DNA from: Glandiceps talaboti
Lineage: Eukaryota; Hemichordata; Enteropneusta; Spengelidae
Direction: 5' to 3'
Assembly (NCBI RefSeq): GCF_964340395.1
Contig: NC_135553.1
Coordinates: 9,217,501-9,281,500 of the forward strand
DNA: 64,000 nt
In this document: in pieces, positions 1 through 64,000 of the stretch
How the letters are laid out: every line of letters starts with the position of its first letter
Position numbering within the stretch: position 1 is the stretch's first letter
The notes under the pieces: model-generated
The model's input: the letters and a program-made list of their open reading frames with translations, nothing else
Database searches by the model: none
Told to the model about the DNA's origin: nothing
Program-made: the position numbers and the translations under genes

Positions 1-267
1 AATTTGTGTATGTCTTGTGAATTGAAAACTATGTCAGTCTCTTTGTTTTACTTACAGCCATTATTTCACAAACTTGTACCAATGTATCCTTCACGAGATC
101 TTTGAATTTCAGTATAGGTGCCTGATAAGGTTTTCACTACAAAGACCAAATTAACCGTAGACAACCACAAATAGATGATCTGATTTTAGAAGCATCTTAA
201 TTAAGAAAGTGTTTGTGACTTGCACATAACAAAATAAAAATGATGAAATAAAAGAGAGGAGACTCAC

Positions 268-3200
268 TCATCTGGGAAACCTGGAGGGACACTCCCCCTT
301 TTGAACTTAAACTTGACTTTGTGTACAGGACCTGGTTGACACTGTGAATGAAAATGAATAGCAAACTGAAATTAACCTCTTTAAAACCTGCATATTTTTC
401 CACTAAAAAATTGTCAACTAATAAAATTTCTGTTTTACATAAATTGTAGACATCTTTACTCTAGTCTCAATTAATTGTAATAACCTTTATTTTTTATTTG
501 ATATGAAAATATCGGTTTATAGAGCTCACAGAGGAAAATTGCTTCCTTATAATTTCAAACACATCTGTTTGTTGTCCATGGTTAACAACACGTCATTCAA
601 ATAAAAGTAATATTTCTTAGTAGTCTGAAAGATTCCAGCCATTGGTCTGTTTATGTAATGACTCACTACCCCATATAAAAGTTGGTGCATATAAAGTGGA
701 AACAACATTGGATCTTCCAGGCTAACATATTGGTTGTCTGGGGTCCCTGTAAAAACAGCTGTGTTTAATGTATTTATAAATAAACACTGATGTGACATAA
801 GGAAGTCATTTCTTTCTAAAATTGGTTACATATTTTAAAAAAAAATCATAATGAATGTGCTGATACACAGACGTAGTATTCCGTTACAACTAAAGATGTT
901 TCCCCTACGCAATGGCATTACAATACATAAACTAAGACTAACAGTTGTCATTTTAACTGTTAGTATTACAGTAACACCACATATCGGGACACACATCAAA
1001 CAAAGTGAAAAATGTATGAAAATACGGATTATTTTATTGGTCATATACACTGCATGTGATACAACAATGTTGGTTTTATTTATATTTGCACATTCCTACA
1101 ATGCGATCAAAGGGCTTTACAATTATTACACCAGGTATGGATCTATAATGGTACATACTTCCTGTAATGTTACACAGGGTCACTGTATTACATGAAAACA
1201 TAACATCCGTTGCCATCTGGGGACGTTTTTGCAATGTTATGCCAGGTCACTTTACCATAGTGAGCACATAATTTGTTTCTGAATCACAACCCTGTATATG
1301 ATAAGCAATCGACACTTGTTGTGTGATGTTACACAGGGTCACTGTATTACAGTCTGTACACAAAATCTGTTGCCATCTAATTATTGGATTCCTGTTATCA
1401 TACAATACAACTACTTCATATGATGTTATGCAAGGTCACTGTATTACAGCCAGTGTGCACACAAAAAATATTTCCATTTGAAATACGATTCTATTGAACC
1501 ATTGTGTGTGTGTGTGATGCAATACAAATACTTTATTGTGATGCTACTCTGTGTCACTGTACAGTGAATGCACAAAATCTGCTGCCATTCAATAATTAGT
1601 TTTTTGGTACACAACTACATCACGTGATGTTACTCAGGGTCACTGTATTATAGCAAATCTGTTGCCATTAGAAATCAGATTTTTATTTATCTGAATCATT
1701 AACCATCTTCTGTGATGCTTTTGTTTATCCCCTTAGGAGTTGGTAAAATACGGCTGACAGCTACAACTACAGAAAAATATGCCTTATATTTTATCAAATT
1801 AAATCTTTTTGAGTGATTTTTGCTCTGATTTATGATTCTAAATAATCCTTCCTTCTACACAGCAATGAATATATGACTGGGTTACTTATTCCTCTGTACA
1901 TGTTGTATTATCCAGGCTGGCATGTTCAATTGATGGTGGAAACTAAATCTTTCTGAGAGATTTTTGCCCTGATTTGTGATTCTAAATAATCATACTTCCT
2001 ACACACAGCAATTCATATATATAACAGGGTTACTCATACAGTTACTCATACCTCTGCACATGTTGTATTATCCAGGCTGGCATGTTCAATTGATGGTGGA
2101 AACCATACAGCTGTCTTACAATCAGGGTAACCAGTACAACTCAGCATCAAACCCCCATCTTTCTTAGATTTAATCACCATGGGATTACTACATCGTGGAC
2201 ATGGCCTCACTGGCATTGAGACGTGATTCTGTTGGATATCTTGGACAAGGAGAAGAACAGAATTATACATGTATAAATAACTCAGTAATGTTAAAGGGGA
2301 ACTCCACTCCAGGAAATAGATGTATTTTCATAAATTTGGGGTTCTGGAGTCACCTTATGACTTCACATCACTGAATTTCACACGATGATTGCCAAGAAAA
2401 ACCTTTCACTTCTATTGTTTTCACACTAATCCAACATTGCATCATGGGACTTAACAGACATGCATATGTATTAGATGAACATTGAATATTCATCACTATT
2501 AATCTAAGATAATAAGTCTTTAGAAGTCACTCTTTGCCACTTATAAATTCATAACTATAAAACTACTAAAGACTGAAAAAATCTAACTCATACAGAAAAC
2601 TTTGTGAAAGTAAGAATTGTTAAAACTACAGGAACTTAGTTTGTTATCCTACAATAATCTTCTGATATTGTCAACTATATTAATAGTGTTCCTTATACAA
2701 TGACATACGGGGCCCAGCCCATTTCTAAATAAAATACAAGCACTTGTACCAGACTTTAACAATTTAAGAATACAAGATAAACTCTCTTTTACTCATGACT
2801 AAGTTCTGGAATTTTTCTGCTGACTTTATTTATAAGGCTTTTGGAAAGAGAAAAAGCACACTGTATGATTAATTCTCTCCAGTATTTATTTTCAATATGT
2901 ATATTTATACTGTTATTTTTCGCGTCTTATAAGCCCAGTGGGCTGGATGTGGCAACTCTTTAATTTATATGGTACATGTATTTGTATTGAATGAAATGTT
3001 CACTTGGTAAGCCCACATAGGACATGTAAATAAATAAAACAAACAAACAATAGGTACCTACCATCTGCTGTATACTGTTGAGCTGTGCCAAAGTACTGTG
3101 ACAACGCCTCATCCAGCTTGGTTGCCTACAGAAAGACAATACATCAAATGGTCCCATTGTATCTCTCATTAAGCTGACAAATAATCAAAGTAGTTTGTTA

Positions 3201-6200
3201 TATCTTTCATACACTGACAATTAATCTGCTAAACATCTGTGGATTTAGCAACATATTTCACTAAGCTGTTATTGTTTTCTGTTCAAGTTTTCTGTTTTCA
3301 TTTATGCATCAAGAACACATTTTTAACGGGATTATGTGTTTCTATTTCGAGTGATATTTTATTGAATTGTGGTTTCTGTGAAATAATGATGTATGGAAGA
3401 GAAGAGGGGATATTTTCAGACACAGCCTCCAAAATGAATTGACTTCACTGTCATGGAAAACAAAGAACTCATGAAAACACTGTGACCCAATCCTGTGATC
3501 CAATATTTCAACTGAACATTATCTATTGGCAGACTGAAATGTGATCAAGTTGACCAACAAGAGTAAATCAGATCATACACTGCTGTATTCAACCTAATAT
3601 ACAAAGGCCACTGGGGAAACTAATGTGTCATATATCTGTGAATGATTTTTATGGAAATTTGCCATTTGCGATAAACATATGTAGTAATAACAGAATCCCA
3701 TGCCATGTGAATTCCAGTGTGGTACTCAGGGGTATTTGCACCAGTGCTTGCAGTGTTTTCTGCTGCACTTTCGGGTGTAGACAACACTGCAAGCACTCGT
3801 GTAAATACCCCAAGTATGCCACACTTGCACTCGTATGTCACAGTGTTCTGTCATAGCATTCTAATTGTCTTACCTTCTGTACAGCCTCTATAAACACTCG
3901 CCTGTACTTGTCTACCTGTTGTCTAATTACAATGTCTCTATCCTTTCTACCTTCACAAATCCTGGTCAAACATGTCAACAAAATATATACAAGTAACAAC
4001 GACATAGTTAGAAATTTTGGTAAATAGCAGAGTAGTGATAATTAGTTCAAAAATGATACCATATAAGTAGATACATTATAGAGATAGTTGTTGAATCATT
4101 AGCTTAGTTGTCTCATACCATTGCAGCCAGTAATAGACTGAATATTTCACTGTCTTGTATACGTTTTTACTTGCCGACAAAACAAGAATTTTTGGTAAGT
4201 TTTTTTACGCCTGTAAAAGAGGCCGGGATTGAGTACAGTTACAATAGTTGTAAAGTCCAAAAAAAGTGTTTTTCAGTTTGATTCCAACAAAGTGATTATC
4301 ATCTTGGTACTCTGGTTTATGACTACATTTAACACTGAATCCATGATGGCAGGCCCTCACTAGAGTTCTTTTAAAATCAGTTTGTAAAAATAACAAGTCA
4401 TAGAAAGCATTACCAATCTTATCAATTATTGTGGTTTTTATATTTGAGTCAGGGCCTCCACATCACAATTACTTATTTTTGGAAGTTATTAAATTTACAT
4501 TCATAATCATCACCAAATTGACTCAGTAACATTTTCTATTCATACTTGTCAGAAATAAGTCTACCTCTATTCAGTTTTGTAGCAAATATTAGCACTCATA
4601 TTCCAACAAGTTCAATGTCAAATACAACTTCATATACACACATGCACCCATATCCCTACTTACTCAACAAGTTCAAATTCAAATTCACTACATGCATTCA
4701 TATTTCTACTTACTCGATAAGCTGTTTCAAACAGAGTTTTGTCATACATAAATACATGCACACATTCATATTTCTACTCACTCAACAAGTTGTTCAAATT
4801 CAACTTTCTTTTGCACATACATTCATATTTCTACTTACTCGACAAGTTCAGCTTCAAATGCAGCTCTAAGGTCAGGTTTTGCCAACTCATATCCCATATC
4901 ATTGTAACCATCCACCAAGCCGATACCTAGCTCTCCCGGCACTAGTCTACTATCATTAGTCAAACCTACATAGTTACGTGATTTGATCGTATCAATGTGA
5001 TCAGCATGGGTTGCATCAGTTCCTGTAACAGAAATATTTATCAATTCAGTGTTTGTATTGCACCTTTAATTAACTCACTTCAGAAATATAAAAGTAATAC
5101 AGTTTTTTATTCCATGTTTTCAATCCACATCCTCACCCATACCCACATATCCACACCCATCCCTACAACCACCCACCCATACAATGATTTCTCAAGCTTT
5201 TGGTTTTGGGCTCACAACCAACTTGTGCATACACTAACACTTGACTAGTTCTAGCTTTCTGAACAAGTACCTTTCAATCACTTTGTCTTTCTTTTATTTC
5301 ACAAATTGGCTTGTTTTTATTATAAGTTTGAAATTGTTGTAAAAACTGCGAGAGGAATGCAGTAAGTGACATCAAACTTACCAATGCCATGTTTATCCAT
5401 CAAAGAGATGAGATCAGCTTCAGTTAGCAGAGGGGGTGGTGACGTCTCTCCATCTACCATCTAAGTAATCAAATCAAAATAAACAGTACATGTATCAGAA
5501 AATGCTAAATATTTCATTTAGTATTCTATAATTTGAAGATTCAACTATCAACATTCATTATGTATATCGCAACCCAAATTCTTTGATTTGCATTTGGACA
5601 TGTGATTGAAATGACATACAGATTGCAAGATTCAAGGTCTCACAGCATCTCATCTTTGTGCAAGGTTTGAATGGGTTATGGTCTGTTTTATGATACACAA
5701 ATATACAGAAATAGTCATACAGAAAAGCGTCATCAACCTATTAAAACACACATGTTATCATCTCAATGAGAAAGAAAGCAGGGTTTTTTATCAGCTTTTA
5801 CTACTTTCATACCATGGCAGTACAATATGAAATGTAGAGAACATCTAGAATAATTTAGACAGACATCTTAGAAAACAATTCATTCTATTCCACGTTCATA
5901 AGATTTTATACAAGTGTGGCCTCTAAGCCAATTATTGACATGCTACTGACGCACATCAGTTTCTTGTGACACACCAAAATTTTATGTTCCTTATTCCTTA
6001 CTATATACTGACTCACAAGAAAACCAATGTTTTATCATTTTGATCCATAACATTAAATTTTGTCTGTATATGATTAACACTCACTTCGATGGCTGTTGGT
6101 TGGAACTGCTCTCCTTGTTGGTAAACTGGGATAACTTTAGCATTCCATTTATCATAGGGATACACATCCAGGTAGTTCCTAGCTATTATCATTAAACCTT

Positions 6201-8701
6201 GTACGGTAAAACGTTCCTCTGCTATGTCAATTTCTATGGTGGTCTCACTGCCTTGGGCATCCTAGGAGAGATTACCAACACAGGTGTGTTACATCATGAT
6301 TTCAAAACCGTATCAGATCATGGCTTGAATACTGAATGCAATGCATTTATGCTTAAAAACCAGGGTTGCAATCCGAGGTTTTTCATATTAGTATTATGTT
6401 ATCAGTGAAGCCATGAGGATTACATGGGATCATTTTTTTGTTCTGGACCACAATGTTCTATAGCTTTAACACAACAATTTTTCACACCTAATGTTTCATC
6501 CTTTTTAAAAATGGGCCTTTAAAGTGGTATGAACACTGAATATAGTGGTTTGAACATGGAATACTATAATAGTAGTTTGAATTACACTAATGCAGCAGTA
6601 TGAACACCATGTGTAGCAGTACATCAGTGGGTATACTTTCATTCCAAAGCAGACACTGACTTTAATATGTAAATTACAAGACAAAATGACTGCATAATGA
6701 TTTGACACAGTCGACTTTTGTCGTCAACAGTGATTGTAAACTGTGATGATAAGATACGGCAGCAAGATTCTTACAAGAATATTTCAAATCTATTACTATT
6801 TTACAGGCATATCTATAATATATATGTATATTTACTTTGATAAATGCATAAATCATTTGGTACATTTGCTTTAATTCAAGTAGATGCATTGATATCAATC
6901 ACACCATACCTGTGAGCAACATGCCAGGAAATGTCTGACAACCAGTTCATACACACGTCCTTCATTTCCACCCAGACTGTTTGTATGTTTGATTGGATGG
7001 ATGGGAGGATGGGCATTATCAGTTTTCTTTCCTTGTCTTGGATTGGGTCCATGTTGTAAGATGCCAGCAGCAAATGCTATGGGTAAAAATACATTATAGG
7101 AATACATAACAAATAATACAATGGGTCTAAAGTAACTTTTAAGCTTTGTTTATATGTTTTGGGTTGTAATATGTTCTGCAGTTCACGAGACACTTGCAGT
7201 ATCATACTTACTATAGCATACTTAATGCCACAGTCTTTTACTGTAAGACCTCACTAGGAAGTCATACATGATATACAAGCTGTGTTTAATATACGTTTTG
7301 GGTCATAATATTTTCTGCACATTTAAAAGATACTTGCAGTATTATACTTACTAAAGCATACGTTAACACCACTTGTATAACTGAACTCAAACCTGGTATA
7401 ATTCAGATATAACTTGTGATGTAATTTTTTTTATATATATCAACAATGTCTAGGAAATCACTACTATGCAATCAACTGTTCTGACAATGTCAGAAGACAA
7501 TTGTAATGTCATAGACAGCATACATCGACAATCAACATCAGCTTGTGCCAGTCTATCATTATTTGGTCAACAGTTGATACCTGTATCACAGACAGTGTGT
7601 ATGTCCATGTCACTGTGATTGTTACTCTCAATTTATCAGTTGTCAATACATAATTAAAGTTCACTGACCTCCCCAGTTAGGGTTCACAGTCTGATGTTCA
7701 ATAAGAGGTCTCAAGTCAAGTTCTTTAGGAAATTTATTGGTCTCTGTACGAGGATAACTTATATATCTGAAAAAAATTATACCTGGTGTTAGGTGATGGA
7801 TCTTCACAACATTTCACAAAATACTGTTTCCTACATTAGATCACAGTCCATCTATTACAGTTACTTTGAATAGATCTACCATTTCTACTGTATAATCAAT
7901 CTGCCTGTCTCACTAGATACAATTCTATTGCAAATAAATCTGGTTTTGAAAACATAACTGACATATGATGAAAAGAGCAGTCTTAGAAATCATCTCATAA
8001 CAATTCATCTATGAACTAACCCTTGAGTGTAGAGTTTCTCTGCAATCTTCATTGTTTCCTTAGCTGTCATACGAAGTTTCCTGGAAGCTAGCTTTTCAAG
8101 CTCCTATAGGGTTGTAAACAGATACTAGGTTAACACAAACAGCATTGTACATAGTAACAACAATTTGCAAGCAATTCTCGCTACCTGCAATACAATTCTA
8201 TACATCACTGTGGGGTCAAATGGAACGAAGTCGCGCGACAACGCGTTCTAATGTCGACAACTACACTTCCGGTCGGCTATGCTAATACACAGGAATGTTT
8301 CTTTCCCATTTTCAGTTGGAGACATCTCTTGTAATTTTGCTCTGGAAAGATACTGTACATATTTAAATTTCCCACCTCCATAATTATATGAGCTTAAAAC
8401 TTGCGTTTATCTTATTTGTTACAAATTAAACTGTTGGGAAGAAACATTCACGTGTATTGACATAGGCGACCGGAAGTGTAGGTGTCGACAAATGCAAGCT
8501 CGGTCGCGAGACTGCGTTCCATTTGACTCCTTAGCGATGCATAGAATTGTATTGCAGATAGCGAGAATAGGCATACACAGAGACATAAACCAAGTACACA
8601 CAGAAGTGCACACACACACACAGTTACATACATAGACAGACAGACAGACAGACACACACACACACACACAGTTACATACATAGACAGACAGACACACAGA
8701 C

Positions 8702-8750
<49 letters not shown>

Positions 8751-8845
8751 TAGATAGATAGATAGATAGATAGATACAGACATACAGTTACATACATAGA
8801 CAGACAGACAGACAGACACAGACACAGACGCACACACGCACACAT

Positions 8846-8888
<43 letters not shown>

Positions 8889-11537
8889 TACATACATACA
8901 TACATACATACATACATACATACATACATACATACATACATACATACATACATACAATGTTTGAGAAATCCAAAGTCTGACTCAAGCAAAATTCTTTCTG
9001 TTTATCACTGGGTAGAATACAAACTTGAATCTAAATTGACTTACAATGTTATCCATTCTTTTTGTACAATCACTGAATCAGTAACACTTCATGATGTAAT
9101 TGTAAAATATCTTCTCTACTATGGTCATGAAAGTGACAAAATTTACGTCACTTGTGTTGGTAAATATCAAGTGATCAATTCAAAGTTGTTTACATGTAAC
9201 AACATTTAAACTTACCACAGTGTCCATTGGTAAGGGTCTCCACTTACTTTTATGCTTGGTTTTGATTTCAATAACACTTGCTGTTGGATTCTGTCAAAAA
9301 CATAACGGCATAACGAAAAACACAGTAAGATCAGTAAAGATGATATAGGGGCTTCTCAGATCATCAGATTGGCTTGAAACATATATGTTACATGAATTTA
9401 AAGACATTATGTATGTTCAAACTGTCACAGTGTTTTAACAGCTCAGCTGTACAGGAATACAAGTCTCTCAATTTTGAATGTCAGATGAGATATTCATATT
9501 AGGATTTCAAATTTATAAACTGATAGAACCTTCACTTTATAAGGGCATGTCCAATCCAGTCTCGTGGGTAACAACAACTATCTGAAATCTACGTAAAATG
9601 TAAGAAACCTGAATATCAGTAAATTCTCCTAATTTTTGGTTTTCAAACCTAAGGGGTTTATTGTGCGTGTGATAAATCAGTTACTTATATAAAGTTGTGC
9701 ACTGATTTCACTTGATATGTAGTACCATTACCCATCACTTTGAGGTTTTAGTTGCAATACTCTACGACAGAACTTGGAAGAAAAAATAGGTACACAACAG
9801 GCACTTGTTATATTATTAAAACTTCTAAAGAGCGCCCTCTCTGGCCATTTGAAGACAGTCATTCACAACACAAAAATAAACATCACTGTACCTCCATACA
9901 TATTTGATAGAAGACAAGACATGCTGTGTGATCAAATAGTCTGTGTCTCTTCCAGTTAAAATCAACATTTCCATCTTCATTATTGTGTGTCACTACCAAA
10001 GCAAAAAAAATTATCATGAATCAGATTTGTCTACTCTAGGTCAAGTCACATGTGAACAACAGAACAAGAATACTCCTTTAAAACCATCATTTGAACTTCT
10101 AATTACCAAAAACTTGGTAGTGGTGGTGCTTGTGATGACAACATTTTCTTGATAAGATTTCCTTTCCTATTTTCATAAGTTTTTCTGAGGAAAGTTTTTT
10201 GATAGCTTTTGAAATATATATATATATATAGCAATCTGGTAAAAACTGATTCAATCTTCTTACAAATGTTAAAACCTACCTTTGATTTTGTAGAAAGTTT
10301 CTGGAATGAAATTTTTGACTTGTTTATATCTGTCAACAACAAAGCCTAGAGTTGGAAACTGACATGATCCAAAGCTGATCAGACTTTCAGCTAATACTTG
10401 TGGAAATACTTTCTTGAGACGCAAGGTTTGAAATCTTGTAAATGCAGCACCTGTTCACAAAAATAAGCACAGATACATGTTTTCACTTCACCGAAAGTAT
10501 GTTCAGAAAGATATAAAGTCGTCTACATTCCAACACATACACAAATATTTGAGTTAGATCCCCTAACAGGATCACAAGGTTCTTGGAGATTTTAAAATAT
10601 TTTGAGTTTTGTGGAAAAGTCTCAAATTCATTCATTAACATTATTGGCTGCTTGGTAACCAGTGTTGTTGCTTGACAAAATTAAACCCATGCTTGTGGTG
10701 TTTTCTCCTGCACTTGCACCAGAATACATCACACTTGCACTCATGCATCACGACGTTTATAAAGTCATAATTCACAAGTACCATTACAGTTTACTGTTAG
10801 ACTGGCACCAATCCCTTGTGAGATAATTTATTTTTGTCTCATAATCTTCAAATGTTTTGAACCTGTTATTTTATATTTCAAATTTTGTGAAGGAAAATGT
10901 AGTAAACTTTTTCAGTTACTAGTAGACTCTCAAGGTATGTATGGGCTTAGTGTTCATCCAACTGTTCAAAATCAATCACCCAGATCACTATTTCACAATT
11001 GTGTTTTAATAAAAATTATCCAAATAAAGAGTGAAAACAGCTCAGAGACTTGAGCAAGTCTAAGTTAGTGTGACAACATACCAGTTCTCAGATCTAATTC
11101 TTGTCTAACATCAACAGCATCTGATACATTCCTGTTTGGTGGACCAAGACTCTGGCAGGCATTGGTAATAGACCTGCAACACAACAAACCAACAGATCAT
11201 CATAATACAATATGTCATTTAGATTTGATTGCATCTCTGCTGTTATTGAAAGACCCAGTTCTCTACTAAAGTAGCTAAATTTCCAATAAGTGTGTACATT
11301 TCACTGAACAGTAGTGGATGAGTGTATGCAATATTTCTAATTCACATCACAGCTGGAAATCATGGATTTGTGATTGTTAAATCTGAAATGGTCTGAAATC
11401 TGTCACTGCTACATATACCAGTAGAAGTCCATATACCAGTAGTAGTCCATTATTCACTCACCTTGGTGTTATTTCAGAGAATCTAGCCCTGTACAGCTGT
11501 AATCTAGGATTAACTGAGGAAAAACAATAATCGATCG

Positions 11538-11578
<41 letters not shown>

Positions 11579-14500
11579 CAGTTATAGTTTCTATAGCCCC
11601 AGACTTCAAAACCATAGTTACGTTCGATGGCACTAAAAAAGAGTGAAATCCATACCAAATGTTTGCTAACTTGACAGGTATGTCTTCAGTTTGCTCTCAA
11701 GAATAGGTTAATGTTAGTTTTTTTTTTTTTATCTTTCATGTTCTTTATTGAAAACCCATTGAAATTATACAGTATACAATAATATATGCATGTTGTCATG
11801 AATTAGGTTTTCTTTTTAGGATGAATTGACATAGAAACAAGATGTACATGTACAGAACAAAACAAAAACAAGAAACAGAAGCAGGCAAAAAAATGATATT
11901 GTCATGTACTACAAAATCAAAGAAATTCTACAATTGTATAATGACTGTTGAAAAAAAAGAAACAGATTACTACCGTCAGGATGAAAATATATACATTACA
12001 TCTACTAGAATACTTCTATGCCTCGAAATCTTTCCATTTTTCTAGGAATATTGGCAATGTACCCTTACGACGTGAAATAAACAATTCTAAGTTTTGATTA
12101 TGTTTAACTTCTATTCTTAGTAAATTAAAGCTTGGCAGCTGTTTTTTTAATTTACAACTGTAGATATTTTTCTTATACATGAGAACAATATAATTCAGTA
12201 ATTTAGACCAGCATTTATCACCTAAAATAATCTGTTGAGATGACGGGTACCTAGGGCAATTCAAAGCCTCACCCCAAGTTGTGTACATATCTTGCCAAAT
12301 GGCTTTCACATATTCGCAATCTACAAACAGGTGTACTAACGTCTCAGATGTTCTGTGACAAAAAGTACACGCATCTGTATCCACTAAAGGAGAACGCATG
12401 TTATATAACATGGAATTAGTATACAGAATATTGTGGCTTATTTTCCATTGAAATTCTCGAGCGACACTACTGATTGTAACTTTAAATGGCATACTATAAA
12501 TGAAGTTCCAATCAAGATCACCTTCAAAAAGGTTACTAAAGAAAATTTGACTTTTTGGTTTAATGAAGTAACTGCCTGAAATTAATTTACGTAGCTGTTT
12601 TTGTTCCGACTTTAACAATGCAATCAGTCCACCTTCACTGTGAAAGAGGAAGGTGTTTTCAGGTCGTACACAAATAGCTTTGTTTTTCCTCCAATTCACA
12701 GGCAGTGCCGATATCAATCCCTGCCACTGCAGAAAATCTATTAGATTAACCCCCAAATTACGAAAATACTCCCATCCTTTAATGTTACCATCAGTAGTGA
12801 AGATATCCGAGACATATCGAACTCCTACATTATAAAAGGTTTTAAGAAAAATACTTTTCCCTTGAATGAGGATATTTTTGTTATTCCAAATAATTTCAGA
12901 AGAAGATGAAGTAGACTTATCATGGCTATAGTTGCTCCAAACACTTAACATGTCATGATAAAAAGGAGGAATCTCGAAATTAAGTACATTCAAAGAAAAA
13001 TTACATTTAAAGATAAGCTGTCCACCAACTGGTTTAAGATAGTAGTCTAAAACAACTTTCCAAGGGTCGAAATATGGGAGCAGATAGTACTTAACCCACG
13101 TTACTTTGAAAGCCTTTTGCATTGCACAAATGTCTAGCATACCTAAACCCCCTTGGCCTATGTCACCAATCATTGTGTCACGTGCTACTCTATCGTGTCC
13201 CTTCCATAAAAACGAATAAATTAACGAATTGATGTGTTTTACATCTTTTTGATGGACATTGATAAGATTAAGGATGTACAGCAATTTCGGAATGACTAGA
13301 CTTTTAATTATCTGTACTCTACCCATAATGGTAAGGTTACGACTGGTCCAGCATTGCAGTACATCTGACAGTCCCTTGAGTGGTGCAGCCAGATTCAGTT
13401 TATAAGCTGTAGCTGTATCATATGAAAAAAATACACCCACAATCTTGATTGGTGACATAGGCCATTTGACCCCGAACGGAGTATCTCGACGAAATCTCCA
13501 ATTTCCCAACCAGAGTGCTTCAGTCTTATCAAAATTAACACATAACCCTGATACTTCAGAAAAAACTCTAAGAAGACAAAGAAGGTTTTCAGCAGATTGT
13601 TCATCTTTCAGGAAACAGGTGAGATCATCAGCATATGCCGAGCTCTTAACTTCATAGCCCTCCACACAAATACCACTGGTTTTATCGTCATGATGTAACC
13701 TGATAAGTAAGGACTCCAAAGCAAGAATGAATAAGATCGGTGAAAGTGGGTCACCCTGCCTAACTCCTCTACCAAGATTAAAATATGCAGTTGAAAGGCC
13801 ACGATTCATGACACAGCTGGATGGATTGCGATAGAATGTTTGTATCCATTCTATAATAGATGGACCAAAGTTGAAATTCTGAAGACATTGAAACATAAAT
13901 TTACGATCAAGACTGTCAAATGCCTTTTGAAAATCAACGGCAATTAGTATGCCCGTGGTATCAACATCTTTCGTATAATTCATAATGCCGTCGATAAGCC
14001 GAACACACTGACCGATTGATCTATTTTTCACGAAAGCTGTTTGTGATACACTAATTAAAGACTCAATGACTTTATCCATTCTTTTCGCAATACATCCAGC
14101 TGCCATTTTGTAATCAGTATTAAGGAGTGTTATTGGACGCCAATTACGAATGTATCTTTTGTCTTTACCCTTTTTTTCTATTAATGTAATTACGCCTTGA
14201 CACTGACTAGGCGATAGCTGACCCTTTACCTTTGCCTCATTCATAGAATCGATTACATAATGGCCGAGCAGGTTCCAGAATGTTTGGTAGAATTCAACCG
14301 TTAGGCCATCATTCCCTGGTGTTTTGTTTTTAGGCATACTGTTAAGTGAAAGAAATCCCTCGTTGAAAGTGATAGGTCCCTCACACATATCCTTATCTAT
14401 ATTGCTAAGTTTGGGGAACATATCACTATTCAGAAAGGTGTCGGCGTATTCCTCATCCCAATCCTGAATATGATTGGCATAGAGCTCAGAATAGTAACTC

Positions 14501-17500
14501 CGAATATGGCTTTGAATTTCCTTAGGGTGTGTCAATAGATAATCATGTTGATCAAATAATTGGGTAATTTGTGACTTTTTAGCATTATATTTTTCAAGGC
14601 CGAGAAAATATTTTGTATTTTTTTTCACCAAATTCATACCAGTCAGCTCTGGAGCGCACTACCGCGCCTTCTGTTAAATAATTATATTCAAAATTTAATT
14701 CATTGCGAATTCTTTCGATTTCTGTCTTCAATTCGTCCGAGTCCCTACCACTGAGCTCTATGTCAAGGTCACGTAACTTATTTTCTAGTGTGGTTATCCG
14801 CTCATTCCTCACTTTAGCATTTCTTTTGCTATAACTAATTGTGGTAACTTTGACCTTAAACTTAATATATTCCCATAAGCCTTGCTTATTGTGAGGGTTG
14901 CCATACTCTGTCTTCCAATTCTGGAGACTATCGTGAATAAGATTAATATATACAGGGTCATGAATCAGGCTATTGTTAAATTTCCAGTGAGATCTGCCAA
15001 GCCTACATCGACTATCTCCAATTGTCAAAACTATAGCTGAATGATCGGACATGATATTTGGGACGATATCACAGTTAACAATAGAGCTCTGGAGAGAACT
15101 ACTGATCAGAAAGAAATCTAGGCGGCTTTGAATCAATGCTGGACGTAGACGTCTCCAAGTAAAACGTTTTATCGTTGGGTTTCTAGTACGCCAAATGTCC
15201 TCCAAGTCAAACTTGGATAAAATACTATTAAACACACTAACTGACTTTTTCCAGGTAATTGGATTACCTCCTGAGCGATCTAAGTTTTCGTCTAAGGTTA
15301 AGTTGTGATCACCGCCCCAGATGATCTCACGATCAGGTTCAATATGAACTTCTTGCAGTAGATTCGACAACTGTTCCATGAAAATAGAGTGTGTATTCTC
15401 ATAATTAGGTGCATATGTATTAACAATAAGGAAAGGCTTATTCTCAATATCAATGGAAATTATGACAACCCTCCCCTCTGTATCACATTTAACTGTATGT
15501 ATAACATAATCTAGATTTCGTATAATAGTGACAACGCCCCTGCTAGCAGAGGTACCATGAGAAAATATATAATGACCTGGTAGGATTTTTGACCACTTAT
15601 TTTCATCTTCTAGTGTGGAATGAGCTTCCTGAAGCAAAATGATATTGTGATTACGTTTCTTTAGCCAATCCAAAACCTTCCTTCTCTTCTTCATACCCCC
15701 TAATCCCCTGACATTCAGGGAAACAATGTTTAACTTTTCAGCCATTTAGAATTACTAGTATTGCAACCCGTAAAGCTAGTTGTAATGACATAGACAATAT
15801 GGTTATATCAAAACTAATAATGTACGAGCCTGCAAACATGTAAACAACACACACACAAAAAGTTCCACAAACTACAACGCCAGTGGATACATCTCCGAGG
15901 GGAGATTGAGAAAAACAAAGGCATACAAAAAATGCTACCAAAAAGGCGCAGTGAAAGCCAGCTGTCATTACTAGGACACAAAAACCCGACCTAGCACCTG
16001 ACATAACAATAGGAATACTGCCAAATGAATTTATAATTCTAACTGAACCTCAAAATACACAGCTATGCTTTGAGGTTACTGTGAATATCAATATACAAGT
16101 ATATGCGTCAATAAATTACCATTGAAATAGTTCGAAAAGAAACAATTACGGAGAAGAGGAATGCAAGAAAGGAACGGTACAAAAGTCGTAGTGGCAAGTC
16201 CTTGAACAGTTCATCTCCTTCACAAACCTATCGTCGAAGTTCAAATTTACTTATTTGACAGTGTAAAGTTTATTGTTGATAAACAGATTACCATTAGCGA
16301 AACGAACTCTCTTCCCGTCCTTGTAAGCTTTATCCATGACATCACGCAAACTCCGCTTCGCCTTGTAATCAGCACTGCAGAGATCTACCTGTACAAACAT
16401 CGGCGTGTCTTTCAGAGCATTACGTCGTTTCATCAAAATTTGCTGTCGTTGTAGTCGAATTGGAAACTTGACTATGATATGCCTAGGAAAACGTCCTTGG
16501 TCTTCTTTACTCTTCGCTGTTGGTGTGCGGTGGGCATTATCTATGATAGCGTCCGATATTTCAAATTTGTCTCTCAGAATACTGTTTACTACGTCGGCAC
16601 AGTTTTCACCAGTTTCTTCGGATATACCGCCAAGGTTAATGTTAGTTTATAGAGCAACATAGATTGGAATTGCTTTGCAAAAGATATTTTAACATAGGTA
16701 TATGGAAAATAATGCCTTAATCTACAAACACTTCATGAAGTTTCATGAATATAATGATGGAATACACCTGGACTCAAGCAGTTGTATTTCATCTAGGATT
16801 GTATCAATGTAAGACCAACAATCAAATTATCTTACCTTCAGTGCAAGCATCAATGATTTCATATCCAATATTTTCACCTTCCCTATCACCATCAGTCCAT
16901 ATAACTAATATCTGGCACTGTCTGGCTTCACGTTCAAGTGTCCTCTGCAACAAAATAATTATTGTAACTATCATTTCTGCATTGTTTCTTTTCAAAAATT
17001 AATATGTTACACTGCAGTGTGTTTGGTGAGGACCAACATTACACTTTCTTTTGACACATCCCTGTCGTAGACTGTATTCATCTGCTTGCTAGCATACATC
17101 AACAAACAGAATAGTTTTTTAAGAAATCTATGTTTGAGTAAAATTTGCAACCATTGATTTACTCTTGAACATCATATTGGGTGACATTGAGAGTCCAGTG
17201 TGCCCTCCAAGCCAAATTTAATGTGCTCATGACACATAATACAATGTAAGTGAAGGAAGGTGACTGATTACTACAAGATTGGAACCCTAGCCCCACAGTA
17301 TCATCAGAGTGGTCTGTAAGCTCAGTGATAAAGTATGAAGTGTAAAAAAAGATGGGGTTCCAATGTCCTACATAAGTTATATTATAACATACCTTGATGT
17401 CTTGAAAGTCAGGCAAACATTTCTTTTCAATTGGAGCATCAAATAACATGACAGGGTCACATCCATGCCTATCAAAGATTCAAAGTCAATGCACAATTGA

Positions 17501-19347
17501 AACAAAGAGCTAAATTATAAATATCCTCGTGTCAAGGGACACAGTCTGTAACTTTAAGATCTGTAGCGGTTACTTTTGTTTAGAAATATTCTTACATGAT
17601 TCTGATTAATAAAACATGTTGCATGATCACGTGTATTGATTGGTAGAGCATCCTAGTACATACCTATCATGTATTAATCCACATTTGTTTTTATAGATTA
17701 CATATCTTTCGTACAGTGTATCCATAGTCCTTCTATCACTGTGAGGGGGAGTGTGATGTATCATGCCAGGGGTGAACAAATCCACTGGTCCTGGGTCTGG
17801 GACTAGCAATTTTTTTGGACGGATCACACAAATTTTACCTTGTCTGGTCCGTCGGACCAGTACCTTACTGTTAATAACTATGTTAAAAAGTCGTCTGAAT
17901 ATACAGATTCATAGGCAAGATTTAATGTTTCACATTAGCGGGACCTGGGACCACTAATTCTTTCAGCAGGACCACTGGATTTTTTAAGGCACTGGTCCGG
18001 GGACCATCAGTTCACAAAATGATTTGTTCACCCCTGCATGCATATGGAATTTGTACATACACGAGATAGTTGAGAAAGTTACAAAGTTACAGACTGTGTT
18101 ACTGTAAAATAGACCCTTTCAATGACATTTCATCGTAATTTACACTAAAATAATGTATATATCTATGAATATTATAGATGTATGTATTCATAATCCAGGA
18201 TTCTAGTGATATGTCTATTAACCATTTGACAGTTCACAATACTTTAAGAGTCCACCTATCACCTCTTATAAACTTGAAAGTCTGCAGGAGTCTTACCATT
18301 TTTTATAGGTTCCAACAAAGTCATAATTTGCCAGGTGCCCTGACACAGACGTCATAACCATCTTACAGTTCTGGTTTAATAGATTGTAATCCCATTCATA
18401 TATTTTGTTAAATCTAGAATAGCCTTCCCTCTGAAAGAGAAATCATATAATGTGTTACTTTATCCTCATAGTGTTACCAATACCAGTACTTAGTATCAAT
18501 ACACACTCTATTAAAGCCAATTTGATGCACAGCAATGTTTAATGACAGTGATTTCAGTTATATAATTAATAGACCCTAAAATCATCAAATGTACATATGA
18601 GAAGTCTGGTTAAATTTGCACAGATTGCCATACATTTTTTTTATGTCGAACCTGGTAAAAGTGCCTGGGAAGTCTTAGTCATGCTTGCATAGTATGCATA
18701 CAGAGTAATCTTGACCTGTGCACTGTCTTCAAGCGGGACTAGGGAAGTCTAAGATCATTCGAGAAGATTTTACCTAATTACCACCCTTTCATTAACAAAT
18801 ACACTGGTCGTCATAATATTATCGCCACCACCATGCACCATCAGTGATTATCATCATCATCATCATCATCGTCGTAATTATTACCAACATTATCATCACC
18901 TCATCACCAAATCAAAATGTCACCATTGCTTCTGGCCTTCAAAACCTGGCCGGTGATATTCGCTCATCGTCACCTTTGCCAACATATTACTATTAGTATG
19001 GCCATGAAGGTAGAAACACTTCCTACCTCCGTGGTAATTGGCAATGGTATGACGTAAACGGTAAACAAATGGTAAAGACTGGGTTGGTCTTCAAGTGAAT
19101 CAGTTGCTAACTTACGTGTACAACGCACCACAACACAACATCTACTTCAACTGTCTTCAAAACACATTATATCTTATCTTACCCGACTAAAGTGTCCTCT
19201 TGACATTACATCGGCCAGCGACTTTGCTGCATCATTTTTCTCGGCCACATTCAACACTCGAGTAACTCTACGCGCCATGATCATCAGATGAGATACACGT
19301 ACATTGCAGAATTTCTCACTAAGTGTTCTTGTATGGAACAAAAACAT
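268..19347 (-). CDS. TOP3A: DNA topoisomerase III alpha (3' end outside window)
   Basis: Type IA topoisomerase that passes single strands and, with BLM and RMI proteins, dissolves double Holliday junctions. Nineteen exons read on the minus strand: 19347-19183, 18430-18297, 17468-17393, 16944-16836, 11513-11462, 11173-11082, 10450-10280, 9992-9892, 9290-9216, 8103-8021, 7766-7669, 7076-6910, 6261-6085, 5460-5382, 5022-4839, 3961-3874, 3125-3062, 2239-2052, 341-268. All have GT-AG ends and matching phases. Seen: TOPRIM glutamate in VAEKNDAAK (about residue 36), acidic [10 protein letters not shown] (about 143-145), catalytic tyrosine in [11 protein letters not shown] (about 357; human Tyr362), [24 protein letters not shown], and a topoisomerase zinc finger CPRC...CTGYPDC (about 652-680). 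The last exon ends in phase 2, so the C-terminal GRF-type region lies off the left edge. I chose the upstream ATG at 19347; ATGs at 19284 and 19278 could start a shorter form. Family assignment is very secure; the start is less so. Confidence 0.96.
1160..1690. repeat. Degenerate minisatellite in TOP3A intron
   Basis: A roughly 100-bp unit containing GATGTTACACAGGGTCACTG, then ACAAAATCTGTTGCCAT, recurs with divergence at about 1163, 1229, 1322, 1422, 1538 and 1626. It sits in the intron between the zinc-finger exon (2052-2239) and the next exon (268-341). No coding role is seen; the rest of this 1.7 kb intron shows nothing else I recognise apart from the duplication next to the exon. Confidence 0.75.
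1801..2102. repeat. Tandem duplication copying the 3' end of TOP3A exon 18
   Basis: Two direct copies of a ~145-150-bp unit: 1801-1944 and 1945-2102. Both begin AAATCTTT and end at GGTGGAAAC. The right copy holds the true last ~50 bases of exon 18 (ends 2052) and its GTATGAG donor. The left copy has nearly the same exon bases, but the donor position reads GAATAAG instead of GTATGAG, so it should be a dead pseudo-exon edge. Confidence 0.85.
2290..2500. repeat. Dispersed repeat, copy A (CATCATGGGA family)
   Basis: Shares ordered short blocks with 23170-23490: GGGGAA-(C/A)-CCACTCCA near the start, CATCATGGGA in the middle and GAATATTCA further on. Copy A starts just after TTAAAGGGG and the other copy ends CCCCTTTTAA, so a small inverted-repeat (MITE-like) or SINE-like family is possible. 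Divergence is high and the boundaries are not certain. Confidence 0.4.
3714..3828. repeat. Imperfect inverted repeat (fold-back) in TOP3A intron
   Basis: The left arm (3714-3757) and right arm (3783-3828) are reverse complements with a few mismatches; the core GTGCTTGCAGTGTT / AACACTGCAAGCAC is perfect. The loop is about 25 bp. Similar words (TGGTGTTTTCTCCTGCACTT and CACTTGCACTC) recur near 10690-10745, suggesting a decayed MITE-like family. Confidence 0.6.
4590..4870 (-). repeat. Tandem copies of the TOP3A exon 15 splice donor
   Basis: Read on the minus strand, the true exon 15 end (4839) is followed by GTAAGTAGAAATATGAATG. In the intron the same junction recurs with donors at about 4780 (GTGAGTAG), 4712 (GTAAGTAG) and 4662 (GTAAGTAG). 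Each is preceded by a diverged copy of the exon end (AACTTGTTGA or CTTATCGA) and followed by the same intron bases. A fourth remnant without a donor lies near 4600. Spacing is 50-68 bp. Confidence 0.8.
5918..6050. repeat. Dispersed repeat shared with 40738-40865
   Basis: Lies in a TOP3A intron. It shares GCCAATT, CACACCAAAAT, CCTTACTAT, TGACTCAC and ATCATTTTGA in the same order with a stretch in UNK intron 2. A weaker partial match is seen near 17190-17240. It is an old dispersed repeat of unknown class. Confidence 0.4.
8173..8568. mobile_element. Non-autonomous element with ~130-bp terminal inverted repeats
   Basis: The ends are ATTCTCGCTA and TAGCGAGAAT. The left arm, about 8173-8303, is the diverged reverse complement of the right arm, about 8438-8568; both include ACACTTCCGGTCG / CGACCGGAAGTGT and a GGAACG...GTCGCG block. 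The ~130-bp centre has no reading frame. It is a MITE-like fold-back element in the TOP3A intron between exons 9 and 10. No convincing target-site duplication was found, and the superfamily is not assigned. Confidence 0.75.
8612..8955. repeat. Compound microsatellite (CA, CAGA, GATA, CATA)
   Basis: Runs of CA, CAGA, GATA and CATA follow one another directly after the inverted-repeat element at 8173-8568. Open frames in this block are low-complexity Cys/Val/Thr/His repeats and are not genes. Confidence 0.95.
11527..11578. repeat. (ATCA)n microsatellite
   Basis: About a dozen tandem ATCA units sit just upstream (gene sense) of TOP3A exon 5. Confidence 0.9.
12016..15745 (-). pseudogene. LINE ORF2: endonuclease + reverse transcriptase, one frameshift
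   Basis: The first frame (15745-14594) encodes an apurinic-type endonuclease: [37 protein letters not shown] and MSDHSAIV. The second (to 12016) carries the reverse transcriptase, with [13 protein letters not shown] and the catalytic [11 protein letters not shown], and a C-terminal zinc-knuckle-like CTFCHRT...HLFVDCEY. The two join at WYEFGEKNTKYF, where an A8 run (plus-strand T8, 14618-14625) is one base too long for continuity. Apart from this the ~1,250-residue ORF2 seems open. The single break could be a real indel or a sequencing error in the homopolymer. The order of domains and the terminal motif place it with L1/Tx1-type LINEs. Confidence 0.92.
16251..16632 (-). pseudogene. LINE ORF1 C-terminal fragment
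   Basis: An uninterrupted frame runs from the 5' truncation point to a stop at 16251. It contains [26 protein letters not shown] and PRHIIVKFP, then ends [14 protein letters not shown]. This pattern (an E-x-x-x-E helix followed by AHRxP and hIIVKF) is that of the RNA-binding RRM/C-terminal region of L1-type ORF1 proteins. The upstream part was never copied. Confidence 0.8.
17767..18036. mobile_element. MITE, hAT-like ends, 5-bp target duplication
   Basis: A 270-bp element with 16-bp terminal inverted repeats CAGGGGTGAACAAATC / GATTTGTTCACCCCTG. It is flanked by CATGC on both sides (17762-17766 and 18037-18041). The inside is rich in GGTCC/GGACC and short inverted repeats, with no transposase. 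CAGGGGTG ends resemble hAT elements, whose usual duplication is 8 bp, so the superfamily is tentative. It lies in the TOP3A intron between exons 2 and 3. Confidence 0.75.
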
Positions 19348-19722
19348 TAGCACGTACACAATTGGTGTGTTATCGTAATCTTCAGTGTCAGTTCACTGCA
19401 TCACGCTTCCGTCAGACGAAAAACTCGTCAATATTCGGTGGCATCTTCTATCTCCACTACTTATTTTTCGAGATCGGCGCCTTGAGTATGCTCACTCTTT
19501 TGCGTTAATCCCATGATGCAACGTAATTATGGTCGCAAAACCAAAAGTTCGTCTTCACCTCGTTTTTTTGTAAAGATTTCGTAAATTTGATGTATGTCGT
19601 TTTTTTTGAATGATTCAAAATTATCAACCTGGTTTTTTTTTTCAACCAAAGTGTTCGAGTGTTATAGGATATAAAAAGGTCCTGACGTAACATGAGCCAT
19701 GATCGTTGCGTAAAGGTCAAAC
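19348..19722. promoter_or_regulatory. Head-to-head promoter region, TOP3A / UQCC4
   Basis: The start codons of TOP3A (minus, 19347) and the UQCC4-like gene (plus, 19723) are only 375 bases apart, so both promoters must lie here or overlap it. No TATA box is placed with confidence. This suggests a shared bidirectional promoter for two housekeeping genes. Confidence 0.6.
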
Positions 19723-21232
19723 ATGGCGTCGTCCATGAGAAATCTACGTGCGCTCATGTTGTACACAACTTTTTACAAATTAGGTGCTGTAAGTCGCTAT
19801 AACAGGTATCTATATCATTTTTTGTGTGTGAAGAATAATTTTTTACTAAAGTTTGTGAAATTTCACGAGGAGACCCTGTATTAATGTGGCAGACTTCACA
19901 TTTACATGTACCTTCGAATTCCGAATGTGTTGACCATTGTTATTAATATGTAACTCCAAGGTCAAGGTGTAATGATGACCCCAGTGACAAATCATAGAAA
20001 CTGTGTGTCATTTTACATTCTTGCGAGGAAACCACAACAACAGTATGTTGTACAGTGAATTTCCTAATGTTGTAAGAAAGGCATGGCCGGGCTGGGACAT
20101 ATCTAGTCCGCGTTAGTTCTGGACGTATACTAGGTTCGACCATGGAAGTGGGTTATACTTCCATGGTTCGACATAGTCCTGCTTACATGACGGTGCACGA
20201 GTCTGTATTACTGACTTGACTCTAGGGCAATTGTCAGAATCGAGTCCCGAATTCCTCCGTATGCAAGCAGGACTAGGTTCGACACATCGAGTAAGACGTC
20301 CAAGATAAAATGAATAATTTAGGCAAGACTGAAGAACACTTCTGTTTATCATAGCTTGTTCTGTTAGTAATATGGTTGATATGAATATTATCTTTATCTA
20401 TTGCAAAATTTATCACACTGTATCCTGGGTGCTATAGTCGATTTTCCGGTTCTAAGATGCATTGCGGGAGATGATGTCGCTTACGTTGTTACAGTTAGTC
20501 TAGTTTTGTCTTTATTATGGAAACACATGTTGACCTCTTTGATTATGAGTGATTTTATAGAACAAATACTAAACACCATCAATGACAGACAGTGATTTTA
20601 AAGGTGAACCCAGAGTACGGTCATGAGACAACCATCCCCCTGAGTAGCGCGTGCAAAATAGAATATATATCATTGTTACTGTGCCATCGAATAATGTGAC
20701 ATGTAACTGGAAAATTTTTGTCCAAAATGTCAATCATGAATGGCACAAATGTGATGCAATATTCGTTAACAACATCAGTACAGATATTCTTATTATGTTT
20801 CATGCATAACTTATTTTGTACTAATATGCCATTTGTCCATGTCTCATTGAAAGGGTTATTGGACTATCAAGATCACATGCCATTGTACCCACCTGTACAA
20901 ACTTGCTAGTAAGATTGAAATCAAACAATGTCACAAGGAATACAACAATAGAAGATAATGAAGATGAAGAAGACAATACACCTATTAAATACACCACAAG
21001 TGCTGCATCAAAGTGGACAGTTGATGAAAGTTTTGGTAGCAGAAAGACGGCACCTATTTGGATGAAAATCTTGATCAGTGGAACAGTTTGTGGAATTCTG
21101 TTATGGGCTGTCTTCAGAGAAGAGACAGAGACAGACAGAATCTTAGAAAGCGGTCTTTTAGGACTGGAATTAAACCAAGAAGATGAACAAACAGATCCAC
21201 AGGAAAATATTGAAGCTGTTCAACGGCAATGA
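19723..21232 (+). CDS. UQCC4: UQCC4/CCSMST1-like mitochondrial membrane protein
   Basis: Two coding exons, 19723-19805 and 20914-21232, give 133 aa and an in-phase junction. The N-terminus (MASSMRNLRALMLYTTFYKL) is basic, hydrophobic and free of acidic residues, like a mitochondrial presequence. An acidic stretch and PIKYTTS follow, then one membrane segment (about 87-103, IWMKILISGTVCGILLWAVF), then REETETDRIL. Human CCSMST1/UQCC4 has the same order: an acidic stretch, PIEFSSS, WW...membrane...YLREESEADQWL. That protein is a complex III (ubiquinol-cytochrome c reductase) assembly factor in the inner membrane. The acceptor at 20913 has a weak pyrimidine tract, and another donor (GTAAGT at 19789) exists, so the exact junction is less sure than the family. 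Confidence 0.82.
20100..20300. repeat. Short inverted and direct repeats in UQCC4 intron
   Basis: CCATGGAAG and CTTCCATGG form a 9-bp-arm hairpin flanked by GGTTCGAC on both sides. An imperfect ~20-bp inverted pair (AGTCCTGCTTACATGACGG and CCGTATGCAAGCAGGACT) spans about 20173-20273. GGTTCGA resembles a tRNA T-arm, but no tRNA fold is complete. It may be a small decayed mobile repeat. Confidence 0.4.
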
Positions 21233-23628
21233 TGCAATCTATTCCTGTACAAAATTCAAATTGTGTGCATTATCAGTCTTTTTATTATAAACTTGTAGAG
21301 TTACTTGACTGAAGCCTTACCTTTTTGATTTTCTGAAGAGGTGCATGCACTTTCAATGTTTTTGCTAAGTTTGGTAAATCTTGCATAGGTTTCCCTACCT
21401 AGTACATTGTACCATAATTTTAGTGGTAACCCCTGTAAAACACCAGGGAGAACTCAGGTAGATTTAGTATTGGAAATCCGAGTTGGTGTGGGGTAGCCAC
21501 CCTTTGCATCGGAACGATGTAAATTATCACGAGGTGCAGCTGAGTGCATACCACTTCCACGTATATAAATTAATTGTTTCATATTATACCAGCTCTTCAA
21601 GTCATAGAGATTTGTAATTAACATTTTTTCACCACTAGAGGGTGCTATTGAAGGCATCAGCCTCCCCTCTCATAACATTACAAATCAATCTTCTTCTTCT
21701 TACCTTCCATAAGGAAGGTTATATATTAGGGATGAAAAGTCTGTGTGTCTGTATCACCATTTTCTAAAAAAAACGACTGGCTCAATTCAAACGAAATTTT
21801 GTAGACATTTTCCGAAGGGTAAGGGCAAGAACTGATTAGGTTTTGGTAAACATCCCATGAATATAAAAAAAATGAGCAATTAATGGTTTTCGGTATTTAG
21901 GCTATATCTCAAGAATGCATGTTTCAAATTCATTATAACTTGGTACATACATTTGCGATACCTAAGAGCATCTGTCCTGAAAATATTATCGATGTAGCGT
22001 TTCGTTTTGATAAGATATTGGCATGATTTCTGTAGGCCACAAAAAAGAAAAAAAAATTCTGGTAAAAAAATGTTGACTAAAGTGGTGCGACTGTATCACC
22101 ATTTTCTACTGTGTCCGTGAGTGCTATCATGCTACAACGTTCTATAAAGCTTCACATTACATGTTCTGGTTGGCCAGGAGATTGCTACAGCAAGGGGCAA
22201 ACAGCAATCAATGAGAAAAAATAACTTTATCACATATGTTCTGTTGTATCCCAACAATTGTCTGTAGGAACAAGAATCTCAAAACTTTGCCCTTACGGAA
22301 GACATTCAGTTTAAATCTGGTTTTGTACTGTATTATTAATAGAAATCTAAATTTGTGATGCTTCTCACATAATATTTATTTGAAATTTGGAAGTAACTGG
22401 TCTGTAAAGTTACTGTTGGAGTGTCAAAGTTCACCTAATAGTGTGTCTTCCTTACATTTTGAAAATATTGTTAGTGAGCATTTCAGTGTATAATTTATTT
22501 ACCATGTGTGCAGCAGCAATGATTTGCTAAATCAAAATAAAAGATTGGATTATTCAAAACAATATATGTTTATCATTGTCCTCTATAAGTTCATATATAA
22601 GGTTATTGTAAGCCAAGCCCACTCTCAGACTGAGACACTAGGTACATTGAAAATTAACCCCCCCCCCCCCCCAAAAAAAAAAAAAAAAAAAAAAAAATTG
22701 TTTCTGGTCAGGACATTTTGTCTAAAGTGGTGTGATGATGCAATTTGTTTTTTTGTCAAACCTGTCACTGAATCTACTACTATTTATGGCAGTGCAGTTA
22801 CTGTTCTGTTTATCTGGTACTTCAGAGCAAGTGTGTATGTTGGACAGAGTGTTATTAGTGGAACACTGTTACACACCATGTACATTTAAGCTATATTGGA
22901 ATGGAAGCCACAAACATGGTCTACAATAGTAGCCATGATGATCTACAGTAGTTGTCATATTGGTAGTTTGAAATAGTGCCAATGACTGGTATTGGTAAAA
23001 TTGATTTACCAAAATTAATAAATCTTGTGGCAGGTTTAACCTCTCTATGAGGTACCTATTTTCTTGCTAATCACAGCTTGTTTGCAGTTTGTCTCCAGAT
23101 CCACTTTTACTAAATTCCCCATCCTTTTGTCAAGTAAAACACCATTTTCAACTGATGACAAATAAATAAAATCCATGAACCACAGGGGAACACCACTCCA
23201 CTGTGTTCTGGAGAGTCAATTCATGTTATATCACCTACAAATAATTGCAATTTGATCAAGTTGAACTTGTGATTTTATTGGGCATCTTTGCTATGGGCCA
23301 TCACATCATGGGAGCTTGCAGAAATAATGTATTCATTTGTGCTCATGAATATTCAGTGTGCAACCATTGAATTATTATTCCTGACACCCATGATGCAATA
23401 GCAAAGATACCCTATAAATGCACAAGATCAACTTTGTTACTCTGAAATTGCAAGTAATTGTAGGTGATGTAGAAATGACCCCTTTTAAAGTTCAAAATTC
23501 AGGACCAGTTGCCCAGCATTCTAATAAGATGCAGCAATAACTTCAGTGCAATATACTCATATTGGGAGAATTTGACTAGAAAAATATGTACACACACACA
23601 CTTCTTTGGTTTGTCTAAAATGGAACAG
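21233..23628. other. UQCC4 3' flank and intergenic DNA
   Basis: Contains the likely UQCC4 3' UTR, with a possible poly(A) signal AATAAA at 22536-22541. There is a poly-C/poly-A tract at about 22650-22697 and the second copy of the CATCATGGGA repeat (about 23170-23490). No other gene is seen. Confidence 0.5.
23170..23490. repeat. Dispersed repeat, copy B (CATCATGGGA family)
   Basis: Shares GGGGAACACCACTCCA, CATCATGGGA and GAATATTCA in order with 2290-2500, and ends CCCCTTTTAA. Boundaries are uncertain. Confidence 0.4.
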
Positions 23629-24091
23629 TTTATTGAAAAGTCATGATGACGGTACAGTGTTGTAGAGATTTTTTTTCATGAAAACTGAATACTGTAAAAT
23701 GACTGTACTCTGCAATATTCTTACAGCAAATATATAACAACAATAAAGCACAAGTGAAGACTAGACGAAAGACATGACAATAAGAAATAGGAGACAAGAC
23801 AATAAGAAATAGAAGAAAAAAATACACAAAAGCAATTCATAAGTTAACAGTACAAATTCTCTCTTTAATATAAAATCAGTTACTTCTTACTATGAACTAT
23901 CTAAAATGGATGAATGTCCACACACAATATAAAATATGTCATCCTGTACCTGTGAGTGAACTTGTTTCGCAATATGGTCTTTATAGGAAAAGTACAATTT
24001 CTGAGCTAATCTAGATTTCTCCATGATACATATGTGATTCAAAAGTTAAATTATCATAAAAGAACAACAAAGAAACTGGACTGGACATTTT
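23629..24091 (-). other. H3.3 3' untranslated region with poly(A) signal
   Basis: Downstream of the H3.3 stop on the minus strand; TTTATT at 23629-23634 reads AATAAA on that strand. This fits a polyadenylated, replication-independent histone mRNA. The position of the cleavage site is inferred. Confidence 0.45.
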
Positions 24092-24924
<833 letters not shown>

Positions 24925-25796
24925 TTAGCACTTTGAAACAAAATGATTTAAAATATGGAAAACACCACGATGCCAAACAATGCATAATTTGCAGAGTTGC
25001 AGTATTGTTAGCATACAGGTAAAGATGTCTGCACAAATCAGTGTTCCCTTGGCAACAACTGACAATAGAAATGTATAGTAAGTATTATACCATGTTGATA
25101 GTACTTGACAATACAAGACTGCACACATAGTTTTGTTTAAATTGTTAGAAGGAAAGTGGCTAATGATTGCAATAAAATATGCAGAACATGAACCCTGACC
25201 CGAAAACACTACCCTCTTTCCCAGGATTCTAAAAGACAAAATATTAGAACCTTCACGAGTAGTTCCAACTTGATGGAAAAGAACGAATTTAGAATCACGC
25301 GATTTTACATACACTATTTACCAAATGGAACACCACCCGAAATAATAGAAAGTGTAGTTGCAGTATCGATTTATTCCATGCAGTCACCGGCAACACAACA
25401 CGGCATCAACTGATTTATGAATGAAATTGGACTCAATTTTCAAAGTAAGCTATGACAATTTTCGCCACTGTGAAAATTACTTAGGTTGAGACCGTGTCAT
25501 GTACTTCGCCTTTGACATTTCATTGCGTACGACTGGTTTAAACTGAAATGACAATGCTATATTTTCGGCGCGAACTTGTAGTAGTAATCGTTACAAACAC
25601 AACAAACGGCTAATAATGAAACACTGGGTGAAAAGGACGCTATCGTGAGTACAGGACCATGAGCATTGAATTGAGATAATTCGAAAAACAATGTTCGGAC
25701 GGTCGTGTAAATCTTTTGGGACATAGCCTGGCATGAAAGTGAAACCAAATAGGTATTTCGAGGGAGTAATGACCTCATGTAATCAGTAATTCTTAC

Positions 25797-25850
25797 CTTT
25801 TCGGAGGTAGAAGAAACACAACTCAATCACACAACAGCGGCAAATATGTC
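25797..25850 (-). other. H3.3 noncoding first exon
   Basis: A strong donor CCGAAAAG|GTAAG is read on the minus strand at 25796, downstream of a TATA box at 25876-25885. It would splice over ~1 kb to the acceptor before 24762, 15 bases upstream of the ATG. The 5' limit is estimated as ~25-30 bp below the TATA box. The intron between holds nothing recognised. Confidence 0.65.
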
Positions 25851-25875
25851 GGCCTCTGTCCCGCAATTTCCTGGG

Positions 25876-26056
25876 TATATTTATAGTCCTGTGACGTCAC
25901 GGGACAAAACACGTTGTAAAGCCTTCAGTGATTGGTTAGAAAACATAATGTCAAGACAAACTATTTTTCATTGGTCTTTTAATGTAACGTTGTTATTGGC
26001 TTAGTTCATCATTTTTTCTAGATCGTGATTGGACAAAATTAGGACACAATGATTGG
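25876..26056 (-). promoter_or_regulatory. H3.3 promoter: TATA, CRE and five CCAAT boxes
   Basis: On the minus strand there is a TATAAATATA at 25885-25876 and the palindromic CRE TGACGTCA at 25892-25899. Five CCAAT motifs follow (plus-strand ATTGG at 25931, 25970, 25995, 26028 and 26052), at intervals of 24-39 bp. This layout predicts NF-Y and CREB/ATF binding. The motifs are seen; binding is inferred. Confidence 0.8.
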
Positions 26057-26782
26057 CTAAGGCGACTACAGCTAGGATCCCGATTTTGCACCAAGCTCGA
26101 TCATTTTCTTCAACGTGGTATCATCATAGTCATAATCATGTGTCTGTATTGTACCAGCAGTGCATGAGTAGAAACAGCCAGACGCTCACCCTTCTATAGC
26201 TAGTGGGAGAAATTATAATGGTTTTACTGGCTGCGCAGTTAAAGATTGCATTCTTTATAATTGTTGGTTATTATTATGGCACTATTCTTTTCTTTCTTTT
26301 TTAAATTCCCATAATAATACTAATCTCCAAAAATGATATAAAAATTATAATAGTAATTTGTATAGTATTAGTATATTTTATTTGAAAAAAATAAATTATC
26401 TAGAGTCAAAAACAACAAAAACAAAAATAATAGATAATTATAAATATATATAAAACATACTACACTAAACTGCAGTATTGAATACAATAATAATGAATTT
26501 ATAGAGAATTTTCCAAAGCTGTTATAGTGATGAAATATGGCAAGCCGTTCAGGCCAAAAATCCTGAGCATAGTTATGCTGATTATGTGCAAAACATTATT
26601 ACTTTATATACGGTTCATAATTTGTTTTAACTTGTATACGGAATTTGTTGTTGTCATTTTTTAATCGTTGGTATCCGAATACTATCGATATCAATGTTTT
26701 TCAATTGACTACTAAGATTTGTTACATCAGCATCACTAGTATTATTAGCTCAATTATCTCATGCAACCTTTCGACAAAGGAC

Positions 26783-27229
26783 GGGTGACCCTAAAACGAA
26801 TGACAACCCGAATCAGTGACGGAAAACGATTGACAGCGTTTCCAGTATGTAAACAGTGGAATGGCACCCTTTTCTACATTCAGTTAGTTGAATGACACCC
26901 TCTGCATTGTAAAACCAGTGGAATGACAGCCGCCACTGGTTTTACAATGCAGAGGGTGTCATTCAACTAACTGAATGTAGAAAAGGGTGTCATTCCACTG
27001 TTTACCGACTGGAAATGCTGTCATTCCAGTTCCAAAGCATTGAAAATGCTGTCATTCCACTTATTTTATAGAGTGGCGGCTGTCATTCCACTGGTTTTAC
27101 AATGCAGAGGGTGTCATTCAACTAACTGAATGTAGAAAAGGGTGTCATTCCACTGTTTACATACTGGAAACGCTGTCATTCGTTTAACGTTTTCCGTCAT
27201 TCGGGTTGTCATTCGTTTTAGGGTCACCC
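26783..27229. mobile_element. 447-bp TIR element made of 31-bp-spaced TGTCATTC boxes
   Basis: Ends GGGTGACCCTAAAACG / CGTTTTAGGGTCACCC, flanked by a perfect 9-bp duplication ACAAAGGAC (26774-26782 and 27230-27238). The terminal arms are near-perfect inverted repeats of about 160 bp. TGTCATTC occurs at 26957, 26988, 27019, 27050, 27081, 27112, 27143 and 27174, exactly every 31 bp. Its reverse complement (with small variants) sits at 26798, 26828, 26859, 26890 and 26921. It has no coding capacity. A 9-bp duplication is typical of Mutator-like elements; Merlin is another possibility. Confidence 0.88.
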
Positions 27230-27486
27230 ACAAAGGACGTCCATATGTGTTACGATCCTTTTCTGACCACATTGTTCAAGGTTACTGCATTCTCCATTTT
27301 TTAATCTGTTTTCATTTTTATAATGACTGGATAACTTCCCAATTCAGCTTTTGATGCTTGACTTTGTGTGTGCACCCAACACTTGTTGCAATGTATTTGT
27401 TCAATGAGGTGTTTATCACTAAACAAATGTTTGATAAAAACTTCATTATCAAGTTCTTCACACAACAGTTTAGACCAATCTGATTA

Positions 27487-27654
27487 AAATCCGATGTAGA
27501 TGTCGGCTAATCGTTCATTGTTATTTTACATCGGTATTTTTGCTTGTGGAGGCGGCCATCAGGACCAAAACATAAACATGTACGAAAGTCAATTCAAGCA
27601 AAAATACCGATGTAAAATAACAATGAATAATTAGCTGACATCTACATCGGATTT
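27487..27654. mobile_element. 168-bp MITE with ~60-bp inverted ends
   Basis: Ends AAATCCGATGTAGATGTC / GACATCTACATCGGATTT. The arms continue through TTATTTTACATCGGTATTTT and are nearly perfect, with a ~45-bp centre. No clear target duplication and no coding sequence. Confidence 0.8.
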
Positions 27655-28205
27655 GACTCAGATTGAGTTTAGACTTGTATAGTTTTAAAGTTAAAAGCTC
27701 CCCAAACTTCTGAAGCATACATTAAAATGGACAAGACTTTGCTCCTGAAGAGCTGAAGAGCTGTTTTTGGAGCCTACTGTATGATTATATAAAGATAGTG
27801 TTTGTCTCAGTGCACATAATGCACGCATGCTGTGCTTTCATGACTAAATTTTCAATTGCTAGTTTAAATTTGAAAGATAATTCCCAAGTAGGTATAGGAT
27901 GGTACGATTTGTACCTTTTCTATACCTAGGTAACATCACTGCGGCCAATCATTCTGCCTTGATGATAATATTTCTTATAATAGTTACATTGTAATATAGA
28001 TATACATTGTAAAATAAACCGTTCACCTTCTAGTAGTTGTAAAAGCTCTTCTAAACTTTTAAACTAAACCAGTCTTTCATCACTAAACTATTAAGGGATG
28101 AGTTGGGGGGGGGGGGTATCCAGTGGGGTTATTATATCCATTTGGGTGGTACTTCCATGCTATATCTAACAATAACATCGCCTGTTACAATTAATATTGG
28201 ATTGA

Positions 28206-28333
28206 CCCCCCCCCCCCATCCATCCATCCATCCATCCATCCATCTATCCATCCATCCATCCATCCATCCACACACACACACACACACACACGCACGCACG
28301 CACGCACGCACGCACGCACACACGCACACACAC

Positions 28334-28364
<31 letters not shown>

Positions 28365-28455
28365 CATACATACATACATACATACATACATACATACATA
28401 CACACACACACATACATACATACATACATACATACATACATACATACACATACAC

Positions 28456-28534
<79 letters not shown>

Positions 28535-28566
28535 AACAAACAAACAAACAAACAAACAAACAAACA
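28206..28566. repeat. Compound microsatellite, copy 1
   Basis: Poly-C, (CATC)n, (CA)n, (GCAC)n, (CATA)n, (CAGA)n and (CAAA)n run together, preceded by a poly-G tract near 28105. Long frames here are repeat artefacts. Confidence 0.95.
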
Positions 28567-28978
28567 GATTAATACATACCAGAGTACATGCCTCTAGCTC
28601 CAGTGCATGTTTACTCGTTTTTTTCAAATTCGTGGTGATGTATTTACTCCAATTTTCAATTTACCACAAACAAGCGCCAAAGTAAACCAATTCAACACAG
28701 ATGGGCGATTTTCAAAATCCACCATCATAACAATATGGTTGTCGCTCATACATATTGATAAACTCACCTGTACTTGTTTGTTTGCCTTTGACGTTTATGC
28801 CTTTTTTTATTTTTTTTATTATTGTTTTGTATAATAACCACTTCAGGAATAAATGACAAAGAGATCTCCTAAATGGCCAAACAAATTGGTTCGCTGCTGC
28901 TCAGAATAACCAAAAAATGTAAGACGGCAAGGAATTTAAAAACAATTACAGATAAATATTCATAAACTAGTTTAAAAA

Positions 28979-29033
28979 CATTACATTACATTACATTACA
29001 TTACATTACATTACATTACATTACATTACATTA
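28979..29033. repeat. (CATTA)n array, copy 1
   Basis: About eleven perfect CATTA units, repeated at the matching place in copy 2 (32846-32900). Confidence 0.95.
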
Positions 29034-30653
29034 TCATAATTGATATCAAACAAAACAAACGAATATTGTAGCATGCATATGATGAAATGAAAGCCACACC
29101 GCTTGATAAAGCACAGTTCGTGATTTGCTAAAAACGTCCAGAACGCTTTAAATGGTTGTTAGTTAGAAGTACATACCAGTACATGCAGGGACAGATGCGT
29201 TAATTGCGTTAACAGTCACATTGTTTTGCGTTATTTCTTTTCATCGTTTTGCAAAATGTCTGGAAATAGAGTCTGGGACCAATATATATAATTCCATGGG
29301 GTATATATTATATATAATATTGGAATGTTGGAATCCAGCTAGGGACAGTCGCAAACATTAGTTTTTCTCACAGCGTGACGAATTATATCTAAAACAAACA
29401 AACAAACAAACCAACCAAAAAAACCCAAAAAAAACCAGAGCCGACATTAAGAATATTAATTCCTTCTTATAATATCACGCCTATCAAAACACGGTGATAG
29501 TATATATGCAACAATGACAACTCCTCCTCGTGGATTGGAGGCAATGGGGTGCATATGGTCTCAGAATGAGAATTATATTCTTCATCCATATGCATGCGGC
29601 TTCCCCAAATCAACATACTTGGATTCTATGAAATCTTAACCAGGATAGGCAGGAATTGTCATTTAGAACATGATATTCAGAGTCAGCTACATCTGTTTTA
29701 TTCTCATGATGTACTTCTTCTGTGCCATCATGACGGATTCATAACTGGAAACGCGGGCACGTTTGTTACCCTGGTTACTACTAGTACTCAGAGAAAGCTC
29801 TTCATTTGTGTCATGCTGAGGTGAATCAGCAACCGTTGATGGCGCTCGACATGATATGAATGACTTCCGTGCGTGTACACTTGCATCTTTGTAAACGGGA
29901 GATAGCTTTACGAGAGTTTTACGAGTTAAAAAAAATCATTTACCAAAATGGAACAGATAAAATACAGACAAAGCGTCGGTCACACTTTGATTGAATCAAT
30001 TGTGAAACGGTATTTTCATTTCTTCAAATTGTTCTTTATTTGATGCTAGTGAAGAAATTACACTCAGGCACACAAATATAAAGAAAGAGAAAATATTCCT
30101 CATTGGTTGGAAGAAAACCTTAATAAATAAAATGTTGGTTATTATTATGGCACTATTCTTTTCTTTCTTTTTTAAATTCCCATAATAATACTAATCTCCA
30201 AAAATGATATAAAAATTATAATAGTAATTTGTATAGTATTAGTATATTTTATTTGAAAAAAATAAATTATCTAGAGTCAAAAACAACAAAAACAAAAATA
30301 ATAGATAATTATAAATATATATAAAACATACTACACTAAACTGCAGTATTGAATACAATAATAATGAATTTATAGAGAATTTTCCAAAGCTGTTATAGTG
30401 ATGAAATATGGCAAGCCGTTCAGGCCAAAAATCCTGAGCATAGTTATGCTGATTATGTGCAAAACATTATTACTTTATATACGGTTCATAATTTGTTTTA
30501 ACTTGTATACGGAATTTGTTGTTGTCATTTTTTAATCGTTGGTATCCGAATACTATCGATATCAATGTTTTTCAATTGACTACTAAGATTTGTTACATCA
30601 GCATCACTAGTATTATTAGCTCAATTATCTCATGCAACCTTTCGACAAAGGAC

Positions 30654-31100
30654 GGGTGACCCTAAAACGAATGACAACCCGAATCAGTGACGGAAAACGA
30701 TTGACAGCGTTTCCAGTATGTAAACAGTGGAATGGCACCCTTTTCTACATTCAGTTAGTTGAATGACACCCTCTGCATTGTAAAACCAGTGGAATGACAG
30801 CCGCCACTGGTTTTACAATGCAGAGGGTGTCATTCAACTAACTGAATGTAGAAAAGGGTGTCATTCCACTGTTTACCGACTGGAAATGCTGTCATTCCAG
30901 TTCCAAAGCATTGAAAATGCTGTCATTCCACTTATTTTATAGAGTGGCGGCTGTCATTCCACTGGTTTTACAATGCAGAGGGTGTCATTCAACTAACTGA
31001 ATGTAGAAAAGGGTGTCATTCCACTGTTTACATACTGGAAACGCTGTCATTCGTTTAACGTTTTCCGTCATTCGGGTTGTCATTCGTTTTAGGGTCACCC
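30654..31100. mobile_element. Second copy of the 31-bp-periodic TIR element
   Basis: The same element as 26783-27229, shifted by 3871 bases with the same 9-bp flanks. It arose by the large duplication, not by a second insertion. Confidence 0.88.
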
Positions 31101-31357
31101 ACAAAGGACGTCCATATGTGTTACGATCCTTTTCTGACCACATTGTTCAAGGTTACTGCATTCTCCATTTTTTAATCTGTTTTCATTTTTATAATGACTG
31201 GATAACTTCCCAATTCAGCTTTTGATGCTTGACTTTGTGTGTGCACCCAACACTTGTTGCAATGTATTTGTTCAATGAGGTGTTTATCACTAAACAAATG
31301 TTTGATAAAAACTTCATTATCAAGTTCTTCACACAACAGTTTAGACCAATCTGATTA

Positions 31358-31525
31358 AAATCCGATGTAGATGTCGGCTAATCGTTCATTGTTATTTTAC
31401 ATCGGTATTTTTGCTTGTGGAGGCGGCCATCAGGACCAAAACATAAACATGTACGAAAGTCAATTCAAGCAAAAATACCGATGTAAAATAACAATGAATA
31501 ATTAGCTGACATCTACATCGGATTT
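31358..31525. mobile_element. Second copy of the 168-bp MITE
   Basis: The same element as 27487-27654, shifted by 3871 bases. Confidence 0.8.
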
Positions 31526-32077
31526 GACTCAGATTGAGTTTAGACTTGTATAGTTTTAAAGTTAAAAGCTCCCCAAACTTCTGAAGCATACATTAAAATG
31601 GACAAGACTTTGCTCCTGAAGAGCTGAAGAGCTGTTTTTGGAGCCTACTGTATGATTATATAAAGATAGTGTTTGTCTCAGTGCACATAATGCACGCATG
31701 CTGTGCTTTCATGACTAAATTTTCAATTGCTAGTTTAAATTTGAAAGATAATTCCCAAGTAGGTATAGGATGGTACGATTTGTACCTTTTCTATACCTAG
31801 GTAACATCACTGCGGCCAATCATTCTGCCTTGATGATAATATTTCTTATAATAGTTACATTGTAATATAGATATACATTGTAAAATAAACCGTTCACCTT
31901 CTAGTAGTTGTAAAAGCTCTTCTAAACTTTTAAACTAAACCAGTCTTTCATCACTAAACTATTAAGGGATGAGTTGGGGGGGGGGGGGTATCCAGTGGGG
32001 TTATTATATCCATTTGGGTGGTACTTCCATGCTATATCTAACAATAACATCGCCTGTTACAATTAATATTGGATTGA

Positions 32078-32204
32078 CCCCCCCCCCCATCCATCCATCC
32101 ATCCATCCATCCATCTATCCATCCATCCATCCATCCATCCACACACACACACACACACACACGCACGCACGCACGCACGCACGCACGCACACACGCACAC
32201 ACAC

Positions 32205-32235
<31 letters not shown>

Positions 32236-32326
32236 CATACATACATACATACATACATACATACATACATACACACACACACATACATACATACATACAT
32301 ACATACATACATACATACACATACAC

Positions 32327-32401
<75 letters not shown>

Positions 32402-32433
32402 AACAAACAAACAAACAAACAAACAAACAAACA
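32078..32433. repeat. Compound microsatellite, copy 2
   Basis: The same order of simple repeats as 28206-28566, with slightly different tract lengths. Confidence 0.95.
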
Positions 32434-32845
32434 GATTAATACATACCAGAGTACATGCCTCTAGCTCCAGTGCATGTTTACTCGTTTTTTTCAAATTCGT
32501 GGTGATGTATTTACTCCAATTTTCAATTTACCACAAACAAGCGCCAAAGTAAACCAATTCAACACAGATGGGCGATTTTCAAAATCCACCATCATAACAA
32601 TATGGTTGTCGCTCATACATATTGATAAACTCACCTGTACTTGTTTGTTTGCCTTTGACGTTTATGCCTTTTTTTATTTTTTTTATTATTGTTTTGTATA
32701 ATAACCACTTCAGGAATAAATGACAAAGAGATCTCCTAAATGGCCAAACAAATTGGTTCGCTGCTGCTCAGAATAACCAAAAAATGTAAGACGGCAAGGA
32801 ATTTAAAAACAATTACAGATAAATATTCATAAACTAGTTTAAAAA

Positions 32846-32900
32846 CATTACATTACATTACATTACATTACATTACATTACATTACATTACATTACATTA
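32846..32900. repeat. (CATTA)n array, copy 2
   Basis: Matches 28979-29033. Confidence 0.95.
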
Positions 32901-34000
32901 TCATAATTGATATCAAACAAAACAAACGAATATTGTAGCATGCATATGATGAAATGAAAGCCACACCGCTTGATAAAGCACAGTTCGTGATTTGCTAAAA
33001 ACGTCCAGAACGCTTTAAATGGTTGTTAGTTAGAAGTACATACCAGTACATGCAGGGACAGATGCGTTAATTGCGTTAACAGTCACATTGTTTTGCGTTA
33101 TTTCTTTTCATCGTTTTGCAAAATGTCTGGAAATAGAGTCTGGGACCAATATATATAATTCCATGGGGTATATATTATATATAATATTGGAATGTTGGAA
33201 TCCAGCTAGGGACAGTCGCAAACATTAGTTTTTCTCACAGCGTGACGAATTATATCTAAAACAAACAAACAAACAAACCAACCAAAAAAACCCAAAAAAA
33301 ACCAGAGCCGACATTAAGAATATTAATTCCTTCTTATAATATCACGCCTATCAAAACACGGTGATAGTATATATGCAACAATGACAACTCCTCCTCGTGG
33401 ATTGGAGGCAATGGGGTGCATATGGTCTCAGAATGAGAATTATATTCTTCATCCATATGCATGCGGCTTCCCCAAATCAACATACTTGGATTCTATGAAA
33501 TCTTAACCAGGATAGGCAGGAATTGTCATTTAGAACATGATATTCAGAGTCAGCTACATCTGTTTTATTCTCATGATGTACTTCTTCTGTGCCATCATGA
33601 CGGATTCATAACTGGAAACGCGGGCACGTTTGTTACCCTGGTTACTACTAGTACTCAGAGAAAGCTCTTCATTTGTGTCATGCTGAGGTGAATCAGCAAC
33701 CGTTGATGGCGCTCGACATGATATGAATGACTTCCGTGCGTGTACACTTGCATCTTTGTAAACGGGAGATAGCTTTACGAGAGTTTTACGAGTTAAAAAA
33801 AATCATTTACCAAAATGGAACAGATAAAATACAGACAAAGCGTCGGTCACACTTTGATTGAATCAATTGTGAAACGGTATTTTCATTTCTTCAAATTGTT
33901 CTTTATTTGATGCTAGTGAAGAAATTACACTCAGGCACACAAATATAAAGAAAGAGAAAATATTCCTCATTGGTTGGAAGAAAACCTTAATAAATAAAAT

Positions 34001-35262
34001 AAAATAAAACATATAAGTTCAGCTTGGTCGTTATAAATACATTCTGAGGAATATTCACTTTCACTTTTTTGTAATCAGGAGACAAGTTCATTCTAAATAA
34101 GTGCGCCAATTAAAATTGCAACACTCGATCAGATTCTCAATCGTGATCAGATCTTTCCAATGATATATACGTGCTGCATTTTGCAGATGCATGCTTCTCT
34201 GGTATGTATTGTTTTACAATGTGAAAATCACTACGTGTAATAAGACAATGTCACCGTGTCCACTAGATACACATGCCTTATAAATAAATGAAATTAAAGT
34301 TAAATACGTATATTGCCGGGGTCAATATTGGTGACACTCTGGGTCCGGTGTATAGTTGAGCTCTAGCTCTACTGTCCATAACACTGGTAAAATTTCAAAC
34401 TAATCTTTCTAGATAATTTTGCATATCATATTTCATAATATGAAAAACATTTTGTCGGACTCTTTCCCGCTTGAACAACATTCGTATGCATTATGTTCAT
34501 ATAGGGGCCTAGTACTGTAGTAGTACATGACAACCCAGAATATATTGACTTCGTGACTCAATACTGTATTTCACTTTACATGCATGTGACTATGTAGAAA
34601 AGGACATGTTCTAGGCTATGTATATCGCCGTTTACTTCAGACACTCCGTGTTATTTGTTTATTTATTTATTTATTTATTTGGAATAAAACCAACATGTAC
34701 ATAATTGAAAGTTGTAGATAGCCAAGTCAGTATGTGATGTCAATATCCATCAATTGATAATTGAATATAGGATGATAGTAAGTGATTGTGAATAAGTCAC
34801 TGTGATATTTGGCGTTCAACGTCTGGCAAATTTCTTCCTTATTTTTTATATGAACGAGATGACATGTTTGCTTTTCATTCGTATCGTACTTCGTGCATGT
34901 TGTTTGGGGGGCGTAACGTTCGACCGAGTATCGAGTTTTACGCTCTTTACGTTTCAATGAAATGAGGACTCCCGGCCGGCCCTGGTCAATAGCAACACTT
35001 TACACACTAATATTTTGCAACAGTTCTCCCTAAAATCAAATTTCATTGCACAGTTCTCTACAGAACGAAGGCGAGATTTGTCATTTTGCGAAATGGGTTT
35101 CAAACTTACAACGTAAATAGATCGTACAGTGTGATTGAGAGGTGACATGGGTTGCAGACGGCAGATTGAGGGAATCCCTGTTACATGTGATCCAACTATA
35201 TACATGTAATGACGTCACAAACTCCCGACGTCCATTGCGATTTTGATGGGCGTGCGCGCGCT
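34001..35262. other. 5' flank of UNK
   Basis: No gene is recognised. A short (ATTT)n run lies near 34655-34680. The last ~60 bases before the UNK start are CpG-richer (GACGTC, GCGCGC) and should hold its promoter and 5' UTR. Confidence 0.5.
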
Positions 35263-38200
35263 ATGTTGTCTGCAAAAATGCCGTCGGAGCAGGCGAGAAA
35301 TACTAATGCTTCGGTATTGCCAACACCAACAGAGAAGCCTTTCCATTATACGTAAGTATTGTAGAGAAACGAGGGCAAATATTGAAGTGGTTAATATCTA
35401 AATTATGATCTCAATTTGTACGTTTTCTCAACCCTAATGTTTGAATCTTTGCAGGTATTTGAAAGAGTTCCGTACACAGCAATGCCCGGATTTCCTGCAA
35501 CACAAATGTCAAAATCACAGACCGTTTACTTGTTTTCATTGGCATTTTATGAATCAACGGCGTCGAAGGCCAATTAGGAAAAGAGACGGAACTTTCAATT
35601 ACAGTCCCGATGTTTACTGCCCAAGATATGACGAGACAACTGGAATATGTCCCGAAGGAGACGAGTGAGTATTATATGAACATGATGACAAGCGAAACAG
35701 TCGTATCAATGGACGACAAAACGCGTCCAAATGATTTGTTGACGTTAAGATTGTGTCACGAACAATCTATGTTTTGATTGTAAAAGTTTTATCAGTGTAA
35801 TTTGCAAGGTTTCTTAATGCACATTAACATCAAACATTGGCAGCGTAAGATTATAAACAACTCATTTCAGGTCATTGTTTTGTTCTGAATCAATCAATCA
35901 ATGATATCAGCTGGTATGCAACAAGTCAAATTGTGTATAATATTTCAATGGCATAAAACTGAAATACCAAAAAAATATCAAGGACGTTTAATGCTAGCAT
36001 ATTTTTCTAAGCAGTTAACGTTACAGCGATAGTTTTTATTTTCGATTTATATGCTTGAGATGAAATGGTGGTTGATCAAGAACCATGGTACCTCCAATCT
36101 CCATGCAAGAACAGACATTGAGACCCAGTCCTCGTGTATTTGTTATTTTCAAGAACGGCACATTACTACAGATCTTTATTAGGGCATATTAGCAACATGC
36201 TTAATATATTAACCGTCATAAAATATTCGGAGTATATCATATTTGTTCGTAATAAATCGAGACTGGAAAAAGCTTTGTCAGCAGGCCGTAGTAGTAGTAC
36301 TAGCCTCACCATACAGTTGTTGGGAAACCCCATGGTGTAAATGGGAATGATACGTCAGTTTATGAACCAGATCTCTGTTTTTCCACTAATTTTAAAGTGA
36401 AAACCCACATAGTCCTTTGGATAGTTTTATTATTGATCAGATTTTCCTGACGATGCCTGTGACACTAATGAACTTTCTTGACAAGTTGGGATGTCTTCCC
36501 AAAATAGCATCGAGAAAATCCCGCGTTATGTTTGTGCTGTTGTACTAATTATTCAAGATGGCCGACTATTCAAATAAATTGCTGATCAAACAAAAGGAAT
36601 GTCGCAATATTTTACGTTAGTTGCTTACAAGATCCACTTGTTGTTTGCTCTTTATTTATGACTGAAGTCAACAAAAAGTGACACAGTTAGATTTACGAAC
36701 CACGTTGCCAAATGTTTAGTGTTATGAATATGACGTTATTGTTGTTCGTAAACTGTTTCCGTGTGGTGTTTTTCTCTGCTCGAACTGTGCATTGTATTTG
36801 TGGTTGTATATGTATACTCGAAACTCAAGCTAGTATTATTACTAATATTAGCATAATTCCCCCCGTATCGACCCATAAACAGCATCTGTCACGATAATGA
36901 AACACTTGGACATGTAAATGAGAATATTATTTTGTGCCACCGTTACGTTTTGGACGTTTGTTGTTTGACATCTGCCATGGCGTCCGTATTTGCTCTTGTT
37001 TATATTGTGTTTCAATATGGCGTCCATCTCGCAAGCAGTAACGTCATGTTGTACGTTATAGTCACGCGACCATATTGTTAACAGTGAGCTCTCACAACAT
37101 CAACAAACACATACACCTTGATACAGTTGGTTAAATTAGATTTATATATGTAAAATAATATGTAGATGATGTTGTTTAGAAAACATTAATAATTAATGCC
37201 TCTAATTGGCAGATGAATGAATGTGTACTGTTTTCTGAATACCATACATGTATGTACTTTGTTGTGGTCACTCAGCATACATGTCATGTCTATGGTTCTA
37301 ATTGTGATATGTGCAACCCCAGATCCTATCATCACTGTCCCTTTACAAATGAATAGCTTTAATTTATTATGGGTATATACACAAATATAAAAACCAGTCA
37401 TAAACTGTCATAACTATGTGTAATAAGATTAATATAATAGATTTTGATAAGCTTATATAAACAGGTCAGTTGATACAGACCTATGTTATGGTCATAATTA
37501 TTCTAAAATGATGGTTTCTGGTAGGCCGTGATATGTATGTATTCGTATGCCGGATGTACTGTGATAGTTTTGTATAGTATTGATAGTATTATGAGTTGTT
37601 GTTTTCATCAAATTGTTTAGTCTTCCTAGACAGGATGCAGATTTTCACTTCCCTATATGTATGTACCATACACGCACTTACTTTGTAGTACTAATGAAAC
37701 GCATTTGATTGTTGCTTTGTATATTACATATAAAGTCAACTGTTATATGTTTTTGAAATTGATACGTCTTGTTATTATCAAGTGAAATATTTATGCTCAA
37801 ATTATACAGAATTTGTTTGTAAAGCATTAGCAAAGAGCCAAATTAAACTAATTTTTATTGTAAAGACTAAATGTACACCATAGACTGGTTTTATGGGGGG
37901 AGGGGGAGGGGGTGCAGTATGTTAGTAATAATCTAAGTAAGTTCCCAGGGAATAACTTTACCTAGGTTCCCAAACAAAATTATGGTAGATTTTACTTGAA
38001 GCTAGTATAATACTAGTTTCACACATGATTTCCCCCTTAGCAAAACACAGGTTGATGGTACAGTATTAATAATTAAGTTTAGTGGTAGGCATACTATACT
38101 ACCTTTCATTTTATGGGGGGTTTTTGTGACAATAATTATATGTTTTCAGCAAAGTTGAGCTTGGACAATTTACTTATTGGTTTAGGTTAAACTTTCTATG

Positions 38201-41200
38201 TCACTGCTTGCTATTGAACTGTCATAGACAGTTTCGTTTTCCTTTTCCTTTCTTTTTGGAATCTTCCAGGACATAGCGACTATTTTGTTTATGTTCATAT
38301 ATGTAGGTGATAAATTTCCCATATTTCAATATTTTGTAACAGCGCAGTAGTGGGGATCAAACAGGATGGAATATTTGTTTTCTTCTTGTTTTACAGCCAA
38401 TGATATTATTCAAAGTTTAGACTTTCAATCAAAAGTTGTGTACTGTGCACCCATTCATTTCCTAGAAGCTATTACTCTTCAAGTAATGTCACAGCACAGG
38501 CTGTCAGCCTCTTTACTCATGTAAATATATATATATATATATCTGACTCACGTTATCTAATTCAAATTGAATCGATTCTCAGTCTCTGCATCTTAATTGA
38601 TGTATAAAATTGAAGTGGATTCTAGGCAAATTACTTTATGCCACTATCTCAACTGTTGTTGACTTGACTGTACTTCCTGATATGGAATGAAGGCAGTCAT
38701 CTTGTACAGTGGAGTAAAGTCCAAACATACTGGATGTATTGAAATTTTGAAATATGTCTAGTATTATAATGTATGAAATCTGAAGGGGAAAGGGGTAATT
38801 TATAAAAAATTTAATTCAGTTCAAAACCATATTTGGAACTGATGAATCAAGTTAGGTGTTAATCAGATTTAGTAGCAGGGTCATTGCCTTTGTTCAGTTT
38901 CACTTTATATGATATGTTTATTTGGTGTTCATCATTACATGTCAGCTATCTAAATCAATCACTGAAATTAGTTTAGTTTCCATGGAAACAACAGTTAAAT
39001 TCTATTGACACTGATTACCAATTATCTATATATATATGACAATATCAAACCCTTAATAGTAGATTTGTAATGTTATATTATAGCTGTCATTTATCACTTG
39101 CCTAGAAATGAATTTGTTATTATAGAGAGATAATCTGGATAAAAGACTGAGCGTTAATAAATTACCATAACAACACCAAACATTGAAATTAATGTATTAG
39201 ATATCATCTTTCCAATACTGCAAACTGTTCTATTTGTCCATAAATTTGAAGGTTTATGTTTATCTTGACTTGATTTACTTCTATAAAGCCTACATTGTAC
39301 ACAGCCACCAATGTATCTCCATGTCAACATACATTGATAGTTTGCAACATGCTATGTAACTTGTAACAGTGTAGGTAAGGTGTAGTATATATGCCCTTGA
39401 CCTATCAACAAGATGTAAGCTCAGACCAGGTGGTCTGAAATGTAAGTAAAGTAAATGCCAAAAGTAAACATGTATATGTGTAATTATAAATGGAAGGCAG
39501 TGCTAAGACATGAAGAAATTTTGTGCTTGACTACGTGTACATTGTATGAACTGACATTAATCTTTAAGCTTATTATTTGAAATGTGGAGTGCTGTTCAGT
39601 ATATCAAAAGTGTGTCAAACTCATAATATTGTTGGTCAAAATGATGAAAACTAGGTTGTTTTTTTAATTTTGAATAATTGAAAGATTGGCCAGTCTATCT
39701 AAAATTAACCCCAGCTATAAAAAATAAAGTAAATAGTAATGATAATAATAATAGTAACACTATGGAAGTATCACTATCACACCAAATGTCATCTGCCATA
39801 ATTTATGAGCAAAATTGTCATATGTGTGGTTTGTTAGCTTCAGAGAGCACAATGTCTGTCAATTGTCTATATTACTAGAGAAAAGTTAGTAACTAACACC
39901 AGCTGACATTGACATTTTCTTGAACCAAGTACATGATCTACCACTGTAGCTGTGCCTGTACAACACAAATTTAATAGTTGCACTTTACCAAGACTGTAGT
40001 TTATAACTCCAATCTTTTTCTTTTTTTGACATAAATGATACAATTTTGAATTCTAGTAGCTCCTTTGTTCTCACAAGAGGCACTTGACAAGACAAGTTTA
40101 GAGTTTGATTACAATCTTTGAACTATAAGTCTTCAAGCTGACACAGTGACAGTATTATACATACATGTATATAGGTTGTAGTGGCAGAAATGTTGTAGCC
40201 TTCGGTGTTCACATTGGCATGGGACTTTAGTTCGTAAAATATTGTATTTCCAGACGACAGAAATTCGGTGAAAGTCTGAGACATTGAAACTGAGCTACAT
40301 AAAAAAGGTGTGCATATAAACTACTGCTTAATCATTGAAATTAGCAGTGTACATCATAAATGTTGTAATTAGAAACTTGCAGTGTGGATAGTAGTTTCAG
40401 GATGAGGTCATAAAATGATTGGTATACAAAAAAAGGGACATATCTAGACTAGAACATTTGTTGTCGTGCCTGTTGCACATTATCAGTATGTTGGATATTC
40501 CACAACAATGGCACTGTCCAGTCTAGGGAAATACCCCTGTTTAGGGGATTTTATGTATTTGTAAGTATATTTAGATGTTACGTGTGCATTTCAATATGCT
40601 GTTTTTACTGCTTCAAGCCATTGTTAACTTTTGAATGGATATGAAATTGTACCACAAAAATGTAATTTTTGATGTGTGTAATACTGTAGACAAGGAATTC
40701 AAGATTATACAAGTTGAAAACGGACATATTGCTGCCATGTGCAGTGTCAGCCAATTTGACACACCCTGATGCATAGTACTGCAGTACCTACTGGCACACC
40801 AAAATGTATCCCCTTACTATGTGGTGACTCACTCACAATTTTGTATCATTTTGACTCGCAACAAAAAACTGTCTTTCATTAGAGGTCGTATTGGTCATGT
40901 ACGTTTATTCATGATTTATATGTATATTGACAAAGAAGGACATTTCATTGATTGCAAATCTTATAACTGATTTGAGTGAGTGAACCTTTGCAGGTGTTGA
41001 CATAAATTTTACATGTACCAGCAAGATACCAATTATTTACTTGGCTGTATATCACCTTGGACTACCAGTGTCAATATTGCTGGTCAATCAACTAAAAATA
41101 GAAAACAAACATATGGATGGTATGAAATAAAGAATAACAAACCAAATTTGTGGCAACTGAATGGCCATGGAAACACTGCATGTCACATAGAAAATAAACA

Positions 41201-43226
41201 TATGGTGGTGCAAATGATAACCGTTTTAGGAATCTAATAACATGGTATAGTACTCCTGCATATCGATTGCTGTGGTCAAAATATGCAATATACTGCCAAT
41301 GCTATAAATATACTTAAGATAGATAAGATAAATAGCTCAGAATGATAATTTTCTGCTTTAAGTACATTTTATAGATCCACCTGCATCTATAACACAACAT
41401 TGCCTCTGCTGCAACAGATACCTAATTATGATTACAGTACACGGTGTGTGTACATCCACAACAATGAGTACAAGTAGATGTTGTTATTTTGTACTGGTAC
41501 AGATTAGTTTTGTTGTATAGTCAAGCAGACAATCTTCATACATGGCATTAATGAACAAGTTAGTTAGGAATATGTTGAAGGGGGTGTTAACTGCAGTTAT
41601 GAGGAATGTTAAGATATATGTGTACACTGAAATTAAATATGGAGAAAGTGAACCAATTTTCTAATATTCTGATAATGTATATCTTTGACTTTTAAAAGTA
41701 ACATATTGAGTTCATTCTATATTAGTTTGAAATTGATGTAAGCTGAAATTATGTCTCGAAGTTTCAATGAGGTGGGAAAATAACTACAATGTAATTCTAT
41801 TCTTATATAATTTGTAATTACATTTAAAAAAAAAAATTATTTTCTGTGTTGTGCAAATTTAAATCAACATATTTGTACAAACATTTGTTAATTGTATAAG
41901 GCAACAAGTATGCAAATGAGGTCTACCCAAATATTTCTACTTTGTAGTTACCTGGTATGACACTCATGCTCATAGAAACTCTTATTTGTTTTTCAGGTGT
42001 TTGTTTTTGCATCGTCCAGCTGGAGATGTGGAGAGACGTTATCACCTGAGATACTACAAGACTGGAATCTGTGTACATGAAACAGACTCTAGAGGGCACT
42101 GTGTCAAGAATGGCCCACACTGTGCATTTGCTCATGGCCCACATGATCTAAGACCACCTGTGTATGATATACGTGAATTAATGGCAATACAAGAAGGTGT
42201 AATTCAAGCATCAAGTCCTGATAACAACAATATCAATATTGCTCCACCTGCCCCCGTAGAAAAAGAAAAGATTGTGGTAAATGATGTTGACCCTAAGTGG
42301 CAAGGTGAATCCGCAAGTATGCTATTTTTTTCACATTTATAGAAACGAATGAAGGAACAATATGGTAATAGTTTATACACTTGTCAATTTTTCCTAAGGT
42401 ACCACACCCAAGTGCATCACAAAATAATGTGCTCAATGGAACTTATTAAAAAGTACATTAGGATTGATATTCTCTCAGTTTTCTGAAAAGAGTATACACA
42501 TGGAAAAGTACATCAAGTGACGAATATTCTACTTGCTATATGTCAGCCTTCATTTATTGTTAAATATTTTCACATTTGAAAACTTTATATGGACATATGT
42601 AACTCAGATTTTCGGGTTTGAAAACTTTATATGGACATATGTAACTCAGATTTTACCCTGGATACACACACTCATCGATTTTTGCCCATATTTTTGTCTA
42701 ATTAACATATCATCATTGTTACTATGATACATTTAGGTTATTTCAATTTTGTATTTTAGATACAAGTTTTGTTCTAACGAATTATAAGACAGAGCCATGT
42801 AAAAGACCACCAAGGTTATGCCGACAGGGTTATGCCTGCCCTCAGTATCATAATAGCAGAGATAGAAGAAGAACTCCTAAAAAAGTTAAATATAGGTAAG
42901 TAGATTAACATGAGCATCCAGAAGAAGTGATGACCATGCTGACAATTTTATGACACTTATTGGAGAATGAAGACAATGACTTACAAGTTACAGTGCCTAA
43001 CTGTTTATATTTATATATGTTGTGAGGGGATTTGAGTCCCTCAGACCACTGTAGACACCCCGTGATGGATTTATACTGTAACATATTCCATCCTTGCTGG
43101 GTTGTCTAAAATTCACAAAAGTATAGCATTGTGTAACATCATAAATGAAATGAAACAACCCTGTGCTATTGATGAGACATCAGTCACATCCAGAAGCTAT
43201 GCTATGAAGTGCACTGTGGATATATG

Positions 43227-43274
<48 letters not shown>

Positions 43275-46200
43275 GTTTTGTACATCTTTTACTATTATTC
43301 AAACACCTCAAATTTCAATCTGTGTTGTCAGGAAATGCTCCCTCTTTGGGACATGTTGAGTAGTGACAGTCAGTCACAGTACTTAATAGATAATGACATT
43401 TTGTTTGCGTCTATGTTACAGGTCAACACCATGTCCCAATGTTAAACACAATGATGAGTGGGGAGAACCTACTAACTGTGAACAGGGTGATAGTTGTCTG
43501 TATTGCCATACTAGAACTGAACAACAGTTTCATCCGGAGATTTATAAATCAACCAAATGTAATGATATGCAGCAAACTGGTTACTGCCCAAGAGGACCAT
43601 TCTGTGCATTTGCACATGTGGAACGTAAGTTAAAAACAGCTCTAACTACAAGCCATGCTTTGATCATGGTGTGTAGCTGCTACTGTATTATGCATCTGTG
43701 TCACTTGCCTGTCTACTGTTAAACCAAATATATTCATGACATTAACAATAGAAGGGAAATGGCAACTTTGTCATTGTTAGTTCTAGGTAGTTGAAAGTAC
43801 TTTGACTTGTTTTGTCAGAATGACACTCTCCTCAGTTGCACGACCCTACATATTATTTCTATAGTAGGTGTCATTTATCATTCAAGACTTTCAGCTCTGT
43901 CTTTGTTTCCGCTTCAGTAAATACAAGCTCCTAAGCTGAAGCTTGTGGTTACATTCTTATTATCATTTCTGTGGTCATTAGCAGAAACAACAATGGATCT
44001 TTCAGTCTTTGTCATGCAAGTTCATCACTTACATTTGACCTGGGTAATCAATGATGATAATAATTGCAACCTATAAAACATCAGTATTTCAATTAGCATT
44101 GCTTAGAGCTACTGTAAAGGGAAAAAACTTAGGATTGAAATATGCAGGGGTACATGGCAAATTGCCGAAATCAGCTAAAACGTGAACAAAATGACAGATA
44201 ACAATAAATATACACAAACCAGTAAAAAGGTCAACAGGTTGAAAGTTGAAAATTCCTGATAGGAAACAACGAAGAATAAATAAAAGGTCAGACATAGGTG
44301 CTCTTTGTTAGAATGATAAGTTTTGAGTTTCTGTTTAGAAGTATCAGTTGGGAACTCGGGATGCATGAAGTTCAATTTGTAAATCATTCCAAAGCTGTAG
44401 GTCAGTCTGTGCCGAGACTCGCTGTCTAAAAAGCTTTGTATTATACGGATGTAATCTTTACTTGGTCTTCTTATATGAGCTCAGTCAACACAACTCTGAA
44501 CAACTGGGCTGTTGTAAACAGATTTAGCTGTACAATGATACATCTGATGACTACAAAGTCACTTTGTAACTGTTAGTGTTAGTACAATAACCTACAAAAA
44601 AAACAGAATTCCCAGTGGATCTTTCAACAGAAGTACATTGTACCAGAGACAATATACTTAGAGGTTGTCTACCTCAGCTTGATTCCTTTTGTTACTGTCT
44701 TTAATTCTATCTGTCTTTTATGTTAAACTATACAGAGGAGATGGAAACAATAAAAGAGTACACTGCAAGTGATGCATTATCTGGTATGTCAACAACACCA
44801 ACAGCGACAACAACAATGAATCCCTTTGTAACTGCTATAGGACAACAGGTAATCACACCTTCTCTTCATTTTCTGTAATAGACAGTAATATGGCAATTTT
44901 TGTCATTCCTCATCTCTTTATTTTCATTTATCAGTTACGAAACTGATGGTTCTCAACACCAATTTATTGTGCATATTCTTGATGAAAAATAGATTTAAAA
45001 AAAAGAAAAGAGAATTTACATTGGCATGGTGTAATATTCAATTGTTTACCCAATACTTTCTCATTTAGACTAGGTCCTTATCAGGCTATAAGGAATAGAT
45101 TGAAACATTGTACTTACATTCCAGCCTTAGCGACAAATTTGCATCATAGTACATATATTGAAATTAGCAAATTGAAACCCAGTTATTTTCAATAAATGAT
45201 TGTGTACTCGTGAAACAAAGTAACAAGGAGTTAATCCCACACCCTCACTCCGTAATTTCTGTGTGCCCGTGTGCTGAAATAATGAAAATCACACTCGAGA
45301 CCACTGCAATTTGTGCAAAATATGGTATTAAAATGGCCACTAGACTGAAAGATTTATTGTTGAGGGTGCTCCTGTTAACCAGAAGTGATTACAGGAGACT
45401 GGAGTGTACACAACCATAACTCTTTCAGTCTAAACAGCCACCAGATTCAAGATTCTTCCTTCCTTTTCTTTAATTTGTGTTAAGGATTGTTGAATCTATT
45501 CAGTACAAAAGTAGTATTCTTATGATTGTTAATTTGATTGTAGGTGTCATCTGCTGGTTTGGCTACGATAGCATGTACACTAAGTGACAACCCTGCCCTA
45601 GTATCCTATAGCCAAGTACCTGGACCTATAGCAAAACCTCGTTCCAATAGTACTTCAAGTAATTTTAGTTCTGAGAGTGCATCATATATGAAGGCTCCAG
45701 GATCAGAGAGAGAAGACATTCATGTAAGTATGGTATATCTTTACATTGTGAAGTATTGATAGTACCATAGCATGTTTTCTTTTTATAACTCAGGAGATTG
45801 AGTGAAAGAAATCTTATGAAGTTTGTACAGTGTCATTTACCTTGAAGCCTACTTTTTGAGACCCTGATCACAAGTGGAGGTATATATCAAAACCTTCAAG
45901 ACCTGTTCAGCCACATTGTGCAAATACCTGTGATTGATGTAGACAATCAAAGGAACTCTCCTTGAAAGGTTAAGTTGCTGTGCCTGGTGGCTAAAACCAA
46001 TGGAATCTTGTGCATAGCTCACAACTTTTGCTGAAGTAGGAATCATTCAATGAACTTTCTTTTAGAATGACTCATGCATAGTCTCAGCTAAGAGGTTGAA
46101 AATACATGTAGTAGGGATTTGTTTTTCAGTATATATATAGTTTAATTTGATGGAAAGGAAGGTGTGATAATGGTAAGTTGAATGATGACAGCTCTCACTT

Positions 46201-49200
46201 TGCAACACGACAGATAATCAGACGCCAACTGGTAAATGAGGAGGAACTGGTCACTAGAAGTTTTCTTTACTTACAGGCCAATCTGCGTAAACATCTGTTA
46301 ATAATTGAGAATGATCCTACGATAGATGAACAAGAGAAGGCTAGAAGAAAACAAGTAAGTTTTAATGACCACTGCATCATTGGACAGTGGTTTCCTACTA
46401 TGACTTTGAAATGTGAAAAGAACCCACAAGATTCACTTCCTGATTGTCACAAGAGTTTTATCTGACTTGGTGGAAAAAGACAGCCACCCTCTAATTAGTA
46501 AATGTGTTCCTCTGCAGTGTATGATTTGCACTTGTAAGTTGTAGATAGGCATGCATCAATTTCTATTTTGTAAGTGTCTATGTTTATGGCTAATTATACC
46601 ATGCGCAAGCCAAGTTATTGTCACTGAACAGAAAATATGGATTATATACCCTAGTCACGGTACTTGTCTAGCAAGTTGTAGTTATGAGACCCCTGCAACT
46701 TGGGGCAGTCATATTTTCCTTGGCTGAACGAAGAAAAATATCTCATTTATACTACAGTTTCAACATAAATATACATCTAATTACACTAGGCATGTTCACC
46801 ATGGAAGCATAGGATTAATACACAAAGTTCTCTTGGAATGTATATCTAAACCATTCAATTATTTTCAACTTTCCAGAATTTATTAATGTCTCAGAATTTG
46901 AGTACAGGAAGTCCATTAACGTCAAGTATAGCATCAACACCACCAACCCCATCATCGTTATCACAGGTATCCCCCATGGCACAACCATTCTACCCAGCAA
47001 GTGATACTGTAGAATCTGTTGTAGGTAAGTCTATTGTCCAGACTGTTCTCAATATGTAGGGATATCATAAACCCTTATAGATGGAAATTAAAACCAATGA
47101 TATGAAGAATTTCTGTCAAATGCTGTATCGTGTATGTATCTCAGAACTACTGACAGAAGAGGCTGCTGATATATGAATTGATATTGTTAAAAATAGTTTT
47201 TCCTAAAATATACACCATCTTTTGTCTTGTCCCTCTTTCTGTAGGAAATGCCTTAGATGATTTAAATTTAGATGAATTTGATGTCCATGTATTAGAAAAA
47301 GAGTTAGATAATGACACAGCATCCATAGGAAGTTCAGGTGCTGGAATGAGCTGTTCTGGATCAGGTTTAGGTAAGTTAGATTGTGTTCAGATGTCTTTTT
47401 TAAGTATGTGAAAAAGTAGTGATGCTCAGAGATATATGTTTGCGCAGATGTGTTGATCAAGTACTTACTGAAAGGATAGATTCTAGCATATCTTGAATTA
47501 CGTCAAAACATGTGAAATTTGGGAATTATTCAGGTTGTGTTTTCTATAGAGCTGTATGGTACACAAGATGTTGTTTATAGGACTTTACTGAGAGTTTTAG
47601 ATACTAGTATGTAATCTCAATATCAGTCTATTAAGAACTTGATATTGCCAAATAGGTGGGACTCATCAGATCACAAAACACTGATGAATATGGCCCTGTG
47701 TTTTGTTTTAACCAAACAGAAGAGCCTAAATTGTTATTCAACTTGTTCATCCCAGAATGCTGAAGAAACATTACTTCAAAATAAACAACGGTATCATGTA
47801 AAATAGAAAGCGACATAGTCAAAATTAGATTCCAAAAACGTAACTTTATCACTATTAAAAAGATAAGGTTAGATATCTTTACCATACAATTAACACTAAC
47901 ACTACTAACAGTAACAATGCTGTGTTGATTGGTTGATTGCAGGTCTTTTAGGTTCATCAGCTCCTGTCAATATACCTGGCACAAACAGTAGTAGTACTAG
48001 TAGTAGCAATGTCAATAATCAACAAGTAGCCCATTCTGGTAGTACCGGATCATCACCACTATCACAACTGCCACCACCCTTTGTACCCCAGCATCTCCAG
48101 AAACAACAGCAACAACAACAGCAAATAGAACAGGTGAGGGGACTTGTTTGTAAAGTTAAAGAGTGTTCCCATGACTCAAATAATTGGTAACTTTGTCAGG
48201 AAGGATCAAACTTGGACAGTTACTGTTTATCATCAGTACAATACATGACTTTGACATCTGTAGAAAACAAATAATTGTTGATGTGTTCTCAATGTTGTTC
48301 TAAGCAAACTGATCAAGAACACACAGTTATATTTAAGATTCTTTTGTTATGATTTAACAACCAAAGAAACAGCTAGAGGATACCGTATATAGGAATGAAA
48401 CTACAGCCCCCCCCCCCCCCCACACACACACACACACTCATATACATGCATGCACCATGAAAACAGGAAAGTTAACTACCAACATATTTGTCACTATCTC
48501 TTTCAGGCTCAGGCTGCCTTTATGAGTCAGCCAAATCTAGCACCACCAAATATCAATCACCTAGGTCTCGGCAGTATACTTGAGCCAATAGCAACACCAG
48601 CATCACCTGGTCATAACTCTAGAATACCACACTCACCAAGTGTGACAACACCAGTAGCTGCACCAACAATTAGTAATATTTCAGCAATAGCAACAACAGC
48701 TCATGATACTCAGAGAATAGCTGAAGACAGTCCTGGTGTTAGGCGAAAAGTTCAACCATGGGAAGAATCATGGGTAGGTCATGTCCTTGACCTCTATCAA
48801 GCAAGCATACAGTAAATATGTCACAAAGTTGATGATGAGTAGTGATTTGAGTTTGGTTGTTGTCACAAATAAGTTTAATTTAAATTTAATTTAAATTTAT
48901 ATTTACTATCACATATGAGAGACTTTCCTGGTCGTCCATTCATTATTATTTCTACCTGAATTACGGTGCTTACGGATGCTATTCCAATATGAATAATGTC
49001 CCACAGTATGAAATTGTAAAAGTAATGGCCTAGCTATTCAATTTTGTTATTTTGTTCATAGAAATGTGATTCTGATTTGTTTCATAGATTCATACAAGTA
49101 TTAGGCTTAGTAATAAAATGTTATCTGCTAAAATAATACACCACATTGTGAATTACTCTTAAAGGTCCAGTTCAGATTAGTTAGGATAAAGGTTTAGATG

Positions 49201-51513
49201 TGAAAAGCATTTGTCTGGCAGAGCTTATAGAAAGCGTTAGCCCTGAACAAAAGAATCATTGTATGTACATTTGTAATCCTTATGTCTCCATTGATAAATT
49301 ACCATTAATATGAGAACCTTGGCTTGAATTATGGGCCTATAATTAAATAGTCATGGTGTCAACATATGAGGACAAACCTGTCAAGCTGCATTGTTACAAC
49401 ACCAAGATCTTGCTTTTACAGAGGGGTGAGAGCTGGCGGCAAGATAGCATAGACTCAAGTGACCGAGCAAAATCATTAGAAATAGAGAGATATGAGAAAG
49501 AAGAGGTAAGTAAAAATTGAATGTTTGCTTCGTTTTGATGCTTGCTGTTAAGATCAAACTGAAAATGATAGATAAACAAGTGTAGCAATGCAAATGAAAC
49601 AATGTATTTTGCATCTTCAGTTTCTGTGTAAACCTAAAACAAAACATGCCATCATTCAAAGAAGTGTGTGTTTGTTTGTTATATGATAGGTTGAAGCAGC
49701 CAAAAACAAACAGTAGGATACTCCAGGATAATAAGTTTTCAGTTCAGCAGCATATTTTATGTTCTATAGGTCATCAAAACATCATTGAAGTCTGCATATG
49801 TAGTTAACAATAATTCATTGTCCCAGGTACATGTAATAAATAGATACCATTTGAAGACACGTACTAAGTCCATTTATATTAGTACAGCACCTGGTCACTT
49901 GTTTTGATATTCAGCATTATAATATGTGTAAACAGCATATTGCTCCATGTCAAGAATTTTCTAATCGATCACGGTTGTTTATTTGTCAGTTTGGGTTAGA
50001 GGTTAAAACTCACAATCCAGCTTTGTTTTAAGTTGTTAATAATTATCCAATGGGTTTTGTCGTATCAGTGTATTGCTAGGTAATAAGTAAGGTAAAATAC
50101 CTGAGCACCCCAGTCACATTACAAGGGTCCAAACAAATCTAAGAAGTACAAGAAATGGAAATGTGTGTAAGTTTTACCCGACAGCCACACCTTTTACTGG
50201 GGTTTCCTAACCTTAGCAAAAACACTGCTTACTCTCATTTACAACGAGATCTTGTAGTTTTGTAAACTTGAATGAAAATCATTTTGACATTTGAATAATT
50301 AAAAAGTGTGTTTGAAAATATGAAATGTACTTAAGTTCCCAATCACATTATCAAGGTTCAAACAAATTTAAGAACAAGATATGGAACATGTTTAAGTTTA
50401 ATCTCTCCCCCCTCCCCCTCCCCCCCACATTACTTGAATTCCTAACTTTAGTAAAAGTGCTTCTTGCATATATGTTACGATAAGATTTTATGCTTTGCAA
50501 GATTTAATGAAAATCATTTTGAATACTGAATAATTAAAATGTGTATGAATTCCAGTACTTAATGAAAGTATTTTCTTTTCTCTTTTTTTTGCAGGCTGTA
50601 AGTCAATTATTGGCCTCAAGTAAAACATCTCAAAGTTCTCATTTACATATACTAAAAACTACGGAAAATCTGGATAATTTACCATTATCACATCTGAAAC
50701 AGATACAAGCTCAGCTAAGGGCAGATTTAGCAACAGTAGATAGGGTAAGTTGAGACATATTTTGCAAATGAGAAACTCTTTCACTTCGAGCTAAAACACC
50801 TGTCTTGCACATTTTTTGCAAGGCAGCTAATTCTTGACTTATACTAGAAGGTAATCGTGTTTTGATTGCAATTTTTAATGTGGTTTGAGTGAAACGTGTT
50901 CAGTGTCTACGTACAATCTAAAATGTCAAATAAAAGAATGGTGAAATGGCCTCTTGCAGTCTAAAGGTTGACATGTGATGTCAAAACTACATGTTAGGTG
51001 TATTCAAGGAGCTGTCAAGGTATATGCATACTGACAAGACTACTGTACATTGTATGATTTATTGTACCAAACACAAAGAAAAAAGTGTGTCCATATCACA
51101 GAAAGATTAAAAACAGGATTATAGATCTGAAATATGTGAATCATGAAAACAACTGAAAATTAAATAAGCATAGAAGAACTGTCAGTATGATAACAATTGA
51201 ATTTGTTTGAATAATTTTACCAACTACTTGATGGTTTATTTGCCACTTTTTAAATTATTTCATTTTTATGCAAGGAAACACTTGCATCAAATGTCTTGAG
51301 ATAGGTAATCTAACATTATTATTATTATTTTTACAGATTGTTTACATGCAAGAAACGTTTAGATGTTTGATATGCAAAGAAAGATACCGAAGTATATCAG
51401 TGATGCCATGTCAACATTTTGTATTGTGTGACCAGTGTGCTGCTAAAAGTACTGAATGCCCTTACTGTCGAACCAAAATCAGTCAACAAGCCACAGTACT
51501 GTTACCACTTTGA
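35263..51513 (+). CDS. UNK: Unkempt: CCCH zinc-finger / RING RNA-binding protein
   Basis: Fifteen exons: 35263-35351, 35455-35664, 41997-42304, 42760-42895, 43422-43624, 44736-44848, 45544-45723, 46277-46354, 46877-47024, 47245-47370, 47943-48133, 48507-48773, 49422-49505, 50595-50744, 51337-51513. They sum to 2,460 bases, or 819 aa (human UNK 810). Seen: HYTYLKEFRTQQCP, NQRRRRPIRKRDGTFNYSPD, YHLRYYKTGIC, NYKTEPCKRPPRLC and EQQFHPEIYKSTKCND, the six-CCCH-finger region (residues about 29-315). A Ser/Thr/Gln-rich middle follows (SSAPVNIPG and a Q7 run), then a coiled-coil-like stretch (about 680-765) and a C-terminal RING (CLICKERY...CPYCRTK, about 770-805). Unkempt binds UAG/U-rich mRNA in the cytoplasm, represses translation and shapes neurons. 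Vertebrates also have UNKL; this gene may be the single ancestor of both. A second ATG lies at 35278. Confidence 0.96.
35665..41996 (+). other. UNK intron 2, 6.3 kb
   Basis: The largest intron in the window, between the second and third exons, inside the zinc-finger coding region. AT-rich; holds a (TA)n run near 38527-38541 and the dispersed repeat at 40738-40865. No further gene is recognised. Confidence 0.7.
40738..40865. repeat. Dispersed repeat shared with 5918-6050
   Basis: Holds the same ordered words (GCCAATT, CACACCAAAAT, CCTTACTAT, TGACTCAC, ATCATTTTGA). Lies in UNK intron 2. Confidence 0.4.
42575..42654. repeat. 42-bp tandem duplication in UNK intron
   Basis: Two copies of a 42-bp unit containing GAAAACTTTATATGGACATA and AACTCAGATTTT, nearly identical, in the intron before exon 4. 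Confidence 0.9.
43230..43272. repeat. (CA)n microsatellite
   Basis: About 21 CA units in the intron before UNK exon 5. Confidence 0.95.
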
Positions 51514-52959
51514 TTTGTGTCAGAACTCTTTATGAATTCTTGATGGTGTACTGTACTGTTTAAAAAAAAATGCAGCCTGCAGCAGCAGTTTAGACAAAGG
51601 GCAGTGCTCTACACTGTGCTAAAGTTTCGAGCTTACGGGCAGAGGGTTTAAGAAATACTCAAACATTAATCCACATCCACATATATGAATGTTTTTTTGG
51701 GATGACCTGAGAGGTCAGAGGTCGTATAGTGTAGTTGTTATATATTTATTCTAATCCTGACATTTTTGCTGTAGTCTCAGAGACTGGTGACATTGGTGAA
51801 AGAAGTCATTTCATATGTTAAGGTCAAACAGCAACTTCTTCAGTTGCTTTTCCACCGTTTAGTAGGCTCACTTAGATTTCGAAATACATTAGATTTTGAA
51901 CTACATAATACTGTGATCTTACTGGCATCCCTTGTGCATCTAATCAAAGGTATTATGACTTTCTTAATCAGGGATCAAATGCCATTACAAATCCATGTCT
52001 ATCAATAAAAGTAACTTCTTTTCTTTCCTTCAATTTTATTTTAGTAATTTTTAGTGTACAATATCGTGTGATATTCATTCCTTCAAGTACTATGTTTTTC
52101 ATAAGTGATTAGTAGAAAAAATTAAGACTGGTTAACAGGTTCAATGCTACTATTCTTGTAATTCCTGTATGATTCATAGATTATAAGATGCATTCAAAGC
52201 TTCAGTGAGATGAATTTATTCAAGTCCAAGAAATGAAAAGAAATAAGTTATAGCAGCTACAAGTTATTTTATGAAGTGTTGCAAGTTTTCAGATTTTTTT
52301 TCAGTATTACTCATATTACCAAGTAATCTGCTGCTGCAGTCTGCCCCATTATTATCACCCCTACAAACAAGTGCATGCTAATCAGCTGGCTCTCAAGTCT
52401 TGTACTCAAAACTACCAGTTGCAAATGATTTGCTATTTATTGCCAGCCAAACCTTAAAGGCGCGCCAATTATCAGTAGGATTTTGTTTTAATTTAGATAG
52501 AATAGAGTCAGATAGTCAAAATACTAGAAGTCTCATTTTGTGTGTGTTAAATCACTATCTGTCATGGTAAACCTGAGGTTTGGACTCTGTGTGTACACTT
52601 CGGGTATGTATAGTACCACTGAGAAGAAAAACAGAAAAAAAAAAACATTTATCTTTTAATAAAGCCTACTGTAGATTTTATATACTCTATATTTGAATAT
52701 TGTTTTATTTTCCCTAGCATTGTACAAGAATGAACCTAAATGTGCGTGATGAAAGATGCACCACTGGAACCCCCTCCCCTTTTCACAGGAATACCCCACA
52801 TTTACAATGAAGGGAAATGTGCTTTGACATTGGCAGAAGGGTATAAAAATAGAAAGGGTGGGGGCACAAAACGGGGTAACAGGTATCAAACAGATCTTAA
52901 AATTAATAAATATGGAGGAGGAATGGTCAGAAATAGACACAATGTAATTCTAGATTAAT
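51514..52959 (+). other. UNK 3' UTR and downstream flank
   Basis: AATAAA motifs at about 52004-52009 and 52658 are candidate poly(A) signals for UNK. No other gene is recognised. Confidence 0.5.
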
Positions 52960-53630
52960 TAATAATCAAAGAGAAACTAAAAGAACTGTATGACAGACAA
53001 TCCATAGACATTATACAATGATAACAAAGGACAAAACCATAAAAATAATCTCCGGACATACAGACGAATAAAAAAAATACTACATGCAAAAAATATTTAA
53101 GCTTTATAAAAAATATCTGCTCCATAGATCTGCTGTGACAAAATTAAGGACACATTCACACAAACTAAAAATAGAAACAGGTAGACACAATAAACAAGAC
53201 ATAACTAACAGAACATGCCCCATGTGCCAAACCAGTGAAATTGGAGATGAACATTATTTTAAACTGTAAAATGTTCACTATCAATGAAAATTGATATTCG
53301 CCCACTTTAATATGGCAAAAATGAGATATAATTGAAGAAGTGGCTAACTACACGTTTCAAACTTACAGAGTGGTACACTGTCAACAGCCTCCAGAAAACA
53401 AACACAAATATTTTAAACAAGCTATTTTTGGACGCCCTGCTAGGGTATGTTTTTTCTGTTCATCTTTGTTTTGTCATTTATTTGTACACAATGTCATTTT
53501 ATTTTCTCTCTTCATTGTGAATAGGTCTGATGTCCAGATTTGGATATGGGCAATAAAGAATTACTACATACATGCACACACATACATACATACATACATA
53601 CATACATACATACATACATACAGACAATGT
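52960..53630 (+). mobile_element. Decayed LINE 3' end with (CATA)n tail
   Basis: A frame at 53084-53269 reads LLHRSAVTKLRTHSHKLKIE, then GRHN and CPMCQTSEIGDEHYF. This is the conserved C-terminal tail of many non-LTR reverse transcriptases (kLRxSaHxLxIExGR...CxxCxxxEvgDExHF). The upstream reverse transcriptase is missing or unrecognisable, and frames are broken on both sides. It ends near AATAAAGAATTACTACATAC and a (CATA)n run (about 53580-53622), a usual LINE tail. The clade is not assigned. Confidence 0.7.
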
Positions 53631-54660
53631 GCGTCCAAGATGATCTGATGAATAGATAAAACTATTTACCCAAATCTGTCTTCAAATTCTTTTTGAGAAT
53701 GTCTGCCCATAGATTCCCCAATAAGTGTGAATGTGTGGGTTCTCGAACAATAACATGTGAATGTTTCTAATAAAAACAATATTCAATAAAATGCTTTCCT
53801 GTTACATGCGACAATCTACGTTTCTCAATTGTTCAAACATAGCACTATCATATCTATGTAATAATAATAATATTAATAATAATAATCAATCAATCAATCT
53901 TTATTGCATAACAACATGCCATAGCAAGCATGGAAATACACACAAAAATAATAATACATCCTTATCAGCGAACTAAAAAAAAGAATAAGCATCATGAAGC
54001 TTTAAACAGTAAACTGTCCGACATGTATGTCGCTTCCAAGCAACACTAGCACGTAGGTATTTTGGGATTTCCATGGTTGTTCTGCTTTGTTTACCTACGG
54101 ACATGTGCGTGCACGTCACATGAAACCAAGGCGAATCGACGCTGAAGAGACGTCAGTTTCTATTTTTGGTATGCATTCTTTTCCCATGTAGTCAGTGACG
54201 TCGAGGTTAAATTCTGACCAATCAAAAATTTGTTATCACATGATATCGAAAATGTCCACCAATCGGAAGTCAATGATTTCACGATTGTGAACTATGACCC
54301 TCTGTGCTGAAAATTTTCTGATGCAACCCGTTCTGACTACTAACACCTGCATCTGGCTGAATGCATGTCCGCCAGTAGAAAAATAGACCCAAAAAATTGC
54401 TAATTTCTCCAGAATACTGCATTTTTTGTATGTGGAAGATTGTTCTGAGGATATTGAAATTATTTAAAATAAAACTGATGTTAATTATTACAAATTCTAT
54501 GGACTGAAGCAACTATTAACGTCACCGCTAGCCTCCTCAACAGCGGATAGTTATTCTAATCGTCATGTGAATAGGTTGAAGTTTCCCGCACTATGATATT
54601 TTGTTATAGTCGTGGACATTTTTATCCGTAAAGGCGAATAGCGAGCAAGGCAACCCAAAA
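53631..54660. other. Intergenic DNA upstream of ATF4
   Basis: Holds an (AATC)n TTTATTGCATAACAAC stretch at about 53883-53910, like a reverse-oriented repeat tail. The proximal promoter of the ATF4-type gene follows. No gene is recognised. Confidence 0.5.
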
Positions 54661-54671
54661 TCACAGGCGCA

Positions 54672-54683
54672 ATGGCTTTTTAG
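54672..54683 (+). promoter_or_regulatory. ATF4 uORF1 (Met-Ala-Phe-stop)
   Basis: ATGGCTTTTTAG in the first exon of the ATF4-type gene. Vertebrate ATF4 mRNAs also have a three-codon uORF1, which lets ribosomes resume scanning after it. About 56 bases separate its stop from the uORF2 start. Confidence 0.75.
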
Positions 54684-54739
54684 ATCAGAACCGGCACACA
54701 CAAACTCGTGCAATAACATTGCACACGAAAACGGCAAAC

Positions 54740-55498
54740 ATGGCGTAAGTATTTTATAATTATTACTATTACATTGATGTTATTTTTTTGGAGTATAACA
54801 ATCTCTGTCATGAAAGAATCAATTTTCAATCGAAACCGCATGGGTGTTACTTCCTTGTATTAACTATTACAATGTTGGTTAGATATTCAGTTTCTAGAAT
54901 GAAATTACGATTTGAAATTCTCTCTATTTTATTTTTGAAAATAAGACAATGAAATCAATAATTGTTGTATACATGGTTAACATATGGAATGTCGGAATTC
55001 TTGTTGTGAGCCGCAATAACAAGTCCAGAGAATAACTCATTTATGTTTCAACTGGATCGTTGTTCAGGAGTTATATCAAATATCATATGTTTGGAATTAT
55101 AGTAAATGACAATGTCGAGGTTTGTGCTATGTAAGAGCAACTAAAAATTGGATTTGTTTTCCCAATAAAAAAATTACGTTCAGAAATAAGAGACCGAATG
55201 GTTGGCCATTGTCAAGAGCCACGCACTACTGCGCATGGCCATCAACGTGTCAATATTATAATTATAAGAATAAATAGTGGGCTAGCTTGTTTACAAACAT
55301 TGCCGAAAGTTGGCGGAAAAAGATTATTTGACATGTCTGATGTTGACTATATTTATTTCCAGACCCCAAACGACTTTAACCTTCGAACCAGTCATTGGTT
55401 TATTGATCACGGAATACACAGCAGCAGAGATACGAAGTCAAGATGTTGGGCTTTGGATACGACGATTCCCCCTTCAACTCTCTCTTCGAGGAGCTTGA
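54740..55498 (+). promoter_or_regulatory. ATF4 uORF2, spliced and overlapping the main start
   Basis: Starts at 54740 with ATGGC, the last five bases of exon 1 (donor GTAAGT at 54745). It resumes at 55363 after a TTTATTTCCAG acceptor and reads to TGA at 55496-55498: 46 codons plus stop. It overlaps the ATF4 coding start (55443) by 56 bases in another frame. In vertebrate ATF4 an overlapping uORF2 of 59 codons blocks the main frame unless eIF2 is phosphorylated. Confidence 0.75.
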
Positions 55499-56636
55499 GG
55501 GGGATGGATTATTTCAAGATATCGGAGTCAAGGGGACTCCTGTTGATAAGAATGCTGTCCTCGACACAGCGAATATCTTCCCAGGATTAGATGAACTTGA
55601 AGGTATGCATCATTTGTATGATATATATGCACTCACTATATCCATCTCAATCAATGAAATATACAATATCTGACAAACCTGTAGGATACGTTATGCATGA
55701 CATAGATTGTAAATTCTACAAACCTAAGAAGTTTTTCGGATTCATTTTATAAGGATTAATTTTTGACATTGTTGTTCTGCAGAGCCCCTGGAAGACTGGA
55801 TGACAGAAAAGATAGATTTCGGCCAGCTGGATGCGGCAGACAACTTCCTGGGTCAACCATCGGATGACTCGGAGCTGATGGTACTCGCACCACTGGGCGA
55901 CAGTCTTCACAAGCTGGAAGTCAGCACATCTGACTTGGAGCTTCTAAATAGTTTGGTGGTTGATCACAACATTCCTCCACAGCCACCAGCCCCCGAAGAG
56001 GATATTGCACCTAATCTTCTGGCACTGTCGCCCTCGCCAGTAAGCAGCCTCCCTACATCCAGGTCGGCATCTCCAACCACTGTCTTCACAATTCCATCAC
56101 CGATTGGTACAGAAACTGGAGAGCTAATAAATCCTATTCCAGCTGCCACTCTCCTTAGCACGTTGGTGCAACAGAGCAAAGAAGATCTTGCCGTGCAACT
56201 TCCTCTGTCACAAAATAGTCCTATTCCTTCCACTCCGATCTCGGCAAGTTTACAGTTCCCCTTAATTTCTCAACAATGTCTCACTCCACCAGTCTCTCCC
56301 TCATCAAGTACAACAAGTTTTGTACTATCAACAGTGACTAAAGACAAAATAAAGGACAAACCTAAACGTGATCCTCCAAAGAGGACAAAATCAAAATTAA
56401 AAACTGTAGGTGGTATCAGAGTAGACAAGAAGTCAAGAAAGCGTGCTCAAAATAAAGAAGCAGCTACGAGATATCGAGAGAAAAAGCGTGAAGAGGCTAA
56501 TGCCAGACAATCTGTGGAAGACGTTTTAGAAAAGAGAAATAAGGACTTGAGAGAACAAGTAGACTCGATAACAAGAGAAATTAAATATATGAAAGATTTA
56601 ATGGCAGATGTTTACAAAGCCAAAGGACTGATTTGA
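55443..56636 (+). CDS. ATF4: ATF4-type bZIP transcription factor
   Basis: Two coding exons, 55443-55602 and 55783-56636, give 337 aa (human ATF4 351). A noncoding exon ending at 54744 lies upstream. Seen: an acidic N-terminus, a Pro/Ser-rich middle, and a C-terminal bZIP (about 255-335) with RKRAQNKEAATRYREKKREE as basic region. A leucine zipper follows, ending REIKYMKDLMADVYKAKGLI. Human ATF4 has EQNKTAATRYRQKKR and AKEIQYLKDLIEEVRKARG at the same places. ATF4 (Drosophila cryptocephal) activates amino-acid synthesis, redox and proteostasis genes in the integrated stress response, binding CRE/C-EBP composite sites as a dimer in the nucleus. The two-uORF leader argues for translational induction under stress. 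ATF5 is the vertebrate paralogue; this looks like the common ancestor-type gene. Confidence 0.94.
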
Positions 56637-56903
56637 GTGACATGATGATGAAACCAATATTAGTTTATTTTTCAGTAGCGTGAGCAGATAATTTCAAGTT
56701 TATTTAGCCATGTGCAAGTTCTGATTATTTATTTGCACAAATGCAAGTTCTGATTGTTTATTTGTGCAAAGCTTGCTTGCTTGCTAGCTAGCTAGCTTTG
56801 TAATGTGTTATTAAAAGTGTACTCATTTATTTATTTCAATGTACACGACTTACAAGAATTTTTGCATAAGTTTTCGTTTGAATAGAAAATTCCTGCGAAT
56901 AAA
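56637..56903 (+). other. ATF4 3' UTR with poly(A) signal
   Basis: AATAAA at 56898-56903 is a likely poly(A) signal. The UTR contains two tandem copies of a 29-bp unit starting TGCAAGTTCTGATT (56713-56770) and a GCTT/GCTA run. Confidence 0.65.
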
Positions 56904-57286
56904 ATGTGATTGTCTGTGTGAACACCCCTTCTTCTGTGGTTTTATATAAGACATCAATAGTTGTGTATTAGTGTGTGTGTGTGTGTATTCCTACTATGGT
57001 CACCATGTGTTTCGGTCAACAGTAAAGGGCACAACTAAAATTAAAGTAGTAATACTTGTATAGACCACTGTACAATGATTATCCACCTTGAATCTCGCAC
57101 GTAAGCAACAAGGTTGTCATTCCACATTTTGCACGTCGTGAATTGGAAGATTTCGTATCCACAAACTTAATTTTTGAACTATTTGAGCATGAAATAATTC
57201 TTTGTGGGAAAGGGAGGCGAAAATCACTTGTCTGGCATGGTAGCTACTTTTGTATTCACACGCTGGATAATCTCGGTGCAGTGGTT

Positions 57287-57367
57287 GTTACCAAGCCTCT
57301 TGCCGTTGAGGGCATAGCCCTCCGCTGGGGCCATGGCTATGCCCTCAACGGCAAGAGGCTGGGTAAC
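57287..57367. repeat. Near-perfect 33-bp-arm hairpin
   Basis: The left arm 57287-57319 and right arm 57335-57367 are reverse complements with one mismatch, around a 15-bp loop. Arm core CTTGCCGTTGAGGGCATAGC. GC-rich compared with the AT-rich flanks. No gene covers it. Confidence 0.85.
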
Positions 57368-59092
57368 CGAAACTCCGCTGAAATGTTACAAATTCAACCT
57401 CTGGTTTCATCAACCCATGGAAACAGCTTCAAAAGGTACACGTACATACGATGTGCCCTCTCGTAATGATGTAACGTAATAATCCTCAACGTATGGACAC
57501 GTGTGTGTGTGTGCACGTGCACGTGTATGCATGTGTTTTGCCATGCATATCGCTATTTATAGTTTAGTTTAACAGTTTTACTTCAAACTTCATCCATCAA
57601 TTCACAAATCTGTGTCCAAAGTTAATGCGGTGGTGCAGGTACAGCTGTACAGAATCCGTTCACCCCTTTTCAAAACCCGAAGAGACCTCACTGTAGTGTC
57701 GATTGTCTATCGTGTTGACTTCACTGCATGAGACATAAGCAGTAACACGCTTTTAATATGTAATGGCGCGGGGGGGGGGGGGGGGGGTCAGAAGGGGTGG
57801 ACACATTTTGTCATTTTAGTACAGGCACAGTGATTCGACTGCATTGAAGATGAAATACAAAAATGTGGCATTACATTCTCGCAAGTCAGAATACATTTTT
57901 GTCTGTTGACGCAACGGAAAATAATAGTAACCTCTTGACAGTGCCGTAAAAGAGGCTGTGGGATACGACGATGTTACTTTATTGTTCTCAGAATATTGGG
58001 ATGATGTTAATATATGGATGTTGTGGGCGAAGAATTATTTGCATTTGAATTTTTAAAAAACCTCCATAAAACTACAGACTTGTCTCTGATAAAACTAAAA
58101 GAGAGATGACCTACATATATAAGGCAGAGCTAAGGTATCTACGAAACCTTGGATTTCTCAACTTCAAGCCTATCCATTTTTCCCTGCTGACCGGTAGACT
58201 TTTATACAGGTGAGGAAAACATCTACGAAATGTAAATCAGACATTCCAAAAATCCATCAAAAATTAAACATTTCCTGTATCATTTCATAAGTAAGCTTTA
58301 CTGGTAGTGTTTGTAAATATTATATGGAATGCGCCATCACACATCTGTGTCGATATCCCTAATGATATTGCAAGTAATTGATAGAAAAAAACCTGTAAAC
58401 GAAAAGACTGTTTTTTCAAAGTAAATAGTAAAGTAAACATGATAAAATTTAAAACAGACAATTTTCAAAAAATGGACGATTTCTCATGACTACGATGACG
58501 CAAAACAATGTTACCCATCATCCTTCACGCACGTATGCGAGCCACACGGTACACTGCACTACACTGGGGACAACGACCTTGAGGTGAGTAGTGCACTATA
58601 CTAGTGTTGATAAACTGACGCGCATTTTTCAAAGAGGAAGACTTCGTGTCTCCCATCCCTCGTTTTCTTCATTCAGTGTATGTGCAGAACAGATTAGTGT
58701 GTGTGGTTCCCAAGTACGATTCCGGTCACTGGGTCAGTGGCTTCACTGGTATTGACGTTGCACCCGATGTTGCATGACAGTGAAAACACGTACAGAATGT
58801 GCTCTTTCAATTTTCCTTCAAAATTTGCCATATTTGTTTTTTGTAGCATTGCTAAATGACCTATACTCGTGATACTCTCTTTTCAGTCATGGTATGTGTA
58901 CAGTGCAGTGTGTTGCTGTCACTGATCACAGCAAAATATTTCCAAAAGATGACCCATGGCCCAGTCAACAGGTGGCACGATTAAATCATTAATGCAGTAA
59001 AGATACCAGACTTGTTACCTGGACAAATAAGTGAACACCTGACTGAATTTACATTTGACCATACTGTCATTGATATTTTTTGTAGGGATAAT
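57368..59092 (+). other. Intergenic DNA and TRAF6-like 5' region
   Basis: Holds a poly-G tract (about 57769-57787). A candidate noncoding first exon for the next gene has a CTTGAG|GTGAGT donor after 58583; its partner would be the TTTTTTGTAG acceptor at 59085, eight bases before the ATG. The first-exon start is not determined. Confidence 0.45.
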
Positions 59093-62000
59093 ATGGCTGC
59101 TAATACAGAACAATTTATAGCTAACAACGAAGAAGAGAATGTTGAAGAGCATTTTCAGGGTTATGATGCTGTATTTGTTCCTGATATAGACAAGAAATAC
59201 AGTTGTCCAGTGTGTCTTGCAGCACTACGAGATACTGTCCAGACAAGATGTGGGCACAGGTTTTGTCAAACTTGTCTGACAAGAGTTTGTAGGTTAGTAA
59301 AAGTGTTGTTAAACTTGTCAATGTGTCTGTATATAACACTTGTAGGTGAGTACACAGTTTAACAAATTTGACTGACCAGCATCTGTTGGAGCATCCAAAT
59401 TCTATATCATACAATTTCCAGACAAACGTTAGAAATATATGTTGTCAAACTTGTCCAACCAAAATCTTTTGGTGAATTTTTTCATGCCTGAAAATGTTGC
59501 AAGATTAAAATCAGTGATTCTACTGTTGTCAAACTTGCCTTAGCAAGTTCACATTTATAGTACCTTTGTCTGGACATACATTTTTGAATATTATGATTGT
59601 CATTTTTGTTGTTATTTCCAGAAATAGAAAGTATGTAAAGTGTCCAGTTGATAATACTTGGTTTGATAGTGATATTGATGTAAGTATTCCTTTTTGATAT
59701 AATTTCATAATTTTTTTGCAGTTTTCACCAAGCAGGAAATCACAAAGTAGAAGACTATATGATTTAAATGCCAGAACCAAACTTATAGAACAATAGTCTA
59801 AAATTTAGACACGTTCTTTGTTTATTTACCTTTTATTTGTAATCATAGTAAGGTTATTGTGATATGTAATGTGGTATGTTTTATCTTGCTTAATATGGAG
59901 AGGATGTAATTGTCATTAAAAATTACATGTTAATGATTAATCAATAGTTTTTAGAGGATAAGATGTCAATTGATGGTATGCCTTCTACTCTGACATATAT
60001 GTGGTCTGAGAAAATGAGAAAATAATAGGCAGCAATAAGTAAGTTACATGTATTTAAGCATAGACAGTGGAAGGAAATTACACCTCAACTGTCTATGATT
60101 TAAGACTAAAATAACGATGTATACTAGTATTCTCTCAGTATAGTATTCACATTGGTTGTTTGTTGAGTATAGTATTCACATCGGTTGTTTGTTGCAGGTG
60201 TTTGATGATGTTGCTATGAGGAGAGAAGTTTTATCCTTGATGGTGTTGTGTAGATACTATGGAGATGGCTGTGACTGGAAAGGAGAGTTGAGAGAACTTG
60301 AAGTAAGTGATATCTTGGCAAATGTTCAAGTTTACTGTTCTTTTTTTTAATATCATCATTGATAATACTGGCCATGATGTAGGTTGGGGGTATGATAGGT
60401 ATGTGGTATATAGTGGTCTGTGAATGGCCACAGATTAAACAGTTGACAATTTATGTTTCACATGAACAGTTCTTATATGGCTATATACATCTGGGCCTTT
60501 ACTTAGCATGTTAGAGGTTTTACGAGATGATCAATGTGGGTGTTTCAATATTAGTTGTTTCACATTCCTTCCATCTGAATAGTAGAGGATACGACTGCTT
60601 AAATCCTCGAAAAACTAAATATTTCTTTGATGTGCCATCTGCCTTGTGTCCAAATAACATAGTACCAGTGTGCTACTAAACTGATATTATTGTTACTGAA
60701 TATTTCAGAATTGGAAAGTATTGTTAACTAAGTACCCATTTTTAATTGTTCCATATATTCTATTAGTTATTCATAGAATGTACTTATGAGCACAACGCAA
60801 GAAACACTAACTGTATTGTGATTTCCCCACTTTCAGGAACATTGTCCTATCTGTCCATTTGAGCAGCTGACTTGTCCAAACATCTGTGGTGATATGTTTC
60901 TACGTAAATTTAGGGAAAAACATCTGAAAGAATGCCCTAGACGACCAATCCACTGTAAACATTGCTCAGAGAATATGATATTCAAAGATTTGACAGTAAG
61001 TAATCTATTCAAGTATCTTATAAATGTGGGTGATCATGTTACTGTTTTTTCAGCATTTTCCTTACTATTTATTTCACATCTGGGGAGATGGTTCATTGAA
61101 AAATGGAAAGTGTAATTAAAAGTAGCATCATCATTAGACGATATATTATACTCTGTGCATGGAAATTTTTGATTATACATAGTCATCCATGTGTCAAAAT
61201 TAGCAAATTGACATCATTTGATGCAATATGGAAATATGACAATCACATTGTTACAGTGCAAAAAGATTATCACTACATGAATGTCAATTAATGAACAAAA
61301 CTTTCATGGGGCAAGGATTGCTAACCTTTCCACAATGTTTATTTATTCTTCAGAGGCATGAGTTATTGGTTTGTCCCAGATTTCCTGTCAGTTGTGCACT
61401 ATGTGGACAGGGTGGAATACTACGAGATGATGTGAGTAATTCTGATGTTCTGCATCAATTGAACTTGAGATATCCTTTTATGACTACAGCTTTCTAGAAT
61501 CTTTCATTCACTGAACAGAACTGAAGTTGAAATTGATTTTGGTGAAATGGTTTAGCTAAATTGTGGTAAATGTCAAGATACATTTATCTTAAAATGTGGA
61601 ATTTACTTAGTTCTTGATGGTTTAATTTTTTTTTCTTTTTCATTTCTTTTGATCAGTTTGTTTGACCCATTATTCTTTTCAGTATTTAACACGTGTAACT
61701 TCTTGTCTGTTAGAAACATGACCTTTAACCTATGTGTGTGACCTTAACCTCTTCAGTATTTGACACATTTTACTTAATTACAACATCAGTGATAACAGTT
61801 CCTCATGGTGGAAATACTTTTATTACTGAAACTATTTTCATGAAAATTTCAAGAATATTTTATTTTTTTTAACAAAATTTAATTTCAAATGAGTTTGATT
61901 GAAAAAGAATTTGAATGAACTCAAAAAGTCCAAGAATTGGTCCAGTTATTTTGGCAAGCACAATTGTTGATTAAAATAAATGAATTGCTCTCCTTTGACC

Positions 62001-63954
62001 ATTTTAATAGTCTATGTCAGGATGTTATATTTTATCTTTATTTCTATCATAGATACCAAAACACATAGACACACAAGATGGTAGCTGTCCTAATTCTGTA
62101 GTTCCATGCACATTTGAACATATTGGATGTCATGCACAGGTAAGAATTCTTTTGTTTGTAGTGTATTTTGATAAATGTGATACTCTTCTGGACGAAAAAA
62201 AAAACACCCTCACACAATTTTTTGGATTTGAAGTACAAAATGATTATGAAGAAGCTGAAGATGAAAATACAGGCATACTTGGTTCTGACAGATTGAAATG
62301 AACCTGTACACTATTTGAAACTAGATTGTTTACCCCTCAGGTGAAAAGATGTGAGCTTGGTAACCACTGTGAGGAAGCCACTACTTTACACTTATCATTA
62401 CTATCTAGTCTGGTATGCCAACAACAACTACAGTTACAGAATACCCAAGTTGAGCTCCTGGAAACTAGAGAGAAGTATATGACATTGTCTGGGGAGCATT
62501 CACAACTGACATTGTGAGTTCATATTTTCTTTGTGATGAATGTGTTCCAATTGATGATGTTGTCTTTTGTTTAAATTCAAAACTGTACCTCAGTGTGTTC
62601 TATTTTTACAGACACCTGCTGTCTCTTGTAGCCTATGTTGCTTCTTTTGACTTCTGGATGAAAATTATATTCACAGGAATTGTGTGTGATATTAGGTAGA
62701 ACAGGGGTGAAGAAATGGAAATTACTACAAAAAAATGTGTTATTCCTCAGTATTGTTTTTGTATCCCTACTGGCAGGTAGTAACAAATTCTGATATGTAG
62801 TCTATCGTCATGTACATGTATAATGTTCAATTATCAGGTAAAGTTGTATCAGTACAGTCTGTTAGAAAACATAGAAAACAGCTGATTAAGACCACCATCT
62901 AATTTCCATATTACAAACATTTTACCAGGTGTTCAATAACCACATTTGTGCCTTTGAAGCCTAATGATTTAAACAGTGGGAAAACCAATGTAATATCACT
63001 TTGATTCCCCCATACATGGCATGGGTGGACATTACATTCCAGGTGTTTCCATTTGAATTTGCATTTTTACGAATATTGTTATGCATTCAACGTTTATCAT
63101 TTTCAATAATTTCTAACAAATGTGTACAAAAATGTCTTGAGAAAAAAAAAAGACTTTGAAAAATGTATTCTGTGGGATACTTGACTTTCAAATCAAAGTT
63201 GTGTTGCCTGGCATTGGATACCACTATTCTGCTGAAAGTTATTGTAACAACTCGAAATTAACGAACTTATTTTATTGAATTTCGTTTTGGTTTTTTCAAA
63301 CCATGTACAAGTGTAATGTACAACCTATAATGCATTTATCCATCTTTCATGTAGTTTCATCAGAATCAATTTTTTTTATATAGTGATAGTGTTTCTTTTA
63401 TTTCTATTTTGTTTTACAGAAAACTAAAAGAGAAAGAACTCATGATAAATTGCCAAGAAGAGAGAATCAGTTTCCTTGAAAACACCAGCTTTAATGGAAA
63501 ATTGTTGTGGAAAATGAAATTAGCAGACAAGGATGAGCAATGCTGTCTTACCAGCCCTACGTTCTACACTGGTTGCCCTGGTTACAGAGTTTGCATCCAA
63601 GTGGAACTGAATGCATACAATGGACGTGATGAGACATACACATCACTGTTTGTTATCCTACAGAAAGGAACATACGATGATGCTGTCAAGTTTCCTTTTA
63701 ACGCTGTCTGCAAACTGACTGTGTATGACCAAGATAGTCTGTCTGCAAACAGAGAAGACTTCACAACTACAATAGTATGCAGTGAAGTGCCAAGATCCCC
63801 CGACAATGGGTATAATGAAAACCAAAAGCGAGGACTGTTAAAGTTTATGATGACGGAGAAATTGATTGGGGCAAAATATGCTAAAGATGGAAATGTGTAT
63901 TTTCAAATAGAGGTTAATCATACGGCCCCTGTAGATATTATAATGAGTACATAA
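59093..63954 (+). CDS. TRAF6: TRAF6-like RING / TRAF zinc finger / MATH protein
   Basis: Eight coding exons: 59093-59292, 59622-59679, 60198-60302, 60837-60995, 61354-61431, 62053-62139, 62341-62513, 63420-63954. They sum to 1,395 bases, or 464 aa (human TRAF6 522). The N-terminus has FQGYDAVFVPDIDKKYSCPV and RCGHRFCQTC, then KCPVDNTW: a C3HC3D RING as in TRAF6 (about 40-80), where human has [20 protein letters not shown]. TRAF-type zinc fingers follow (about 120-235; LKECPRRPIHCKHC and CTFEHIGC). A short coiled coil and a C-terminal MATH/TRAF-C domain (about 295-464; FYTGCPGYRVCIQVELN, YTSLFVILQKGTYD) complete it. TRAF6 is an E3 ligase making K63 chains downstream of Toll/IL-1R and TNFR-type receptors. 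The peptide-pocket residues of TRAF6 (Arg392, Phe471, Tyr473) are not kept, so the ligand range may differ. Confidence 0.9.
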
Positions 63955-64000
63955 CAAGAAATGACAGGTGATAGTAGTGAATATACTGTAAATGCTGAGA

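Follow-up and report, generated by a model that had tools for sequence, protein, structure and literature searches.

Paired uORFs have been reported on the ATF4 mRNAs of metazoa except nematodes, as far as 5' data exist, with Aplysia and Hydra among the animals named and a uORF1 of 2 to 3 codons (PMC4176352). A further element of human ATF4, the stem-loop SL3, has a stability of -15.4 kcal/mol, lies in the overlap of uORF2 with ATF4, and is conserved among vertebrates; opening it raises human ATF4 about 1.3- to 1.8-fold, and ribosome queuing has been proposed (PMC11058473). Splicing bears on ATF4 output as well: according to a review, inhibition of PRMT5 gives rise to an unstable, intron-retaining ATF4 isoform that is nuclear, and ATF4 is lowered (PMC13163986).

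As judged from its protein sequence, the gene at positions 54672-56636 on the forward strand of the 64,000-nucleotide stretch of Glandiceps talaboti DNA analyzed here (the window) is an invertebrate ATF4 of the bZIP type. Its C-terminal bZIP domain, detected by scanning the exon-3 frame, matches the Pfam bZIP_1 model (9.5e-10), and human ATF-4 (1ci6_A) is the sole PDB sequence matched at E<=0.001 (1.3e-10, residues 269-330). The ATF4-type assignment made in an earlier note on this DNA is borne out by these Pfam and PDB matches. The coding sequence consists of 55443-55602 in exon 2, whose frame produces no Pfam matches at E<=0.1, and 55783-56636 in exon 3, which holds the bZIP domain; together they encode a protein of 337 amino acids. 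The tripeptide DSG is absent from all 337 residues, unlike the situation in mammals, where the ATF4 degradation motif is DSGXX(X)S (PMC13163986). When the 590-Mb genome (47 contigs) was searched with the ATF4 protein, 8 candidates were scored and only the gene's own two exons appeared at E<=0.01; no second copy was seen at that threshold, the match counts being lower bounds.

The leader of this gene has the same elements as the paired-uORF ATF4 mRNAs of vertebrates, Aplysia, Hydra, and insects, with which the gene shares an ATF4-type bZIP domain, a uORF1 of 2 to 3 codons, and a long uORF2. uORF1, ATGGCTTTTTAG (ATG GCT TTT TAG; 54672-54683, forward strand), reads Met-Ala-Phe-stop both directly and by script, in agreement with the three codons previously reported for it. 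The start of uORF2, ATGGC, occupies the final five bases of predicted exon 1 (54740-54744), and the remainder (55363-55498) ends with the TGA at 55496-55498, giving a total of 46 codons after splicing; in human ATF4, uORF2 has 59 codons. Given the predicted splice 54744/55363, the uORF2 stop lies beyond the main ATG at 55443, and in the mature mRNA the two frames overlap by 56 nt out of register, as in mammals. Both this overlap and the placement of the uORF2 start at the very end of exon 1, which is itself a predicted boundary, could be reproduced as the earlier note had given them. The distance from the uORF1 stop to the uORF2 ATG is 56 nt, and the uORF2 ATG precedes the main one by 85 nt. 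Both uORFs start in a context with a purine at -3 (G in uORF1, A in uORF2) and G at +4; the main ATG has A at -3 and T at +4. Transcripts beginning upstream of 54565 would carry two more elements ahead of uORF1, a start-stop ATG TGA (54565-54570) and a 12-codon uORF (54593), the former of which resembles the start-stop that precedes uORF1 in vertebrate ATF4 (PMC11058473). Between uORF1 and uORF2, there is also an inverted repeat, GTGCAAT-aac-ATTGCAC (54708-54724), with a stability of about -7.4 kcal/mol as RNA.

The two-uORF layout by itself is only mildly unusual. In 4,000 dinucleotide shuffles of the leader, each with an assumed transcript start, a uORF of no more than 3 codons ahead of a second one that overlaps the main ATG in another frame was seen in 6.3% of cases for a start at 54600, in 3.1% for 54640, and in 15.1% for 54500. 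The same layout with exactly two ATGs was found in 0.9% of the shuffled leaders for starts at 54600 and 54640, a figure that does not apply to 54500, where the real leader holds four ATGs. What makes the layout convincing is its location on an ATF4 gene, where such a layout is expected.

Since this arrangement has already been described for animal ATF4 genes, of which the present one is a further example, delayed reinitiation is the best explanation for it, and we consider it very likely that this ATF4 gene, from an invertebrate that is probably a deuterostome, is translated in this way. The earlier note had recognized the layout of eIF2-dependent delayed reinitiation, and the leader indeed matches the description of metazoan ATF4 (PMC4176352). 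Ribosomes would translate the three-codon uORF1, remain on the mRNA, and scan onward. With active eIF2 plentiful, they would reinitiate at uORF2, with its strong start context, and, as uORF2 runs past the ATF4 start out of frame, ATF4 would not be made. With eIF2 phosphorylated, rearming would come later, uORF2 would be bypassed, and translation would start at ATF4. This puts the ATF4 two-uORF switch, at the level of sequence, in a hemichordate, consistent with the published picture of its wide spread among animals.

The same leader may have consequences for mRNA stability. A stop codon located more than 50 to 55 nt ahead of an exon junction exposes an mRNA to nonsense-mediated decay (NMD). 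The stop codons of uORF1 and uORF2 precede the next exon junctions by 61 nt and 104 nt, respectively, so that by the usual rule this ATF4 mRNA would be open to NMD. ATF4 is among the stress genes that are raised when eIF2-alpha phosphorylation represses NMD (PMC5437625).

The completion of uORF2 depends on the predicted intron 1 (54745-55362, forward strand), identified from splice-site scores and composition, which is 618 nt long, has a GC content of 31%, and contains 18 ATGs. Its donor, ATGGC/GTAAGT, combines a perfect GTAAGT with a poor exon side (GGC), and its acceptor is TTTATTTCCAG/A. Position 54744 is the top-scoring donor within 54560-55443, with a score of 5.9 versus 8.3 for the intron 2 donor, and 55363 is the second-best acceptor within 54780-55443, the best one being at 55068. 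These scores, calculated with general splice-site base frequencies, prove little taken alone because many sites in the window score as well: on the forward strand, 151 of the 3,879 GT and 181 of the 3,437 AG dinucleotides reach at least the scores of the predicted pair. The GC content is 45% in 54600-54744, drops to 31% in intron 1, and is 44 to 49% across the exons (44 to 47% in exon 2), while ATGs number 2 in the 145 nt of 54600-54744, 18 in the 618 nt of the intron, and none in the 80 nt preceding the main ATG. The splice model 54744/55363 is plausible on these sequence features. As modeled, intron 1 separates the start of uORF2 from the rest of it, splitting the frame just past its ATG, so that an overlapping uORF2 initiated at that ATG would exist only in spliced mRNA. 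A search of the open-licence literature yielded no description of where exon boundaries fall with respect to uORF2 in the ATF4 genes of other species, which proves little; the intron that splits uORF2 right behind its ATG provides a concrete position for comparison across phyla.

The earlier note had drawn from this arrangement a possible link between splicing and stress translation, of which one half stands, as a uORF2 that begins at its own ATG would require splicing for its completion. The other half was that retention of intron 1 would replace the blocking uORF2 with a minimal Met-Ala-stop; as a model, regulated retention would thereby de-repress ATF4. The unspliced ATG GCG TAA is indeed present, and the poor exon side of the donor (its score of 5.9 versus 8.3 for that of intron 2) could favor retention. 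However, a Met-Ala-stop of this kind is a property of the donor consensus, because donors of the GTAAG or GTGAG type contain a stop codon at positions +2 to +4; such a stop occurs in 92 of the 144 donor-like sites that score >=6 on the forward strand of the window (this donor, at 5.9, falls just below the cut). Any frame that enters a donor of this type in that phase ends at once, and the minimal uORF need not be designed. Moreover, it would be followed by the 18 intron ATGs, whose coming into play upon retention the earlier note had itself foreseen. Three of them head frames that stay open across the ATF4 start, namely, 55198 (130 codons, to 55590), 55333 (85 codons, with the same stop), and 55340, which is in the uORF2 frame and reaches the same 55498 stop after 52 codons. 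With 18 such ATGs, three of them open across the main ATG, retention should repress ATF4 more rather than less, and, judged by sequence, the retained form does not appear less inhibitory than the spliced one. In mammals, too, the intron-retaining ATF4 isoform is described as unstable and nuclear, so that splicing of an ATF4 intron does alter output there, with an effect opposite to relief (PMC13163986). The literature thus already connects ATF4 with splicing, but with retention working the other way (PMC13163986). We have therefore rejected relief by retention on the ATG content of intron 1 and regard it as highly improbable; a retention switch does not appear to be worth pursuing as a relief mechanism without evidence. 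Under delayed reinitiation, RNA that retains intron 1 would be still more blocked and probably non-productive.

A different way around the uORFs would be open if most transcripts began in intron 1 or exon 2, lacking both uORF1 and uORF2 and producing ATF4 free of inhibition. There is a precedent in a short mammalian ATF4 transcript without uORF2, which arises from another promoter or by splicing (PMC13163986). In Glandiceps, four CRE half sites (TGACGT or ACGTCA, at 54113, 54150, 54196, and 54519) fit a promoter ahead of exon 1, and the segment 54600-54744 is GC-rich and poor in ATGs, which makes such downstream starts improbable as the main source of transcripts. The number of half sites compares with 0.27 expected for 54000-54744 from the window's own density. 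In the same region, TGATGCAA at 54319 resembles a C/EBP-ATF element. Perhaps 54113-54519 is the ATF4 promoter; both the CRE half sites and the C/EBP-ATF-like motif turned up post hoc and serve only as hints.

In addition to the uORFs, the uORF2/ATF4 overlap contains a strong predicted hairpin (55466-55505, forward strand) of -21.1 kcal/mol, whose 3' arm includes the stop codon of uORF2. It came from a search, made after the gene had been seen, of 40-nt windows along the modeled mature (spliced) mRNA, and is the most stable of the 1,200 such windows that cover 54600 through the ATF4 stop (mean, -5.0; standard deviation, 3.2). The best window in this range that does not overlap it has only -13.0 kcal/mol; past the ATF4 stop, in what is probably the 3' UTR, 56766-56805 reaches -18.1. 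When the entire 64 kb was scanned on both strands in steps of 5, a value of -21 was reached at three loci, one of them the hairpin. A fold of a longer part of the leader assigns pair probabilities of 0.86 to 0.98 to the inner stem and 0.3 to 0.6 to the outer pairs. Shuffling of 55460-55512 gave 1 sequence in 200 that was as stable (z, -2.66). An Rfam search of 53500-57500 resulted in five matches at E<=1, none of them at gathering score.

The hairpin might be a mere by-product of the protein sequence and base composition, with only uORF1 and uORF2 mattering for control; we give this reading somewhat less than an even chance. Synonymous codons average -10 kcal/mol at the hairpin position, and with codons drawn uniformly 38 of 3,000 sequences are as stable as the real one, so part of the hairpin follows from the protein. 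When the whole coding sequence was resampled, 3 of 200 versions reached -21.1, all three at this very position. Also on that side are the post hoc nature of the search and the fold of the initial 118 coding nucleotides, which is unremarkable (z, -1.09; 28 of 200 shuffles) and counts against an exceptional stability of the overlap. Conversely, with the gene's own codon usage, only 11 of 3,000 synonymous resamples are as stable; the next unrelated window before the stop and the rarity of -21 in the 64 kb argue in the same direction, as does the position of the hairpin, which equals that of human SL3. A hairpin with a role in the overlap would have room in front of it: the uORF2 ATG lies 109 nt from the stem, enough, with the usual ribosome footprint, for three to four queued ribosomes.

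The resemblance to human SL3 (-15.4 versus -21.1 kcal/mol here) includes a strong predicted hairpin inside the overlap in both cases and extends to a C-tract, CCCCCUUC-AC, seen as CCCCCUUCGACC in human ATF4 (PMC11058473) and as CCCCCUUCAACU in Glandiceps. The Glandiceps codons are TCC CCC TTC AAC (Ser-Pro-Phe-Asn), and the human counterpart, taken from a primer (PMC4764583) and read in a frame that we presume, is TCC CCC TTC GAC. By the gene's own codon usage, the probability of sharing the Ser-Pro-Phe codons with the human gene is 0.012, a post hoc figure. In Glandiceps, the C-tract forms the 5' arm and pairs downstream, whereas the human C-tract, as we read the structure of SL3, is located downstream of the loop and pairs upstream. 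Human SL3 also has an AUG (AUG3) in the loop and a near-cognate CUG 20 nt upstream, both of which the Glandiceps hairpin lacks: there is no ATG in its loop and no CUG in 55443-55470, and UUG codons are found 21 and 14 nt upstream. Hence, we do not claim identity with SL3, although the overlap hairpin may work like it and, under the delayed reinitiation scheme, would probably slow ribosomes as proposed for SL3 in human ATF4. Frameshifting from uORF2 to ATF4 at the C-tract was also considered; for human ATF4, it has been excluded (PMC11058473). In a pattern search of viral contigs for relatives, 15 stretches matched and none was confirmed.

It is conceivable, though rather unlikely as a whole, that a queuing hairpin in the overlap predates the vertebrates or arose twice, and that the partner side of the C-tract was switched under selection, with the hairpin acting together with a uORF2 that is completed by splicing. 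Should the hairpin prove to be real and conserved, the additional layer of control described in human ATF4 would be older or convergent. The overlap hairpin and the question of whether other animals share the uORF2-splitting intron are the leads worth following.

Several other features were observed in the window. An Unkempt-type CCCH finger is encoded upstream of ATF4, at 41986-42342, and the region 3' of the gene (within 59012-63954) contains a frame of the RING type (59012) and another of the TRAF-type MATH kind (63409), which may belong to one TRAF gene. On the reverse strand, there are a core histone frame (24445-24906), which looks by eye like H3 and is extended by additional residues at either end, and a LINE-type element (12016-15745), recognized by its domains, whose two long frames encode endonuclease and reverse transcriptase. 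A foldback at 57270-57384 has 50-nt arms that are 82% complementary and, on either strand, matches the mir-3119 model with less than the gathering score; it is perhaps a small mobile element. Two similar tandem-repeat blocks (28216-28566 and 32087-32433), spaced by about 3.87 kb and each followed by matching ACATT arrays, suggest a local duplication.

The mitochondrial contig contains a 15,435-bp unit, present in tandem in the assembly, with a GC content of 53%. COX1, ATP6, cytochrome b, COX3, and ND3 were confirmed by Pfam, and the remaining genes were named by eye from their frames. The gene order is near the deuterostome pattern, ND6 being encoded on the opposite strand, and cytochrome b lies between ATP6 and COX3; the latter placement is unlike that in published hemichordates, in which nd5 and cob are adjacent (PMC2697986). 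A lysine tRNA with the anticodon CTT is located between COX2 and ATP6, and a second lysine tRNA prediction (TTT), on the opposite strand within ND5, is probably spurious. The codon AAA accounts for 2 of the 3,541 codons in ten protein genes with approximate ends. The CUU anticodon is found in echinoderms and in Balanoglossus, and AAA is missing from Balanoglossus (PMC3121625). Judged by these features, the mitochondrial sequence would be ambulacrarian and most likely comes from an acorn worm (Enteropneusta).
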